Positions 1 through 64,000 of a stretch of DNA of 64,000 nucleotides are shown piece by piece. Below the pieces are notes generated by a model. It was given only the letters and a program-made list of their open reading frames with translations. It was not told the origin of the DNA and ran no database searches. Within the stretch, counting starts at the first letter, position 1. Each line of letters begins with the position of its first letter. This stretch comes from Aliarcobacter sp. (GTDB lineage: Bacteria > Campylobacterota > Campylobacteria > Campylobacterales > Arcobacteraceae). The stretch is from NCBI GenBank assembly GCA_028689025.1, contig JAQTXA010000001.1:248001-312000 (forward strand), given 5' to 3'. The position numbers and the translations under genes were made by a program.

Positions 1-1029
1 AATTGAATCAGCTGTACCTTTTGAAAGAAAATCACAATAAAAAATAACTTGTGAACCACTAAGTTGAAGCAGAGTTAATAGTGATGATTCATCTAAAAAC
101 TTTTCACCTTCAATTGCAAAAGGTAAAATATTTTCTTTTAAATCTATATTTAAATTTTCAATATCCATTTTTTGAGGAATAATTAAAGGGTGTGTATCTT
201 TGTAAAACTTACTAACTTCAAATAAAGAGTTTCTATTTGTAGGAGCATAATCAAGTGAACCACTTGGACAAACTGAAACACAACCACCACAACCATGGCA
301 ATCAATTTGAGAAAAAGTTAAAGTTTTAGTTTTGTCATTTTTTGTAATTGCAGTTGTTGGACAAACATCTTCACATTTAGAGCAGATTACTTCTCTTCTT
401 CCATGATATTGACAGATATTTTGGTCATAAGTTATAAACTTTTTGTATGAATATTCATTGATATTTTGTTTTAAAAGTTGGATAACTTCATCAATATTTG
501 ATAAATTTAGATTATAAACACCAATTCTTTCTTTTTTACTTGCTTTTAAATCAAAACAAACAATTTGAGAAACATTTAATTTTATCTCTTCACCTTCATC
601 ATCCACAAGAACTTGGAAATTTCCAATATGTCCACTTATATCTTTTAAAATATTTTCGTTGATTGAAAATAATTCAAAGTTTTCACCTTTTACTTTTGAT
701 ACAAACTCTTCGTACTCTTCTTGAGTATTTACTATTAATAAAACTTCATTTGAGATTTCAACAGAGTTGGAAATATCTTGGGCAAAATCGTATTTTGTTG
801 CAGCTATTTCATAAAGTTTTGATACATTTTTGATTTTATTTGATAGATTATCTTGAGAATTTTTGATGTAAAAATTAATTTCAGATGCGCTTAATTCACA
901 CGGTATTTCATTTGTGTTAGAAATTAAAAAATTTTTGTTTTTAGTATCTTCGATATTTGTTGTAACAAATATCTGCTCACTAACGGGAAAATCTAACCCT
1001 GAAGCACTGTAATAAATAAACTCTTGCAT
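1..1029 (-). CDS. 4Fe-4S ferredoxin-domain protein, 3' end cut by window edge
   Basis: The minus-strand frame opens with ATG at 1029 and stays open for 343 codons to the left edge, so the C-terminus is missing. Around residues 210-250 it carries two cysteine clusters, CSKCEDVCP and CHGCGGCVSVCP, the pattern of a 2[4Fe-4S] ferredoxin domain. The N-terminal 200 residues are acidic and not recognised. Proteins of this kind accompany formate dehydrogenase or other redox operons in Campylobacterota. With selenocysteine genes nearby, a formate dehydrogenase locus beyond the left edge is plausible but unseen. The iron-sulfur assignment is firm; the redox partner is unknown. Confidence 0.75.
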   Translation of the reverse strand, partial: MQEFIYYSASGLDFPVSEQIFVTTNIEDTKNKNFLISNTNEIPCELSASEINFYIKNSQDNLSNKIKNVSKLYEIAATKYDFAQDISNSVEISNEVLLIVNTQEEYEEFVSKVKGENFELFSINENILKDISGHIGNFQVLVDDEGEEIKLNVSQIVCFDLKASKKERIGVYNLNLSNIDEVIQLLKQNINEYSYKKFITYDQNICQYHGRREVICSKCEDVCPTTAITKNDKTKTLTFSQIDCHGCGGCVSVCPSGSLDYAPTNRNSLFEVSKFYKDTHPLIIPQKMDIENLNIDLKENILPFAIEGEKFLDESSLLTLLQLSGSQVIFYCDFLSKGTADSI

Positions 1030-1182
1030 AACCTATGCCTTTTTTTGGTAAAAAATATTTTACTTTTATTTTATATATTTACAAGTTAATTATACCTTAA
1101 AAGTTAAATTTTTTTTTACCTTTTATCTACCTTATCTTACTAAATTCAAATCCTTTTTTGTTATATTTATGTACACTTACTT

Positions 1183-2337
1183 ATGTCAAAAAAATTATCA
1201 ATTATAATGATTATATTTATTGTTTTTTATATCTATACTAAAAATAAAGTTTTTAATGAAAGAACTTTAATAATAGGTTCATCACTTCCTATAACAGGGA
1301 TTATAAAATCTTGGGGTGAATCTGTATCAAATGGTGTAAATGCTTACTTTAATTATGCGAATGATAATAATTTAATATCTAATAAAAAGTTAAAATTCTT
1401 AGTTTATGATGATAAATATGAACCTGAATTAACATTTGAAAATACTAAAAAATTAATTCTTGAAGATAAAGTTTTTGCTCTTTTTGGTTTTGTGGGAACT
1501 CCTACTGTAAAAAGAATTTTACCCTTTTTATATGATGAAAATGTTCCATTCTTTTCAGCATTTTCAGGAGCATCTTTTTTAAGAAACAATAAAAATGAAA
1601 ACTTCATAAATTTTAGAAGTTCATATTCTCAAGAGATTGAAGATTTAATTAATTATCTAGATGTAGAAAAAAAACTAAATAAGATTGCTGTTTTTTATCA
1701 AAATGATGATTATGGAGAAGAAGGATATATTTCACTTGTACATCTTTTAAAAACAAGGAATTTAAAACTTGTAGCTGAAGGTTCATATAAAAGAAATACT
1801 TTATCTATAAATCATGCTTTTAATGAGATAAAAGATGCTAAACCAGAAGTTATTTTTATTATTGGGGCATATAAAACAAACTCTTTATTTATAAAAAGAG
1901 CCAAAGAAAATGAAAATCTAAAAGATGTAATATTTTGTAATATCTCTTTTGGAGATGCGAATTCAATGGTAAAAGAGCTGGAAGCTTTAGGTTCAAACAG
2001 TGAGAATCTAATTTTTTCACAAGTAGTTCCAAGTTATTTAGATAGAAATATTCCTGCTGTTAAAGAGTATCAAGATGTTATGATTAAATATTTTCCAAAG
2101 GAATCTTTTGGATTTTTATCCCTTGAAGCTTTTTTATCTTCAAAAATTTTAGTAAATGCAATTTCTAGAATTAAAGGTGAAATCACAAGAGAAAAACTAA
2201 TTGAAAATATAATCTCAACACCAAATGATTTATTAGGTGGAATTCCATTGGAGTATAAAAACTCTCAGCTTCTAAATAAAATTTTTCTTTTTGAATATAA
2301 AAATAATCAATTTGTAGAGATAATAAATGAAAAATAG
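1183..2337 (+). CDS. Periplasmic ligand-binding protein (Leu/Ile/Val-binding type), probable sensor partner
   Basis: This 384-residue protein has an N-terminal hydrophobic segment (residues 5-19) acting as signal or anchor, with no lipobox. It then shows the Peripla_BP_6 fold: the opening IIGSSLPITGIIKSWGESV, the central AVFYQNDDYGEEG and a C-terminal hinge region. The family binds amino acids or small amides in the periplasm. No permease or ATPase is adjacent. Instead the gene overlaps a membrane histidine kinase by 11 bases, so it more likely presents ligand to that kinase than feeds a transporter. The start has no clear Shine-Dalgarno. The ligand cannot be read from sequence. Confidence 0.8.
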   Translation: MSKKLSIIMIIFIVFYIYTKNKVFNERTLIIGSSLPITGIIKSWGESVSNGVNAYFNYANDNNLISNKKLKFLVYDDKYEPELTFENTKKLILEDKVFALFGFVGTPTVKRILPFLYDENVPFFSAFSGASFLRNNKNENFINFRSSYSQEIEDLINYLDVEKKLNKIAVFYQNDDYGEEGYISLVHLLKTRNLKLVAEGSYKRNTLSINHAFNEIKDAKPEVIFIIGAYKTNSLFIKRAKENENLKDVIFCNISFGDANSMVKELEALGSNSENLIFSQVVPSYLDRNIPAVKEYQDVMIKYFPKESFGFLSLEAFLSSKILVNAISRIKGEITREKLIENIISTPNDLLGGIPLEYKNSQLLNKIFLFEYKNNQFVEIINEK

Positions 2338-3919
2338 ATTTAACTCATTATTATCATATTTTGATAATTTAAACTTCAATTATAAAACATCATTTTTAGT
2401 TTTCATAATTGCAGGTGGAATGACTTGTATTATTATCCTATCTCAAATATCTATTTTTGCAATGAAACATGATTTTGATATTCTGTTTGATAAAAGAACA
2501 AAGAGTTTGATGCAACTTGAACAGATAAAAGATTCATACAAAGTAAACATCCAAGATACTATGTTCGATTTTGAGAAAAAACAGATTACTTATTCTCAAA
2601 CAGTTGAAGTTTTACAATTAGCAAAAGAGATTATAGATAAAAACTGGTCTTTATATAAAGAACAAATTGCCTTACAAAATAAAGAGTTTTTAACAACTTT
2701 TATTGAAAATTTTATTATAAATGAAGAGGATTATAATGAGAATAAAGATTTAAAAAACTCAATTATGCAAAATATCAATAAAAAAAGAGAATCAATAAAA
2801 AAAGAGATAGATAACATTAAATTAGTAAATACAGATACCTATTTTATTGGTGTAAATTTTGAAATAAATGCTATTTCAATCTATCTTACAAGTTTAATAA
2901 ACTATGATTTATCCCTCGCAATTAATGAAAAAAGAAATACTGATAAAATTTTCAATACTATTATCATTTTTTCTATAATCTCTATTTTCATAGTATTTCT
3001 ATTTTCTGTTATTTTGTCTTTATTAATTATCAATAATTTTAAAAAACTACACAACTCTCTAGAGCAAAAAGTAAAAGAAAAAACAAAAGAACTTCAAGAG
3101 TTAAACAACTATCTTGAGATAAAAATTTCAAAGGAAGTTTCTCAAAATAGGAAAAAAGATATTATCATGTTCCAACAAGCAAGATTTGCTAGTCTTGGAG
3201 AGATGTTAAATAACATCGCTCACCAATGGAGACAACCCCTTGGTGCAATTACTATGATTATTCAAAGCTTTCAAACTAAGATGTTTTTAAACAAATTAAC
3301 CCCAGAATTTGTAGAAGAAAAGGTAAATGATGCCCTACTTTTAGCAAAAAATATGTCAAATACCCTTGATGATTTTAAGAATTTCTTTTCACCAAATAAA
3401 ATAAAAAGTGAATTTAGTATAAAAAATTGTATAGAACACTCTATTGAATTATCAAAATATTTATTACTTCAAGAGAATATTGAAGTTAAATTAACAATTA
3501 GAAAAGATGTAATTATAAATAGTTATTATAATGAATTATCCCATGTATTTTTAAACATAATTTCAAATTCAAAAGATGCTTTATGTTCTAATGTTGACAA
3601 AAATGATAGAATAATTAAAATACTTGTAAATAAATTCCAAAATCATCTTGTTGTAAATATAGTTGATAATGGGGGAGGAATTCCACAAGATATTTTACCA
3701 AAGATTTTCGAGCCATATTACACTACAAAATACAAAAGTGCAGGAACGGGAATTGGGCTTTATATGTCAAAACAGATAATTGAAAAACATATAAATGGTG
3801 AAATATCTTGTAAAAATATTGTCCATAAAATGAAAAATGACAAGATTTTCAATTGTTCATTATTTATAATAAAAATACCTTTACAAAATGAAAATAGTGA
3901 GAATAAAAATGACAAATAA
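2327..3919 (+). CDS. Membrane sensor histidine kinase
   Basis: 530 residues. One transmembrane segment lies near residues 21-43 and a second near 207-233, bracketing a mostly helical periplasmic domain of about 160 residues. A coiled coil follows, then the H-box EMLNNIAHQWRQPLGAI (His near 295), the N-box NIISNSKDAL, and ATP-lid motifs DNGGGIP and GTGIGLYMSKQII. The HQWRQPL H-box is characteristic of a kinase class abundant in Arcobacter relatives. It overlaps both the upstream binding protein and the downstream regulator, so the three should be made together. The signal probably reaches it through the binding protein. Confidence 0.9.
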   Translation: MKNRFNSLLSYFDNLNFNYKTSFLVFIIAGGMTCIIILSQISIFAMKHDFDILFDKRTKSLMQLEQIKDSYKVNIQDTMFDFEKKQITYSQTVEVLQLAKEIIDKNWSLYKEQIALQNKEFLTTFIENFIINEEDYNENKDLKNSIMQNINKKRESIKKEIDNIKLVNTDTYFIGVNFEINAISIYLTSLINYDLSLAINEKRNTDKIFNTIIIFSIISIFIVFLFSVILSLLIINNFKKLHNSLEQKVKEKTKELQELNNYLEIKISKEVSQNRKKDIIMFQQARFASLGEMLNNIAHQWRQPLGAITMIIQSFQTKMFLNKLTPEFVEEKVNDALLLAKNMSNTLDDFKNFFSPNKIKSEFSIKNCIEHSIELSKYLLLQENIEVKLTIRKDVIINSYYNELSHVFLNIISNSKDALCSNVDKNDRIIKILVNKFQNHLVVNIVDNGGGIPQDILPKIFEPYYTTKYKSAGTGIGLYMSKQIIEKHINGEISCKNIVHKMKNDKIFNCSLFIIKIPLQNENSENKNDK

Positions 3920-4571
3920 AGATTTAACCATACTGCAAAATTTCAATGTTTTATATCTTGAAGATGATGAAGATTTATTAAAACATACAAAAGATATTTT
4001 AGTAGATTTCGTAAATAATATTTATGCGGTTAAAACTTCAAAAGAGGCCATGGATATTTTATTACATAAAAAAATTGATGTGATTATTTGTGATATTTTA
4101 CTAAAAGATGAAAATGGAATTGATTTTTTAAAACATATAAAAAACAAAAATATCAATACTCCAATAATTTTAACAACTGCCCACACCGACACACAATATC
4201 TACTTGATGCAATAAAATTAAAAGTAGAAAACTATATTGTAAAACCTATAGATGTAAAAGAGTTATTAAATAATTTGCATGATATTTTACTTCCAATAGT
4301 ACAAAAAAAAGAGATACAAAAAAACAATAATGTTATAAAAACTATCTCTGCCATAACAGATGGAAAACAAGTTGCAATTATAAAATATATAATAAATAAT
4401 CTAGATAATGAAAACCTTTTTTCAGCATCATATACAGATATTATGGATGAATTTACTATTTCAAAACCAACACTTATAAAACTTTTTAAAGAGTTAGCAG
4501 AAAAAAATATTTTAGTAAAAATTCAACATAAAACTTATAGATTTAATGAACAAGCTTTAGAGAGTTTGTAA
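3909..4571 (+). CDS. Response regulator with C-terminal winged-helix-like domain
   Basis: The receiver domain (about residues 5-125) has the acidic pair in LYLEDDEDLL, phospho-acceptor Asp in VIICDILLKDENG, Thr in LTTAHTD and Lys in YIVKPID. The C-terminal 80 residues contain FTISKPTLIKLFKELAEKNILVK, which reads as a small helix-turn-helix. The start at 3909 is preferred over an in-frame ATG 21 bases upstream because a weak GTGAG sits before it; either start overlaps the kinase gene. It is the probable output of the upstream kinase, likely a DNA-binding regulator. Target genes are unknown. Confidence 0.85.
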   Translation: MTNKDLTILQNFNVLYLEDDEDLLKHTKDILVDFVNNIYAVKTSKEAMDILLHKKIDVIICDILLKDENGIDFLKHIKNKNINTPIILTTAHTDTQYLLDAIKLKVENYIVKPIDVKELLNNLHDILLPIVQKKEIQKNNNVIKTISAITDGKQVAIIKYIINNLDNENLFSASYTDIMDEFTISKPTLIKLFKELAEKNILVKIQHKTYRFNEQALESL

Positions 4572-4684
4572 AGTCTGTTTTTTTAAATTAGTAAAAAAAC
4601 AATAACTTCAATAATTAACTAAATAACTCAACGTTCTCATATAAAAAATTCTAAGATTTTAGAAATAGATAGAAAAATAAAAAA

Positions 4685-5125
4685 TCAATCTAATATCTCT
4701 AAAATCTCTTCTATTTTAAAGATATTAGCTTGTAAAAATTCATCTCTATTTTCTTCATATTTAGTTTTATTTAACTCCAATAAGTTTACTAGTTCTTCTC
4801 TTAGAATAAACTCTTTTTCACTTACAATTCTATGTTTGAAAGTCTCTTTCAAATCAAAATCTACATTTGATTGAATATCTATTAAAAAATTTAAACTATA
4901 GTGAACTTCTTTTTGATCAATATAAGATCTTGAAGCCACAAGATAAGCTGCGTTAAAAAATACATCATCCATTTCTCTTGATGTATATGTCATTTTAATT
5001 AGAGCTTTTGCATTTTCAATTAAGTCATCTTTTGTGAAGTTTTCACCTAATTTTGTAAGGATTTCTAAAACTTTTTCGAAATCAAAATCATTTATTAGTT
5101 TTTCTTGTATTTGCTCTAAATTCAT
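4685..5125 (-). CDS. Small acidic helical protein, function unknown
   Basis: This 146-residue protein is predicted almost entirely helical, rich in Glu, Asp, Leu and Lys, with no signal peptide, membrane segment or cysteine. I do not recognise a family. It converges on the response regulator gene to its left and is separated from the MerP-like gene to its right by 70 bases, so it is probably transcribed alone. Ordinary codon use and length support a real gene. Confidence 0.6.
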   Translation of the reverse strand: MNLEQIQEKLINDFDFEKVLEILTKLGENFTKDDLIENAKALIKMTYTSREMDDVFFNAAYLVASRSYIDQKEVHYSLNFLIDIQSNVDFDLKETFKHRIVSEKEFILREELVNLLELNKTKYEENRDEFLQANIFKIEEILEILD

Positions 5126-5195
5126 TTAATTTAGCCTTTTTTTAATCTTTTCTGATTGGAAAAAAGATTATAGCAATATAAGTTTAGAGAAGATT

Positions 5196-5468
5196 TTATT
5201 TTTTTGAACTTGAAAGAACTACACCTTCGTATGAAGTGGTTTTTATAGCTTCTAAAATTTGATTTAGATTTGTTTTTTCATTGTAAGTTACAGTTACTTC
5301 TTTTGTATTTAAAATAACACTTACTTTTTCAATTCCATCTAATGCTTTTATAGCTTTTTTTACAGCAGTTGTACATAAAGGGCAATGCATTCCTTCAACT
5401 TTTACAACACTTGTATTTGAAGCAAAACAAGAGCAAATAAATAAAAAAGTAATAAGAAATATTTTCAT
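5196..5468 (-). CDS. Exported heavy-metal-associated (HMA/MerP-like) protein
   Basis: 90 residues. Residues 1-16 form a signal peptide (hydrophobic core ending CSCFA), followed by one ferredoxin-fold HMA domain with the metal motif GMHCPLC and the typical stretch VKKAIKALDGIEKVSVIL. It should bind a soft metal ion, such as copper or mercury, in the periplasm through the two Cys. It lies 3 bases after the MerT-like gene and in the same operon as the transglutaminase. The MerP/MerT pairing suggests hand-over of metal to the membrane protein; the specific ion is not shown. Confidence 0.85.
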   Translation of the reverse strand: MKIFLITFLFICSCFASNTSVVKVEGMHCPLCTTAVKKAIKALDGIEKVSVILNTKEVTVTYNEKTNLNQILEAIKTTSYEGVVLSSSKK

Positions 5469-5471
5469 AAG

Positions 5472-5798
5472 TTAGTCCATAAAATAAGGTATAAATTCAG
5501 GATAAAAAAGTAGGCTTATTATCAACACAAAAAAAGATGAGAAAACAAAATATTGTTTATAAATCTCTTTTGTTGAACATTTACAAGATACTCTTTTTTT
5601 CAGATTTTTAAAGGCAATTATAAAAAATATAATAGTTAAAATAGCAAGGGGAACTCTTGTATTTTCAAAAGTTGTAAAGTATGTTAAAACTCCACTTGAT
5701 ACTCCAAAAAATAGAAATAAAAAAGCAGGTAAACAACATATTGTTGATAATAGAGCAGTAATAACTGCTCCAATTATTGGTATTGATTCTTTTCTCAT
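5472..5798 (-). CDS. MerT-like small membrane metal transporter
   Basis: 108 residues with three predicted membrane helices (about 8-30, 50-65 and 85-105). The first helix carries the vicinal cysteines STICCLPAF, the signature of MerT-type mercuric or related metal transporters. A second Cys pair, VSCKCST, lies in the loop after helix 2, as in MerT. It overlaps the stop of the upstream transglutaminase gene (ATGA) and is followed at once by the MerP-like gene. No mercuric reductase or MerR is present, so copper or another soft metal is as likely as mercury. Confidence 0.75.
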   Translation of the reverse strand: MRKESIPIIGAVITALLSTICCLPAFLFLFFGVSSGVLTYFTTFENTRVPLAILTIIFFIIAFKNLKKRVSCKCSTKEIYKQYFVFSSFFVLIISLLFYPEFIPYFMD

Positions 5799-6889
5799 AT
5801 TCTTTCTTGAGAAGTGTAAGTATAAGTAAATGCTTTTGCATTATAATAATCTAAGGCATCTTCTCCAGTTTCAGCATATGGATAACCTAACATATTTAAT
5901 GGATATTGAGTTGGTTTTGGTGTTAAGATAAAATCTCTTGCACTGTTAAATGCAACCCAATTCATTTCCCAAGAACCAAAGAAATATTTTTTAACATCTT
6001 TGATTTTTTGATCTTCATTTGTTAATTTCTCTGCAAGTCTTACTTTTGTAACATCAGCTGGATCTGCTGGAACCCAACCTAATCCATCAATATAAAACTC
6101 AGCTCTACAGTGTTGTCCTCCAGTTACATCAGCAAAACCTTTTTCGTCAGCTTTTCCGCAAGCTTTTGAGATTTTAGATTGACCTGCACGAATTCCAAAT
6201 ATTTCCCTTGCTGGAATTCCACTATTTCTTAATAAACATACAAAAACAGAACTAATATCTGTACATTTTCCACCATAAATTTTCTCTTCAATAGATTTTT
6301 TAGCATCACCAATTCCACAACCAATAACACTATCATCTCTATACATAGTGGTAACCGTCCAGTCGTAAATAGCTTGTGCTTTTTCTAGAGGTGTTTTTTT
6401 ATCTTTTACTATTTCTTGAGCGATTTTTTGTAAGTTAGTTGTTATTGGAATATGAGTTGTTCCTTTTAAATAAACTTTTATATCTTCAGGATAATTCGTA
6501 CTTGAAGTTGCTTTTGAGAAATTTGTTGTTCTTTCTTGCATAATTACATCAAATGAAACTTCTAATTCTCTTTTTTTATCACCTTTGTTCCATTTTACAT
6601 ATAAAACTCTTGTATCATAATCATTTTTTACAACTTTTGCTTCATCAAAATTACCTTTGTAAGAAAAGTCTACAACCTTATGATAACTCTCATCTTTTGG
6701 AAGTGGAATCCAAAGTTGTGTTAACTCTTCACTTGGATTAATTGAATAATTGTTTTTAATTGAGAATTTTCGGGGTTTACTCGTAATTCCAAATGGATTT
6801 TCTTCTTCATTTGCAAAAGTAAAATTTGGAGCTAATAAAACAGCAGTTGATAGGATTGCTGAACCTTTTAAAAATGTTCTTCTTTGCAT
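5795..6889 (-). CDS. Tat-exported transglutaminase-like cysteine protease-fold protein
   Basis: 364 residues from the chosen ATG. The N-terminus RRTFLKGSAILSTAVLLAP is a twin-arginine signal; an in-frame ATG 20 codons upstream would bury it, so the inner start is preferred. The core has the transglutaminase triad: Cys in GGKCTDISSVFVCLLRNSG, His in GGQHCRAEFYIDGLGW and Asp in VPADPADV. The reaction in this family may be transamidation or peptide hydrolysis; the substrate is unknown. It is the first gene of an operon with MerT-like and MerP-like proteins, an unusual pairing. Confidence 0.8.
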   Translation of the reverse strand: MQRRTFLKGSAILSTAVLLAPNFTFANEEENPFGITSKPRKFSIKNNYSINPSEELTQLWIPLPKDESYHKVVDFSYKGNFDEAKVVKNDYDTRVLYVKWNKGDKKRELEVSFDVIMQERTTNFSKATSSTNYPEDIKVYLKGTTHIPITTNLQKIAQEIVKDKKTPLEKAQAIYDWTVTTMYRDDSVIGCGIGDAKKSIEEKIYGGKCTDISSVFVCLLRNSGIPAREIFGIRAGQSKISKACGKADEKGFADVTGGQHCRAEFYIDGLGWVPADPADVTKVRLAEKLTNEDQKIKDVKKYFFGSWEMNWVAFNSARDFILTPKPTQYPLNMLGYPYAETGEDALDYYNAKAFTYTYTSQERI

Positions 6890-7118
6890 GGGGAATAAAC
6901 CTCTAATAGTTTTTTGTTCTATTGTAGAGATAAAGTGAGACTTAGTCATCTTTATGTCAAACCATAACCTATGGTCTTGAACTAATTTAATGAATCTTAA
7001 TATATCATTTATAAACTAATGCTTAAATAGTAAAATATTTTTTACTACTAAACTTCTTTTTAATGAAACCTAAGTATAATCTCCATAAAAAAGTTGCAAT
7101 ATTGCAAGGATATATTTT

Positions 7119-8156
7119 ATGAATAATGAATATAAACTAACAAAATTCGTTCAAGCTGCTGGTTGAGCTGCAAAAATGGGTCCGGGTGATCTCAAACAAA
7201 CTATTTGCAGTTTAACGCCAAATGATGAAAGAATTTTAGTAGGTTTTGATACAAGTGAAGATGCTAGTGTTTATCTAATAAATGAAACACAAGCAATAGT
7301 GCAAACACTTGATTTTATTACACCAGTTGTTGATGATCCATATATTTATGGACAAATTGCTGCTGCAAATGCATTAAGTGATGTGTTTGCTATGGGAGCT
7401 GATGTTAAAACAGCTATGAATATAGTAGGTTTTGATAAAAAGAATATCTCAAAAGAGGCTTTAGGTCTTATTTTAGAAGGTGGAAATGAGAAAATCAAAG
7501 AGTGTGGTGGTGTTCTTTTAGGTGGACACACTATTGAATCTCCTGAAATGTATTATGGATTATCAGTTACAGGAATGATTCATCCAGATAAAATAATCAG
7601 AAACAACACTCCACAAATTGGTCATGTTTTAGTTTTAACAAAACCTTTAGGAATGGGAATTTTATCAACAGCTATAAAAAGAGATTTATTGCCTTTAAAT
7701 ATCATGAAAGATTGCGCAAAAATAATGGCAAGTTTAAACTACTTGCCATCAAAAATAATGAGAAGATATGAAGTAAGTTCTTGTACAGATATTACAGGAT
7801 TTGGGCTTATGGGACATGCTTTAGAGTGTACAAATGAATTAGTTACTTTTAGTATAAATTGTAATTCTGTGCCAATTGTTTTTGAAGCAATAGATTTAGC
7901 AAATGATGATGTGATTCCAGGTGGAACAAAAAGAAATATGAAATATGTAGAAGATAAAATCACTTATATGAATAATCTGCCTACACACTGTAAAGCCTTA
8001 CTTTGTGATGCGCAAACTTCAGGTGGATTATTAATAGCGATGAAAGAAAAAGATGCTCTTGAATATATAAAAGAGATTGAAGAGTTGAGTTTTGGATATG
8101 CAAGTATTATAGGACATGTGATTCCAAGGGGAATTACTCCTATAATTGTACACTAA
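7119..8156 (+). CDS. selD: Selenide, water dikinase, itself a selenoprotein (in-frame UGA)
   Basis: SelD makes selenophosphate from selenide and ATP for tRNA-Sec charging. Translation from ATG at 7119 (AAGGA 8 bases upstream) reads MNNEYKLTKFVQAAG, then UGA at 7164-7166, then AAKMGPGDL. UGA falls at the catalytic Cys/Sec position of SelD, so it is read as selenocysteine (residue 16 of 345). Beginning at the Met after the UGA would lose the active site. Further motifs are LVGFDTSEDASVY, the ANALSDVFAMGA metal site and GGHTIESPE. selC, selA and selB follow about 3 kb downstream, so the machinery to decode it is present. Confidence 0.95.
7167..7211 (+). promoter_or_regulatory. Candidate bacterial SECIS hairpin in selD
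   Basis: Directly after the UGA, GCTGCAAA (7167-7174) pairs over 8 bases with TTTGCAGT (7204-7211), with one G-U. Inside it TGGGTC (7177-7182) pairs with GATCTCA (7188-7194) leaving one bulged U, around the loop CGGGT. A short apical stem with a bulged U and a G/U-rich loop just after UGA is what SelB recognises. The pairing is visible; SelB binding is inferred. Confidence 0.7.
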
Positions 8157-8158
8157 GA

Positions 8159-8182
8159 AGGAAAAAGTTAAAGCTTTTTCCT
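8159..8182. terminator. Possible two-way terminator between selD and the Sel1 gene
   Basis: AGGAAAAAG and CTTTTTCCT form a perfect 9-bp stem around a 6-base loop, between convergent genes and ending 5 bases before the stop of the minus-strand gene. The stem is AT-rich and the U-tract weak, so strength is uncertain. Confidence 0.45.
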
Positions 8183-8186
8183 AAAA

Positions 8187-8714
8187 CTATTTACAAAGAG
8201 TTGAATCTTCTTCACATAATGCTTCAAGATTATTTTTTGCTTCTGCATGTCCTTGAGCTGCTGCTAATTTGTAATATTTAACCGCTTTTTTAAAGTCTTG
8301 GTCAACACCTATAGCGTTTTGATACATAGTTCCTAGATTATATTGAGCTTCTGCATATCCTTGATTTGCTGATTTCTCAAACCATTTTAAAGCTTCATTA
8401 TCAGATTGAACTGGTGCAGAACCAGTTGCAAACATATTTCCCAATTCATTTTGAGCTTTTGCATTACCTTTTGAAGCTGACTCTTGTAAAACTTCAAATT
8501 TTGATTTTATATCAGCTGTTTCAGAACTTGTTGGAGTTGTTGATGCTTCTGTAGTTGTTGAACTTGAAGGAGTTGAAGTTTGGGTAGCTGTTGAATCTGC
8601 AGGAGTTATTAATGTTTCTCCCGTTACAAAAGTTTCCGAATTAGATGATTGAATAAAAAATACAATTCCTATTAAAACAACTAAAACTATCAAACCTAAA
8701 ACTATTTTTTTCAT
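8187..8714 (-). CDS. Membrane-anchored Sel1-repeat (TPR-like) protein
   Basis: 175 residues. A single hydrophobic segment at residues 4-22 anchors or exports the protein. A Thr/Ser/Pro-rich linker follows (about 35-65), then three Sel1-like repeats: ASKGNAKAQNELGNMF, SANQGYAEAQYNLGTMY and AAAQGHAEAKNNLEAL. Two Cys close the C-terminus (LCEEDSTLCK). Sel1 repeats form alpha-solenoids for protein contacts, often in the cell envelope. No partner is visible nearby. Confidence 0.8.
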   Translation of the reverse strand: MKKIVLGLIVLVVLIGIVFFIQSSNSETFVTGETLITPADSTATQTSTPSSSTTTEASTTPTSSETADIKSKFEVLQESASKGNAKAQNELGNMFATGSAPVQSDNEALKWFEKSANQGYAEAQYNLGTMYQNAIGVDQDFKKAVKYYKLAAAQGHAEAKNNLEALCEEDSTLCK

Positions 8715-9043
8715 TTATTTTCCTAAATTATTTATATGAGTTGTGGAATTATACATCTTTATCACTATATTTTGTACATAATTTTATTATTGAACTTTTT
8801 TAAACTCCAATAAATCTATTTATGATAAAAAAGTTTATGGAGTAACGGATTGTAAGTATATTTCAAATTAACTATTGTGATAATGTACTATCAATGAAGA
8901 TTTTAGACCTAAATCGAAATAAATATTATTGATATGATGGAAAATTGCAAAAAAATTATCATATTAACAGATAAAGAGAAATTACTTTTATTTAAAATCT
9001 TTTATTTAACATTACTTTGTTACAATTAACCAAAAAATGGAGT
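8715..9043. other. Divergent intergenic region without a gene
   Basis: About 330 AT-rich bases between two genes pointing apart, so it must hold promoters for both. I see no convincing ORF, RNA gene or strong hairpin. A short motif AATGTACTATC here recurs near 10699, after the next gene, with weakly similar flanks. Confidence 0.5.
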
Positions 9044-10468
9044 ATGAGGCTGATTAATATTCTTATTGCAGAAAATGCAAAATTATTATCAAATATTATT
9101 TCTACTGTATTGAGAAAATATAATTACAATTGTACACAAGTTTTTAGCTTAAAAGAGATTAAAACTGAAGTTTCAATCCAAAATTATGATTACATTATTT
9201 TAAATTTATATTTGCCAGATGCAGAAGAAAAAGATTTAATTATTAATGTAAGAAAACTTACTGATAGTAAAGTTATTGTTCTTACTTCTAAAGATAATGA
9301 TGAATTACGAGACTATTTATTTAAGTATGGAATTATAGATTATTTAAATAAAGAAAATATCGAACTTACAATCAAAAATATTGATAAGTTAATAAGACTT
9401 ATTGAAGAAAATAAAAAAAGTAATATTCTGATTATTGAAGATTCAAATGTTATTAGAGCCCAAGAAGCTGAAGTATTACGCCAACGAAATTATAATGTTT
9501 TTGAAAGTGACACAGGAAAAGGTGGAATCAAAATTTTCAATGAAGAGAATATTGATTTAGTAATTTTAGATTTAGAACTAAATGATATGAATGGACTACA
9601 AGTTCTAGAAGAAATCAAAAGAAAAAATGCAAATGTTCCAGTATTAATAGTATCAGGTACAGGAAATGCTACTACTATTAGTAAGTCTTTAAAAAATGGT
9701 GCTTCAGATTTTATGAGGAAACCTATAATTTTTGAAGAATTTTTATTAAAAACTGATATGTTGATTGATTACTTTAGAAAAAGTAAAGAATTAGAAGATT
9801 ATAAAAATAATTTAGAGGTAAAAGTTAAAGAAGCTGTAAAAGAGATAGAAGGATTAAGTAAAGAAATTGAAGATACACAAAAAGAAGTTGTTTTTACAAT
9901 AGGTGCTATTGTAGAAAATCGTTCAAAAGAAACTGGCAATCATGTTAACAGAGTTGCAGAATATTCAAAACTTCTTGCTTTATATTATGGATTATCTATG
10001 GAAGAGGCTGAAATGTTAAAACAGGCTAGTCCAATGCATGACATAGGTAAAGTAGCTATTCCAGATGCAATTTTAAATAAGCCAGGTAAGTTTGATGATG
10101 AAGAACGTAAAATAATGGATTCTCACGCTCAATTAGGTTACCAAATGCTCAAACACTCAAATAGAAAACTATTAAAAGCAGCAGCCATTATTGCATATGA
10201 ACATCACGAAAAATGGAATGGAAAAGGATATCCTAGAGGATTAAAAGGTAAAGATATTCATATCTATGGAAGAATAACTGCATTAGCTGATGTGTTTGAT
10301 GCACTAGGTAGTAATAGATGCTATAAAGATGCTTGGACTGATGAAGAAATATTTGATCTATTTAAAGAAGAAAGTGGAGAACATTTTGACCCTAAACTTG
10401 TTGATATCTTTTTTCAAAATTTAGATGAATTCTTAAAAATAAGAGATTCTTTAAAAGATAAATTTTAA
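9044..10468 (+). CDS. Response regulator with two receiver domains and HD-GYP c-di-GMP phosphodiesterase
   Basis: 474 residues from ATG at 9044; a TTG nine codons upstream is less likely. Receiver 1 (residues 1-120) has Asn at the phospho-acceptor position (YIILNLYLPD) and lacks the normal acidic pair, so it is probably not phosphorylated. Receiver 2 (about 130-250) is intact: IIEDSNV, VILDLELND and MRKP. After a coiled coil comes an HD-GYP domain with HDIGKVAIPD and HHEKWNGKGYPRGLKG. It should hydrolyse cyclic di-GMP under control of receiver 2. It is a lone gene between selD and selC. Confidence 0.9.
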   Translation: MRLINILIAENAKLLSNIISTVLRKYNYNCTQVFSLKEIKTEVSIQNYDYIILNLYLPDAEEKDLIINVRKLTDSKVIVLTSKDNDELRDYLFKYGIIDYLNKENIELTIKNIDKLIRLIEENKKSNILIIEDSNVIRAQEAEVLRQRNYNVFESDTGKGGIKIFNEENIDLVILDLELNDMNGLQVLEEIKRKNANVPVLIVSGTGNATTISKSLKNGASDFMRKPIIFEEFLLKTDMLIDYFRKSKELEDYKNNLEVKVKEAVKEIEGLSKEIEDTQKEVVFTIGAIVENRSKETGNHVNRVAEYSKLLALYYGLSMEEAEMLKQASPMHDIGKVAIPDAILNKPGKFDDEERKIMDSHAQLGYQMLKHSNRKLLKAAAIIAYEHHEKWNGKGYPRGLKGKDIHIYGRITALADVFDALGSNRCYKDAWTDEEIFDLFKEESGEHFDPKLVDIFFQNLDEFLKIRDSLKDKF

Positions 10469-10755
10469 TACTACAAATACTGATATATCAAAGAAATTCA
10501 AAAATATAATTTGGATGCTTGTTCATATACTTCGCATAAAAATGGAGTAATACTTTTTTAATCAGGACCAAATTCATGATGAAAATGTATCTCATTATAA
10601 AGAAGCTCTAGATTATGTAATGTTATATATTAAACCTGAACTATTTTAGAAAGATTAGAGAAATAAAATATTGTTAAATTCCCAAGTAACTACTACAATG
10701 TACTATCTATAAAAATTCTAAAACTGTATTATTTTAAAAATATAATAGAAAATAA
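10469..10755. other. Degenerate intergenic stretch
   Basis: Contains only short broken reading frames, for example a 29-codon open stretch near 10561-10650 reading HYKEALDYVMLYIKPELF at its end. It may be decayed coding DNA continuous with the cupin remnant that follows. I recognise no family and see no RNA gene. Confidence 0.4.
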
Positions 10756-11066
10756 ATGATAGTAAAAAAAGAAAATATAACTAATAAACAGTTTTTAGAA
10801 GTAGATATTATAGTTTTAGTTATTGGTGAAAAGTCTATGGTTACAAAAATGCTTTATAAAATCACAGATGATGTTACAACTCACTCAAATCATAATGAAC
10901 ACAATAGATATATTGTTTCAGGAAAATTTAGATTAAAATTTATAATTTTGATGAAATATTGCTATCTGAAGATTCATATTCAATTCCTGAAAATATTGAA
11001 CATAGTTTATAAATACTTGAAGCTGGTGAAGTTATTGATGTATTTACACCAATAAGAGAAGATTAA
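10756..11066 (+). pseudogene. Decayed cupin-domain gene
   Basis: The first frame reads MVTKMLYKITDDVTTHSNHN then NEHNRYIVSGKF, a cupin-like metal-site segment. After about residue 60 that frame becomes unlike protein, while a different frame continues DEILLSEDSYSIPENIEHSL, meets a TAA, then EAGEVIDVFTPIRED, the usual cupin ending. At least one frameshift and one stop therefore break the gene. It follows the HD-GYP gene and precedes selC; nothing shows it is still expressed. Confidence 0.65.
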
Positions 11067-11172
11067 ATAGTAAAATATTTTTTACCATTTATTAAGTTTA
11101 AATCAATTTTCCTTTGGATAAAATTTGTGAATTAAAAAATAATATAAAGTCCCAATTAAAGGGATTTTCAAG

Positions 11173-11272
11173 TGGCGAGAAGGTGTAGGAATCGAACCTA
11201 CCACGGCGTATTACACATAAACCGTCAATCAGGGTTGAAGCCTGTGGTGCCCACCAGGTACACTAACCTCCC
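11173..11272 (-). tRNA. selC: tRNA-Sec (anticodon UCA)
   Basis: The minus strand folds as a 100-nt tRNA ending in encoded CCA. The anticodon loop is CTTCAAC with anticodon TCA on a CAGG/CCTG stem. The T arm is GTAGG TTCGATT CCTAC. A long variable arm closes with ACGG/CCGT. An 8-bp acceptor (GGGAGGTT against ACCTTCTC, one mismatch) and extended D arm match the tRNA-Sec form. It lies opposite the selA leader, 58 bases from the selA start. Confidence 0.95.
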
Positions 11273-11330
11273 ACTTTGTAAGAAGCAAATATTACATAAA
11301 ACAATTTTAAAACCATCTGAAAGGGTAAAA

Positions 11331-12677
11331 ATGATTTTACTAAAATCCATTCCAAAGGTTGATAAGTTTATCACACACAAAGCTTTTGAAGGATTATCTA
11401 CGAGTTTAATTACTAAAATTTCAAAGGAAGTTATAGGAAAATTAAGAGAAGATATACTAAATAATAAGATTCAAAACATAGATGAAAACACTCTAGTTTC
11501 TGATGTGCTAAAAGAGTATGAAACAATCATAAAACCATCATTGCAAACTTTGATAAATGCAACAGGAATTATAATTCATACAAATCTAGGAAGAAGTTTA
11601 ATAAACAAAAAAAGCCTAGAAAAAGCTATAGAAATAGCAACATCATATAACAATCTTGAATATGATTTACTTGAGGGCAAAAGAGGTGAAAGATATTCTC
11701 ACATTGTAAAAACACTTCAAAATTTAACAGGCTGTGAAGATGCAATTGTAGTAAATAATAATGCAAGTGCTGTTTTTTTGATTTTAAATACCTTTGCAAA
11801 AAATAAAGAAGTTATAGTTAGTCGTGGAGAGTTGGTTGAAATTGGAGGAAGTTTTAGAGTTCCTGAAGTCATGAACCAAAGTGGAGCAATACTTAAAGAA
11901 GTTGGAACTACAAATAAAACCCATTTAAGTGATTATGAAAACTCTATCAATGAAAATACCTCAATGCTTATGAAAGTTCATAAATCAAACTATTCAATTG
12001 AAGGATTCACAAGTGAAGTAGATTTTGAAGAGATTGTAAAAGTTGCGAAACAAAACGATGTAATTGATTACTACGATATGGGAAGTGGACATATTATTGA
12101 TTTACCTTTTAATCTATCTCAAAAAGAGCCATCTATTTTAGAAATTATGAAATATAATCCTTCACTTTTGAGTTTTTCAGGGGATAAACTTTTAGGAAGT
12201 GTGCAAGCTGGAATCATAATAGGGAAAAAAGAGTTAATTGAAAAAATCAAAAAAAATCAGCTTTTACGAATGTTAAGAGTTGATAAAATAACTCTTAGTA
12301 TCCTTGAAGACACTCTAAATTCATATTTAAAAAATGAGCTTAATGATATTCCAACATTAAAGATGCTTTTTACTTCTATTGAAACTTTAGAACAAAGAGC
12401 AAATAATCTTTTTGAAAAAGTAAAAACTCTTTGTAAATGTGAAGTTATAAAAACCCAAACTTTAATTGGTGGAGGAACAACTCCAAATAAAAAAATTCCA
12501 TCAATCGCCCTTTGTATTGAACATGATAATTACAAACCAAATCAACTAGAAAAACTTTTAAGAAAAAATAATCTAATAACAAGAATAGAAAATGAAAAAC
12601 TACTACTTGATTTTAGAACCATTCAAGAAGATGAAATGGAAAATATAGCTGATATTCTAAAAAAGGTATTTAACTAA
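11331..12677 (+). CDS. selA: L-seryl-tRNA(Sec) selenium transferase
   Basis: SelA converts Ser-tRNA-Sec to Sec-tRNA-Sec using selenophosphate and PLP. This 448-residue protein has the family core NATGIIIHTNLGRS and the PLP-lysine region LLSFSGDKLLGS. The reading frame is open through the selC region upstream, but that extension is antisense to the tRNA; the ATG at 11331, preceded by GAAAGG, is the true start. Its stop overlaps the selB start (TAATG), so the two are translationally coupled. Confidence 0.95.
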   Translation: MILLKSIPKVDKFITHKAFEGLSTSLITKISKEVIGKLREDILNNKIQNIDENTLVSDVLKEYETIIKPSLQTLINATGIIIHTNLGRSLINKKSLEKAIEIATSYNNLEYDLLEGKRGERYSHIVKTLQNLTGCEDAIVVNNNASAVFLILNTFAKNKEVIVSRGELVEIGGSFRVPEVMNQSGAILKEVGTTNKTHLSDYENSINENTSMLMKVHKSNYSIEGFTSEVDFEEIVKVAKQNDVIDYYDMGSGHIIDLPFNLSQKEPSILEIMKYNPSLLSFSGDKLLGSVQAGIIIGKKELIEKIKKNQLLRMLRVDKITLSILEDTLNSYLKNELNDIPTLKMLFTSIETLEQRANNLFEKVKTLCKCEVIKTQTLIGGGTTPNKKIPSIALCIEHDNYKPNQLEKLLRKNNLITRIENEKLLLDFRTIQEDEMENIADILKKVFN

Positions 12678-14509
12678 TGTCTAATATCATCATAGGAACA
12701 GCAGGTCATATTGACCATGGTAAAACAGCTTTAATCAAAGCACTTAATGGCTTTGAGGGTGATAGTACAGATGAAGAGAAACAAAGAGGAATCACTATTG
12801 ATTTATCTTTTTCAAATATGACAAAAGGTCAACAGAACATAGCTTTTATTGATGTTCCAGGACATGAGAAACTTGTAAAAAATATGATTGCAGGTGCTTT
12901 TGGATTTGATTATGTAATGCTTGTAGTTAGTGCTGCTGAGGGAATAAAACCTCAAACTGTTGAACATATAGAGATTATTAATCTTTTGGGATTAAAAGAA
13001 TTAATTGTAGTAATTACAAAAAAAGATTTGGTTAGTGAAGATGAACTGAATATAAAAAAAGAAGAGATTTTAGATTTTTTATCTAATTTTGATTTTGAAA
13101 TAAAATTTGTAAGTTGCGTATCAGTTTATGATGAAAGTTCAATAGAAAGACTAAAAAATCAGCTTTTTACAATAAATAATAGTATAAAACAAGAAGAAAA
13201 TTTCTTTAGATTTTATGTGGATAGAGTTTTTTCTCCAAAAGGAATTGGTACAGTTGTAACGGGAACTGTTTTAGGAAAAAAATGTGAACTAGATGAAAAA
13301 TTATATATTTGCCAAAGCCAAAAAGAGACAAAAATAAAAAATATCCAAGTTCATAACCAAAATGCCCTTGAATCAAATATCTCTTCTAGAGCTGCTTTAA
13401 ATCTTCAAGGTGTAAATATTTCCCACATAAATAAAGGTGATTTAATCACAAAAAAAGGACATATTAGAGGATTTGATGGAATTGATATATCTTTTAAGTG
13501 TCTAAAAAATAAGAAACTAAATCATAATCAAACCTACTCTTTATTTATTGGAGCAAAAAGAATAGAGGTAAAAGTTTTACTTTTTGATTGTATTACAAAC
13601 CTTGAAGAGGGTTTTGCAACAATAAAAGCAAGTGAGAATCTTTATACAATTTTTGGTGAAAAAATTATATTAAGAAATGGAAATGATACGATTAGTGGGG
13701 GAATTGTTTTAAATCCAATAATTGATCCTATGAAAAAAAATCAAAAAAGAAATCTTTTAGAAGCATTAGATAAAAAAGATTTTGCAAGTGCTTACAAAGA
13801 GCTACTAGAAGCTCATAAAAAAGGCTTAGGTATCATCTCTTCAACCCAAAGATTTGCCCTTTCTCATAGTGAAGCAATTGAATTTGCAAGAAATATGCAA
13901 GATGTTTTTATAGATGAAAAAGAGTTAGTTATTTACCCTCTTTCTACAAAAGAGTTTGTAAAAGATTTTATTAGAGGAATTTATACTAAAAATACTTATG
14001 CTCTACTTTCAAATGCTTCAATTGCATTACGATTAAAGTGGGCTAGTACTTTATTTATCCAAAGTGCTTTGGATGAACTAGAAGCTGAAAACTTTTTAAT
14101 AAGAGATGTTTCTTTATATAAAAATGCAAATATCAAAGAGGATTTTGCAAAAGATTTAGAAGATATTGTTTTAAATAGATTAAAACAAGAAGATATAACT
14201 CCAACTGCTCCTTATAATATTTATGATGATTTAGATATTGATAGAAAATTAGGTGATGATATTTTAAAATCATTAACTGCAAAAAAACAAGTAATGAGAC
14301 TTCAACACAATCTATTTATTCATTTTGAAAGTTTAAATAAAATAGTAAAAACTATGAGAGAAATCATCAAAGAAGATGGATATGTTAATCTTTCAAACTT
14401 TAAACAAAGATTTGATTTAAGTAGAAAATATCTGATTACTTATCTAGATTATTTAGATAATTATTCCGATATTAAAAAAGTTGAAGATAAAAGATTATTT
14501 AATCAATAA
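12677..14509 (+). CDS. selB: Selenocysteine-specific elongation factor
   Basis: SelB carries Sec-tRNA-Sec to the ribosome at UGA codons with a SECIS element. The 610-residue protein begins with a GTPase domain: G1 GHIDHGKTAL, G3 DVPGHEKLVKNM and G4 TKKD. EF-Tu-like barrel domains follow (about 175-340), then winged-helix domains in the C-terminal 250 residues that bind SECIS RNA. Start overlaps the selA stop. Length and domain order are normal. Confidence 0.95.
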   Translation: MSNIIIGTAGHIDHGKTALIKALNGFEGDSTDEEKQRGITIDLSFSNMTKGQQNIAFIDVPGHEKLVKNMIAGAFGFDYVMLVVSAAEGIKPQTVEHIEIINLLGLKELIVVITKKDLVSEDELNIKKEEILDFLSNFDFEIKFVSCVSVYDESSIERLKNQLFTINNSIKQEENFFRFYVDRVFSPKGIGTVVTGTVLGKKCELDEKLYICQSQKETKIKNIQVHNQNALESNISSRAALNLQGVNISHINKGDLITKKGHIRGFDGIDISFKCLKNKKLNHNQTYSLFIGAKRIEVKVLLFDCITNLEEGFATIKASENLYTIFGEKIILRNGNDTISGGIVLNPIIDPMKKNQKRNLLEALDKKDFASAYKELLEAHKKGLGIISSTQRFALSHSEAIEFARNMQDVFIDEKELVIYPLSTKEFVKDFIRGIYTKNTYALLSNASIALRLKWASTLFIQSALDELEAENFLIRDVSLYKNANIKEDFAKDLEDIVLNRLKQEDITPTAPYNIYDDLDIDRKLGDDILKSLTAKKQVMRLQHNLFIHFESLNKIVKTMREIIKEDGYVNLSNFKQRFDLSRKYLITYLDYLDNYSDIKKVEDKRLFNQ

Positions 14510-14515
14510 TCTTTT
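14489..14515 (+). terminator. Terminator hairpin at the end of selB
   Basis: AAAAGATTATT (14489-14499) and AATAATCTTTT (14505-14515) form a perfect 11-bp stem with a 5-base loop, ending in T residues. It overlaps the last codons and stop of selB. Confidence 0.65.
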
Positions 14516-14583
14516 GTTTATACAATAAATTTATCTTATAAATATTTTATGGATAATTTAGTCTGTATTGCTACAATTCCAAG

Positions 14584-16203
14584 ATGATATTAACCAAAGA
14601 ACAAGAAGAGATAATCAATAGTGATAAACTCTCATTTAAAATCAATGCTGTTGCTGGAAGTGGAAAAACGACAACACTACTTGAGTATGCAAAAAAAAAT
14701 TCCCATTTAAAGATTTTATATCTGGCATATAATAAATCTTTACAAACTTCACTGCAAGATAAATTAAAAGAGTACAACTTACCTTATATGCATATAAGCA
14801 CTATTCACTCCCTTGCTTATAATAAAATTGAAGCTTATAACTACACTCTTGCCCATGATTTAAAAAATCAAATTATAGAAAATCTACTAATTAAACATGA
14901 ACTTACAGTAAATCAAAAAGCCTATTATCCAATTCCTGAATATGTAGCTTTGATAAAAGATTTGGTAAATTTTTATTGTAATTCTTCACTGATTGCCCTT
15001 GATTCAAAACTAATTGAGTCTTATAAAAAACAATCAGAACTAGGTGCGAAAATCCTTGAACTAATAAATAAAAATGAAACAAGGGTAATTGAACATCTAA
15101 AAACAATTTTAAGTGCCATGAAAAACAAAATCATAGATGCAACCCACGATTTTTATCTAAAGATGTTTTATCTAAATAAAAAAGTATCAGCAAATCTACC
15201 TTATGATTTAATCCTTGTAGATGAAGCTCAAGATATTAGTGATGTTATGATTGGAATTGTTGAAAATCAAAGTTGCAGACGAATTTATGTTGGTGACTCA
15301 TTTCAGCAAATTTATACTTTTAGATTTGCAACAAATGCCTTAAATAAAATAGATTTACCCTCTTATGATTTAACTCAAAGTTTTAGATTTGGAGATAACT
15401 TTGCCAAAGTTTTACAAAATAATTTAAATAGTTTATATGCAATAAATTCATCTAAACCTCTTAAAATATCAGGTTTAGAAAAAACAACTCAAATTGGAAA
15501 AAATCATATAGATTTTAATAAACAGTTTTGTGTGATTGCCCGAAGTACTTTTGGTTTGATTCAACAATTAGTCTATTTTATCCACGATAAAAAGAAAGTC
15601 TATTTTGAAGGTGGTTATAACTCTTATTCATTTATGAACCAAACTGTTTATTCGATTTTTTATCTAAAACAGAAAAAAAATGACAAAATCACAATAGATG
15701 AAATAAAAGATTTTGAAACAATAAGTGAGCTTGAACAGTTTGCAAAAGATACAAAAAATCAAGATTATCTAAATATTATTAAGTTTATCAATACTTACGG
15801 AGATAATATTTTTGAGATAAATAAAAAGATAAAAGAGTTTTTAGTAACAGACAAAAAAGATGCTGATATTATTTTTACAACTACCCATAAATCAAAGGGT
15901 TTAGAGTATGAGCAAGTAATAATGGCTGATGATTTTATTTCCAAAAAAGAGATAGTAAATACAAAAAATAAACTCTCATATCTAAGAGTAAATGAAGAAC
16001 TAAATATCTATTATGTAGCAGCTACAAGAGCCAAAAATGCAATACAATTGGCTGATTTAAATCTAACATATACTTACAATGAAAATGATGACTCAACAAC
16101 TCATGTAAAATCAAGATTTATAAGTAAACGAGCTGATAATAAAAAAAGTAAAGAACTGCAAGAAGAATGGTTGAAAAAAAATAGAGCCAAAAAGATAATA
16201 TAA
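14584..16203 (+). CDS. UvrD/Rep-like superfamily 1 DNA helicase
   Basis: 539 residues, shorter than UvrD (about 700). Walker A is AVAGSGKTTTLLEYAKK near residues 22-38, Walker B is LILVDEAQDIS near 215, then YVGDSFQQIY, the motif V/VI region TTTHKSKGLEYEQVI and YYVAATRAKNA. The spacing resembles the Fbh1-type short UvrD-like helicases. It should unwind or translocate on DNA with ATP, probably in repair or recombination. It stands apart from selB and is followed by an unknown gene in the same direction. Confidence 0.85.
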   Translation: MILTKEQEEIINSDKLSFKINAVAGSGKTTTLLEYAKKNSHLKILYLAYNKSLQTSLQDKLKEYNLPYMHISTIHSLAYNKIEAYNYTLAHDLKNQIIENLLIKHELTVNQKAYYPIPEYVALIKDLVNFYCNSSLIALDSKLIESYKKQSELGAKILELINKNETRVIEHLKTILSAMKNKIIDATHDFYLKMFYLNKKVSANLPYDLILVDEAQDISDVMIGIVENQSCRRIYVGDSFQQIYTFRFATNALNKIDLPSYDLTQSFRFGDNFAKVLQNNLNSLYAINSSKPLKISGLEKTTQIGKNHIDFNKQFCVIARSTFGLIQQLVYFIHDKKKVYFEGGYNSYSFMNQTVYSIFYLKQKKNDKITIDEIKDFETISELEQFAKDTKNQDYLNIIKFINTYGDNIFEINKKIKEFLVTDKKDADIIFTTTHKSKGLEYEQVIMADDFISKKEIVNTKNKLSYLRVNEELNIYYVAATRAKNAIQLADLNLTYTYNENDDSTTHVKSRFISKRADNKKSKELQEEWLKKNRAKKII

Positions 16204-16259
16204 GCGAGGTATTCACTAATATTTGATAATATATTACTATAAATAAATAAGGGAATTTA

Positions 16260-17006
16260 ATGCAATATTTTGGAACAATTGAAACTAAATATGAAGAGAT
16301 TTTTTTAACTGAAAGTTATATGTATTTTAATGCAGAAGATGAAGAGATAACAGTTAAAGAGTTAAAAGAAAAAATAAAAACAGCAAAAGATAGAAAAAAA
16401 AATATAATCGGAACAGTATTTTTATATAGTCCAATGGTAACTCCGGTTGGATTTGATTCAAACAAATACTTACTTGAACAAGATTTTGAAGATTTTGGAA
16501 GAATGGTTGAATTAAAAGGTGAAGGATATATTACAGTATTCAAACAAGCAATGAGAGAACATTGTGCAGGAAAAATTGTAGAAATAAGAAATCTATTTAA
16601 TTTAATTGAAAGAAGTATTGATATTCCTGTTTTATTAGAAAAATTCAACAGTGATTTAGAGAGTTATAACTCTTATCAAACAACACAATTTGACAGAGAT
16701 ATTATGTATTTAGATGCAGCAAATTTAATCCCAAGTGGTAAGTTTGTATTCTTTTGTTGGGGAGATAAAATCAAAGAAAAAGAGTTCCCATATATAAATG
16801 ATTATGCAAGACTTCTTTATGAAAATAGCGTAAAACTAGGTAAAAAAGTAGTTTTTGTTTATAAGAAAGAGAAAACTCAACAAGGAGCTGTTGATTATTT
16901 ACAATTTTCAAATCCAATGCAAAATTATAAATACAAAAATTCAATTATCAGTTCTATAAAAAAAGCTTTTGAAGAGTTTCCACCATCAATAACTCCTTAC
17001 GAATAA
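16260..17006 (+). CDS. Conserved-looking cytoplasmic protein, function unknown
   Basis: 248 residues without signal peptide or membrane segment. I recognise no catalytic motif. The middle has a single Cys (REHCAGKIVEIRN) and the C-terminal third holds FVFFCWGDKIKEKEFPYIND. A GGGAATTTA site precedes the ATG. The gene ends 10 bases before the REC-PAS regulator and is likely co-transcribed with it, which hints at a signalling or chemosensory link but does not prove one. Confidence 0.65.
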   Translation: MQYFGTIETKYEEIFLTESYMYFNAEDEEITVKELKEKIKTAKDRKKNIIGTVFLYSPMVTPVGFDSNKYLLEQDFEDFGRMVELKGEGYITVFKQAMREHCAGKIVEIRNLFNLIERSIDIPVLLEKFNSDLESYNSYQTTQFDRDIMYLDAANLIPSGKFVFFCWGDKIKEKEFPYINDYARLLYENSVKLGKKVVFVYKKEKTQQGAVDYLQFSNPMQNYKYKNSIISSIKKAFEEFPPSITPYE

Positions 17007-17016
17007 AGGCAAGATT

Positions 17017-18264
17017 ATGTTAACACCTGATTTTTTAAAAAACCTAAGAGTACTTTTTGTTGAAGATGAAGAGTTAGCTAGAGAAAAACTAGCAAAACTT
17101 TTAAGTAAGCTTTTTAAAGAAGTTATTTTAGCTTCAAATGGCCTTGAAGGTTTAGAAAAATATGAAAAATCAAAGATTACAGATGAAAAAATAGATTTAA
17201 TCATTTCTGATATTAATATGCCAATTATGAGTGGTCTTGAAATGTTAGAAAAGATTAGAGAAATAGATACTGAGATTCCTTTAATTTTTACAACAGCTAG
17301 GGGTGAGGCTGATAATTTGTTAAAAGCTATTGATTTAAATGTAAGCAATTATATTATGAAACCAATTGATACAACTCTATTAGTGAGAAAAATAACTGAA
17401 GTTTGCGAAAAAACATTTTTTGAAACACAACTTCAAGATAAACAAAATGAACTTCAAAAATATTTAGATGCCGTTGATAGTGTAGCTTTAATTTATAAAA
17501 TGGACGAAAATGGAAATATCTCTTTTGCAAATAAAAGTTTATTAGAAACTTCAAAATATACTCTTGATGAGATAAAAACTTTAAATTTTAATGACTTAAT
17601 TCATCAAGATGTTCCTAAAGAATCAATTGAAGATACTTGGGAAATATTAAGAAGTGGAAAGATATGGACTGGAAATACTAAATTTATTGCAAAAGATAAA
17701 GAGAGCTTTTATTTAAAAAATACTGTTTTTAAATTGGAATCAACTCATAATGAAGATGAATATATAACGATAGGTTTTTCAACGACTCAAGAAAACAATG
17801 AGAAAAGAGAGTTTCAGAAAAAAGTAATAAAAAGTATTCAAGAGTTTCATAAAAAAGAGTATACATACAAAAAAGTTGTTTTAGAATTAAATGATAGAGT
17901 TAAACAATTAGAATCTTATGTTCCAAGACTTCAAGAAGAGTTAGCAGAACAAAAAGAAAAAACTCAAAGTAGACAAAGACAACTTGACCATTATGAGATG
18001 CAAATGCATAATGTTGATGAAAAATATCATGGACAGATGACCGTAAAAAGTAAAGAAGCTGAAGAGTATTCAAGAACACTTGCAATGATTAAACAAGAAA
18101 AAAATGTACTTGCTGAAAAAAATAGAGAAGCAAATAATGAAATAGTTGCAACTAAAAAAGAGTTAGCTTTATTAATGAAAACAAATGCTGAAAAAGTTAA
18201 AAAGATAAATGACTTAACAGATGTAATTAAATCATTAGAAGCAAAAATTAGGGATTTAACCTAA
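17017..18264 (+). CDS. Response regulator: receiver, PAS and long coiled coil
   Basis: 415 residues. The receiver (1-125) is intact: VEDEE, LIISDINMPIMSG, TTARGE and YIMKPID. A PAS domain (about 145-250) begins VDSVALIYKMDENGNISFAN. The rest is a charged coiled coil of some 150 residues with no HTH, kinase, GGDEF or HD domain. It probably works through protein contacts. A gene of the same layout occurs on the minus strand at 44450-45511. Its last 9 bases overlap the end of convergent ureG. Confidence 0.85.
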   Translation: MLTPDFLKNLRVLFVEDEELAREKLAKLLSKLFKEVILASNGLEGLEKYEKSKITDEKIDLIISDINMPIMSGLEMLEKIREIDTEIPLIFTTARGEADNLLKAIDLNVSNYIMKPIDTTLLVRKITEVCEKTFFETQLQDKQNELQKYLDAVDSVALIYKMDENGNISFANKSLLETSKYTLDEIKTLNFNDLIHQDVPKESIEDTWEILRSGKIWTGNTKFIAKDKESFYLKNTVFKLESTHNEDEYITIGFSTTQENNEKREFQKKVIKSIQEFHKKEYTYKKVVLELNDRVKQLESYVPRLQEELAEQKEKTQSRQRQLDHYEMQMHNVDEKYHGQMTVKSKEAEEYSRTLAMIKQEKNVLAEKNREANNEIVATKKELALLMKTNAEKVKKINDLTDVIKSLEAKIRDLT

Positions 18265-18846
18265 TAAAGCCTCTATCCACGAAACTACTTGAGTTAAACT
18301 CTCTTTATCTTTTTTTGAAATAAATACTGAGGGTTTATTTTTTCTATTATTTGCAACATCACTTCTCATTAGTTCTAAATCCACATCCACATAAGGTGCT
18401 AAATCTATTTTATTTACCACAAGTAAATCAGAAAATAGTAAACCAGCTCCTTTTTTTCGAGGAATATCAGCACCTTGTGCCACATCTATAATATACATAT
18501 AATAATCAATCAACTCATAAGAAAAGGTAGCACTTAGATTATCTCCACCACTTTCCACAAAAACAATATCAGGATTAAACTTTTCTTCAAGCTCAATAAC
18601 TGCTCTCTGATTCATAGAAATATCGTCTCTGATTGCAGTATGTGGACAACCACCTGTTTCAACTCCTGTGATTCTATTTTCATCTAAATCAAGGTGTTGT
18701 TTTAGGTAATTTGCATCTTCTGTTGTATAAATATCATTTGTTACAATTCCTAAAGAGTATTTGTCTTTTAGAATATTTGTTAAGCTTTCAATTAAAGAAG
18801 TTTTTCCACTTCCAACTGGTCCTGCTATTCCTATTTTTAGTGCCAT
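18256..18846 (-). CDS. ureG: Urease accessory GTPase UreG
   Basis: UreG hydrolyses GTP to drive nickel insertion into urease. The 196-residue protein has P-loop GPVGSGKTSL at residues 8-17, the nickel-site CPHTAIRDD, switch region ESGGDNLSATFS and base-recognition VNKID. It is the last gene of the urease operon, separated from ureF by 128 bases that contain a large palindrome. Its own GGAG sits 6-7 bases before the ATG. Confidence 0.97.
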   Translation of the reverse strand: MALKIGIAGPVGSGKTSLIESLTNILKDKYSLGIVTNDIYTTEDANYLKQHLDLDENRITGVETGGCPHTAIRDDISMNQRAVIELEEKFNPDIVFVESGGDNLSATFSYELIDYYMYIIDVAQGADIPRKKGAGLLFSDLLVVNKIDLAPYVDVDLELMRSDVANNRKNKPSVFISKKDKESLTQVVSWIEALLG

Positions 18847-18870
18847 TCATTACTCCATCTTTAAAATATT

Positions 18871-18974
18871 CTCGATTAAGATTTTTATTCTAGTTCAAGG
18901 CAAAAATTAACTCATTTACTAATAGTAAACTTCGTTGATTTTTAACGCAGAAATAGGATAAAAAGAAAATCGAG
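18871..18974. repeat. 104-bp imperfect palindrome between ureF and ureG
   Basis: The segment begins CTCGATT and ends AATCGAG, and its two halves pair nearly end to end: GCAAAAATTAAC with GTTGATTTTTAACGC and TTTACT with AGTAAA around a 3-base loop at the centre. It starts directly after the ureF stop codon. The shape is that of an intergenic palindromic repeat or MITE-like unit. No other copy was noticed in this window, and no target duplication is clear. Confidence 0.8.
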
Positions 18975-19664
18975 TTATGTTGTGAACATCTTTGGTTCTA
19001 GATTCTTATGAGAGAAGATAATTTCCTCAAATAGTGGATTAAAATTTGTGATTTTATTTTCTATATTTTCAAATCCTAAATCTTCTAAAATCTCATCAAA
19101 CTCAAACAACATTTGTTGTATTTGTGAGGGTTTTATTCTTGATATTTTAAGTGTTGTAGCTGCTATATTTATTAGATTCTTTTTCGTCCACATCACGATA
19201 AAATCTTCCATACAAATATCTAAATCATATGCCAAAACACTTAAAACTATTATCTCATTTGATTCACTTTTCTTTTCTTCTATGCCTTGAAAATACTCTT
19301 TTACAATATCTTTTGAAGCCAGATTTTTTATTTGGGCGAAATAGTTATCTCCCATATTTTTAGAAGCTTTTGCATACTCAAAAGTAAGATATGAAGCATA
19401 TTGATTATCGAGTTTTTTTACTAAATTTAGTTTGTTATTTTCTAAAGCTTCATAAACTTTTTTTATATAAACAAACTCCATTTTTAAGTATTGGTCAATA
19501 ATTAGATTTTTTAGATAAATTTTTAAACCATCTATATCTTTTACATTCTCTTTTATAATATGTGGTTCAAGGCCAAAAGAGTGTACAAAAACACCTGAGG
19601 GAAAGGTTCCATCAAGTATTTGTAAAAATCTGCTTAGGCTTTTTAGATTTGTTTTTTTAGTCAT
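18975..19664 (-). CDS. ureF: Urease accessory protein UreF
   Basis: UreF acts with UreD and UreG in the nickel-loading complex. This 229-residue helical protein begins with the family pattern LSRFLQILDGTFPSGVFVHSFGLEPHI. The ATG at 19664, one base after the ureE stop, is chosen over upstream in-frame ATGs that would run back into ureE. The C-terminus ends where the 104-bp palindrome begins, so the original ending could have been altered by that insertion. Confidence 0.93.
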   Translation of the reverse strand: MTKKTNLKSLSRFLQILDGTFPSGVFVHSFGLEPHIIKENVKDIDGLKIYLKNLIIDQYLKMEFVYIKKVYEALENNKLNLVKKLDNQYASYLTFEYAKASKNMGDNYFAQIKNLASKDIVKEYFQGIEEKKSESNEIIVLSVLAYDLDICMEDFIVMWTKKNLINIAATTLKISRIKPSQIQQMLFEFDEILEDLGFENIENKITNFNPLFEEIIFSHKNLEPKMFTT

Positions 19665-19665
19665 T

Positions 19666-20112
19666 TTAGTGGCTATGGTGTGCTTTACCATTTGGTTTAA
19701 AGTAGCCTTTTGTTTTCTCACACTTTACGGCTGTGTTTGCATAACAATCTTTGATAATATCAGCAAGTGAAATATCATCTAAAACAATGATTTTAAACTC
19801 TTCAATCATCAAAGGTTGATGACGATTTCCAATCTCATAAGCAGTTTTTGCAAATGACAATGCATCACTAAACTCTAAAGTAAAAATCTCATCTTCACTT
19901 CTTTTTACTTTAATTGCATAACCATCATCACAAACTAAAACATCATTTTCATGTAGGTGTGTAAACTTAGCTTTAACAACTAAATTTACACCATTTTTAC
20001 TAACAGCTGTTAAATTTGGTTTTTGCATATCAAACCAAGAGAGTTCAACCTCATCACATGTTTCAATATCTTTTTTTATCTCTATTACTTTTTTTATTAC
20101 GCTAAATGTCAA
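19666..20112 (-). CDS. ureE: Urease accessory nickel chaperone UreE
   Basis: UreE binds Ni(II) and delivers it to the urease activation complex. The 148-residue protein has the UreE N-terminal peptide-binding fold and ends KPNGKAHHSH, a short histidine tail that may bind nickel, much smaller than the His-rich tail in some species. It lies 9 bases after ureC and 1 base before ureF. Confidence 0.9.
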   Translation of the reverse strand: MTFSVIKKVIEIKKDIETCDEVELSWFDMQKPNLTAVSKNGVNLVVKAKFTHLHENDVLVCDDGYAIKVKRSEDEIFTLEFSDALSFAKTAYEIGNRHQPLMIEEFKIIVLDDISLADIIKDCYANTAVKCEKTKGYFKPNGKAHHSH

Positions 20113-20121
20113 AACGATTCC

Positions 20122-21825
20122 TTAAAACATAAAATATTTTTTAGCCATTGGAACTACTGATACATAGTTTGACTCTATTAGTTCACCATTTACTGTTACA
20201 TCATAAGTTTCTGGATCTACTTTTATATCTCCTATGAAGTCATTTAACTTCATATCTTTTTTACCTATATTTCTTGTGTTTTTAACGGCTAACATTGATT
20301 TACTGATTCCAAGTTTTACATCTAAATCATCTTCAAGAGCTACTTTTGAAGTGAATATTACACTTGTTTTCGCCGATGCCTTTCCTAGACTTCCAAACAT
20401 TTTTCTATACATACTTGGTTCTGGTGTTGGAATAGAAGCATTTGAATCACCCATCAAGGCAAGTGCTATAAATCCACCTTTGATGATAATTTCAGGTTTT
20501 ACTCCAAAAAATGCCCTATTCCATAAAACTAAATCAGCCATTTTCCCAACTTCTACACTTCCAACATATTCATCAATTCCTGAAGCGATTGCTGGATTTA
20601 TTGTATATTTTGCGATATATCTTTTGATTCTATTGTTATCACTTTTTTCATCATCACATTCTAATATTCCCCGCTGTTGTTTCATAGAGTCTGCAACTTG
20701 CCATGTTCGTATTAATACTTCTCCAACTCTTCCCATTGCTTGTGAATCTGAACTTGTGATTGAAATTGCACCCATATCGTGAAGTACATCTTCAGCTGCA
20801 ATTGTTTTTCCTCTGATTCTACTTTCAGCAAAACTTACATCTTCTGGAATTTTTGGACTTAAATGGTGACAAACCATAAGCATATCAAGGTGTTCTTCTA
20901 TTGTATTTTTTGTGTATGGTAATGTGGGATTCGTACTTGATGGAAGTACATTTGCCATACCTGCTACTTTTATAATATCAGGGGCATGCCCACCACCAGC
21001 TCCTTCACTGTGGAAAGTGTGAATTGTTCTGTCTTTAAAAGAGCCAACTGTAGTTTCCACAAATCCAGATTCATTAAGTGTATCTGTATGAATTGCAACT
21101 TGTACATCATACTTTTCTGCTACACTTAAACAAGTATCTATAGCATTTGGAGTACTTCCCCAATCCTCGTGGAGTTTTAGCCCCATTGCTCCTGCTTTTA
21201 TCTGAACTTCTAAAGCCTCTTTTGATGAGCTATTCCCTTTTCCCATAAATCCAAAGTTTAAAGGTAAATCATCCACACTTTGAATCATTTTTGCTATGTT
21301 CCAAGCCCCAGGTGTACAAGTTGTAGCATTTGTTCCTGTGTTTGGTCCTGTTCCTCCACCAATCATGGTAGTTACTCCACTTGTTAGTGCTTCATCAATT
21401 TGACCAGGACTTATAAAGTGAATGTGAGTGTCAATTCCACCTGCTGTAATGATTTTCCCCTCAGCTGAAAGTATTTCAGTATTTGCTCCAATTTCTAAGC
21501 CATGTGTTATTCCATCACATAGATTTGGATTTCCTGATTTTCCAATGGCAACTATAATTCCATCTTTGATTCCAATATCAGCTTTGTAAATACCTGTGTA
21601 GTCAATGATTATTGCATTTGTGATAATCAAGTCAGCCACTTCAACAGCAGTTGGACTTTGAGCCATTCCATCACGGATAGTTTTTCCACCACCAAATTTA
21701 CTCTCTTCACCATAAGTTGTATAATCTTTTTCAATTTTTGCGATTAATGAAGTATCGGCAAGTCTAAATCTATCACCAACAGTTGGTCCATACATTGAAG
21801 CATATTTTTCTTTTGACATCTTCAT
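20122..21825 (-). CDS. ureC: Urease alpha (catalytic) subunit
   Basis: Urease hydrolyses urea to ammonia and carbamate. The 567-residue protein has all nickel-site elements: HIHFISPGQ, the carbamylated lysine in [37 protein letters not shown] and the flap [19 protein letters not shown] lies 6 bases before the ATG at 21825, one base after the ureAB stop (TAAGATG), so expression is coupled. Length is normal. Confidence 0.98.
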
Positions 21826-21826
21826 C

Positions 21827-22504
21827 TTATACTCCTAAAAACTTATTTAGATTTTCCATTGCTTTGGCTTTTACATTCTCATCATCTAAAAAGCCCTCAA
21901 CCAAACCATTAAATCCACTAACATATCTTCTTCCACCAAAATCTATTAAGTTAATACTTTTTATAGAACCTGGTTCAAATCGTACAGAAGTTCCAGCTGC
22001 AATATCAAGTCTTTTCCCATAAGCTTGGTTTCTATCAAAACTTAAAGCACTATTTACTTCAAAGAAATGATAATGTGAACCAATTTGAACTGGTCTATCA
22101 CCTTTGTTTTCCACTTCAATAGTAATTATTTGTTTATTTGCATTTAGTTCTATTTCACCCTCGTCTATTAAATAAGCACCTGGTAAATCTGAACTATTTT
22201 TATATGGGATTGGATTATGAACAGTAACAAGTTTTGTTCCATCATCAAAAGTAGCTTCCACTTGAACCATATGCATCATTGAAGCCACTCCATCCATAAC
22301 ATGCTCTTCTTTTAGAACTTTTGTAGCATCAACCATAAGTTGGGCAACACTTTTTCCATCCCTTGCACCTTCAATTATATATGAACTTAAAATTGCAGTT
22401 GCTTCTGGAAAATTTAGTTTTAAACCTCTCTCTTTTCGCTCTAAAGCGAGTTTTGAAGCTGTATAAAGCATTAGTTTTTCTTGTTCACGATTTGTAAGAA
22501 ACAT
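21827..22504 (-). CDS. ureAB: Fused urease gamma-beta subunit (UreA-UreB fusion)
   Basis: 225 residues. Residues 1-100 match the gamma subunit ([18 protein letters not shown]) and residues from about 110 match the beta subunit ([42 protein letters not shown]). Most bacteria encode these separately; the fusion is known from Helicobacter and Arcobacter. AAGGAG precedes the ATG. It assembles with UreC. Confidence 0.96.
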
Positions 22505-22518
22505 TCTATTATCTCCTT

Positions 22519-23271
22519 TTATTGTTTACCTAAATTAAAACTCTTTTTATTTAATTCTTTTCTATAAAGTTCCCAAACTTTAAAGATTTTTGTTTTCAGT
22601 TCAAACATATTATTTGAACTAATAGAACCTAAAATGATTTTTTTATTTCTACTATATGAAAAACTCTCAAAATTTTCCATATAAAGACTTTTTAAAAACT
22701 TTTCATTATTGTTGGTTTTCATATAAAACTTTGCAAAAATGAAATTAACACTACTTTTTCTAATGATATAATCTTTTAATTCATCACCTAAAATATCAAA
22801 TTTTTCCATATATTCTAAACTATTTTCACAATAAAATCTATTTTTTATCATCATTTTTGAGAAATCAAAATTCTCAAAACTTCTTCCACGACTCAAAATA
22901 TCTGTATAAAAAAAAGTTGAATTTTCATCACTTTTTAGATTAAAAAACTGAATATATCGTGAGTCTTTATATAAAATCAACTCATCATTTATAAACTCTA
23001 AATTTGAGTTATTAAAAAGTTGCACATCTATTTTATTTATTCCATACTCTTTTTTTGAGGGATAGATTTTTGTAGCAGATTCAGTTGTGAGTATCAAGTT
23101 TGAATTATCAAGTTTTACAGATGTTCTAAGTCTATCTTTTGGAAAAATTCCCTCACCAATATTTAGCAACTTTATGTAATTTTCTTGCTCATTAAAATGA
23201 TAATGTCTTGATGGAAGTTTCAAACTATCTAATGAAAAAACTTCATCTTTAAAACTAAACTTAATGCTCAT
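22519..23271 (-). CDS. ureD: Urease accessory protein UreD (UreH)
   Basis: UreD is the scaffold that docks on apo-urease and recruits UreF and UreG. The 250-residue sequence is divergent but shows the family pattern [11 protein letters not shown] and [14 protein letters not shown]-like strands. The ATG at 23271 has AGGAG 5-6 bases upstream and is preferred over an in-frame ATG six codons earlier. It is the first gene of the urease operon; a TATAAT-like box lies on the minus strand at 23351-23356. Confidence 0.85.
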
Positions 23272-23397
23272 TTTTCTCCTAAAAATCATGCTTTAATCTA
23301 TAAATATTTTATCCAAAAAATCATAGATTACTTTTTTTTCACCTGTATAAATTATATATAGAATTTGACTCTTGTTTTTTGGTTATTGAAAGAAAAA

Positions 23398-23414
23398 CAA
23401 CACTAAAGCAACAC
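23398..23414 (-). promoter_or_regulatory. Tandem GTGTTG motif upstream of ureD
   Basis: On the minus strand GTGTTG occurs twice with starts 11 bases apart (one helical turn), about 42 bases upstream of a TATAAT-like box (23351-23356) for ureD. The same doublet with the same 11-base period lies upstream of urtA, in the opposite orientation to transcription. It could be a shared regulator site. This is inference from motif sharing only. Confidence 0.45.
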
Positions 23415-23428
23415 TTTTATTTTTTTAA
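23409..23428. repeat. Left copy of a 20-bp direct repeat flanking the ORF6N gene
   Basis: CAACACTTTTATTTTTTTAA is repeated exactly at 24441-24460, bracketing a unit of about 1.03 kb that holds the ORF6N/PLD-like gene. This copy overlaps the end of that gene. It looks like a duplication made when the gene was inserted, though the low complexity of the repeat calls for caution. Confidence 0.6.
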
Positions 23429-24283
23429 ATAATCTAATATCTTTAGATTTTCTATTTCAAACTTAGAAAAAGCGAACCACTTTTTACCCAAATCTTTAAG
23501 ACTAGCTCCCAGATGATAAACTTCTTTTTTATCAATAATTAAAAATCTATCGTGGGAATTTTTGAACTCAAAAAGTTCTATATTTTGATATTGAGTTTGA
23601 TATTTTTGAAAATCTAGTTTGAGTTGTTTTGAAATAATTTTTGTATAGATTTTGATTTTAATATTTAGGTATTTTGAAAAAAGAGTAAAAACGCTTTCAT
23701 CTATATAGTTATCTATTAGGATTATTTCATTAGTCGTAAGTTTTAATAAATCATTTATAAAAACATAAGCATCAAAAACTTCTCCATCATAAAATATACC
23801 TTGTTTTGGTTTTAGAGTTTTATCTTCTAAAGCATCGAAAAGTTTGTCAAAATTTTTATCATGGATAGTTAATCTTTGTTCTATTCTTTCAAATCGTTCA
23901 AACATAGGAATATTTTGAGATATTAGTTTTCGCATATCTGCAAAGGTTTTTATAATATAAACTGTAACTTGAGAAGCAACTTTACTTTTTAGAATAGTTG
24001 CTAACATATAAATACCTTGTTCTGTAAAAACTTTTGGATTTGCTCTAGTTTTAGAGAAATTTGCAGTCGAAAATTTCGACCGCAAATCTTCAAACTCATC
24101 ATTTGTCAATTCAAAATAAAAATCATCCATAAATTTATCTTGATTATTACGAACAGCTTCATTGATTCTTTTTGTTTCCACGCCATAAAGTTCTGCTAAA
24201 TCTCTATCTAACATAACTTGATGATTTCTTATTGTGTGGATTTTATCTTTTATGTTATTTTCATTTATAATCAAATTTTGCAT
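23417..24283 (-). CDS. ORF6N-domain protein with C-terminal PLD-like domain
   Basis: 288 residues. Residues 8-110 form an ORF6N (KilA-N related, phage-type DNA-binding) domain: HQVMLDRDLAELYGVETKRI and VFTEQGIYMLATILKS. A short coiled coil follows. Residues from about 163 form a domain with EIILIDNYIDESVFTLF and the HKD-like signature HDRFLIIDKKEVYHLGAS (His-x-Arg-x4-Asp), as in phospholipase D-type nucleases. The same C-terminal domain recurs in the RhuM-type protein at 31942. It lies between the urea transporter and urease operons, bracketed by 20-bp direct repeats. Function unknown; defence or phage regulation is possible. Confidence 0.8.
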   Translation of the reverse strand: MQNLIINENNIKDKIHTIRNHQVMLDRDLAELYGVETKRINEAVRNNQDKFMDDFYFELTNDEFEDLRSKFSTANFSKTRANPKVFTEQGIYMLATILKSKVASQVTVYIIKTFADMRKLISQNIPMFERFERIEQRLTIHDKNFDKLFDALEDKTLKPKQGIFYDGEVFDAYVFINDLLKLTTNEIILIDNYIDESVFTLFSKYLNIKIKIYTKIISKQLKLDFQKYQTQYQNIELFEFKNSHDRFLIIDKKEVYHLGASLKDLGKKWFAFSKFEIENLKILDYLKK

Positions 24284-24393
24284 TTTTTAGCCTTTTGAAT
24301 TTATATGAAGAATTATATAAATTTTTTTGATTAATAATTAAAAATATTACAATCTGTTATTTATTTTTAGAAATGAATTTGAATTACTGAGAA

Positions 24394-24446
24394 CAACACT
24401 TATATGCATTCCCAACGGGAACGTTGGGAAGGAGGAAAGACAACAC
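24394..24446. promoter_or_regulatory. Split CAACAC doublet with an inserted hairpin
   Basis: CAACAC occurs at 24394 and 24441. Compared with the doublet at 23398-23414, the spacer has grown from 5 to 41 bases and contains the REP-like hairpin. It lies between divergent genes, so it could affect either. Regulatory meaning is inferred. Confidence 0.35.
24409..24430. repeat. REP-like 22-bp palindrome
   Basis: TTCCCAACG and CGTTGGGAA form a perfect 9-bp stem around GGAA. It is far more GC-rich than its surroundings. Short palindromes of this type are dispersed in many bacterial genomes and are associated with REP-type (Y1) transposases. No such transposase is in this window. Confidence 0.65.
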
Positions 24447-24460
24447 TTTTATTTTTTTAA
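24441..24460. repeat. Right copy of the 20-bp direct repeat flanking the ORF6N gene
   Basis: Identical to the copy at 23409-23428, directly upstream of the ORF6N gene and beside the REP-like palindrome. Confidence 0.6.
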
Positions 24461-24508
24461 TTCTTATAATTATAATGATACAATTTAAATAAAATATAGG
24501 ATACAGTT

Positions 24509-25279
24509 ATGTTTGAAAGTTTTACATCATCCGCAAAAGATTTAGCAAAAAATCCTTTAGGAATTATTGCCCTTTTTATAGTTTTAGTATATGGATTTGC
24601 ATGTCTATTATTTGGTTTTTCTGCCGAAAAATTAATTAGCGAAGAAAGAATGCCTATTATATATTTTGTTATACTATTTCCTATAGCCATTTTAATTTTA
24701 TTTGGCTGGTTAGTATCAAAACATCACGATAAACTTTATGCTCCTTCTGATTTCAAAGATGATAAATCTTTTTTAGCAACACTAAATCAGAATAAAATAA
24801 AAAATATAAATAATAATGAACTTAATATTGAAGATTTAATTAATTATGGACGTGATTTTGAAATTGTGACTGAAAATGAAGAGAGTATAAAAAGATTACT
24901 TATAGAAAAAAATTTAAATACAGACTTTGAAAATCCTACTATTAAAGTTTTAATTAGACAATTAGCTGCGAGTCAAGGGCTAACTTGGTTTGAAAAAACA
25001 TATAATATAATATTTGGTAGCCAAATTAGAATTTTATTACATGGACAAAATAATATAGATTTTATAATAGATAAAGATTATATTTTAGGAACATTTGAAG
25101 CTACAAAAGAAATACACAAAGAGATATATAAAGATTGGCAGATTAATGATTACTTAAGATTTTTACTAGAGAGCAATTTATTAGAGAAGAAAAATGGAGA
25201 TTTTCTACTAACTACAAGAGGTAGAGAATTTTTAAGAATGATGAAAAATTCAAATTACTCAGAATATAAAAGTCTTTAA
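24509..25279 (+). CDS. Two-TM membrane protein with cytoplasmic C-terminal domain, function unknown
   Basis: 256 residues. Two membrane helices (about 18-38 and 49-68) separated by a short loop are followed by a soluble domain of nearly 190 residues. Its end, FLLESNLLEKKNGDFLLTTRGREFLRMM, reads like a winged helix. Similar two-TM plus cytoplasmic-sensor layouts occur in accessory loci, but I recognise no family. It is divergent from the ORF6N gene and convergent with urtE, from which a strong hairpin separates it. Confidence 0.7.
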   Translation: MFESFTSSAKDLAKNPLGIIALFIVLVYGFACLLFGFSAEKLISEERMPIIYFVILFPIAILILFGWLVSKHHDKLYAPSDFKDDKSFLATLNQNKIKNINNNELNIEDLINYGRDFEIVTENEESIKRLLIEKNLNTDFENPTIKVLIRQLAASQGLTWFEKTYNIIFGSQIRILLHGQNNIDFIIDKDYILGTFEATKEIHKEIYKDWQINDYLRFLLESNLLEKKNGDFLLTTRGREFLRMMKNSNYSEYKSL

Positions 25280-25293
25280 TTTTAATTCTTAGC

Positions 25294-25330
25294 TAAGTAG
25301 TGAATATATAAATCATATATTCACTACTTA
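25294..25330. terminator. Two-way terminator between the membrane protein gene and urtE
   Basis: TAAGTAGTGAATATAT (25294-25309) pairs perfectly over 16 bases with ATATATTCACTACTTA (25315-25330), loop of 5. It separates convergent genes and should stop transcription from both sides. Confidence 0.75.
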
Positions 25331-25350
25331 AATTTTTAACAAATAAAAAT

Positions 25351-26046
25351 CTAAACCGACATATACTTCCTAATAATCTCATCACTAAGTTGCCCTATTT
25401 CTCCATTTGCAACTACACTTCCCCTATCTATTACATAAAAGTCATCCCCATGACGTCTTGCAAATGGTAGTTTTTGCTCTACTAATAACACTGTGATTTG
25501 CTCTTCTTTTGTTAGATAATCGATTACTTCTCCAATTTGAGCTACGATATTTGGTTGGATTCCTTCACTTGGTTCATCTAATATTAGAAAGTTTGGGTCA
25601 ATACACAAAGCTCTTCCAATTGCAAGTTGTTGTTGTTGTCCTCCACTTAAATCTCCACCTTTTCTATTTGCCATATCTTTTAGAACTGGAAATAAGTCAT
25701 AGATTTTATCTGGGATTTTTGTGATTTTATTTCTATTTGACATCACTCCAATTTCTAGATTTTCTTTAACTGTTAGTTGTGCAAAAATCTCTCTTCCTTG
25801 GGGAACATAACCTATTGCAATAGAAGCTCTTTGATAATCTGAAAGTTTTGAAATATCATTTCCCTCGTAGATTAATTTTCCATCTTTGATTGGAAGTAAA
25901 CCCATGATTACTTTACTAATAGTTGTTTTTCCAACTCCATTTCTTCCCATAAGGCAAGTACAACGACCTTTTTTTATCTCTAAATCTAAATCCCACAAAG
26001 TATGACTTTGTCCGTAAAATTGGTTTATTTTTTCTAGTTTTAACAT
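25351..26046 (-). CDS. urtE: Urea ABC transporter ATPase UrtE
   Basis: 231 residues with Walker A GRNGVGKTT, signature LSGGQQQQLAIGRAL and Walker B LILDEPSEGIQP, the LivF-like form used in urea transporters. It is the last gene of urtABCDE, one base after urtD. Paired with UrtD it should power urea import. Proximity to urease supports urea over branched-chain amino acids. Confidence 0.92.
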   Translation of the reverse strand: MLKLEKINQFYGQSHTLWDLDLEIKKGRCTCLMGRNGVGKTTISKVIMGLLPIKDGKLIYEGNDISKLSDYQRASIAIGYVPQGREIFAQLTVKENLEIGVMSNRNKITKIPDKIYDLFPVLKDMANRKGGDLSGGQQQQLAIGRALCIDPNFLILDEPSEGIQPNIVAQIGEVIDYLTKEEQITVLLVEQKLPFARRHGDDFYVIDRGSVVANGEIGQLSDEIIRKYMSV

Positions 26047-26047
26047 T

Positions 26048-26836
26048 CTATTCTCCTAAGTACACACGTCTAACTTTTTCATTATTCTGAATGGCATCCA
26101 TTGAACCCTCAGCCAAAACAGAACCCTCATGTAAAACTGTAACTTTTTTTGCGATACTTCTTATAAATTCCATATCATGTTCTACCACTACAACTGCATT
26201 TTCTTTTGCAAGACTTGTTAAAATCTCTGCTGTTTTTTCCACTTCTTGTGGTGTCATTCCTGCAACTGGTTCATCTACAAGGAGAAGTTTTGGCTCTTGC
26301 ATGATTAACATTCCAATTTCTAACCACTGTTTTTGACCGTGAGATAGAATTCCTGCTTCTTGTTTATACAGTTCTTTTAGACCAATTAGTTTCATTGTCT
26401 CTTCAATTTTATCTTTTTGCTCGCTACTTAATTTTGAAAAAAGTGTTTTGAAAAATCTTTTATCATCTTTCATTGCAAGTTCTAGGTTTTCAAAAACCGT
26501 ATGGTTTTGAAAAACTGTTGGTTTTTGAAACTTTCTTCCTATTCCGATTTCGGCAATTGCTGGTTCATCCATACTTAATAAATCAACTGAATGTCCAAAA
26601 ATCACAGTTCCAGAATCTGGTCTTGTTTTTCCAGTTACCACATCCATCATTGTAGATTTTCCAGCGCCATTTGCTCCAATAATACATCTTAATTCACCAT
26701 AATCAATAGAAAAACTTAGATTATTTAAAGCCTTAAATCCATCAAAACTAACACTTACACCATCAACAAGGAGAATTCTGCTTCCTATTTTAAGCTCACC
26801 AATATCAGTTTCATTATCTCTTTTTAATCTTTCCAT
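26048..26836 (-). CDS. urtD: Urea ABC transporter ATPase UrtD
   Basis: 262 residues from the ATG two bases after the urtC stop; an upstream in-frame ATG lies inside urtC and is rejected. Walker A is GANGAGKSTMMD, signature LSHGQKQWLEIG (the variant seen in UrtD/LivG) and Walker B LLLVDEPVAGM. It pairs with UrtE under the two permeases. Confidence 0.92.
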   Translation of the reverse strand: MERLKRDNETDIGELKIGSRILLVDGVSVSFDGFKALNNLSFSIDYGELRCIIGANGAGKSTMMDVVTGKTRPDSGTVIFGHSVDLLSMDEPAIAEIGIGRKFQKPTVFQNHTVFENLELAMKDDKRFFKTLFSKLSSEQKDKIEETMKLIGLKELYKQEAGILSHGQKQWLEIGMLIMQEPKLLLVDEPVAGMTPQEVEKTAEILTSLAKENAVVVVEHDMEFIRSIAKKVTVLHEGSVLAEGSMDAIQNNEKVRRVYLGE

Positions 26837-26838
26837 CT

Positions 26839-27942
26839 TTAAGCCTTTTTCATCTTGATTTTGCTTATAAGCCCAACAACACCTGCTGGAAGATATAAAG
26901 TTACAACTACAAATAATCCACCCAAAGCATATAACCAAACTTCAGGAAGTGCAGAAGTAAAATATGTACTTGCAAAACTCACAATCATAGCTCCAATAAT
27001 CGCGCCATACAGAGTTCCCCTTCCTCCAATAGCAACCCAAATTACCAACTCAATAGAAAATAGTGGACTAAATACATTTGGATTTATGATTGCAACTTGT
27101 GGCACATATAAAGCTCCTGCGATTCCTGCAAGAACTGCTGAAACCACAAAAATAAAAAGTTTATATTGCTCAACTTTATAACCCAAAAATCTCACCCTAC
27201 TTTCAGCATCTCTTATTGAAATTACAACTCGCCCAAGTCTTGAGTTTATGATGAATCTGCAAACTAAATATCCTAAAACCAAAGCAAAAAAAGTGATTAT
27301 CAAAAGCCCTACTCTTGTGCTATCAGCTGATAAATCAAAACCTAAAATATCTTTGAAGTCTGTCAAACCATTGTTTCCACCAAAACCCATATCATTTCTA
27401 AAAAATGCCAACATTAGTGCATAAGTTAAAGCCTGAGTTATAATAGATAAATAAACTCCCGTTACCCTACTTCTAAAAGCAAACCAACCAAAAATAAATG
27501 CCAAAATTGCTGGAACTATCATCACCATTAAAATTGCAAATAGTGGATTATCAAAACCCATCCAAAACCAAGGAAGTTCTTTTAGGTTCATAAATACCAT
27601 AAAATCTGGAAGATCAGGATTTCCATAAACTCCTCTATCTCCGATTTGACGCATTAAATACATGGCAAAGGCATATCCACCAAGTGCAAAAAAAGCCCCA
27701 TGACCAAGTGACAAAATTCCTAAATATCCCCAAACCAAATCCAAAGCCAATGCCAAAAGTGCAAAAGCTAAATATTTTCCCAAAATCGTAACTGTAAAAG
27801 TTGAGATATGAAAAATCGAACTCTCAGGAATAAACAAGTTACAAAAAGCAACCACAAACACTACAATACTCAAAGATGATAAAACTATTTTTCCACCTTT
27901 GTCATTTTCTAGAATTTTAAAAATTATTGATTTATTTTCCAT
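26839..27942 (-). CDS. urtC: Urea ABC transporter permease UrtC
   Basis: 367 residues with about ten hydrophobic helices. Family landmarks are LALDLVWGYLGILSLGHGAFFALGGYA (near residues 61-87) and the EAA-type loop SIRDAESRVRFLGY. Length is typical of UrtC, longer than LivM. Three bases separate it from urtB. Confidence 0.93.
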   Translation of the reverse strand: MENKSIIFKILENDKGGKIVLSSLSIVVFVVAFCNLFIPESSIFHISTFTVTILGKYLAFALLALALDLVWGYLGILSLGHGAFFALGGYAFAMYLMRQIGDRGVYGNPDLPDFMVFMNLKELPWFWMGFDNPLFAILMVMIVPAILAFIFGWFAFRSRVTGVYLSIITQALTYALMLAFFRNDMGFGGNNGLTDFKDILGFDLSADSTRVGLLIITFFALVLGYLVCRFIINSRLGRVVISIRDAESRVRFLGYKVEQYKLFIFVVSAVLAGIAGALYVPQVAIINPNVFSPLFSIELVIWVAIGGRGTLYGAIIGAMIVSFASTYFTSALPEVWLYALGGLFVVVTLYLPAGVVGLISKIKMKKA

Positions 27943-27945
27943 CTC

Positions 27946-29526
27946 TTAATCCTGTGCATCTCGACCTTTTTGAGGAAATAATCCTCTAGGTCTTTTTTGT
28001 ATAAATAAAATAATAAATACCAATATGATAACTTTTGCCAAAATCGCACCTGCTAGTGGTTCAATAAATTTATTTATTTCCCCAAGTGAAAAGGCAGCGA
28101 TTAGCGTTCCCCATAAATTTCCAACTCCACCAAAAACAACAACCATAAATGAATCTACAATGTACGCTTGCCCTAAATTTGGCCCAACATTTGTAAGCTG
28201 AGAAAGTGCAACTCCTGCAACTCCCGCGATTCCTGAACCAATACCAAAAGTTATGGCATCAATCTTGCTTGATTGAATTCCCATGGCTCTGGCTATTGGT
28301 CTATTTTGTGAAACAGCTCGAACTTTTAGTCCTAAAGATGTTTTTTTCATCACATATAAAATGGCAAAAAACACTATAAAAGCAAAAATCACAACGTACA
28401 ATCTATTGTAAGTTAAAGATAAAGCTCCATTTATTTCCCAAGCTCCACTCATCCAAGATGGTGTTTTTACCTCTTGGTTTAGTGGAGAAAATATTGTTCG
28501 CACCACTTGTTGTAAAATCAAACTTATCCCAAAAGTTGCTAATAGTGTTTCAAGTGGTCTGCCATAAAGGTGACGAATTACCAATCTTTCAATGGCAATT
28601 CCCACCAATCCACTCACGATAAACGCAGCAGGAATAGCGATGATTACAGAATACTCAATCATATTTGGCATTAATTGTTGGATTGTATAAGTTGTATACG
28701 CTCCAATCATTATTAATTCCCCATGAGCCATGTTTATTACTTTCATAACTCCAAAAGTAATAGCTAAACCAATGGCAGCTAAAAGTAAAACCGAACCTTG
28801 AGAAAGTCCAAAAAATGCAGTTTCTATAAATGAATAAAAAGTTTTACTTGTTTCGATTTCATTTAGGGCATTTTTAACTGCAAGTTTTACTTTTTCATCA
28901 CTTGAATCTTTTAAACCATTTAAAGTTTCTAAAGATTTAGAAGATAAAAAACCACCAAGTTCAGCGATTGCATCAAGTTGCTCTTGACCTGTTAAAAACT
29001 TTGCCTTTAAGTTTGCATTTGCTTCAAGTAAAATATCTTTTATTGAAGACTTTTTTTCTGTTTTTAAGGCTTCAACTATTATCTCTTTATCTTGTTCGTC
29101 AAGATTTTCTAGGATATTTTTTGCAGCATTTAATCTTTTATCACTATTTTTTGAGAAAAGATTTATCTTTGCAAGACTTGCTTTTATAACACTTCTTAAT
29201 TTATTATTTATCTTTATTTTTGAATAATCATCTTCATTTGGATTTCCAATAGAGTTATTTGTAAACAAAGATTTAAAACTATTATCTTTTTCTAAAAGTA
29301 CAATTTCATTAGTTTGATTTTGAAAATATAAATTTCCCAAAAGCATACTTTGTAATAAAATCTCTAATTTTTCTTCATCTTTATAATTTATTATTAACTC
29401 ATTTAAAACTTCTTCTTTTACTTTAAAACTGTTGTCTGATAATTTGCTAGATAATTCTTCAAAGTTTGAAGCGAAAGAGAATGAGAAAATCAATAAATTA
29501 AGGAGTATTATTTTTAAAATATTCAT
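27946..29526 (-). CDS. urtB: Urea ABC transporter permease UrtB, long form
   Basis: 526 residues. A signal sequence (1-19) and an exported helical region of about 210 residues precede the LivH-like permease (ITFGVMKVINMAHGELIMIGAY near 255-280; AVSQNRPIARAMGI). The extra N-terminal region is usual for UrtB and separates it from amino-acid permeases of about 300 residues. AAGGA precedes the ATG, downstream of a hairpin that lies between urtA and urtB. Confidence 0.93.
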   Translation of the reverse strand: MNILKIILLNLLIFSFSFASNFEELSSKLSDNSFKVKEEVLNELIINYKDEEKLEILLQSMLLGNLYFQNQTNEIVLLEKDNSFKSLFTNNSIGNPNEDDYSKIKINNKLRSVIKASLAKINLFSKNSDKRLNAAKNILENLDEQDKEIIVEALKTEKKSSIKDILLEANANLKAKFLTGQEQLDAIAELGGFLSSKSLETLNGLKDSSDEKVKLAVKNALNEIETSKTFYSFIETAFFGLSQGSVLLLAAIGLAITFGVMKVINMAHGELIMIGAYTTYTIQQLMPNMIEYSVIIAIPAAFIVSGLVGIAIERLVIRHLYGRPLETLLATFGISLILQQVVRTIFSPLNQEVKTPSWMSGAWEINGALSLTYNRLYVVIFAFIVFFAILYVMKKTSLGLKVRAVSQNRPIARAMGIQSSKIDAITFGIGSGIAGVAGVALSQLTNVGPNLGQAYIVDSFMVVVFGGVGNLWGTLIAAFSLGEINKFIEPLAGAILAKVIILVFIILFIQKRPRGLFPQKGRDAQD

Positions 29527-29542
29527 TTTTATTTCCTTAAAG

Positions 29543-29571
29543 AAATATGGAAGAAGAGCTCTTCCATATTT
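29543..29571 (-). terminator. Hairpin between urtA and urtB
   Basis: A perfect 12-bp stem, AAATATGGAAGA with TCTTCCATATTT, around a 5-base loop, lies just after the urtA stop and is followed by TTTCTTT in the direction of transcription. It probably lets only part of transcription continue, or protects the urtA mRNA end, so that the binding protein is made in excess. Confidence 0.7.
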
Positions 29572-29577
29572 TAGTTT

Positions 29578-30849
29578 TTATTTAGTACCTACACATTTTT
29601 TAGTAACTGTGTTGTAGCTTCCACAATTAACTGGTTTTGTCCAATCAGAGATTAAATCTTTTGATCCTGGTAAGAAATCAGACCAAGCATCACCTGCAAT
29701 CTCTTTTGTTGAAGAAACAGTTTCAAATTGTCCATCTTCTTGAATCTCACCGATTAATACAGGTTTTGTAATGTGGTGATTTTTAAGCATAGTTGCAGTT
29801 CCACCTGTTAAGTTTGGAACACTTAAACCAATAATCGCATCACTAACTTTTGAAACATCTGTAGTTCCAGCTTTTTCAACAGCTTTTACCCATAGATTAA
29901 ATCCGATGTATGTAGCTTCCATTGGGTCATTTGTAACTCTTTTGTCATCTTTGATAAATTTGTGCCATGTTGAAATGAAATCTTTGTTAATTTTTGTATC
30001 AGCACTTTCGAAATAATTCCATGCAGCTAAGTGTCCAACAAGTGGTTTTGTATCAATTCCTGAAAGTTCTTCTTCACCAACTGAGAAAGCAATAACTGGA
30101 ATATCTTCAGCTTTTACACCTTGGTTTCCTAACTCTTTATAAAATGGAATATTTGCATCTCCATTGATAGTTGAAACAACTGCTGTTTTAACTCCAGTTG
30201 AACCGAATTTTTTAATATCAGATACGATTGATTGCCAATCAGAGTGACCAAATGGCGTATAATTAATCATAATATCTTCTTTTTTAATACCTTTTGAGAT
30301 TAAATAAGCTTCTAAGATTTTGTTTGTAGTTCGGGGATACACATAGTCAGTTCCTGCAAGTACAAATCTTTTTACACCCATCTCTTTCATTAGATAATCA
30401 ACAGCTGGAATTGCTTGTTGGTTTGGCGCAGCACCTGTATAAAATACATTTTTACTTGATTCTTCACCCTCATATTGAACAGGGTAAAATAGTAAACCAT
30501 TTAACTCTTCAACAACTGGAAGAACTGATTTTCTTGAAACTGATGTCCAACAACCAAATGTAACATCAACTTTATCTTGTGTTAAAAGTCCTCTCATTTT
30601 TTCAGCAAAAAGTGGCCAGTTTGAAGCAGGGTCAACAACCACAGGTTCAATTTTTTTACCTAAGATTCCACCTTTTTTATTTTGCTCATCAATCAACATT
30701 AAAACAGTATCTTTTAGTGTTGTTTCAGAAATAGCCATAGTTCCAGATAAAGAGTGTAAAACCCCAACTTTGATAGTATCAGCAGCATGAACTAACATTC
30801 CACCAAGTAATGCAGAAGTAACAATTGCTTTTGCAAATAATCTTTTCAT
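29578..30849 (-). CDS. urtA: Urea ABC transporter substrate-binding protein UrtA
   Basis: 423 residues with signal peptide (1-22, ending LVHA). The mature protein begins DTIKVGVLHSLSGTMAISET, typical of UrtA/amidase-type binding proteins, and contains VGCWTSVSRKSVLPVVEE-like and VLAGTDYVYPRT segments. AAGGAG lies before the ATG. As the first gene of urtABCDE it binds urea in the periplasm. A TATACT box lies at 30891-30896 on the minus strand. Confidence 0.94.
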   Translation of the reverse strand: MKRLFAKAIVTSALLGGMLVHAADTIKVGVLHSLSGTMAISETTLKDTVLMLIDEQNKKGGILGKKIEPVVVDPASNWPLFAEKMRGLLTQDKVDVTFGCWTSVSRKSVLPVVEELNGLLFYPVQYEGEESSKNVFYTGAAPNQQAIPAVDYLMKEMGVKRFVLAGTDYVYPRTTNKILEAYLISKGIKKEDIMINYTPFGHSDWQSIVSDIKKFGSTGVKTAVVSTINGDANIPFYKELGNQGVKAEDIPVIAFSVGEEELSGIDTKPLVGHLAAWNYFESADTKINKDFISTWHKFIKDDKRVTNDPMEATYIGFNLWVKAVEKAGTTDVSKVSDAIIGLSVPNLTGGTATMLKNHHITKPVLIGEIQEDGQFETVSSTKEIAGDAWSDFLPGSKDLISDWTKPVNCGSYNTVTKKCVGTK

Positions 30850-30904
30850 AAAATCTCCTTTTAGTTTAAGTCCTTTTGACTTCTAAGCGAAGTATAAAAT
30901 AGAA

Positions 30905-30921
30905 GTGTTGTTTAAGTGTTG
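30905..30921 (-). promoter_or_regulatory. Tandem GTGTTG motif upstream of urtA
   Basis: GTGTTG occurs twice on the plus strand, starts 11 bases apart, with the near-copy GTGTTA 12 bases on. It begins 9 bases upstream of the likely urtA -10 box (30891-30896) and so covers the -35 region. The same doublet lies upstream of ureD. A shared activator or repressor site is inferred. Confidence 0.45.
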
Positions 30922-31038
30922 CTTTTGGTGTTAGTTTGGAATGGTTGGTGTATAGAATTTAGACAGTAGAAATTTATAAATTAATTAATGTTAAAAACAA
31001 AAATATTAAAAAAATAAACTATTACTTATATATTTTAA

Positions 31039-31728
31039 TCAATAATTTATTGTTGAATCATTTTTTATAATAATTTCTTCACAATTACAATCTTTAAAAT
31101 AATCTTTTAGACAATCATAAAGTTTTCTAGAATATTCACTACATTCATAATTTTCTTTATTTTTTATAATTTCAAAATTTTTAGTAAAAGACATTTTAAG
31201 TATTAATAAACCGAGATTTGAAAATCTATTCAAAGAAATACTAATAATTTCTTTTTTCTTATAATGATTTACACGTATTTTAGGATTCTTTTTATCGATG
31301 AAATTATCTTTAAATAAACAATAAAATATTTTAAAATCATCTTCTGATAATGTATTTATATTATAATAAAGTTTCTTTTCATAATAATCCAAATCATTAT
31401 TCTTAATATATTGCTCTGTTAAATAACTCATAACATATAATTGTAAGTTATCATTTAAATCTATAATTTTACTTACTGTTTCTGCAAAAAAAGGTTTTAC
31501 TTTATCATCTAAATTATTTATAAATTGAATTTTTTCTTGTTCTGTTTTTTTATTTAAAGTATTAAAAAAATTGTTAATTTTACTTTTTATTAATTCATTT
31601 TTTATAATTACAATAGGCTTAATAAATTCATTATCTAAAAGAATCTCTTTTGTAACACTTATTAATGGTAATATCATAGTGTTTACACTTTCAATTAAAA
31701 CTTCTTTTGTAGTTTCAGAATAAGTCAT
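31039..31728 (-). CDS. Unknown protein, 229 residues
   Basis: Soluble and mostly helical, very rich in Lys, Asn and Ile, with Cys near the C-terminus (YECSEYSRKLYDCLKDYFKDCNCEE). No signal peptide, membrane helix or known motif seen. It lies upstream of urtA in an accessory patch with RhuM-type and toxin-antitoxin genes. Base composition is more AT-rich than its neighbours, which would fit recent acquisition. Confidence 0.6.
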   Translation of the reverse strand: MTYSETTKEVLIESVNTMILPLISVTKEILLDNEFIKPIVIIKNELIKSKINNFFNTLNKKTEQEKIQFINNLDDKVKPFFAETVSKIIDLNDNLQLYVMSYLTEQYIKNNDLDYYEKKLYYNINTLSEDDFKIFYCLFKDNFIDKKNPKIRVNHYKKKEIISISLNRFSNLGLLILKMSFTKNFEIIKNKENYECSEYSRKLYDCLKDYFKDCNCEEIIIKNDSTINY

Positions 31729-31941
31729 TATTTCCTCTTTTTATCTATAATTTTGTTTTTCTTCGTTCTCAAGCTCTCAAGTGGAATGTATATTTTAATT
31801 TCAATAAATTTAATTCCTCAATTTTAGCCAAAAGTACATTCTTATTTAAATAAAATGTAAAAAAATAACAATTTGCAATATTTTTAAAGCAAAATTAATT
31901 TTTTTGATAAAGTTATAAAACAACTTTTCAAAGGTGATTTT

Positions 31942-32808
31942 ATGGATAATATTTCAAATATTGTACTTTACAATGATGGAGAATTAGAACTAAAAGTTTC
32001 TGTAAATGAAGAAACAATTTGGCTTACACAAAAGCAACTATCAGAGCTTTTTGATGTAACCAAACAAAATATAAGTTTACATATCAACAATATTTTTAAA
32101 GATAAAGAACTTAATGCAAATTCAACTGTCAAGTTTTTCTTGATAGTTCAAAAAGAAGGGAATAGAGAGATTCAAAGAAATATTGAACACTATAATCTTG
32201 ATATGATTATATCAATAGGATATAGAGTAAACTCAATTACAGCTACAAAATTCCGTCAATGGGCAACATCTATTTTAAAAAATTACATTAAAAATGGCTA
32301 TGTAATAAATGCAGATAAAATCACTAATGAAAGATTTGTAAATTTAGAAAATGATGTAAATATTTTAAAATCTCAAATGAATGATGTCAAATCACTTATA
32401 AAAAATAATACTTTAGAAACAACTCAAGGCATTTTCTATGATGGTCAAATTTATGACTCTTATAGTTTTATTTCTGATTTATTGAGAAGTGCAAAAAGTG
32501 AAATTATCTTAATAGATAACTATATTGATGATACCATTTTGACTCTATTTTTAAAAATTCCAAATATAAAAGTAACTATCTATACAAATACTATTTCAAA
32601 GCAATTAAAACTAGATTTTGAGAAATATTCAAAACAATATGATAATATCACATTAAAAATATTCCCAAATTCCCATGATAGATTTTTAATTTTAGATAAT
32701 AAAGAGATTTATCATATTGGTGCTAGTTTGAAGGATTTGGGTAAAAAATGGTTTGCTTTTTCTAAGATAAATTTGGAAATATCAGAGTTATTAGAAAAAC
32801 TAAAATAA
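31942..32808 (+). CDS. RhuM-type protein with C-terminal PLD-like domain
   Basis: 288 residues. The first 120 match RhuM/virulence-protein N-termini: ETIWLTQKQLSELFDVTKQ, HYNLDMIISIGYRVNS and FRQWATSILKNYI. From about residue 163 the protein shares its domain with the ORF6N gene at 23417: EIILIDNYID, SKQLKLDF, HDRFLILD and LGASLKDLGKKWFAFSK. The HKD-like His-x-Arg-x4-Asp motif points to a PLD-type fold. AAGGTGA precedes the ATG. It stands 52 bases upstream of ccdAB. Function unknown. Confidence 0.8.
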   Translation: MDNISNIVLYNDGELELKVSVNEETIWLTQKQLSELFDVTKQNISLHINNIFKDKELNANSTVKFFLIVQKEGNREIQRNIEHYNLDMIISIGYRVNSITATKFRQWATSILKNYIKNGYVINADKITNERFVNLENDVNILKSQMNDVKSLIKNNTLETTQGIFYDGQIYDSYSFISDLLRSAKSEIILIDNYIDDTILTLFLKIPNIKVTIYTNTISKQLKLDFEKYSKQYDNITLKIFPNSHDRFLILDNKEIYHIGASLKDLGKKWFAFSKINLEISELLEKLK

Positions 32809-32832
32809 CAACAGAAATAATGTTTTAAAAAG

Positions 32833-32852
32833 TATGGTAAAATATGGTAAAG
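32833..32852 (+). promoter_or_regulatory. Tandem TATGGTAAA repeat before ccdA
   Basis: TATGGTAAAA is followed directly by TATGGTAAAG, just upstream of the ccdA ribosome site AGGAG (32851-32855). CcdA-type antitoxins bind their own promoter, so this is a candidate operator; its position over the leader is close to the start codon. Confidence 0.4.
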
Positions 32853-32860
32853 GAGTTATT

Positions 32861-33103
32861 ATGACAAGAAAAATGACTATAACTTTAGAAGACGAACTAC
32901 TTACAAATCTTGATGAAGTTGCCCTAAAAAGTGGAAAAAAGAAAACTCAAATTATAAGAGAAGCCTTAACAAATTACCTAAATATCTCTTCAAAAGATGA
33001 TAAAAAAAAGCAATGGGAAAAAGAAAATAAGGAAGCAATAGAATCTTATAATAAAATGATAGATGAAGATGGGCTTATTTTAAAACATAGTAGGATATTT
33101 TAA
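32861..33103 (+). CDS. ccdA: CcdA-like ribbon-helix-helix antitoxin
   Basis: 80 residues from ATG at 32861, which has AGGAG five bases upstream; an ATG nine codons earlier lacks one. Residues 1-45 form a ribbon-helix-helix DNA-binding domain (KMTITLEDELLTNLDEVA). The tail WEKENKEAIESYNKMIDEDG matches the CcdA toxin-binding end. It should neutralise the CcdB-like toxin whose gene overlaps its stop (TAATG) and repress the operon. Confidence 0.85.
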   Translation: MTRKMTITLEDELLTNLDEVALKSGKKKTQIIREALTNYLNISSKDDKKKQWEKENKEAIESYNKMIDEDGLILKHSRIF

Positions 33104-33408
33104 TGGCTCAATTTGATGTATATAAAAATGAAAATGAACTAACAAATGAAAAAGTTCCTTATCTTTTGGATATTCAAAATGATATTTTAGATTCTATAAA
33201 CACAAGAGTTGTAATTCCTCTTGTAAAAGATAAAAATGATTTCAAAGGTTTAACAAAAGAGTTTGTTATAGAAAATCAAAAAGTTTATTTGACAACTTCT
33301 CAAATGGGTGCTGTCCATAAAAATGAGCTAAAAACAAAAATTACAACTTTACAAAATCAAAAAGAAGAGATAAAAAACTCTATTGATTTTTTGATTTATG
33401 GATTTTAA
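33103..33408 (+). CDS. ccdB: CcdB-like toxin
   Basis: 101 residues with the CcdB pattern: MAQFDVYKNENE at the start, YLLDIQNDILDSINTRVVIPL in the middle and a helical C-terminus ending NSIDFLIYGF (in CcdB the last residues contact DNA gyrase; here the usual Trp is replaced by Tyr). CcdB poisons gyrase. Gene order and overlap with the antitoxin are typical of a chromosomal type II pair. Confidence 0.82.
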   Translation: MAQFDVYKNENELTNEKVPYLLDIQNDILDSINTRVVIPLVKDKNDFKGLTKEFVIENQKVYLTTSQMGAVHKNELKTKITTLQNQKEEIKNSIDFLIYGF

Positions 33409-33422
33409 AAAGGAAAAAACAA

Positions 33423-33833
33423 ATGATAAAAACACCATTTCTAGCAGTTGATGGAATAATAAAACTATACGATGAAAATGAAAATTTCCAAGGTATTGTT
33501 TTAATTGAAAGATTAAATAGACCTTTAGGAGTTGCCATTCCTGGTGGATTTGTTGATATTGGTGAAACTGTTGAAAACGCAGTTATTCGTGAAATGAAAG
33601 AAGAAACTTCACTTGATATTACGATTGAATCACTTCTTGGAGTTTATTCAGACCCAGCAAGAGATGAAAGATTTCATACAGCATCTATTGTTTATGTTTG
33701 TAAAGCTTATGGAAAACCTATTGCTCAAGATGATGCAAAAGAGGTTTATGTGTATAAACTAGATGAAATTCCACTAGATAAATTGGTTTTTGACCATAAA
33801 AAAATCATTTTAGATTTTTTAGAAAGGGAATAA
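33423..33833 (+). CDS. Nudix hydrolase
   Basis: 136 residues. The Nudix box is complete: GGFVDIGETVENAVIREMKE followed by ET, which coordinates Mg and hydrolyses a nucleoside diphosphate derivative. The short form with SDPARDERFHTASIVYVCKA resembles ADP-ribose pyrophosphatase-like members. Substrate is uncertain. It follows ccdB by 14 bases and may be read from the same transcript. Confidence 0.87.
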   Translation: MIKTPFLAVDGIIKLYDENENFQGIVLIERLNRPLGVAIPGGFVDIGETVENAVIREMKEETSLDITIESLLGVYSDPARDERFHTASIVYVCKAYGKPIAQDDAKEVYVYKLDEIPLDKLVFDHKKIILDFLERE

Positions 33834-33936
33834 CTACATATACTTTTTTATAAATTTAATAAAAAAGAGTCATTTGTGAGTCATTACTATTGTTATAATT
33901 TATAGAAATTATACTTATTTTAAATCGGGATAGATT

Positions 33937-34398
33937 ATGGCAACAGAAAAAAAAAGAATTATATATGTAGATGCAGGTGAAAATGGTAATAAAGAATTTC
34001 AAATTGCATTATATGACCCAGAAATTAATTTAACTTCAATAATTAAACTAATAAATATTACAAATAATCATATAGCAGAAAGATATGCTGTTTTAAATGC
34101 AATAACTTATATTAAATCTAAAACACTTAAAAAAACAGTGATATTATCAGATAATGAGCAGGTTATAAGAGAGGCACATATTGTCAAATTATGTGAAAAA
34201 TATAAAATTAAAATTGCATGGATTCCAAGGGAGATAAATATAATAGCTGATAAAGTTGCAAAACTCCAGCCTACAAAAAAAGATGATATGTTTTACACTT
34301 TGGAATTTATACATGATTTAATTTATCCGCATAAAGTGGAAAATAATCCAGCTAATAAAGAAAAAAAAGTAAATACTCCAAATGAAGTTAAAAAATAA
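33937..34398 (+). CDS. RNase H-fold protein
   Basis: 153 residues. The four acidic positions of RNase HI are visible in order: YVDAGEN, HIAERYAVLNAI, VILSDNEQ and IIADKVAKL. The usual GNP and basic handle region are absent, so it is a divergent family member and may be a nuclease of different substrate or a non-catalytic relative. The main rnhA is expected elsewhere. It closes the accessory patch and ends in a two-way terminator. Confidence 0.65.
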   Translation: MATEKKRIIYVDAGENGNKEFQIALYDPEINLTSIIKLINITNNHIAERYAVLNAITYIKSKTLKKTVILSDNEQVIREAHIVKLCEKYKIKIAWIPREINIIADKVAKLQPTKKDDMFYTLEFIHDLIYPHKVENNPANKEKKVNTPNEVKK

Positions 34399-34422
34399 AA
34401 GACTTAAAAAAAGTCTTTTATT
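34394..34422. terminator. Two-way terminator
   Basis: AATAAAAGACTT (34394-34405) and AAGTCTTTTATT (34411-34422) form a perfect 12-bp stem with an A5 loop, giving U-runs in both directions. It overlaps the stop codons of two convergent genes. Confidence 0.85.
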
Positions 34423-34816
34423 TACACTTCTCATGTAAATCTTTCAACTCTAAATTCAAAGCATTTGAAGAGATATAAACTTCCCACAATGAAATACATA
34501 AAGACAAACACATTGTAAGTAAGCTCAATCCAAATATCTTTTTACCTACGTCATGAAATCCTAGAAAAAGAGAAAACATTGAGATTGTACACATTAGCAT
34601 TGAAACTACTCCAAAAAATTGCATCCATTTTGTAAGTTCCAATCTTTTTTTTAAGTTATCGATTTGTCCTGCAAGTTCTTGTCCACCATGTTCTCGTGCT
34701 TGATGACTGATTGAGCGAATAAGTTGTCCAGTTGTTAAAAAACGGTTTGTATATGCTAAAAGAAGTAGTGAAATAGCTGGGAATAATAGTGCAGGTGTTG
34801 AAATTTCTATTTCCAT
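34418..34816 (-). CDS. DUF2721-family membrane protein
   Basis: 132 residues with three hydrophobic segments (about 8-26, 66-88 and 93-112). The pattern STPALLFPAISLLLLAYTNRF and LIRSISHQAREHGG matches the DUF2721 family, whose role is unknown. It converges on the RNase H-like gene and is followed upstream by the TatD-like gene in the same direction. Confidence 0.8.
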   Translation of the reverse strand: MEIEISTPALLFPAISLLLLAYTNRFLTTGQLIRSISHQAREHGGQELAGQIDNLKKRLELTKWMQFFGVVSMLMCTISMFSLFLGFHDVGKKIFGLSLLTMCLSLCISLWEVYISSNALNLELKDLHEKCK

Positions 34817-34896
34817 AAAAGGCCTTTAATAATTTTAGGCATTGTAACAAAAAAAAGAAAAAGGAAGAAGTGACTTTTCCTTTTCCTCTACTATTA

Positions 34897-35502
34897 TTAT
34901 TTAAAAAATCCAAAAAATTTAAGTATAGTTCTAGTTCCACCAGCTGCGATTGTTTGTTCTGCTCTAAAAGTTAAATCTGAAATATCTTTTAATAAACCAT
35001 CAAAAAGTTCATCGTAGCTATATTTTGGATAATCACTTTGAAGTGCGATTCTATTGTAGTCTGTGTTAGTTATTCCTTTTTTAGTCCAATCTTTTAGGGA
35101 ATCATGAGAAACTGAATATGCAAAGTTTGTAAGTCTATTATCACTCTCTTTTGCATTTAAAATCACACCTTTTATTCCACTATTGTTTAAAATATTTATA
35201 AATTCATCATTTAAATTATCTGAATCTATAACTAGAGGTAAACCTTCTACTAAGTTTAATTCTTCTGGTTTTGTGATTCTCATAGCAACACAGTTTTTAT
35301 CTTTTTGATTTTTAAATTCAATAGGTAAAGTGTATTTAAATCTTTCAAACTCTTCACATAACTTTTGGGTTTTTTCTAAATCCTCTTTGCTTCTTGGATT
35401 TATTATAAAATACTCCACTCTTGTATCTTCAATTAATTCAGCTAAGTTATCCAAAAACTCTTCATCTATTCCTGATAACTCAATATTCATATCTAAAACC
35501 AT
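34897..35502 (-). CDS. TatD-like protein, degenerate
   Basis: 201 residues. The second half resembles the end of TatD-type metal-dependent hydrolases (NRIALQSDYPKYSYDEL, then RAEQTIAAGGTRTILKFFG, compare the TatD ending with a conserved Asp and a helix before the final strand). The N-terminal metal-binding HxH is not seen, and the length is below the usual 255-265. It may be inactive or a distant relative. The start has AAGGAA just upstream. Confidence 0.45.
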   Translation of the reverse strand: MVLDMNIELSGIDEEFLDNLAELIEDTRVEYFIINPRSKEDLEKTQKLCEEFERFKYTLPIEFKNQKDKNCVAMRITKPEELNLVEGLPLVIDSDNLNDEFINILNNSGIKGVILNAKESDNRLTNFAYSVSHDSLKDWTKKGITNTDYNRIALQSDYPKYSYDELFDGLLKDISDLTFRAEQTIAAGGTRTILKFFGFFK

Positions 35503-35580
35503 CTGTTTCCTTTTTCTATTTAACGGTGAATTAAACTTGCAAGAAAAATTCCCTCTAGATAAAAACCATCAATTTAGAGC

Positions 35581-37875
35581 TCAATTCTTAGATAAATCCA
35601 TCAATTCTTGATATTTAAACTCACTTATTAGATTTTCAATATGATTTTGTAGATTGTTTGACAAGTTATACTCTTTTATCAAAGATAAAATTTGTTCATT
35701 GTTCATCAATAAAACTTGCTCATTTAGTTTTTCAAAAAACTCTTTTGGAAGATTTTTTAGCTCTTTTGATAAATCAATTTTTTCCTCTTTTTCTTCATAT
35801 TCAAACTCAATATTTAGATATTTTTTGAGTATTAACAAAATATCTTTCTCTTCAACTGGTTTTGGTAAGAAGTCATTTGCTCCTGCATTTATTGCTTCTT
35901 TTTTATCCTCTTCAAAAACATTTGCTGAAAGTGCAATGATTGGAATATCTGAATTTATCTCTTTTTTTCTAATAATTTCCATTGTTTCTAAACCATTCAT
36001 CTCTTCCATCAAAATATCCATAAAAATCAAATCTATTTTTTCATTTTCATTATCAAAAATTTCAAGGGCAACTAATCCGCTATTTGCTTCTCTTGTTTTA
36101 AAACCATAAAAACCTAAAATCTGAACTATTAAGTCCCTATTCTCTTTTATATCATCAACAACTAAAATTGTTTTTTCATCTTGGGATTTTTTTATTCCAA
36201 TAATCTCTTTTTCTTGGGATTTTATCTCTAACTCTTCTAGATTTGCTTTTTCATAATTTATACTAAAATAAAACTCACTTCCTTTGTTTATTTTGCTTTT
36301 TAGATAAATAGTTCCACCCATTAAAGTGATTAACTCTTTTGTAATTGCAAGACCTAAACCTGTTCCTTGTTGACTGTAATTATCAAGTTTTACTTGCTCA
36401 AATGGCTTAAAAATCTTCTCTTGATTTTTTATATCAATTCCAATTCCCGTATCTTTTACTTCAAAAAATAGCTTATTATTTAAAGCATAAATATATAAAG
36501 AAATCTTTCCTTCATTTGTAAACTTTAAAGAGTTTCCTAGAAGATTTATAAGAATTTGTCGAAGCCTTTGCTCATCTGCTTTTATAAATTTTGGTAAATT
36601 ATTTGCTAGATTTATATTAAATTTTAGATTTTTCCCTTCACATCTAAAAGCAAAACTATCTTCTATCTCTTTTATTAACTCAAAGAAATCAAAGTTTTTT
36701 GGGTAAATCTCTATTTTTCCTGCTTCTATTTTTGAGAGTTCTAAGATTTCATTTATGATATTTAAAAGATGCTCTCCACTTTTTTTGATGATGTTTAAAT
36801 TATCTTTTTCTTGAGTTGTTGCATTCATAGATTTTTTTAGAATATTTGCAAAACCTAAAATTGCATTTAATGGAGTTCGTAACTCATGGCTCATTCGAGC
36901 AAGGAAAATTGATTTTGCTTTATTTGCATTTTTTGCATCTTCAATTGCAAGTTTTAGTTGCTGTTCACCACTTATTAGCTTTTCTGTATTTTCTTTAAAA
37001 ATCTCAACAGCTCCAATCATATCACCCATTTCATCATCAAATTTATTCTTTTCAAGTTCAATATCCATATTATTTTGAGAAAGTTTTAACATCACTTTTC
37101 GCAAAAAATCAATCGGATAAATAATTCTAAAAAGAATAATAAAAAATGACATCAAAAATAAAATAATAGAGAGTAAAACAATCACATTTACAGTAAACTC
37201 TTGCTCTTTTAGACTCTGTTTTGCTTCAATAACTTTTTGTTTTGTTCTGTTTTCAAAGGCTTTATAAAACCTATCAAGTGGTTCCATAATTCTAATTTTT
37301 GCCAAATGATAAGCGCTTGAGTGCATAAGTTCTCTAGCCATTGCAAAATCTGGTTCACCTGTTATTGTGTAGTTTCCATCTTTATCTTGAAATTTACCTT
37401 TTATTGCATTCATAGCTTTATGTTCAAGATTTGTTAAATCATCGGACTCATTTTGTGAAGTAAAAAGCAGATTTAACTCTGATTCTGGGAAATTTGCTTG
37501 AATCATTAGTTCTCTAAGAGGTATTTTTTCTCCATCAAGTAAAGGTTTGTTATTATCTTTTAGGGTTAAAAAATCCCAAAAAATCCCATTGTATCTTTTA
37601 GGTCTTGGTATTTCTCCATTTCGAATAGCCAAGACTGTTTTATACTGCTCTTCAAATAATGGATCACCAGTTATTACATAAGTTCGTGCCATTCTTGTTA
37701 AATCATCACTACTTTGTCTCAGTTCATCAGCAAGAATGAGTGATTTATACTGCATATTATATGCATCATCAAGTTTTATTGTAGCTTTTTGGTATTTATT
37801 TATGACAACTGCAACACTAATAAAGGAAACTGTATTTAAAATGAACAGTAACATAAAAAGTTTCTTTAATTTCAA
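35581..37875 (-). CDS. Hybrid sensor histidine kinase with receiver domain
   Basis: 764 residues. Membrane helices at 5-25 and about 225-250 bracket a large periplasmic domain. Then an HAMP-like linker, H-box ARMSHELRTPLNAILGFA, N-box LINLLGNSLKFT, ATP motifs DTGIGID and GTGLGLAITKELI, and a C-terminal receiver (VVDDIKENRD, IFMDILMEEMNG, LSANV, PKPVEE). A short tail follows. It is divergent from a kinase/regulator pair and may exchange phosphate with it. Confidence 0.9.
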   Translation of the reverse strand: MKLKKLFMLLFILNTVSFISVAVVINKYQKATIKLDDAYNMQYKSLILADELRQSSDDLTRMARTYVITGDPLFEEQYKTVLAIRNGEIPRPKRYNGIFWDFLTLKDNNKPLLDGEKIPLRELMIQANFPESELNLLFTSQNESDDLTNLEHKAMNAIKGKFQDKDGNYTITGEPDFAMARELMHSSAYHLAKIRIMEPLDRFYKAFENRTKQKVIEAKQSLKEQEFTVNVIVLLSIILFLMSFFIILFRIIYPIDFLRKVMLKLSQNNMDIELEKNKFDDEMGDMIGAVEIFKENTEKLISGEQQLKLAIEDAKNANKAKSIFLARMSHELRTPLNAILGFANILKKSMNATTQEKDNLNIIKKSGEHLLNIINEILELSKIEAGKIEIYPKNFDFFELIKEIEDSFAFRCEGKNLKFNINLANNLPKFIKADEQRLRQILINLLGNSLKFTNEGKISLYIYALNNKLFFEVKDTGIGIDIKNQEKIFKPFEQVKLDNYSQQGTGLGLAITKELITLMGGTIYLKSKINKGSEFYFSINYEKANLEELEIKSQEKEIIGIKKSQDEKTILVVDDIKENRDLIVQILGFYGFKTREANSGLVALEIFDNENEKIDLIFMDILMEEMNGLETMEIIRKKEINSDIPIIALSANVFEEDKKEAINAGANDFLPKPVEEKDILLILKKYLNIEFEYEEKEEKIDLSKELKNLPKEFFEKLNEQVLLMNNEQILSLIKEYNLSNNLQNHIENLISEFKYQELMDLSKN

Positions 37876-37940
37876 ACTAAATCCTAATTAATTTTTATCT
37901 ATAATCTTAACAAACTACATTATGTAAAAAGAATAACTAT

Positions 37941-39002
37941 ATGGATAAAAAGTACACAATACTGATAATAGACGACAAAACTGAGAATCTACACTACTTA
38001 AATACCCTTTTAAAAGAGGAAGATTATTTGGTTCGAGCAACTACGGATTCAAGTTTTGCTCTAAGCTCTTCAAAACTAAATCCACCAAACTTAATACTTT
38101 TAGATATAAAAATGCCAAATCTTGATGGTTTTGAGGTTTGTAAACTTTTAAAAAAAGAAGAAAATTTAAAAGATATTCCTATCATTTTTATTAGTGCCTT
38201 AGATGATGTACAAAGTAAAGTAAAAGCCTTTGAAGAAGGTGGAGTTGATTATATTACTAAACCTTTTGAGAAAGAAGAAGTAAAAGCACGAATAAAAACC
38301 CAATTAAATATTTTTGAGAGTAAAAGAACTATTTCAAAACTTTTGGAACAACAAGATTTTTTCCTAAAAAAAATCATCCATGAAATGAATACACCACTTA
38401 GTATCATAAGTTTAAATATTGATAATTTAGAATCAAATTTGGGACATAAAGAGGAGTTTGAAACAATAAAAGCTTCAAGTAAATCTCTATCTTCAATCTA
38501 CAATGATTTATATTATCTAAGTAAAAAAGAGAAAAGAGTTTCGCAAATTGCTGATATTAATTTGATGAGATTTTTATCTTCAAGATTGGCTTTTTTTGAT
38601 GAAATGGCAAATGTAAAAAATATTGATATGAGTTTAGATATTCATGAAGAGTTTGATGTTTCTATGGATTCTTATGAGTTAGAAAGAGTTATTGATAATA
38701 CTTTATCAAATGCTATAAAATACTCCTTTGAAGATTCAAATATAGATATTATTTTAGAAAAAAAAGACGACATTTATAAACTTGAAATAAAAAATGAAGG
38801 AATAGAAATCGCTGATACAAAAGCGATTTTTAATGCCTATTATCAACAAAAAGATAAAAATGTAGGTTTTGGATTGGGATTAAATATTGCAAAAGAGATT
38901 TGCGATAAATATGAAATAGAAATCCTTGTAACTTCACAAAACAACCAAACATCATTTGCTTATATATTTCCCAAAAATCTAATAACAAAGGAAACTAAGT
39001 AA
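37941..39002 (+). CDS. Receiver-histidine kinase protein
   Basis: 353 residues in the reverse domain order: receiver first (IIDDKTEN, LILLDIKMPNLDG, ISALDD, YITKPFEKEE), then a compact kinase with H-box KIIHEMNTPLSII and ATP motifs NTLSNAIKYS and GFGLGLNIAKEI. No membrane segment, so it works in the cytoplasm. Its receiver could take phosphate from the divergent hybrid kinase. Its stop overlaps the start of the OmpR-type regulator. Confidence 0.9.
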   Translation: MDKKYTILIIDDKTENLHYLNTLLKEEDYLVRATTDSSFALSSSKLNPPNLILLDIKMPNLDGFEVCKLLKKEENLKDIPIIFISALDDVQSKVKAFEEGGVDYITKPFEKEEVKARIKTQLNIFESKRTISKLLEQQDFFLKKIIHEMNTPLSIISLNIDNLESNLGHKEEFETIKASSKSLSSIYNDLYYLSKKEKRVSQIADINLMRFLSSRLAFFDEMANVKNIDMSLDIHEEFDVSMDSYELERVIDNTLSNAIKYSFEDSNIDIILEKKDDIYKLEIKNEGIEIADTKAIFNAYYQQKDKNVGFGLGLNIAKEICDKYEIEILVTSQNNQTSFAYIFPKNLITKETK

Positions 39003-39664
39003 TGAAAATATTTTTACTTGAAGATGATTTTGCATTAAATAAAATCATAAAAATCTCTTTACAAAATAGAGGTTTTTTTGTGGATAGTTTCACCGATGGT
39101 TATAAAGCTGTTGATGCAATATTAAATAGTAAACATGACTTGTATATTTTGGATTTAAATGTCTTAGGATTTGATGGACACAAGGTTTTAGAGTTTATTA
39201 GGAAAGATGATTTAACTGTTCCTATTATTATGATTAGTGCTGAAATTGATATTGAAAATATAAAAAAATCTTACACTTTAGGATGTAATGATTACATAAA
39301 AAAACCCTTTGATTTTGAAGAGTTGTTTTTGCGAATTCAATACCATTTAAGTCATATACAAAAAGATGAAAATAGTGATTTTTTAATAGATTTAGGTTAT
39401 GACTTTTCCTTTAATCTACTTGAGCAAACATTACATAAATCAAAAAATGAAATAGAACTAACAAGCAAAGAAAAACTGCTTTTAAGTCTACTTGTAAAAA
39501 ATATAAATAACACAGTTACAAATGAGATGATTCACGAATATGTTTGGGATAGCAAAGAGATGGAAGCTGTAAGTATGAGAACGATAGTACATAAACTAAA
39601 GAAAAAACTAAAAAATGGAATGATAATAAATTTAAGAGGTGTTGGCTATAAATTGATTAAATAG
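39002..39664 (+). CDS. OmpR/PhoB-type response regulator
   Basis: 220 residues: receiver (LLEDDFALNK, DLYILDLNVLGFDG, ISAEID, YIKKPFDFEE) and a C-terminal winged helix (ELTSKEKLLLSLLVKN, AVSMRTIVHKLKKKLK, LRGVGYKLIK). The DNA-binding domain makes it the transcriptional output of the upstream kinase. Start overlaps the kinase stop (TAATG). An 8-bp inverted repeat (GTTGGCTA with TAGCCAAC) across its stop may end transcription. Confidence 0.9.
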   Translation: MKIFLLEDDFALNKIIKISLQNRGFFVDSFTDGYKAVDAILNSKHDLYILDLNVLGFDGHKVLEFIRKDDLTVPIIMISAEIDIENIKKSYTLGCNDYIKKPFDFEELFLRIQYHLSHIQKDENSDFLIDLGYDFSFNLLEQTLHKSKNEIELTSKEKLLLSLLVKNINNTVTNEMIHEYVWDSKEMEAVSMRTIVHKLKKKLKNGMIINLRGVGYKLIK

Positions 39665-39677
39665 CCAACAAAAGTGT

Positions 39678-40373
39678 TTACTTGATACTTCCAAGTTTAT
39701 GAATATTTGAAAGTGAAATTAAATGAGCTGTGATTAATGCATAAGCATTTTTTGCACAAATATCATCTTTTTTCTTTTTACTTAAATGTTTTAATTTCTC
39801 TTCATTTACAATAAAAAATCCATTTAAACTATATTTTTCATTTTTACTATTAACAACAGTTGCCACTTTTTCTTCTAATAATTCCCAACTCTCTAACTGT
39901 TTTATAAACTCAGAAGTTGCTATTGTATCACTATAAAATTGATTTAAAAAACCTAAAACACCATTTAAAAACTCGCTATTATTTCCATTTTCATCAAACA
40001 GTTTTTTTGAATTTTTATTTTCAGTTAAAGACTCTTTTTCAACTGCTAATAATAACTCTTTTTTATCTACATTATTTGATAAAATAAATGGATAACTTCT
40101 TACAAAAGCTGGAATATAATGTAACTCTTTCCAAACACCTTTTTTATCTACAAATATATTTTCATTCTCTTTGTAACCTAAAAGAACCGTTGCAAACCAT
40201 TTTTCATCTTTGTCTTTACTAAAAAATATTGGATAGTTTTTACAAGCCTCAAAAAATTCCGATATTGCAATAGGTGCATTTATTAGATTTTTTGAATATA
40301 AAAAATCAGTAACTTCAGATACACCTTTGTTTTTATGGTCAATCTTATTTAATACTTCTAACTTTTTGTACAC
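39678..40373 (-). CDS. SapC-family protein
   Basis: 231 residues. The SapC core is clear: NAPIAISEFFEACKNYPIFF near 31-50, then WFATVLLGYKENENIFVD and ELHYIPAFVRSYPFIL. SapC is named from Campylobacter surface-layer export loci, but most homologues have no proven role. No S-layer or secretion gene is adjacent. It converges on the OmpR-type gene and may share a transcript start with nothing else. Confidence 0.8.
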   Translation of the reverse strand: MYKKLEVLNKIDHKNKGVSEVTDFLYSKNLINAPIAISEFFEACKNYPIFFSKDKDEKWFATVLLGYKENENIFVDKKGVWKELHYIPAFVRSYPFILSNNVDKKELLLAVEKESLTENKNSKKLFDENGNNSEFLNGVLGFLNQFYSDTIATSEFIKQLESWELLEEKVATVVNSKNEKYSLNGFFIVNEEKLKHLSKKKKDDICAKNAYALITAHLISLSNIHKLGSIK

Positions 40374-40451
40374 AGTATTCCTTTTTATTTTGGATTTATT
40401 CTAGCTAAGAATTAAAAAATATTTATCAGAAAACTGTATAAATAAAGACAT

Positions 40452-42347
40452 TTAAGCTTTTATATCTTTTGCTCTAACATCATCTTTACCTTCAAACTCT
40501 TTTTCATTTGCATCACTAACTATTAATTTTGCTATTCTATCTGTTATTACTGCCACATCATGAGTTTGAGATGCTACTGCTGCATTTTGTTGTGTTTGTT
40601 GGTCAAGTTGCGTTACTGCATCATTTATTTGCTCAATTCCCATCAACTGTTCTTTACTTGACATCTCTATATCTGAAATTAAATTTATAGTTTGAGAGAT
40701 ATTTTGATTTAACTCTTTATATCCACTTATCATATGATTTGCAATCTCTTTCCCATCATTCGCTTTTTTTGTTGCATTTTCAACAATACTTTTTATCTCT
40801 TTTGCAGCTTCTGCTGAACGAGATGCTAGATTTCTTACTTCTGCTGCAACTACAGCAAATCCTTTTCCTGCTTCTCCTGCTGTTGCTGCTTCAACAGCTG
40901 CATTTAATGAAAGTATATTTGTTTGGAATGCTATTTGGTCAATAACACTAATTGCTTCATTAATTAGATTTACTTGATTATTTATTTCATCCATTGACTG
41001 AGTTGTTTGGTTTGCTAGTTTCTCTCCATCATTTGCTGATTTTGTTACACTATTTGAGTAAGTAGCCATTTTTGCAATATTTTGAGTATTATTTCTTATA
41101 TTTGAAGTAATTTCTTCTAATGCTGCTGCTGTCTCTTCTAGACTCGCGGCTGCTTCATTTGAGCTTATATTTAACTTATCTACATTAGCAAGTAAAATAT
41201 CTGAGCTTTCATCTAGTGTTAATCCATTTGATTTATTCTCTATTAGCATTTGTGTTAATGTTTGTTGTAGATTATTTAGACCATTTACTAAAGTTTCAAA
41301 TACTCCACCTTTTTCATCATTTTCTTCCATTTTAAAAACAGTTCTAAAATCATTATTAGAATATGAATCTAAAACCTTATTTACGTGAACAAATCTAGTT
41401 CTTGTATTTTCAATCATTTTATTTACATTATTTTTAAACTCTTCCAATGAAGCATTTGAAGTTTTCTTTTCTATAAATTGTGAATACCAACCATTGTTTA
41501 CTCTACTCATTACTACTTTTGCATCTTCTATTAAGTGATTATCTTCTTCTATCAATTTTTTTGTTTTAATGATATTTTCATTTATCACGGTAGCCATTTC
41601 ACCAAATTCATCTGTTGAATTAATATCTAAAAGTGTTACATCTGATTTTTCTCTATTTAAAAATGAGAAGAAATTTAATAATTCAATTTTTAAAATATTT
41701 AATTTTCCAGTAATATCTGAAATAATCAAATATGATAAAACTAAAATAATTAAAAAAGAGGCAAATATTGTCACTATTATTATAGTTCTACTTGTATTAT
41801 AAATATTTTCAGCTATTTGTGTTTCTTTTTTTGCAACATCTAATTGTAATGAGATTAATGCCGAAATTTTTTCACCAATTGGGTCAATCTTTGGATAAAG
41901 TTCATTAAGTGTAATTTTTGTAATTGAATCTAAATCTTTATCTATACAAGTTTGTTTGATTTTAGCAACAACAGTATTACCAACTTTCATAAGTTGACTA
42001 GCATCTTTTGATAAAACTTCTTCTTCTTTTGTTAAAGATGTTGATAAATATTTATCCCAATTAGTTTTTATTTTGTTTTGTGCATTTTCAATGTTTGAAA
42101 TACATTTTTCAAACTCAAAATTTCCATTTCTTGTTTGATGTGTTGTATCAACAATGTTCACAGCATACTCATCAGCAATAATTTTTAATTGTTCTAATGG
42201 AACAACTCTATCGTTATAAACTCTTACTAAACCGTTGTCTACCTCTTTTAATTGAATAATTCCTAATATTCCTAATATTAATATTCCAATTAAAGCAACA
42301 AAAGAAAGCAATGAAAGTTTTGATTTAGTTTTCAAATTTTGTAGCAC
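40452..42347 (-). CDS. Methyl-accepting chemotaxis protein
   Basis: 631 residues. Helices near 14-32 and 188-212 bracket a periplasmic four-helix-bundle sensor. The cytoplasmic part has HAMP-like helices and the signalling hairpin [20 protein letters not shown] followed by [20 protein letters not shown]. It should couple to CheA/CheW through this tip. The ligand is unknown. It is divergent from the glutathione peroxidase gene. Confidence 0.93.
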
Positions 42348-42553
42348 TTCTACTCCTGATTATTTTTTATTCACTTGTATAATTATAACTAATAAATAGT
42401 ATTAATCTAATATCTTTTTTTTAAAACTACAAATTAATAACAAACTTATTATAAAAAAATTATCTTTATAAACTAACATAAAACTATTACAAATCAACAA
42501 CAAAATTGGATAAAATTACTCTTGTTTAAAATTAAAGCAAACAAAGGAATAAT

Positions 42554-43099
42554 ATGTTTAATAAGATTCTATTTTTACTTTTACTAATTTTTAGTTCAAT
42601 AAACGCAAAGGAAAACCAAATGAATATCTACGACTTTAACGTAAAAACAATAGATGGACAAGAAATTTCAATGTCAAAGTACAAAGGAAAAGTTCTTTTA
42701 ATTGTTAATGTAGCTAGTAAATGTGGATTTACTGGTCAATATGAGGGATTGGAAAATCTTTTTGAAAAATATAAAAATGATGATTTTATGATTTTAGGAT
42801 TCCCTTCAAATCAATTTGCCAATCAAGAACCTGAATCAAATGAAAGAATCAAAGATTTTTGTACATTAAATTATGGTGTAAATTTTGATATGTTTGCAAA
42901 AATAGATGTAAATGGAGAAAATGAATCACCTTTATATACATTTTTAAAATCAAATCAAAAAGGGATTTTAGGAACTGAAAATATAAAATGGAACTTTACT
43001 AAGTTTTTAGTAGACAAAGATGGAACAGTTGTAGATAGATATGGAAGTGCGTCAAGTCCAGAATCTATTGAAAATGACATCAAAAAACTTTTAAAATAA
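42554..43099 (+). CDS. Glutathione peroxidase-family thiol peroxidase, probably exported
   Basis: 181 residues. Residues 1-18 (ILFLLLLIFSSINA) look like a signal peptide. The enzyme core has VNVASKCGFTGQYEGL with Cys at the position that is selenocysteine in some relatives, LGFPSNQFANQEPES and IKWNFTKFLVDKDG. It reduces peroxides, here likely with thioredoxin-type reductants. UGA is not used although the Sec machinery is present. AAGGA follows for the next gene. Confidence 0.88.
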   Translation: MFNKILFLLLLIFSSINAKENQMNIYDFNVKTIDGQEISMSKYKGKVLLIVNVASKCGFTGQYEGLENLFEKYKNDDFMILGFPSNQFANQEPESNERIKDFCTLNYGVNFDMFAKIDVNGENESPLYTFLKSNQKGILGTENIKWNFTKFLVDKDGTVVDRYGSASSPESIENDIKKLLK

Positions 43100-43150
43100 G
43101 GATAAATAATAGAAAATTTTATAAATAATATTCAAGAAGCAATAGGATAT

Positions 43151-43732
43151 ATGACTTCTTGGGAGATGTTAGCTGTATTTTTATCAGTTACATATCTTAT
43201 ATTAGCCATTAAACAAAGCTTGTGGTGTTGGCCTGCTGCATTTATAAGTACTTTGATTTATAGTATTTTATTTTTTGATGCTTCACTTTTAATGGATAGT
43301 GCTTTAAATATTTTTTATTTAGTAATGGCTGTTTATGGTTGGTATTCATGGAAATATGGAAATATTAAAAATCAAAATGTTGAATTAGAAATATCTACTT
43401 ATGGTTTGGCTAAAAATATACAAATTATTTTAGGACTGATAGTTTTATCTTTTGGATTAGGCTACATAATGGCAAATTATACAAGTGCTGATTATGCTTA
43501 TTTAGATACATTTACAACTGTATTTGCAGTATTTACAACTTATACACTTACAAAAAAAGTCTTAGAAAACTGGCTTTATTGGATTGTGATTGATAGTGTT
43601 TCTATCTATATTTATATAAATAAAGGTTTTTATTTAACGGCTGTTTTATTTGCTTTATATACTATTTTAGCTTTTGTTGCCTACAATAACTGGAAAAAAG
43701 AGTACGAAAATCTTGAACCTAGAATCGCTTAG
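43151..43732 (+). CDS. pnuC: PnuC-family vitamin transporter
   Basis: 193 residues from this ATG with seven hydrophobic helices. Landmarks are SLWCWPAAFISTLIYSILFF, VYGWYSWKYG and the last-helix NWLYWIVIDSVSIYIY. PnuC proteins let nicotinamide riboside, or in PnuT members thiamine, diffuse in, with trapping by a kinase. An in-frame extension begins ATA at 43109, 6 bases after AAGGA, reading IENFINNIQEAIGY; the ATG at 43151 has AGGA only 3 bases away. The next gene encodes a kinase-like protein overlapping its end. Confidence 0.82.
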   Translation: MTSWEMLAVFLSVTYLILAIKQSLWCWPAAFISTLIYSILFFDASLLMDSALNIFYLVMAVYGWYSWKYGNIKNQNVELEISTYGLAKNIQIILGLIVLSFGLGYIMANYTSADYAYLDTFTTVFAVFTTYTLTKKVLENWLYWIVIDSVSIYIYINKGFYLTAVLFALYTILAFVAYNNWKKEYENLEPRIA

Positions 43733-44456
43733 AAGTTACAATATATTTAAAGAAGAGTTATTAAGCCTTGATTTATTAAAAAATCAAGGTTTTAATAATA
43801 TAAGTTATCTTCTAAAAACATCATCAAAATCCTATGTAATTAGAGTTTTCAAATCAAATGAGAGTGTAAATATAAGCCGTAAATTTGAGTATGAAATCCA
43901 AAAAAAAGCTTATAAAAAAAATATAGCTTCAAAACCTATTTTTTTAAATGAAAACTTTATGATTTATGAGTATGAAAAAGGTATTCATAAAACTAAACTA
44001 TCAACTTTGGAACTAAAAAACTTAGTTCTAAAAATAAAAAAATTCCATAATTTTAAAGTAAAAACAAAAGCTTATGATATAAAAAAAGATTTACTAAATT
44101 ATGATAAAAATTTAAATGACTTCAAAAGTAAAAAACTAATAAATGAATCAAGAAGAAACTTATTTTTGTTAAAAAGATTTAAAAAAGATTTGGTACTTAC
44201 ACACCATGACCTAAATCCTAAAAATATAATATTTAGGAATAACAATATTGCGATAATTGATTGGGAATATGCTGGGTTAAATGATTGTTTTTTTGATTTA
44301 GCCTCAGTTTGTATAGAATTTTCTTTAAATGAAAAAAATGAAAAATTAATATTGAAAAACTATTTTAATCACTACAAAAAAAATCATATACAAAAATTAA
44401 ATCATTTTAAAATCATATACAAAAATCTTTGTGACTTATGGTTTAGATGTTATTGA
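43713..44456 (+). CDS. Small-molecule kinase-like phosphotransferase (APH/choline-kinase fold)
   Basis: About 247 residues. The catalytic loop LVLTHHDLNPKNIIF and metal-binding IAIIDWEYAGLNDCFFDLAS are intact, as in aminoglycoside, choline and thiamine kinases. No ATG fits; TTG at 43713 inside the end of pnuC is the likely start, with another TTG at 43674 possible. Overlap with the PnuC gene suggests it phosphorylates and traps the imported vitamin. Its end overlaps the convergent REC-PAS gene by 7 bases. Confidence 0.75.
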   Translation: MNLESLRSYNIFKEELLSLDLLKNQGFNNISYLLKTSSKSYVIRVFKSNESVNISRKFEYEIQKKAYKKNIASKPIFLNENFMIYEYEKGIHKTKLSTLELKNLVLKIKKFHNFKVKTKAYDIKKDLLNYDKNLNDFKSKKLINESRRNLFLLKRFKKDLVLTHHDLNPKNIIFRNNNIAIIDWEYAGLNDCFFDLASVCIEFSLNEKNEKLILKNYFNHYKKNHIQKLNHFKIIYKNLCDLWFRCY

Positions 44457-45511
44457 CCACTAAATACTGCTGATTGAAACTCTTCAAATCTTTTTTCTTG
44501 TGTACGTAATTTTTCAAATAATAAAGTATTTTGTTTTTTTAATTCATATAATTCAAAAAGATATTTCTGGGTATTTTCAACACTTTTATCAATCTCTTTT
44601 TGTAAATTATTAGATAAGTCTACATAAAATTGATTTTCACTTTTTAAATCTTTATGCGCTTTAAAATTCTCTGTTTTTAGTAATAGTATATGTTTTTTTA
44701 AAGCTAAAATTTCATTTTCATATTTAGAGATTAAAGTTGCAAATTCAATAAATTTTTTTACTTTTCCATCATTATGAAAAATTGGTAATATTGTTGAATG
44801 TGTGTAATAAAAAGTTCCATCTTTTGCAACTCTTTTGCTAAGTCCTATCCAAGTTTTACCTTTTAATAAACTATCTTGGATTTTTAGCTCTTGGGTTTCA
44901 TAATTACATAAAATAGCTTTATCATTAATCTTTTTACCAATTACTTCACTTAATTCATAACCTGAATTTACTAAAAAAGAATCATTAGCAGATAAAATAT
45001 TAAATTCCAAATCCATTTCACATATAATATTTGAAGCATCCAAAATTGATATAAATTGTTTTAATTCATTATCTTTTCTAGCTATCTCTTTTTTTTGCTC
45101 TTTTACTTCCATTAGTTGTGAAATGATTTTTAGTGTAGTATTTAATTGCATTGGTTTTACAATATAGTTTGTAATATTGTATTTTATAGATTTTAACAAA
45201 ATCTCAACTTCTGTAAATGCAGCGACAATTATAACGGGGATATTCCAATCAATTTTTCTGATTTCTTCTAATAACTCAAGTCCTTTTGAATTGGGCATAT
45301 TTATATCTAATAAAATAATATCAACTTTTGACCTATTTTCAATAAAAACATTAAGGCCTTCTTCTGCATCTTTTGCAATCAAAACTTTTTTGAAAAAGAC
45401 AGCAAAAATTTCATTGGCTTCATTTCTGGTGAGATCTTCACTTTCAATATATAAAAGTTTTGCTCTTTCTAGATATGCTTTATTAAAGCTACATTTTACT
45501 AATTGAGACAT
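44450..45511 (-). CDS. Response regulator: receiver, PAS and coiled coil (second copy of this layout)
   Basis: 353 residues. Receiver about 10-130 (IILLDINMPNSKG, YIVKPMQLN), but the usual acidic pair reads IESED and the switch Thr is replaced (IIVAAFTE), so signalling may be altered. A PAS domain follows (ILDASNIICEMDLEFNILSAND), then a coiled coil. There is no output domain. It has the same architecture as the protein at 17017-18264. A 328-base gene-free stretch lies upstream. Confidence 0.82.
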   Translation of the reverse strand: MSQLVKCSFNKAYLERAKLLYIESEDLTRNEANEIFAVFFKKVLIAKDAEEGLNVFIENRSKVDIILLDINMPNSKGLELLEEIRKIDWNIPVIIVAAFTEVEILLKSIKYNITNYIVKPMQLNTTLKIISQLMEVKEQKKEIARKDNELKQFISILDASNIICEMDLEFNILSANDSFLVNSGYELSEVIGKKINDKAILCNYETQELKIQDSLLKGKTWIGLSKRVAKDGTFYYTHSTILPIFHNDGKVKKFIEFATLISKYENEILALKKHILLLKTENFKAHKDLKSENQFYVDLSNNLQKEIDKSVENTQKYLFELYELKKQNTLLFEKLRTQEKRFEEFQSAVFSGQ

Positions 45512-45839
45512 GGAATACCCCCTGAATTAGTAAAATTCTATAAGAAAATAATTTAATTACAACTTAGATGAACTATTATTTTTATGATTTAATTATTATA
45601 TTTCAATATGACACAATAAGTTACTATTTTATTATTAGAAATAATAATATAGATTTATAATCCATATTATTAATTAATAAATCAATAAATTATGGATATT
45701 TAGAATATTATCTTTAAAATTATTTATTTTTGAATTTATTTTGTTTTCTATTTTTAAATATTTAAAAAAGAGAGGTTATTAAATAAAAAATAATTTTATA
45801 CACTTGCATATATCTAATACAATTTATAAAAAATCTAAA
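45512..45839. other. Long AT-rich intergenic stretch
   Basis: Over 300 bases, almost entirely A and T, between the start of one minus-strand gene and the end of another. It must hold the promoter of the REC-PAS gene. I see no ORF, tRNA or hairpin worth calling. Confidence 0.5.
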
Positions 45840-46478
45840 CTATTTTTCAATATCATCAACTCTTTCTTGAAGCAGATTAAAATGATATTTCCCTTCTAGT
45901 TTGTCTTTTAATTCTTCAAACTTATCAAGCATTTTTTCTTCAACTTCTGTGCCATTATTTTTAAGTTTTTCATAAATTTGCATAATTCTTTCATCACTTA
46001 TTTCAGTTAGTCTTGAATCTTTTACAATTTGAGGAATTTCACTTATATCTAAAAGAGGCATTTTAAAATCGCAATAATATTGAGATAAATCATTAATTCC
46101 CCAATACTCTAAGCCTAATTTATTATAAAAATCCAAAGAAGAACTAACACAATTCATTTTGAATCTTCTAATTTTATTATCAGCTAAATGGGCAAAAAGA
46201 TGTTTTAAAAGTTTATAGGCATAACCAAAACTTCTATGTGTATTTGGTGTTAAAAGGTTATGAATTGTTAGATATTCATTATCTTTTGAAATAGTGTAAA
46301 ACAGATAACAAACATGTTTTCCTTTATCGTTTACTAAACATAAAGGTGGAAATTTTTCCCAACTGTAGTAATTATCCCACCATTCTAAGGCATTTTTAGA
46401 AAATGACAAACTTTTAAAATCTGCTATTTTTTTCACTGAAATTAAATATTCATCTCTATTTAGTTCTATCACTTTCAT
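45840..46478 (-). CDS. GNAT-like acetyltransferase-fold protein
   Basis: 212 residues. The central part reads as a GNAT fold: strands LCLVNDKGKHVCYLFYTIS, the acyl-CoA loop region TPNTHRSFGYAYKLLKHLFA, and NCVSSSLDFYNKLGLEYWG. The canonical Q/RxxGxG/A is only approximate. A helical C-terminal tail of about 60 residues is extra. Substrate unknown. It is divergent from uvrC. Confidence 0.65.
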   Translation of the reverse strand: MKVIELNRDEYLISVKKIADFKSLSFSKNALEWWDNYYSWEKFPPLCLVNDKGKHVCYLFYTISKDNEYLTIHNLLTPNTHRSFGYAYKLLKHLFAHLADNKIRRFKMNCVSSSLDFYNKLGLEYWGINDLSQYYCDFKMPLLDISEIPQIVKDSRLTEISDERIMQIYEKLKNNGTEVEEKMLDKFEELKDKLEGKYHFNLLQERVDDIEK

Positions 46479-46602
46479 TTTTAATCCTTCACCGTTGGGT
46501 TCATTGTAGTCTTATTAATCACTTATCAAAGGTTTTAGCTGTTTATATTCTAACCATTGGAAATTTTAAAAAATTTTAAACAGTTTCGGGTATTATTTCA
46601 CA

Positions 46603-48453
46603 ATGAATCTACAAGACAAACTCAAACAACTTCCAACTGATGCTGGTGTTTATCAATACTTTGATAAACAAGGTCATTTACTCTATATAGGAAAAGCAAA
46701 AGTCCTTAAAAATAGAGTTAAATCATATTTTAAATTTACTCCAAAACTATTACCTGCTGATAAGTTGGGGCCAAGAATTTACAAAATGATTAGTGAAGTA
46801 GAAACTCTTGAATGGATAGTTGTTCCAAATGAACATGATGCTTTGATTTTGGAAAACTCTTTAATCAAACAGCTAAAACCCAAATACAATATTTTGCTAA
46901 GAGATGATAAAACCTATCCTTATATTGTAATTGATTATGGTGAAGATTTTCCAAGACTTGAAATCACAAGAAAAATTCATAAGGGAAAAAATATCAAATA
47001 TTTTGGTCCATACTCAACTGGTGCAAAAGATATGCTTGATAGCATCTATGAAATAGTTCCTCTTGTGCAAAAAAAATCTTGTGTTAAAGGTAAAACCGCT
47101 TGTTTATTCCATCAAATAAAAAAATGTTTTGCACCATGTGAAAATAAAATTTCAAAAGAAGAGTATTCAAAAATTGTAGAAAATGCCCTAGAATATATTT
47201 ACAATAAAACAAAATTAATTTCAAAACTAAATGAAAGAATGTTGCAATACTCAAATGATTTTAGATTTGAAGATGCAATGATGATAAGAGATAGAATAAA
47301 AACAATAGAAAAATCTCAAATAAAATCAGGAATTGATTTAACAACAAATGAAGATATAGATATTTTCACAATTACAGCTTCAAATAAAAAAGCAGTAATT
47401 GTACGAATGTTTATAAGAGATGGAAAAATTGCATCTTCAAGTCATGACTTTTTAAAGGTTGATGCCTTTGATGAAAGTTTTGATTTTGATTATGAAGAGG
47501 CTTATAAAAGAGCAATTATTAACTACTATGATAATGAAATTCCACTTTTACCAAAAGAGATTTTAGTAGGAATTGAACTATCTGATACTGTTGAGCTTGA
47601 AGAGTTTTTACAAATAAAGTTTGGTAAAAAAATCAAAATAATAAATCCAAAAAAAGATAAGAAAAAAGATATTGTTCAAATTGCCCTTAGCAATTGTGAA
47701 GAGCTTTTACGAATTGATTCAAGTAAAAATCAAACAACGATTTATGAAGAGTTAAAAGATTTATTTACTTTGCAAACTCTTCCTTTTAGAGTTGAAAGTT
47801 ATGATAACTCTCACATGATGGGACAAGCGACAGTAGGAGCTATGGTTGTTTGGAGTGAAGAGTTAAACTCTTTTGAAAAAAAATCTTTTAGGCACTATAA
47901 CCTTGAATCAAAAGATGAATACTCACAAATGAGAGAGATGTTAATAAGAAGAGTTGAAAGTTTTGAAAAAAATCCTGCACCTGATTTATGGATTATTGAT
48001 GGTGGAGAGACTCTTTTGAAATTAGCCTATGATATTGTTTCATCAGTTGGAGTAAATCTTGATATAATTGCAGTCGCAAAAGAGAAAGTTGATGCCAAAG
48101 CTCACAGAGCCAAAGGTGCAGCAAAAGATATAATTCACTATAAAGATAAAAATGGTGAATTTAAAAATCTGAAATTATCAACAAGTGATAAAAGACTGCA
48201 ATTTGTACAAAGACAAAGAGATGAAGCTCACAGATTTGTAATCAATTTTCACAAAAAACAAAAAAGAGTGGAAGACAAACAAATTTCACTATTACAAATC
48301 AAAGGAATAGGAGAAGCAAAAATCAAAAAACTTCTTTTATATTTTGGTGAGTTTGAGAAAATCAAAAATGCATCTGTTGAAGAATTAAAAAATGTTTTAA
48401 ATGAAAAAGATGCAATTATCATATCAAATTATTTTATTCAACCAAAGGATTAA
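46603..48453 (+). CDS. uvrC: Excinuclease ABC subunit C
   Basis: UvrC makes both incisions in nucleotide excision repair. The 616-residue protein has the GIY-YIG nuclease ([19 protein letters not shown]), a cysteine cluster ([20 protein letters not shown]), a UVR motif ([15 protein letters not shown]), the second nuclease region ([22 protein letters not shown]) and C-terminal helix-hairpin-helix ([16 protein letters not shown]). Length is normal. It is followed 2 bases later by alr. Confidence 0.96.
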
Positions 48454-48455
48454 TT

Positions 48456-49478
48456 TTGGCAAAAATCTTATTAAATAAAGAAAATCTATTTTACAATTTT
48501 GGTGTTATTTCAAAACAAGCAGGTTCAGTTGAAAAGGTCGCTGTTGTTTTAAAAGATAACGCTTATGGCCATGGACTTTTTGAAATTGGTTCACTTGCAC
48601 GTGAGTTTGGAATCAAAAAAGCAGTAGTAAAAAGTCTTGAAGAAGCAATTATTATTGAAAAATTATTTGACGATATTTTAATACTTGCGCAAAAAGATAT
48701 TCACACTTATTCACATGCTTTTCACATAGCAGTTAACAGTTTAGATGTTATTGAAACTTTACCCGAAAATATAAAAGTTCATATTAAGGTAGATACGGGT
48801 ATGCATAGAAATGGCGTATCTCCAGAAGAGCTAGAAGAGGCTATTTCAGGGCTTTGTAGAAGAAATATACAAGTGACTGGAATCTTTACACATCATAAGT
48901 GTGCAGATGAATTAACAACTGATTTTTACTGGCAAAAGGCCGTTTTTTCTAGGGTAAAAGAGGATGTGAAAAAAATATGTGAAAAACTTTTATTACCAAT
49001 TCCAGCCTTCCATTCTTGTAATTCAGCAGCACTTTTTAGAACCTCAAATTTCGATGAAGATTTTGCTAGAGTTGGAATTGCCACTTATGGATATTTAGAT
49101 GATGCGGGAATTTTTAAATTCCCAAAATTAAAACCTGTTATGTCACTTTGGGCTTCAAAATTAGCATCAAGAGTTTTAAAAAAAGGACAAACTGTTGGTT
49201 ATGGTGGAACATACAGAGCGAGTGAAGATATGAGCGTTTCAACTTATGATGTGGGATATGGAGATGGCTTTTTAAGATTAAATGAAAGAAAGCCTTATAC
49301 AACACCAAAAGGTTATAAAGTTCTTGGTCGGGTTTCTATGGATAACCTTTCATTAAACACACAAGATGAAGAAGTCTGTATCTTTGATGACGTTAATGAA
49401 TTAGCAAAAATTCATGATACAATAACTTATGAAATAACAACTACACTAAGTCCAAATATAAAAAAAGAGATTGTATGA
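48456..49478 (+). CDS. alr: Alanine racemase
   Basis: Alanine racemase makes D-alanine for peptidoglycan with PLP. The 340-residue protein has the PLP lysine in [12 protein letters not shown] (near residue 33) and the catalytic tyrosine region [27 protein letters not shown]. The start is TTG two bases after the uvrC stop. The protein is shorter than most Alr (about 360) but complete. Confidence 0.92.
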
Positions 49479-50143
49479 AAAAAAGCCTATTCTTTTTAAT
49501 CTTCTTAGGAACTTTTCTAAATGCCCTAACTTTTGAAGAAGTTTATACTACTCAAAAAGTTCAAGGAAGCATGAAAGCCCTTAGTGGTTATAAAGAGTTG
49601 GCAAATGAGAATGATCCAAAAGCAATGCATGAGCTTGCACTTATCTATCTAAATGGTGATGGAATTGCTAGAAATATAAATAAAGCACAAGAGCTTTTCC
49701 AAAAAGCCTCAGAACTAGGAAATAGCGAATCAACATATCTTCTAGCTAAATTATATCTTTCAAATAAAACAATATTTTATGATGAAAAAAAAGCCTATAA
49801 CACATTTGTAGATGCAGCAAATCAAAATAATGCAAAAGCACAACTTATGCTTGCAAAATTCTTTTTATTAGGAGGAATTGTTCCAAAAGATTATGAAAAA
49901 GCCTTGTACTATTTCAAACTTGCCTCTAAACAAAAAGAGTACGAAGCAAACTGTTATATTGCCTATATGTATGCAAGTGGAACAGGTGTTTTCCCAAATT
50001 TTGGAAGAGCTAATGCCTTTGCAAAAGATGAATATGCAAAAGGTAATAAACTTTGTGTAAAAGTATGGAAAGATTATAATTTAGCGAAATATCCAAAAGA
50101 TGATGGATTTAGAATTGGGGATTATAATGTACCGGTTAAATAA
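49475..50143 (+). CDS. Exported Sel1-repeat protein
   Basis: 222 residues with a signal peptide (1-18, ending LNA). At least four Sel1 repeats follow: [59 protein letters not shown] and [18 protein letters not shown]. It overlaps alr (ATGA), so it is made with the racemase. Probably a periplasmic scaffold protein. A second Sel1 protein lies at 8187. Confidence 0.83.
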
Positions 50144-50145
50144 AA

Positions 50146-50904
50146 CTATAAACTAATATCCCTCAAAACAAACTCTATCCCATTCTCTTCACAAAAATCA
50201 ATAAAAAGTTGAAAATATTTATCAACCTCATCTTTATCATATCCAGCCAAAGAAATCACTACTTTTCTCGTATCTCCTATAAATCTAGGTAAAGATCCAA
50301 AATCTAAATGTTCTGGCATTTTTTTCATAGTATCTATTAAGTCATTTTCACTGCAAGTGGCAGTTAGAACTCTTTTATATTTTTCTATTGATTTTGGATA
50401 TAGTAAATCTAGGGCTTCAACAACCATAGCTTGGCTCATAGATGGAAATCCGGGAGTGAAGAAAAATCTATCTTCTAGGTAAAATCCTGCTACGTTATTT
50501 ACTACATTTGTAAGAAGTTTTGCATTAAGTGGAAGATAGGCCATGTTTATTCTGTGAGGATAGGCTTCAGAAGCAAATTGATTTATGATTCTAGTTTTTG
50601 CTTCTTCATGGAACTCTAAGATACCATTTGTGAAAGCCTTTGCAGCAACCTCTCTTGTATAATCATCGGGAGTTGCACCAATTCCTCCAAAACTAAACAT
50701 TACAGAATTTGGGTCAGATTTTATTAGATTAAACACATCTAACATAAGTTTTGTGTCATCACCTATTACAAACGAAGCTTTTTGTTCCCAACCTCGACTT
50801 AAAAGTTGTTGGTTCAGAAATGCAAAATGGGCATCTTTGCGACGCCCATTTAAAAGTTCAGTTCCGATTATTACGCTATAAAAATTTACTTTTTTTTCAA
50901 GCAT
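50146..50904 (-). CDS. CinA N-terminal / MoCF-type protein
   Basis: 252 residues with the molybdopterin-binding (MoaB/CinA) fold: IIGTELLNGRRKDAH near the start and the loop SFGGIGATPDDYTREVAAKAF. CinA-type proteins are linked to nucleotide pyrophosphatase or damage-inducible roles; this copy lacks the C-terminal deamidase half. It is 3 bases downstream of the short adenylate kinase gene and converges with the Sel1 gene. Exact activity is uncertain. Confidence 0.8.
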   Translation of the reverse strand: MLEKKVNFYSVIIGTELLNGRRKDAHFAFLNQQLLSRGWEQKASFVIGDDTKLMLDVFNLIKSDPNSVMFSFGGIGATPDDYTREVAAKAFTNGILEFHEEAKTRIINQFASEAYPHRINMAYLPLNAKLLTNVVNNVAGFYLEDRFFFTPGFPSMSQAMVVEALDLLYPKSIEKYKRVLTATCSENDLIDTMKKMPEHLDFGSLPRFIGDTRKVVISLAGYDKDEVDKYFQLFIDFCEENGIEFVLRDISL

Positions 50905-50907
50905 AAT

Positions 50908-51477
50908 TTAGATTTTTGATTGGATATATTCATCCATTTCAGTTACAATTTTTTCAATTGTTCTTTCACCATCTATTTTTTTCAATAAATTTTTTGCTGT
51001 GTAAAACTCTTGAATTTGCTCCAACGGTTCAGCATAAACTCTCATTCTATTATTGAATACTTCAACACTATCATCAGTACCTCTTGCTCGTCCTAAAACT
51101 CTATCCCGTGCAACTTCTTCAGATACATCAACTTCAATACAGTTTACTAATTTTACTTCACTCTCATTTACTAAGTATTTATCTAATTCAACCATTTGTT
51201 CAACACTTCTTGGATACCCATCAATAATTATTACATCAGTTGGTGCATTTTTAATTGCTCCCAAAATCGTCTCAATTGCAATATCAATTGGTACGATATT
51301 CCCAGCACTAATGTAAGTCTCTATTATTTGACCTCTTTGGCTTCCGCTTGAAACCTCTGCTCTAAACATATCTCCAGTTGAATAGTGAGTAATATTATTA
51401 TGTCTTACAGCAATTAGTTCTGCATCAGTAGTTTTACCACTTCCAGGTGCTCCAATAATTAAAAATAATTTTTTCAT
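50908..51477 (-). CDS. Adenylate kinase-like NMP kinase, short form
   Basis: 189 residues. P-loop GAPGSGKTTDAE, NMP-binding STGDMFRAEVSSGS, DGYPRSVEQ and the R-x-x-x-R region RDRVLGRARGTDDSVEVFNNR with a short lid. It phosphorylates AMP or another NMP. A second, zinc-lid adenylate kinase is encoded 130 bases away on the other strand, so one of the two may have a changed substrate or role. Confidence 0.85.
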   Translation of the reverse strand: MKKLFLIIGAPGSGKTTDAELIAVRHNNITHYSTGDMFRAEVSSGSQRGQIIETYISAGNIVPIDIAIETILGAIKNAPTDVIIIDGYPRSVEQMVELDKYLVNESEVKLVNCIEVDVSEEVARDRVLGRARGTDDSVEVFNNRMRVYAEPLEQIQEFYTAKNLLKKIDGERTIEKIVTEMDEYIQSKI

Positions 51478-51533
51478 TTATGCCCTTTTGAATTTACAAG
51501 GCGTAATTGTATCAAAAATCATTTAAATTCTTC

Positions 51534-51569
51534 ATGTAGTATTATAACCTTATGTAGTATTAAAACCTT
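51534..51569. repeat. Tandem 18-bp repeat before adk
   Basis: ATGTAGTATTATAACCTT is followed directly by ATGTAGTATTAAAACCTT, one difference. It lies between two divergent kinase genes, 37 bases before the adk start, so may form part of a regulatory site. Confidence 0.7.
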
Positions 51570-51606
51570 TTTCTATACAATACGAAAAAAACTAAGGAAA
51601 CGAAAT

Positions 51607-52248
51607 ATGAATTTAATGCTATTTGGTGCACCAGGTGCAGGTAAAGGGACACAAGCAAAGTTTTTAATTGAAAAATATAATATTCCACAAATCTCAACTG
51701 GTGATATTTTAAGAGCAGCAATTGTTGATAAAACAGATATGGGAATGGAAGCAAAAAAATTTATGGATGAAGGAAAATTAGTTCCTGATTCAACTATTAT
51801 TGGTATTATCAAAGATAGACTTGCTGAGTCTGACTGTAAAGATGGTTTCATTCTTGATGGTTTTCCAAGAACTTTAGCTCAAGCTGAGGCTTTAAATGAA
51901 CTAATGAAAAATATGGGAATCTCTTTAGATAAAGTAATCTCTTTAAATGTTCCAGATGAATTAATCGTTGGAAGAATTACAGGAAGAAGAGTATGTTCTA
52001 AATGTGGAGCTTCTTTCCATGTTGAATTTAATCCTTCTAAAAAAGAAGATGAGTGTGACTACTGTGGTGGTGAATTAATCATCAGAAAAGATGATAATGC
52101 AGAAACTGTAATAAGCAGACTAAATGCATATCACGAGCAAACAATGCCACTTATTGATTTTTATACAAAAATGGGTGTATTTATTGAACTTGATGGAACA
52201 AAAGATGTTTCTGAAGTTACAACAGATATGTTATCTGCACTTGCATAA
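51607..52248 (+). CDS. adk: Adenylate kinase, zinc-lid form
   Basis: 213 residues, the standard long bacterial length. P-loop GAPGAGKGTQAK, STGDILRAA, DGFPRTLAQAEAL, and a lid with four cysteines CSKCG and CDYCG that bind zinc. It catalyses ATP + AMP to 2 ADP. The opposite-strand neighbour is a short-lid relative. A strong terminator follows. Confidence 0.95.
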   Translation: MNLMLFGAPGAGKGTQAKFLIEKYNIPQISTGDILRAAIVDKTDMGMEAKKFMDEGKLVPDSTIIGIIKDRLAESDCKDGFILDGFPRTLAQAEALNELMKNMGISLDKVISLNVPDELIVGRITGRRVCSKCGASFHVEFNPSKKEDECDYCGGELIIRKDDNAETVISRLNAYHEQTMPLIDFYTKMGVFIELDGTKDVSEVTTDMLSALA

Positions 52249-52270
52249 ATCTTTTTTATAAAATAAAAAA

Positions 52271-52300
52271 GGCAACTATTTATAATAGTTGCCTTTTTTT
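52271..52300 (+). terminator. Rho-independent terminator after adk
   Basis: GGCAACTATT (52271-52280) pairs perfectly with AATAGTTGCC (52284-52293), 3-base loop, followed by seven T. An A-run before the stem could make it work for the convergent gene too. Confidence 0.9.
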
Positions 52301-52321
52301 AACTCTCAATTTTTAAAAACT

Positions 52322-54100
52322 CTAACCTTGCATTCCTGTACTTGAACCTGAAGCACTTTTATTTTTTCCACCAAAACTATTTTTTGCAACAACAATCTCT
52401 TTTTGTTTCTCTTTTCTTCTTTGGTCTTTTTCAACAAAGATTTTTTTCTTTGTAAATGGGTCAAGTTCTGTGTAATACATTACAGCTGAATAAGTTCCAG
52501 GAGTTGGCGTGAAAACTTGAGCTTGTTCTGGATTCATTTTTAATTCATGGGTTGTAAATTGTTTTAACTCATGCATATGCTTTTCTTCGCATCCAGGATG
52601 GGCTGCAATCAAATAATATGTTAAAAACTGTTGTTTCCCTGACTCTTTATTAAGTTTGTCATACATAGCTTTAAAATCAATCAGTGTTTGTTTTCCTGGT
52701 TTTCCCATATGATGTAAAACTTCATCATTTGTATGTTCTGGTGCAACTTTCATTTGCCCTGAAATATGATGGTCAACCATCTCTTTTAAATACTCATATC
52801 CATGTTTTTTATCAGCTGTTATTAAATCGTATCTAACACCTGAAGCTACAAAGGCTTTTTTAATTCCAGGAACTGCTCTAATATCTTTTAGTAATTGAAT
52901 ATTTCTACTATGGTCAACTTTCATTGTTCTGCAAAGTCTGTGAGCATCTACGCATCTTTTGTTTTCGATACAAGTTCCAAGATTTATCTTTTTCTTACAC
53001 TCATAACCATACATATTCGCAGTTGGTCCACCAACATCTGAAATAATTCCTTTAAAATCTTTCATTGTTGTAAAGTGTTTTGCTTCTTGTAAAATATTTG
53101 CTTCACTTCTTGTACGAATAGTTCGGCCTTGATGAGCTGCAATTGCACAGAAATTACACTCTCCCCAACATCCATGATGTGTCATAATAGAGAATTTAAT
53201 AGTTTCAAGACATTTAACTTTTCCATCTTTTGCATTATATGGATGAGCATCCCTTTGATATGGGAAAGAGGCGATTTTATCCATCTCATTTTCTTCCATA
53301 TGACGGCTTGGTGGATTTTGAATTAAATATCTTCCATCAACTTCTTGATATAAACCTTTTGAATAAATAGGGTCATTATTGTCATAAAAAGCTTTGAAAA
53401 GGTCAATATACTTCTCTTTATCATCTAAACATGCTTGATGTGATGGAATTTCTAAAAATGTTTCTTCAGTAGGAGCTTCTTTTGAAATATAACAAAGCCC
53501 TCTAATAGTTCGAGGATCTTTCCCCTCTTTTAGGTAATTTCCTAAATCAATAATAGCTTGTTCACCCATACCATAAACCATATAATCCGCTTTTGTATCA
53601 AATAAAATTGGTTTTCTAAGCTTATTTGTCCAATAATCATAGTGAGTAAGTCTTCGTAAACTAGCTTCAATTCCTCCAAGAACAATAGGAACTGTTCCCT
53701 TAAAATATCTTCTGATTAGATTTGTATAAACTAAAGTCGCTCTATCTGGTCTTTTATTATTTTGTCCACCTGGCGTGTAATCATCGCTATTTCTGAACTT
53801 TTTAGTTGCTGTGTAGTTTGATACCATAGAATCAATACTTCCACCACTAACTCCCCAAAATAGTTTTGGTTCACCTAGTCTTTTAACATCAATATCACTA
53901 TTAACATCTGGTTGGCCGATAATTCCCACACGAAGACCTATATCTTCAAGGATTCGTCCAACAACTGCAATTCCCATAAATGGGGAATCAATATATGCAT
54001 CTCCAGTGATTAGGATAACATCTAGTTCATCCCAACCCCTTTGATTCATCTCTTCTTTTGTAGTAGGTAAAAATTTGTTTGGTTTATTAATATTACTCAT
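52322..54100 (-). CDS. YgiQ-type radical SAM protein
   Basis: 592 residues. The radical SAM cluster motif is CWGECNFCAIAAHQGR near residue 310, preceded by a cobalamin-like N-terminal region (VILITGDAYIDSPFMGIAVVGR). The family pattern VLGGIEASLRRLTHYDYW is present. YgiQ proteins are widespread and of uncertain reaction. Single gene convergent with adk. Confidence 0.88.
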   Translation of the reverse strand: MSNINKPNKFLPTTKEEMNQRGWDELDVILITGDAYIDSPFMGIAVVGRILEDIGLRVGIIGQPDVNSDIDVKRLGEPKLFWGVSGGSIDSMVSNYTATKKFRNSDDYTPGGQNNKRPDRATLVYTNLIRRYFKGTVPIVLGGIEASLRRLTHYDYWTNKLRKPILFDTKADYMVYGMGEQAIIDLGNYLKEGKDPRTIRGLCYISKEAPTEETFLEIPSHQACLDDKEKYIDLFKAFYDNNDPIYSKGLYQEVDGRYLIQNPPSRHMEENEMDKIASFPYQRDAHPYNAKDGKVKCLETIKFSIMTHHGCWGECNFCAIAAHQGRTIRTRSEANILQEAKHFTTMKDFKGIISDVGGPTANMYGYECKKKINLGTCIENKRCVDAHRLCRTMKVDHSRNIQLLKDIRAVPGIKKAFVASGVRYDLITADKKHGYEYLKEMVDHHISGQMKVAPEHTNDEVLHHMGKPGKQTLIDFKAMYDKLNKESGKQQFLTYYLIAAHPGCEEKHMHELKQFTTHELKMNPEQAQVFTPTPGTYSAVMYYTELDPFTKKKIFVEKDQRRKEKQKEIVVAKNSFGGKNKSASGSSTGMQG

Positions 54101-54172
54101 TTTTCTTCTTTAAAATATATTAGTTTTTTCGTATTGTGCCCAAATATATTTTAACCCCTACTATGAAAGAAA

Positions 54173-56758
54173 TTAAACTCTTTTTGTTAACTTTTCATCC
54201 ATTTTTTTAATATCTAAAACCATTGCAACTTTTGATACTTCTAAGTCAGTAATTTCAACAATACTTTCAACTAAAGTTCCACTTCCTAAAAAGTGATTTT
54301 GAATATGTTGGATTGATTTTTCTTCTACAACACTAACAGTTTCTAAAGAAGAGACTAAAATTCCCACACAATGTTCTATATTATCTTTATCATATTCAAC
54401 TAAAATTATATTTGTAAGCTTCTCATCTGTAATCTCTTCATTCACAAAATCTCTAATGTCTAAAACAGCAACCAATTTATCTTTATGTAAAACCATTCCT
54501 TTAAAATGGTTCTTTTTATCCATATCAATAGATGCTTCTAACTCTTCAATTCCTGTTGATTCTATTACATTTTTTGCATTTACTGCTAAAAATTTTTTAC
54601 CTAAATAGAAAGTTGCTAATTCTACACTTGTTGGTGTAAACTTAGATTTTGTAGTTGTTAAAAATTTAGATTTTGAACTATCTAAAAAGACATTACAATC
54701 TTTTTTTCCAATATAAATAAATACAAAACATAAAACGTCATTTTTATAATCATCAACCCTACTTTTATACTCTCTATATCCATTTGAACATTTAACGGCA
54801 ACAGCATAATAGTTATTATCCATCTCTATTATTTCACTTTTTTGTTGGGCATTTTTTAAAGTAAAAAAATTATCATCTATATTTAGATAAGAATCTACTT
54901 GAAAGTTATCATCTGTAGATGAGATTATTTGTTTGTTTTTATTAGTAAAAAGTGCAAAAAATCCTGGAATTTTATTTCCTTCCACATCTCTTGGTAAACT
55001 TTCATCAAGCATTGCATTAAATTGAGGAGTTGAGTCAAATACAACAGCAATTCCACCTGTAATAATTTTTTCATCTTTAAATGATCTAATTGCACTACTA
55101 TAAATATATGTTGGTTCATTATCATACAATGGAGTTTTTCCAAATTTTGAAACACTATATTTTGAAGTATCTTGTAACATTAGAGTTTTACTTACCCACT
55201 CTTGTGTTAGAACTTTTCCAACTAAATATTCATAATTTCTATTTGATACTTCTATTACTTTTCCATTTTTATCGAAAACTAAAATATTTGTATAAACTGT
55301 ATATAAACCATTTATATAATGTAAAATACGTCTTATCTCTTCTTTTTTATCAGGTAAGCTATTATAATTATCAAAAGCTTCTCTAAAATATGAAGTTAAA
55401 GCCCACCATCTGCAATCATTTGCTCTTTCATATAAATTTCTATCCATAATATCAATAGCAAGAGAAGATAAAAATTCACTATCTTTTAAAATAGATGAGA
55501 TAATTGTTTGATTTAAATTACTAAGTGATGAATTTGCTTTATTTCCCGTAACTCCAATTTCATTTAATAAAGATTTAGAAAACTCTCTATTTACTGAATT
55601 TAATTTACTTTGAGCAATATTTCCATTCCAAATTACTCGACCTAAATTATCTTGAATAGTTTTACTTTTATAGAAAACTTCTTTTAACTCTTTTGAAAAA
55701 TGTTGTTCATTATCCATCATAGAGTTTATAATATTGTAATCAACATTCGAAGAGTTTAACTCATCACTTAAAAAAGCATAATCTAATGGAATCATTATAT
55801 GTCCATACCATTTAAGCCCATTAAAGCCTTGATAACCATTTGTATTACAAGTTTTTCCTAAATAATCTCTTCCTCTAAATGATACGATCTTATAATTTTC
55901 ATTTAAAACTATTGGTAATTTTGTGCCTAAATCAATATGATCTTTATCACTAGAAGCAATTACAAAACCATCTTCATCTAAAATAGTAAGACACTCTTTA
56001 TTTTTTGTATCTACTAAATTATTAAAAATTCCATTCATTTCATCTGTAAATCTAAAACAAAGAGCTAAAACTCCTAAATTATCAGAATTTGAATCATTAG
56101 TTTTTGTAACTTTACATGAGTAAACAAGTGATTTTTTATATTGTGGAATAAAATCATGATATTTATATGTTTCCACATAATCTTCATTTGAATTTAATAC
56201 TTTTTGAACAAATGATAAATCAACTTTTTCAACTTTTATATCATCATTTAATCGCACTAAAACTTTTCCATGATTATCAAGTAAAACAACATCAAAATAA
56301 ACAGAATATTTTGATACATACTCTTTAAATCTTTTTTGTATATTTTGTCGTAAGATTAAACTTTCATCATTATATTTTGAAACATAACTTTGTGTAAAAG
56401 TTCTAATATCATCATCTGTAGCAAGAAAACCAATATCAGCTGTTCTTTCAAAAAGATTTCTAATAAGTACATCAATAGCTACTTGAGCTTTAAATTTCAT
56501 CTCTTGTGTAACTTTTTTTATTTGTTGTTCACTTAGGTGATTTAATAACGTAGAAGTTAAATTTAAAAAATTATCTTTTGTTTTTCCTATATCAATATTT
56601 ATATCACCAAGTTGTCCCAAAAGGGCTAACATATCCCAAGAAGAATTTAATGTTCCTAATTCATCTTTATATTTATCTACATCTTCAATATATTTAATAA
56701 TGGGATATAACTCTTTTTTTATATTTATACCCTTATAATTTACTATATCTTTTAACAT
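54173..56758 (-). CDS. Soluble protein with Cache-like sensor regions and C-terminal CheW domain
   Basis: 861 residues with no convincing membrane segment. Two Cache-like regions can be read: VVLLDNHGKVLVRLNDD with LTILDEDGFVIASSDKDHIDL (about 155-330), and NILVFDKNGKVIEVSNR with GFFALFTNKNKQIISSTDDN (about 490-640). The last 160 residues match CheW: ELATFYLGKKFLAVNAKNVI, GMVLHKDKLVAVLDIRDF and GILVSSLETV. CheW couples receptors to CheA, so the protein may bring a cytoplasmic signal to the chemotaxis complex. No other che gene is adjacent. Confidence 0.75.
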   Translation of the reverse strand: MLKDIVNYKGINIKKELYPIIKYIEDVDKYKDELGTLNSSWDMLALLGQLGDINIDIGKTKDNFLNLTSTLLNHLSEQQIKKVTQEMKFKAQVAIDVLIRNLFERTADIGFLATDDDIRTFTQSYVSKYNDESLILRQNIQKRFKEYVSKYSVYFDVVLLDNHGKVLVRLNDDIKVEKVDLSFVQKVLNSNEDYVETYKYHDFIPQYKKSLVYSCKVTKTNDSNSDNLGVLALCFRFTDEMNGIFNNLVDTKNKECLTILDEDGFVIASSDKDHIDLGTKLPIVLNENYKIVSFRGRDYLGKTCNTNGYQGFNGLKWYGHIMIPLDYAFLSDELNSSNVDYNIINSMMDNEQHFSKELKEVFYKSKTIQDNLGRVIWNGNIAQSKLNSVNREFSKSLLNEIGVTGNKANSSLSNLNQTIISSILKDSEFLSSLAIDIMDRNLYERANDCRWWALTSYFREAFDNYNSLPDKKEEIRRILHYINGLYTVYTNILVFDKNGKVIEVSNRNYEYLVGKVLTQEWVSKTLMLQDTSKYSVSKFGKTPLYDNEPTYIYSSAIRSFKDEKIITGGIAVVFDSTPQFNAMLDESLPRDVEGNKIPGFFALFTNKNKQIISSTDDNFQVDSYLNIDDNFFTLKNAQQKSEIIEMDNNYYAVAVKCSNGYREYKSRVDDYKNDVLCFVFIYIGKKDCNVFLDSSKSKFLTTTKSKFTPTSVELATFYLGKKFLAVNAKNVIESTGIEELEASIDMDKKNHFKGMVLHKDKLVAVLDIRDFVNEEITDEKLTNIILVEYDKDNIEHCVGILVSSLETVSVVEEKSIQHIQNHFLGSGTLVESIVEITDLEVSKVAMVLDIKKMDEKLTKRV

Positions 56759-56869
56759 AATTATTTCCTAAACCTTTTAATATTTGTAATTATATAGCTT
56801 AATAAATAAATCAACTTTATACAGATGTATAAAAAATATTCATTTAATAAATATAATTTTTTTATGGAT

Positions 56870-57649
56870 TTAATTAGCTAAATTTTGTGTTAGATTAAGA
56901 AGATTTAATTGCCATGTATTATTGAAAATATCATCTTCAATTGCAGCAATATTTAAGTTATTTGTTAATGAAAGCGTATATTCATGATTATCGTTCTTTG
57001 AAAATAATACTTTTCTGATATTTTTGTCTTTTGTAAATGCACTAATTTGTGGAATTTCGGAAACATTTAAATATCTTTTTTCCCGCAGAATTGTAACGAT
57101 TCCAAATCTTTTTGCAAAATAGTCCCAATAATTATCAAAAACATAGATATATTGAGTATCACAAGTATTTAGTTTTTGTTTTATTCTTAAAAAAGTTTGA
57201 TCAACTTCATCAAGAAATTTCTCGTAATTTTCTTTATAGTAACTTTCATTCTTTTTATCATATTTTACAAAAGTATCATAAATATTTTTAGCAACTACTC
57301 TTAAGTTTAATGGATCTGTCCAAATATATGGATTTGCATCTATTCTATTAACATTTAATGAAATATCTACAACTATTAAAGTGGGATTTTGTTCTAATAA
57401 AACTTGTGCATATTTTTTTTCAACATCTAAACCAAAATGAAAAAATATTTTAGAATTTGATAATCTCGAAATCTCTGATCGAGGTAATTCAGTATAATTT
57501 TCTAAATACCTACTTGAAATTTCTCTTGTTTTTATCTCATTTTGTGCTATTTTTTTTAAAAGATGAGTTTCTAAAGGAAAATAAGAGAGTACTTGTGTTT
57601 TTGAGAAAAGAAAAAGTGGAAGCACTAAAATAAAAATAATTCTTAGCAT
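56870..57649 (-). CDS. TroA/ZnuA-like periplasmic protein lacking metal ligands
   Basis: 259 residues, signal peptide 1-16. The TroA fold is visible in IFFHFGLDVEKKYAQVL, NPYIWTDPLNLRVVAKNIYD and VFDNYWDYFAKRFGI. In zinc or manganese binding members these segments hold histidines (for example DPHxWLDP and HDAFxYFA); here they read NPYIWTDP and DNYWDYFA, so the His ligands are replaced. No permease or ATPase is adjacent. It may bind something else or have a structural role. Confidence 0.75.
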   Translation of the reverse strand: MLRIIFILVLPLFLFSKTQVLSYFPLETHLLKKIAQNEIKTREISSRYLENYTELPRSEISRLSNSKIFFHFGLDVEKKYAQVLLEQNPTLIVVDISLNVNRIDANPYIWTDPLNLRVVAKNIYDTFVKYDKKNESYYKENYEKFLDEVDQTFLRIKQKLNTCDTQYIYVFDNYWDYFAKRFGIVTILREKRYLNVSEIPQISAFTKDKNIRKVLFSKNDNHEYTLSLTNNLNIAAIEDDIFNNTWQLNLLNLTQNLAN

Positions 57650-57679
57650 TTTATTACTTCCACAATTTATTCAAAACTA

Positions 57680-59437
57680 TTATAAATCAGTAACAGTTTT
57701 TCTTAATCTAATGCTTAACTCTTTTAATTGCTCTTCATCAACAGCTGATGGAGCTTGAGTTAATAGACATTGAGCTTTTTGCGTTTTAGGGAATGCTATT
57801 ACATCTCTGATTGAATCAGTTCCAGCTAATAACATAATCATTCTATCAAGACCCATTGCAAATCCACCATGTGATGGAGCTCCATATTGAAGTGCATCAA
57901 GTAAGAAACCAAATTTCTCTCTTGCTTCTTCGTCTGAAATTCCCATAAGTTTAAATACTTTTGATTGAATCTCTTCTTTATGAATTCTGATACTTCCACC
58001 ACCAAGCTCTGTACCATTTAAAACAATATCATAAGCAATAGATTCAATAGCTTCTAAATCAGAAGTATCTTCAAGTGATTTTGGCATAGTAAATGGATGG
58101 TGTAAAGCTTTTGTTCTTCCATCTTCAACTTCGAACATTGGGAAATCAACAACCCATAAGAATTCTAAAGCATCAGCTGGAACAATATTCATTTCAGATG
58201 CAAGGAATAATCTAAATCTTCCCATATAATCCCAAACTACTTTTTTAGCTCCAGCTCCAAAGAATACAATGTCACCAACTTCAAGTTCAGTAACTTTTAC
58301 AATTTCTTCTAAATCAGCTTCTGAGAAAAATTTAGTTAATGGACCTTTTAATCCATCTTCTTTCATTTGGAAGTAACCTAAACCTTTAGCTCCAAACTTT
58401 CTAACGTAATCTTCAAAACCTTTCATTTGTCTTTTAGAGAATATATTATCTCCATTTTTACATTTTAAAGCTTTGATTCTATTATTCTTTTTATCTTTTG
58501 CAATATCTGCAAAAATTTCATTTGTTGAGTTTGCAAAAATATCAATAACATCAACAAGTGGCATATCAATTCTTAAATCAGGTTTATCAGAACCATATTT
58601 TTCCATAGCTTCAGAGTATTTCATTCTTCTAAAAGTTGAAGGGATATTTTTTCCACATTTTGTAAATACATCATAAATTAATCTCTCAGCAACTGCAATA
58701 ACATCATCTTGCGTACAAAAAGACATTTCAACATCTATTTGAGTAAACTCAGGTTGTCTATCAGCTCTTAAATCTTCATCTCTAAAACATTTTGCAATTT
58801 GGAAATATTTGTCAAATCCTGCAACCATTAAAAGTTGTTTAAATAATTGTGGAGATTGAGGTAACGCATAAAATTCACCTGGGTGAACTCTTGATGGAAC
58901 TAAATAATCTCTTGCACCTTCAGGAGTTGATTTTGTTAAAATTGGAGTTTCAACATCTAAGAATCCTAAATCATCTAAAGTATTTCTTACTTGAATAGTT
59001 GCTTTTGATCTTAATTGGAAAATTTCAAATGATTTTCTTGATCTTAACTCTAAAAATCTATTTCTTAACTTAATTTCATCATTAACTTTTTCATCATTAA
59101 TATCAAATGGCATTGGTTTTGATCTATTTTCAATTACTAAATCTTTTAATACGATTTCGATTTTACCAGTTTTTAGATTTGGATTTTCAAGACCCTCACC
59201 TCTAGCTCTTACAAGTCCAGTTGCTATTAAAACAAACTCATCTCTAACTGTTTCAGCAATAACTAATGCGTCTTTGCTATCACTTGGATCTGCTACTAGT
59301 TGAACTAATCCACTTTTATCTCTTAAATCTATAAATATAATTCCACCGTGGTCACGTCTACTGTTTACCCAACCAGCAACAGTTACAGTTTCACCAATTT
59401 TTGCTTCAGTTACATCTGTACAATAATGTGTTCTCAA
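57680..59437 (-). CDS. aspS: Aspartyl-tRNA synthetase
   Basis: 585 residues of the bacterial type. The N-terminal OB domain has [21 protein letters not shown]; motif 2 is [20 protein letters not shown]; motif 3 is [16 protein letters not shown]. The inserted GAD-like domain lies between. In Campylobacterota this enzyme often charges tRNA-Asn as well for transamidation; the sequence alone does not decide that. Confidence 0.97.
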
Positions 59438-59482
59438 ATTCTAATCTCCATTCACATAAATATTCGCGATTTTATCTAAATT

Positions 59483-60763
59483 TTACTTAATTTCTAAAAA
59501 GCCAAATTCTGTACAACTAAATAACTTAGGATTATAAATTGCCTGATTATCTTCTATTTTCGTTGGAACTAAACTTGAGTTTTTTCCATAATATAAATAA
59601 TTTATTCCAACTAATGTTGAATAATCAACCCATTCATACTGGATATTACCACCAAAAGTTGATATTTCATCTCTTAACTCTTTATCAACAACATCAATTG
59701 AATTAGCCACAATTAATTTTTCTCTATCTTGATTTTGTGTTAATGTCATTAATAAAGGGTCGTAATTAAGTTGTGTAGATAAAACAACTTTTGGATAAAC
59801 ATCATAAGCTCTTAATTGCGATAAAATCATTGATGTTTTTACAATATCAGTATTTAAAAATAGTGTTGAATTACTCAATCCTGAACCTGTAACTATACCT
59901 TTAAATTTATTCTCATTTTTACTTATCTCTTTTCTGTATCTAACATCTGAAACTAAAGAATCATAAGATCTTTTTAATTTAGAACCTAAATATGAATCTT
60001 GGTAAAACATAACATTATTACTACTTGAATAATCAGTTAATTTTCTAATTTGATCTTCATAAGAAATAGATCCAAAAATCAAACTATCGCTATTTGAAGA
60101 AACATCTCGTTTTTCAATTAATGGCAAATAAACTTTTAAATCATTTGAAACAACACTATTTAATGTCCCAATTGAACTTGGAGTAAATAGTGCAATTACA
60201 TTTTTAATATTAGCATTTCTAACTTTTTCAAATGCAGAGCTAATACTTGCAGAACTTTCACTTTCTGTATCAATAACCATTAATTCATAATCAGAATTTT
60301 GGTGCGATAAATACCCTGAAACGGTACCTATCGACGATTTAGCATATTTTGACACTAAAGAAGAAGGATACAAAAAAGCAACTTTCATTTTAACTTTTGT
60401 TATATCAATTTCAATTTGATTATCTACTACCTTATTATCTGTTGGATTTTCTATCTGATTTTCACTTGAACCTTTAGGTTTTAAACTATTTTGATTTTCG
60501 ATTTTGTCACCCTCAATTATTGGTGCAACCTCGTACTCAACTGGCTCATCTTTATTAATTGCTTGACCTTTATTATCAGATTCAACAATATCCATTGGTG
60601 CTAATTCTTGAACAACAGTTGTTTTATCTTCCTTAACAACATCTTTTTTTGCAGATTTTGCAACATAACTTTGTTTATTTGGCATTTTTAACTGTACTGT
60701 TTGTTTTGGAGTACAACCAAAAAATAGAAATACAAGTACTAGTAGGGCTATTATTTGCTTCAA
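59483..60763 (-). CDS. Lipoprotein with periplasmic-binding-like fold
   Basis: 426 residues. The signal ends in lipobox LFFGC at residue 17, then a Lys/Glu/Asn-rich linker of about 110 residues. The C-terminal 300 residues resemble type I periplasmic binding proteins (MKVAFLYPSSLVSKYAKSSIG, IALFTPSSIGTLNSVVS, VMFYQDSYLGSKLKRSYDSL). This layout recalls LpoA-type cell-wall synthase activators, but that is inference. It overlaps the uracil-DNA glycosylase gene (ATGA). Confidence 0.65.
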   Translation of the reverse strand: MKQIIALLVLVFLFFGCTPKQTVQLKMPNKQSYVAKSAKKDVVKEDKTTVVQELAPMDIVESDNKGQAINKDEPVEYEVAPIIEGDKIENQNSLKPKGSSENQIENPTDNKVVDNQIEIDITKVKMKVAFLYPSSLVSKYAKSSIGTVSGYLSHQNSDYELMVIDTESESSASISSAFEKVRNANIKNVIALFTPSSIGTLNSVVSNDLKVYLPLIEKRDVSSNSDSLIFGSISYEDQIRKLTDYSSSNNVMFYQDSYLGSKLKRSYDSLVSDVRYRKEISKNENKFKGIVTGSGLSNSTLFLNTDIVKTSMILSQLRAYDVYPKVVLSTQLNYDPLLMTLTQNQDREKLIVANSIDVVDKELRDEISTFGGNIQYEWVDYSTLVGINYLYYGKNSSLVPTKIEDNQAIYNPKLFSCTEFGFLEIK

Positions 60764-61428
60764 TTTAAACTCTCCATGTAATTTTTTATTTTTAACATAT
60801 CATAATATGCATCTTTTTTAGAAGATGGATTCCTTAATAAAAAAGTAGGTGAAAATGTAGCTATTAATGTAATTCCATTAAAAACCAACTCTTTTCCTCT
60901 CATTTGAGAAAAATTATCACTATTTTTTAATAAGTACGAATAAGTTTTTTCACCAAGGGCAACAATCAATTTGGGTTTTATTAACTCAATTTGTTTTAGT
61001 AAATAATCATGACAAGTTTCAATATTAGAATTATTTAAACCATTTGAACTTTTACATTTTACTAAAGTGGTGTAATATACATCTTCTTTAGTAACATTTA
61101 GTACATTCTCAATCATCTTAATAAGTAATTCTCCACTTTTCCCTACATAATGAAAGCCTATTTCATCTTCACTATTACTTGGCTCATCCCCTATAAACAT
61201 AATATCTGAATTTGAATTACCATATCCAAATAATACATTCTTACGACATTTTGAAAGTTCACATAAATAACAATGACTAACACTAATACCTAAGTCATTT
61301 ATATTATTTGGCAACTTCACATTTTTAATATTATTTGAGAAGAACACAAAAGGTTCATGATATTCATAACCAAATGATTTTAAATAATTTAAATGTTTTA
61401 ACACACGATTTTTTACTAAATTTGTCAT
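60760..61428 (-). CDS. Uracil-DNA glycosylase, family 4-like (iron-sulfur)
   Basis: 222 residues. Landmarks are the cysteines CYLCELSKCR, motif FIGDEPSNSEDEIGFHYVGKSGELL (a divergent GEAPG...G.PFVG.SG), YYTTLVKCKSSNG with a further Cys, and IVALGEKTYSYLL. Four cysteines should bind a 4Fe-4S cluster. It removes uracil from DNA. It is upstream of, and overlaps, the lipoprotein gene. The first motif departs from consensus, so activity is likely but not sure. Confidence 0.82.
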   Translation of the reverse strand: MTNLVKNRVLKHLNYLKSFGYEYHEPFVFFSNNIKNVKLPNNINDLGISVSHCYLCELSKCRKNVLFGYGNSNSDIMFIGDEPSNSEDEIGFHYVGKSGELLIKMIENVLNVTKEDVYYTTLVKCKSSNGLNNSNIETCHDYLLKQIELIKPKLIVALGEKTYSYLLKNSDNFSQMRGKELVFNGITLIATFSPTFLLRNPSSKKDAYYDMLKIKNYMESLN

Positions 61429-61462
61429 ATGAAATTGTACATAAATCTTTCTTGAAAAAATA

Positions 61463-61527
61463 TTTGTTCCAATATTTAATACAAATTTATAAAAAAGCTT
61501 GACTTTTGTTCCAATATTTTATAAAAT
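61463..61527 (+). promoter_or_regulatory. Promoter with repeated operator-like sequence before the small HTH gene
   Basis: TTGACT (61499-61504) and TAAAAT (61522-61527) are 17 bases apart, a good sigma-70 promoter for the downstream gene. The 15-base sequence TTTGTTCCAATATTT occurs at 61463 and exactly again at 61505, inside the promoter spacer. The downstream gene encodes a small HTH-like protein, so autorepression is inferred. Confidence 0.65.
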
Positions 61528-61555
61528 GTCAGAATATTTTTAAATAGGAAGTGAA

Positions 61556-61768
61556 ATGACTGCACCTAGTTTAAGAAAACTTGAATTTGATTTAGATGTA
61601 AATAAAACGACTTTGCATAATTGGAAAAAAAATAGACCTAAGCTTTATGAGTTTATAATTGAATCTTATAAAGATAGAGAGATATTAAAAAAACATTTAG
61701 AATTATTGATTGAACAAAAAGAATTAATTCAAAAAGAGATTGATATAACAAAAGATAGAATTAATTAG
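61556..61768 (+). CDS. Small HTH-like protein with coiled coil
   Basis: 70 residues. Residues 5-32 (LRKLEFDLDVNKTTLHNWKKNRPKLYEFI region) look like a helix-turn-helix of the phage-repressor type, and the rest is a charged helix likely to dimerise. AGGAAGTGAA precedes the ATG. Its promoter holds a repeated 15-base sequence, consistent with self-regulation. It is divergent from the uracil-DNA glycosylase gene. No named family recognised. Confidence 0.65.
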   Translation: MTAPSLRKLEFDLDVNKTTLHNWKKNRPKLYEFIIESYKDREILKKHLELLIEQKELIQKEIDITKDRIN

Positions 61769-61940
61769 TATGCAAAGTTATGGAGCTAAGTATATAGTAT
61801 AACTTTTTTAAAGTGTGCGAAGTATTATAAATTTTGGCTTCATAGTTTTTTATATTTAAAAGTTTTTAAATGAAAGTTTTTAGATTTGTTTGAAGAATAA
61901 ATAAGGAAAAAATTCCTTATTTAATTTAGTATAAATATTA

Positions 61941-62159
61941 CTATTTATATCTATGAGTGATTCTACCTTTATCTAACGAATAAGGTGTTATTTCTACTTT
62001 TACAGTATCATTAGGTAAAATTTTAATGTAGTGCATTCTCATTTTTCCTGAGATATGACATAAAACTACATGTCCATTATCTAATTCAACTCTAAACATA
62101 GCATTTGGTAAAGCTTCAATTACTTTTCCATCAATTACTATTACATCATCTTTTGCCAC
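61941..62159 (-). CDS. infA: Translation initiation factor IF-1
   Basis: 72 residues, an S1/OB-fold with the family sequence [20 protein letters not shown] and [20 protein letters not shown]. It assists initiation on the 30S subunit. The secY-map-infA order is the usual end of the spc ribosomal protein operon. Confidence 0.97.
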
Positions 62160-62171
62160 TTTTTATCTCCC

Positions 62172-62936
62172 TTAATCTTCCGAATTACTTAAAATAACTG
62201 CTTTCCCATCGATTACAGCAACTGTGTGTTCATAGTGACTACCTCTTAATCTATCAGTAGACACAACATCCCAACCATTATCTAAAATAACGGGATTTCT
62301 CTCTTTAGAACAAATCATAGGTTCTATACAAAATACCATTCCATTTTTGATTTTTGGACCAGATTTTGTATTTCCATTTTCTAAGTAATTAGGAATTTCT
62401 GGTTCTTCATGAGGTCTTCGTCCAATACCATGCCCACAAAATCTAACAAGGGGTTGGTATCCTCTTGATACAATAAAATCTTCGATTGCTTTTGATAGTT
62501 CTTTAAATCTCATACCTTCTTGAATAATATCAATAGCGTAATATAAAGAATCTTTTGCACAAGCAATTAAATCTTCATCCTCTTTAGATATTTTTCCAAT
62601 AGGCATAGTAATTGCAGAATCACCATACCACCCATCTATTTCAGTACCAATATCAAGACCAAGGATGTCACCTTCTTTTAAAACAACATCACTTGGAATT
62701 CCATGGATAATAACTTCATTCAATGAGGTACAAATAGCAGCTGGAAAACCATATAAGCCTTTAAATGAAGGTCTAGCTCCTAAATCTCTTAAGAACTTTT
62801 CCCCCATTGTATCAACCTCTTTTAAAGTCATACCAGCTTTAACTGATTTACTTAAAAAGTTTAAAGTTTTCGCAACTACAATATTTGCAGTTCGAAGTTT
62901 TTCTATTTCGTTTGGTTTTCTTAATGGGATTGCCAT
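62172..62936 (-). CDS. map: Methionine aminopeptidase type I
   Basis: 254 residues. Metal ligands are visible: LGLDIGTEIDGWYGDSAIT (two Asp), GHGIGRRPHEEPEIPN (His) and MVFCIEPMI (Glu), YEHTVAV (substrate-side His). It removes the initiator Met. Lies 2 bases after secY and 12 before infA. Confidence 0.97.
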   Translation of the reverse strand: MAIPLRKPNEIEKLRTANIVVAKTLNFLSKSVKAGMTLKEVDTMGEKFLRDLGARPSFKGLYGFPAAICTSLNEVIIHGIPSDVVLKEGDILGLDIGTEIDGWYGDSAITMPIGKISKEDEDLIACAKDSLYYAIDIIQEGMRFKELSKAIEDFIVSRGYQPLVRFCGHGIGRRPHEEPEIPNYLENGNTKSGPKIKNGMVFCIEPMICSKERNPVILDNGWDVVSTDRLRGSHYEHTVAVIDGKAVILSNSED

Positions 62937-62938
62937 TT

Positions 62939-64000
62939 TTATAATCCAACCGCACTTAGTGTTTGATATTTATTCATATACTGTTGAGCTTCAATTTTTC
63001 TCATAGTATCAATAGCAACTTGTACAACAATTAGTACAGCAACCCCTCCAAAATAGAAAGGTACTCCCATAGCTTTTACAACAAGCCAAGGTAAAGTTGA
63101 AATTAATCCCATGTAAATCGCACCCCAGAAAGTTAATCTACTTGCTACTTCATTTAAAAATTCAGCTGTACTTGCTCCTGGTCTTACACCTGGAATAAAT
63201 CCACCTTGTTTTTTTAGGTTTTCTGAAATATCTTTTGCATTAAATGTAATTGATGCATAAAAGAATGCAAAGAAAACTACAAATAAAAACATAAATAAAT
63301 TAAATGTATATGATTGAGGGCTTAAATAATCTGCAATCATTACTAAATACTTATTTTGACTTCCTTGCAACACAGTTGCTGGGAACATTAAAATAGCACT
63401 TGCAAAAATTGCTGGAATAACTCCACTTAAATTTACTTTAATAGGAATGTAATTCATAACCCTTTTTTTCTGATTTTCGATCATTACTTTTCTAGAATAT
63501 GAAACAGGAACTCTTCTTTCACCTAATTCAACATAAATAATTGCTCCAACAGTTGCAATGATAATAAGTAAAATTGCAATTACTGTTAAAAAGTTCATTT
63601 GTCCATTATTAACTAAGTCAATAGTTCCACCAATTGCACTAGGGATTGCAGAAACAATACCAGCGAAAATAATTAATGAAATACCATTTCCAATACCTTT
63701 TTGTGTGATTTGTTCACCAATCCACATTAAAAGCATAGTACCAGTTAACATTGAAATTGCAGAAACAGCAATAAATGTATTCATATCGATTGAAATCGCA
63801 CCTTGTCCATTATGACCAGTTAATGAATTAAGACCAACTGAAACACCAATAGATTGAATTAATGTAATAACAATTGTTGTATATCTGATGATTTGCATGT
63901 ATTTTTGCATCCCATCTCTCTCTTTTTTCATTTTACCAAGTGCTGGGAAAGTTGCTGCTAGAAGTTCCATAATAATAGAAGCAGTAATGTAAGGCATAAT
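62939..64000 (-). CDS. secY: Protein translocase subunit SecY, 5' part beyond window edge
   Basis: At least 353 C-terminal residues of the SecYEG channel subunit; the frame is open to the window end, so the first membrane helices are missing. Landmarks are MPYITASIIMELLAATFP, WIGEQITQKGIGNGISLIIFAG, RKVMIENQKKR and FYASITFNAKDISENLKKQGGFIPGVRPG, with seven or more membrane helices. It heads the secY-map-infA group. Confidence 0.97.
   Translation of the reverse strand: MMPYITASIIMELLAATFPALGKMKKERDGMQKYMQIIRYTTIVITLIQSIGVSVGLNSLTGHNGQGAISIDMNTFIAVSAISMLTGTMLLMWIGEQITQKGIGNGISLIIFAGIVSAIPSAIGGTIDLVNNGQMNFLTVIAILLIIIATVGAIIYVELGERRVPVSYSRKVMIENQKKRVMNYIPIKVNLSGVIPAIFASAILMFPATVLQGSQNKYLVMIADYLSPQSYTFNLFMFLFVVFFAFFYASITFNAKDISENLKKQGGFIPGVRPGASTAEFLNEVASRLTFWGAIYMGLISTLPWLVVKAMGVPFYFGGVAVLIVVQVAIDTMRKIEAQQYMNKYQTLSAVGL

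Follow-up and report, generated by a model that had tools for sequence, protein, structure and literature searches.

The SECIS element of Escherichia coli fdhF is read by SelB and carries an essential loop G, and E. coli SelD itself has Cys. A long lower stem is no defining feature of the minimal bSECIS. For Epsilonproteobacteria, Cravedi et al. (2015, PMC4607533) described SelD with selenocysteine (Sec) and a common SECIS hairpin with an invariant G, and pointed out that SelD is a selenoprotein as well as part of the machinery. Sec is encoded by 19% of the detected prokaryotic SelD genes (Mariotti et al. 2015, PMC4561486). Zhang et al. (2006, PMC1794560) count SelD among the families in which Sec has been converted to Cys.

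We analysed a 64,000-nucleotide stretch of an Aliarcobacter sp. contig, hereafter the window. Its selD resembles the epsilonproteobacterial Sec-type genes (PMC4607533) in having a UGA at the catalytic position, an apical hairpin a few nucleotides downstream whose loop G is invariant, a complete selABC set and a reading frame of the kind commonly shortened by annotation. There was no essential difference from these genes, to which another orthologue from an Aliarcobacter-like genome is added. The core finding, a Sec-type SelD with this SECIS, is already known and is a common arrangement in this bacterial class; the retention of the hairpin in Cys-type selD and a palindrome shared by sel and fdh genes may be new.

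The selD reading frame and its catalytic codon

The following features were located at the gene:

7106–7110, + strand: ribosome-binding site AAGGA, 8 nt before the ATG (sequence read directly)
7119–8156, + strand: selD, 345 aa, Sec at residue 16 (TIGR00476 with the TGA read as a residue; AIRS Pfam domains)
7164–7166, + strand: in-frame TGA, Sec codon at the catalytic position (alignment to the catalytic Cys of 2yye and 3u0o; orthologue codons)
7176–8156, + strand: shortened selD ORF, 326 aa, without the catalytic residue (standard ORF scan; ATG 7176 after the TGA)

The original prediction had proposed a start at an ATG led by AAGGA and a TGA as codon 16, at the catalytic position before AAKMGPGDL. 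The AAGGA (7106–7110) and the ATG (7119) were read in the sequence as described, and the interval given, which stopped at 7211, fell short of the gene, which extends to 8156. When read through the TGA, the frame 7119–8156 matched TIGR00476 (SelD) with 353.7 bits (curated cut-off 125 bits) over positions 1–310 of the 311 in the model, and both AIRS domains, N-terminal (PF00586) and C-terminal (PF02769), were present. The frame is full-length SelD, and the protein is predicted to synthesize selenophosphate. A whole-genome search returned one selD copy over the cut-off, with one TGA inside. A promoter scan around selD performed no better than chance level.

The TGA at 7164–7166 is followed by GCT GCA AAA ATG GGT CCG GGT GAT CTC, which encodes AAKMGPGDL. 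Residue 16 aligned with the catalytic Cys of solved SelD proteins (GCAAKVGPGDL in 2yye, GCGCK in 3u0o), as the predicted catalytic position implied, and the conserved Lys of the N-terminal loop follows the catalytic residue in GUAAK here as it does in GCAAK and GCGCK. Structures 2yye and 2zod are presumably of Aquifex aeolicus SelD, natively a Sec protein. That protein has GCAAKVGPGDL in the solved construct where GUAAKMGPGDL stands here, and it is distant in sequence (203 bits over 335 residues).

Alignment with Cys- and Sec-type SelD had been suggested as a check, and it placed TGA at this site in 100 of 131 orthologous stretches; TGT or TGC was found in 28, TTA in two and an unrelated codon in one. 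The stretches came from genome-wide searches and include a few records fetched twice: both TTA cases are one assembly, and the unrelated codon belongs to a degenerate gene. All the closest, Aliarcobacter-like relatives of the window have TGA. On a 74-row SelD protein tree computed with the site masked, at least seven Sec/Cys changes were needed. A single clade of Cys-type SelD was rejected on this tree.

Read as a true stop, the TGA would make selD a pseudogene or truncated gene of which the 326-aa ORF from ATG 7176 is left. This ORF is indeed the sole selD ORF in a standard scan, just as it had been anticipated that gene callers would cut the gene short. Decay is nevertheless scarcely credible. 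Many genera share the TGA, which was seen in 100 orthologous stretches; the 15 preceding codons show conservation at the protein level, and the remaining frame is intact. The shortened product would also be missing the catalytic residue, and the genome has no other SelD. The residues N-terminal of the TGA that are kept among orthologues (MNNEYKLTKFVQAAG) show that translation starts upstream of it.

Some unusual cases were seen among the orthologues. An Arcobacter sp. BM102 assembly (G226; L050:8001-9032 and L080) has TTA (Leu) at the catalytic site with the hairpin intact, and its genome also has SelB, tRNA-Sec and a UGA-containing fdhA; the TTA is either a one-base assembly error or the mark of an inactive SelD. 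In genome G334 (L184, L185), two selD copies of the Sec type lie about 41 kb from each other, and one groups with the SelD of another family. In G244 (L186), where no SelB match exceeded the cut-off, the N-terminal catalytic segment of a SelD-like gene is replaced by unrelated residues; this gene is possibly a relic or a repurposed protein.

The SECIS hairpin

The following RNA features were considered downstream of the TGA:

7178–7192, + strand: SECIS apical hairpin, stem 7178–7183 with 7187–7192, loop G 7184 (covariation, RNAalifold)
7167–7174, + strand: 5' arm of the originally predicted 8-bp outer stem, GCUGCAAA; present, not conserved (folding, orthologue rows)
7204–7211, + strand: 3' arm of the same stem, UUUGCAGU; not conserved (folding, orthologue rows)

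Loop G 7184 was invariant in all 79 distinct Sec rows, and pairs 7179–7191, 7180–7190, 7181–7189 and 7182–7188 formed in 95–100% of them. Compensatory changes were seen at two core pairs: pair 17–27 occurred as GU, GC, CG and AU, and pair 18–26 as UA and CG. Across 43 diverse distinct Sec rows, 90.7% of the cells of the 6-pair helix were paired, compared with 79.7% in shuffles (0/500), and its covariation score was 0.448, compared with 0.225 in shuffles and 0.03–0.19 in slid controls. RNAalifold, run unaided, gave the same helix as 7178–7192. In this genome the innermost pair of the stem, which has 5–6 bp, is a C/U mismatch. The strong covariation points to the apical hairpin 7178–7192 as the conserved SECIS.

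Of the two structures originally predicted after the TGA, the apical hairpin was supported, whereas the 8-bp stem is present in this sequence but unconserved in orthologues. Folding the single RNA sequence, a check put forward with the prediction, was uninformative, as by energy alone the 8-bp stem was unexceptional (z −1.4; 18 of 200 shuffles as good). Its pair 1 forms in 51 of 79 rows and its pair 2 in 27 of 79; with pairs broken in many orthologues, it is no conserved part of the SECIS. The element is like that of E. coli fdhF in its apical stem-loop downstream of the UGA and its loop G, and differs in that neither the outer stem nor the 5'-side bulged U is conserved here. No SECIS hit in selD was returned by Rfam at gathering thresholds, at which tRNA-Sec was found.

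The amino acids encoded over the stem vary along with it (GPGDL, APGEL, DPSGL, GLEDL), a pattern suggesting that the SelD protein is shaped by the constraint on its RNA.

Selenocysteine machinery and proposed pathway

The machinery genes were all found within 7.5 kb of selD:

11177–11272, − strand: tRNA-Sec, anticodon TCA (ARAGORN; Rfam RF01852, 48.3 bits, gathering threshold 47)
11331–12677, + strand: selA (TIGR00474, 574.4 bits, match from residue 57 of the long ORF)
12677–14509, + strand: selB (TIGR00475, 284.5 bits)

The longest selA ORF, from GTG 11172, would run antisense through tRNA-Sec (11172–11331); this GTG is probably a false start and ATG 11331 the true one. Two kilobases outside the window, fdhA has an in-frame TGA, with the UGA followed by a hairpin (UUGCC-GGUGU-GGCAA) of a design like that in selD. 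A SECIS model trained on selD found only selD in its own genome at E < 0.4 and missed the fdhA hairpin. It is therefore a selD-specific profile rather than a general SECIS detector and cannot be used to count selenoproteins. MnmH was absent from 37 genomes except for one sub-threshold fragment, which makes Sec the likely use of selenophosphate. No member of the SelW family was found. Elsewhere in the window, 21394–21678 (+ strand) matched the Rfam family 5_ureB_sRNA with 94 bits.

The UGA might also be read by suppression independent of a SECIS, with Trp or Cys, for example, being inserted. PMC3834832 cites read-through of this kind in E. coli under some conditions. For this selD it is very improbable in view of the hairpin covariation with its invariant loop G and of the complete Sec machinery adjoining the gene; moreover, among the genomes checked, those without SelD over the cut-off (G303, G305, G316) were also without SelB over its cut-off. 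We conclude that selD here is almost certainly a selenoprotein gene whose UGA is read as Sec by way of the apical hairpin. The proposal that SelD is itself a selenoprotein is borne out by the orthologue codons, the covariation, the Sec machinery in the window, the neighbouring UGA-containing fdhA and published work.

Following what is established for the E. coli pathway, translation of the selD mRNA would begin at ATG 7119. At the UGA (7164), SelB with GTP and Sec-tRNA-Sec would bind the apical hairpin (7178–7192), and Sec would be inserted in place of termination by RF2. The product would be a selenide, water dikinase of 345 residues with Sec16 as its catalytic nucleophile. Relatives with Cys-type SelD show that the enzyme can do without Sec. 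Selenophosphate from SelD would feed SelA, and the resulting Sec-tRNA-Sec would serve both FdhA, encoded nearby, and SelD; in this loop, likewise deduced from pathway knowledge, SelD would supply the Sec for its own synthesis.

Palindromic sites at the sel and fdh loci

The palindrome GTAAAA-N4-TTTTAC occurs at five sites in the window (strandless features):

1046–1065: between the divergent fdh operon (off the window) and the two-component genes for a periplasmic binding protein (SBP), a histidine kinase and a response regulator (1183–4571)
1505–1524: inside the SBP gene
7028–7047: selD promoter region, putative operator, perfect (TAGTAAAA-TATT-TTTTACTA)
11068–11087: upstream of tRNA-Sec/selA
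11323–11342: centred on the selA start codon

Exact matches lie at 1048, 1507, 7030, 11070 and 11325, compared with one match in 800 kb elsewhere in the same genome; permuted palindromes, with GTAAAA-N4-TTTTAC itself included, averaged 0.2 in the window. The top three genome-wide matches to the selD 18-mer were three of these five sites. The palindrome, with at most one mismatch, lies upstream of selD in 28 of 30 loci of relatives, and a site is centred on the selA ATG in the same register in 15 of the 20 such loci with selA. At the selA ATG, conservation may be partly due to the ribosome-binding site and Leu codons.

These patterns suggest that the palindrome marks a sel-fdh regulon, in which selD would probably share its transcription with selA and fdh through the common putative operator. 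The response regulator encoded between fdh and selD (3888–4571) has a RepL-like C-terminal domain, and the genes for it, the kinase and the binding protein hold their place in many relatives. Because of this positional conservation, the regulator is a natural candidate for acting at the palindrome.

Hairpin retention in genomes with Cys-type SelD

The hairpin was intact at its four core pairs and loop G in 37 of 46 Cys-type selD loci, some of which are duplicates of one genome. We considered a second role of the hairpin, such as feedback on selD translation by bound SelB, which would add to Sec insertion and not replace it. A SECIS-like element in the E. coli selAB leader, described by Thanbichler and Bock in 2002, reportedly mediates such SelB-bound feedback. 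The idea is tentative.

In its favour, the hairpin is kept in most SelB-bearing genomes with Cys-type SelD. SelB was retained in all such genomes checked in the window's family and in all 16 genomes of a Cys-type group from the same order (f20/g31), which also have a UGA-containing fdhA. The hairpin was absent or broken in five Cys-type genomes without SelB over the cut-off, two of which (G050, G190) are assemblies only 82–84% complete. On the other hand, two Aliarcobacter Cys-type species (L064, L069) as well as G137 and G209 have kept SelB and lost the hairpin.

In the 16 genomes of f20/g31, synonymous diversity was 0.108 at selD codons 17–27 (0.519 expected, P < 2e-5) and 0.133 at codons 2–15 (0.471 expected, P < 2e-5), with the expectation taken from codons 45 onward; the test resamples codons as if they were independent. 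The 5' ends of selB, the single control gene, showed no drop in the same genomes (0.38–0.46). The constraint stops at codon 28, and rarely used codons are kept without exception (CCG 15%, CTC 14%, GTC 16%), pointing to selection on the selD 5' end of this group at the level of the nucleic acid. Codons 2–27 of these genes (L138-L142, L199-L209) are near-invariant, with the SECIS-like hairpin included, and a second potential hairpin (UUGAC/GUCAA) lies before the Cys codon. ARAGORN, run on four of the 16 genomes, found no tRNA-Sec beside selA in any of them.

Against a second role, the constraint on codons 21–25 was not significant in the window's own Sec group (P 0.21) and was absent from the full set of 10 Aliarcobacter Cys-type species (P 0.42). 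It reached significance in the latter only without the two species that have lost the hairpin, a post hoc result that we do not count as support. SECIS remnants persisting after Sec-to-Cys conversion are also on record, and Zhang et al. (2006, PMC1794560) interpreted them as relics. The Cys-type hairpins are like these remnants, although one clade here, f20/g31, is constrained more than expected of a relic. In E. coli, 75Se was weakly incorporated at the UGC of a SECIS construct (PMC3834832), which makes partial Sec insertion a second possibility for the Cys-type hairpins. That the selD 5' end is a regulatory RNA as well, selected after the change from UGA to Cys while SelB was kept, is conceivable but on balance unlikely.

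Implications

At its core, the work puts right the annotation of a single gene and bears out a selenium pathway that feeds itself, as previously reported for this class. If the selD 5' end does have a regulatory role, SelB may sense or limit selD translation, or may insert some Sec at UGU or UGC.
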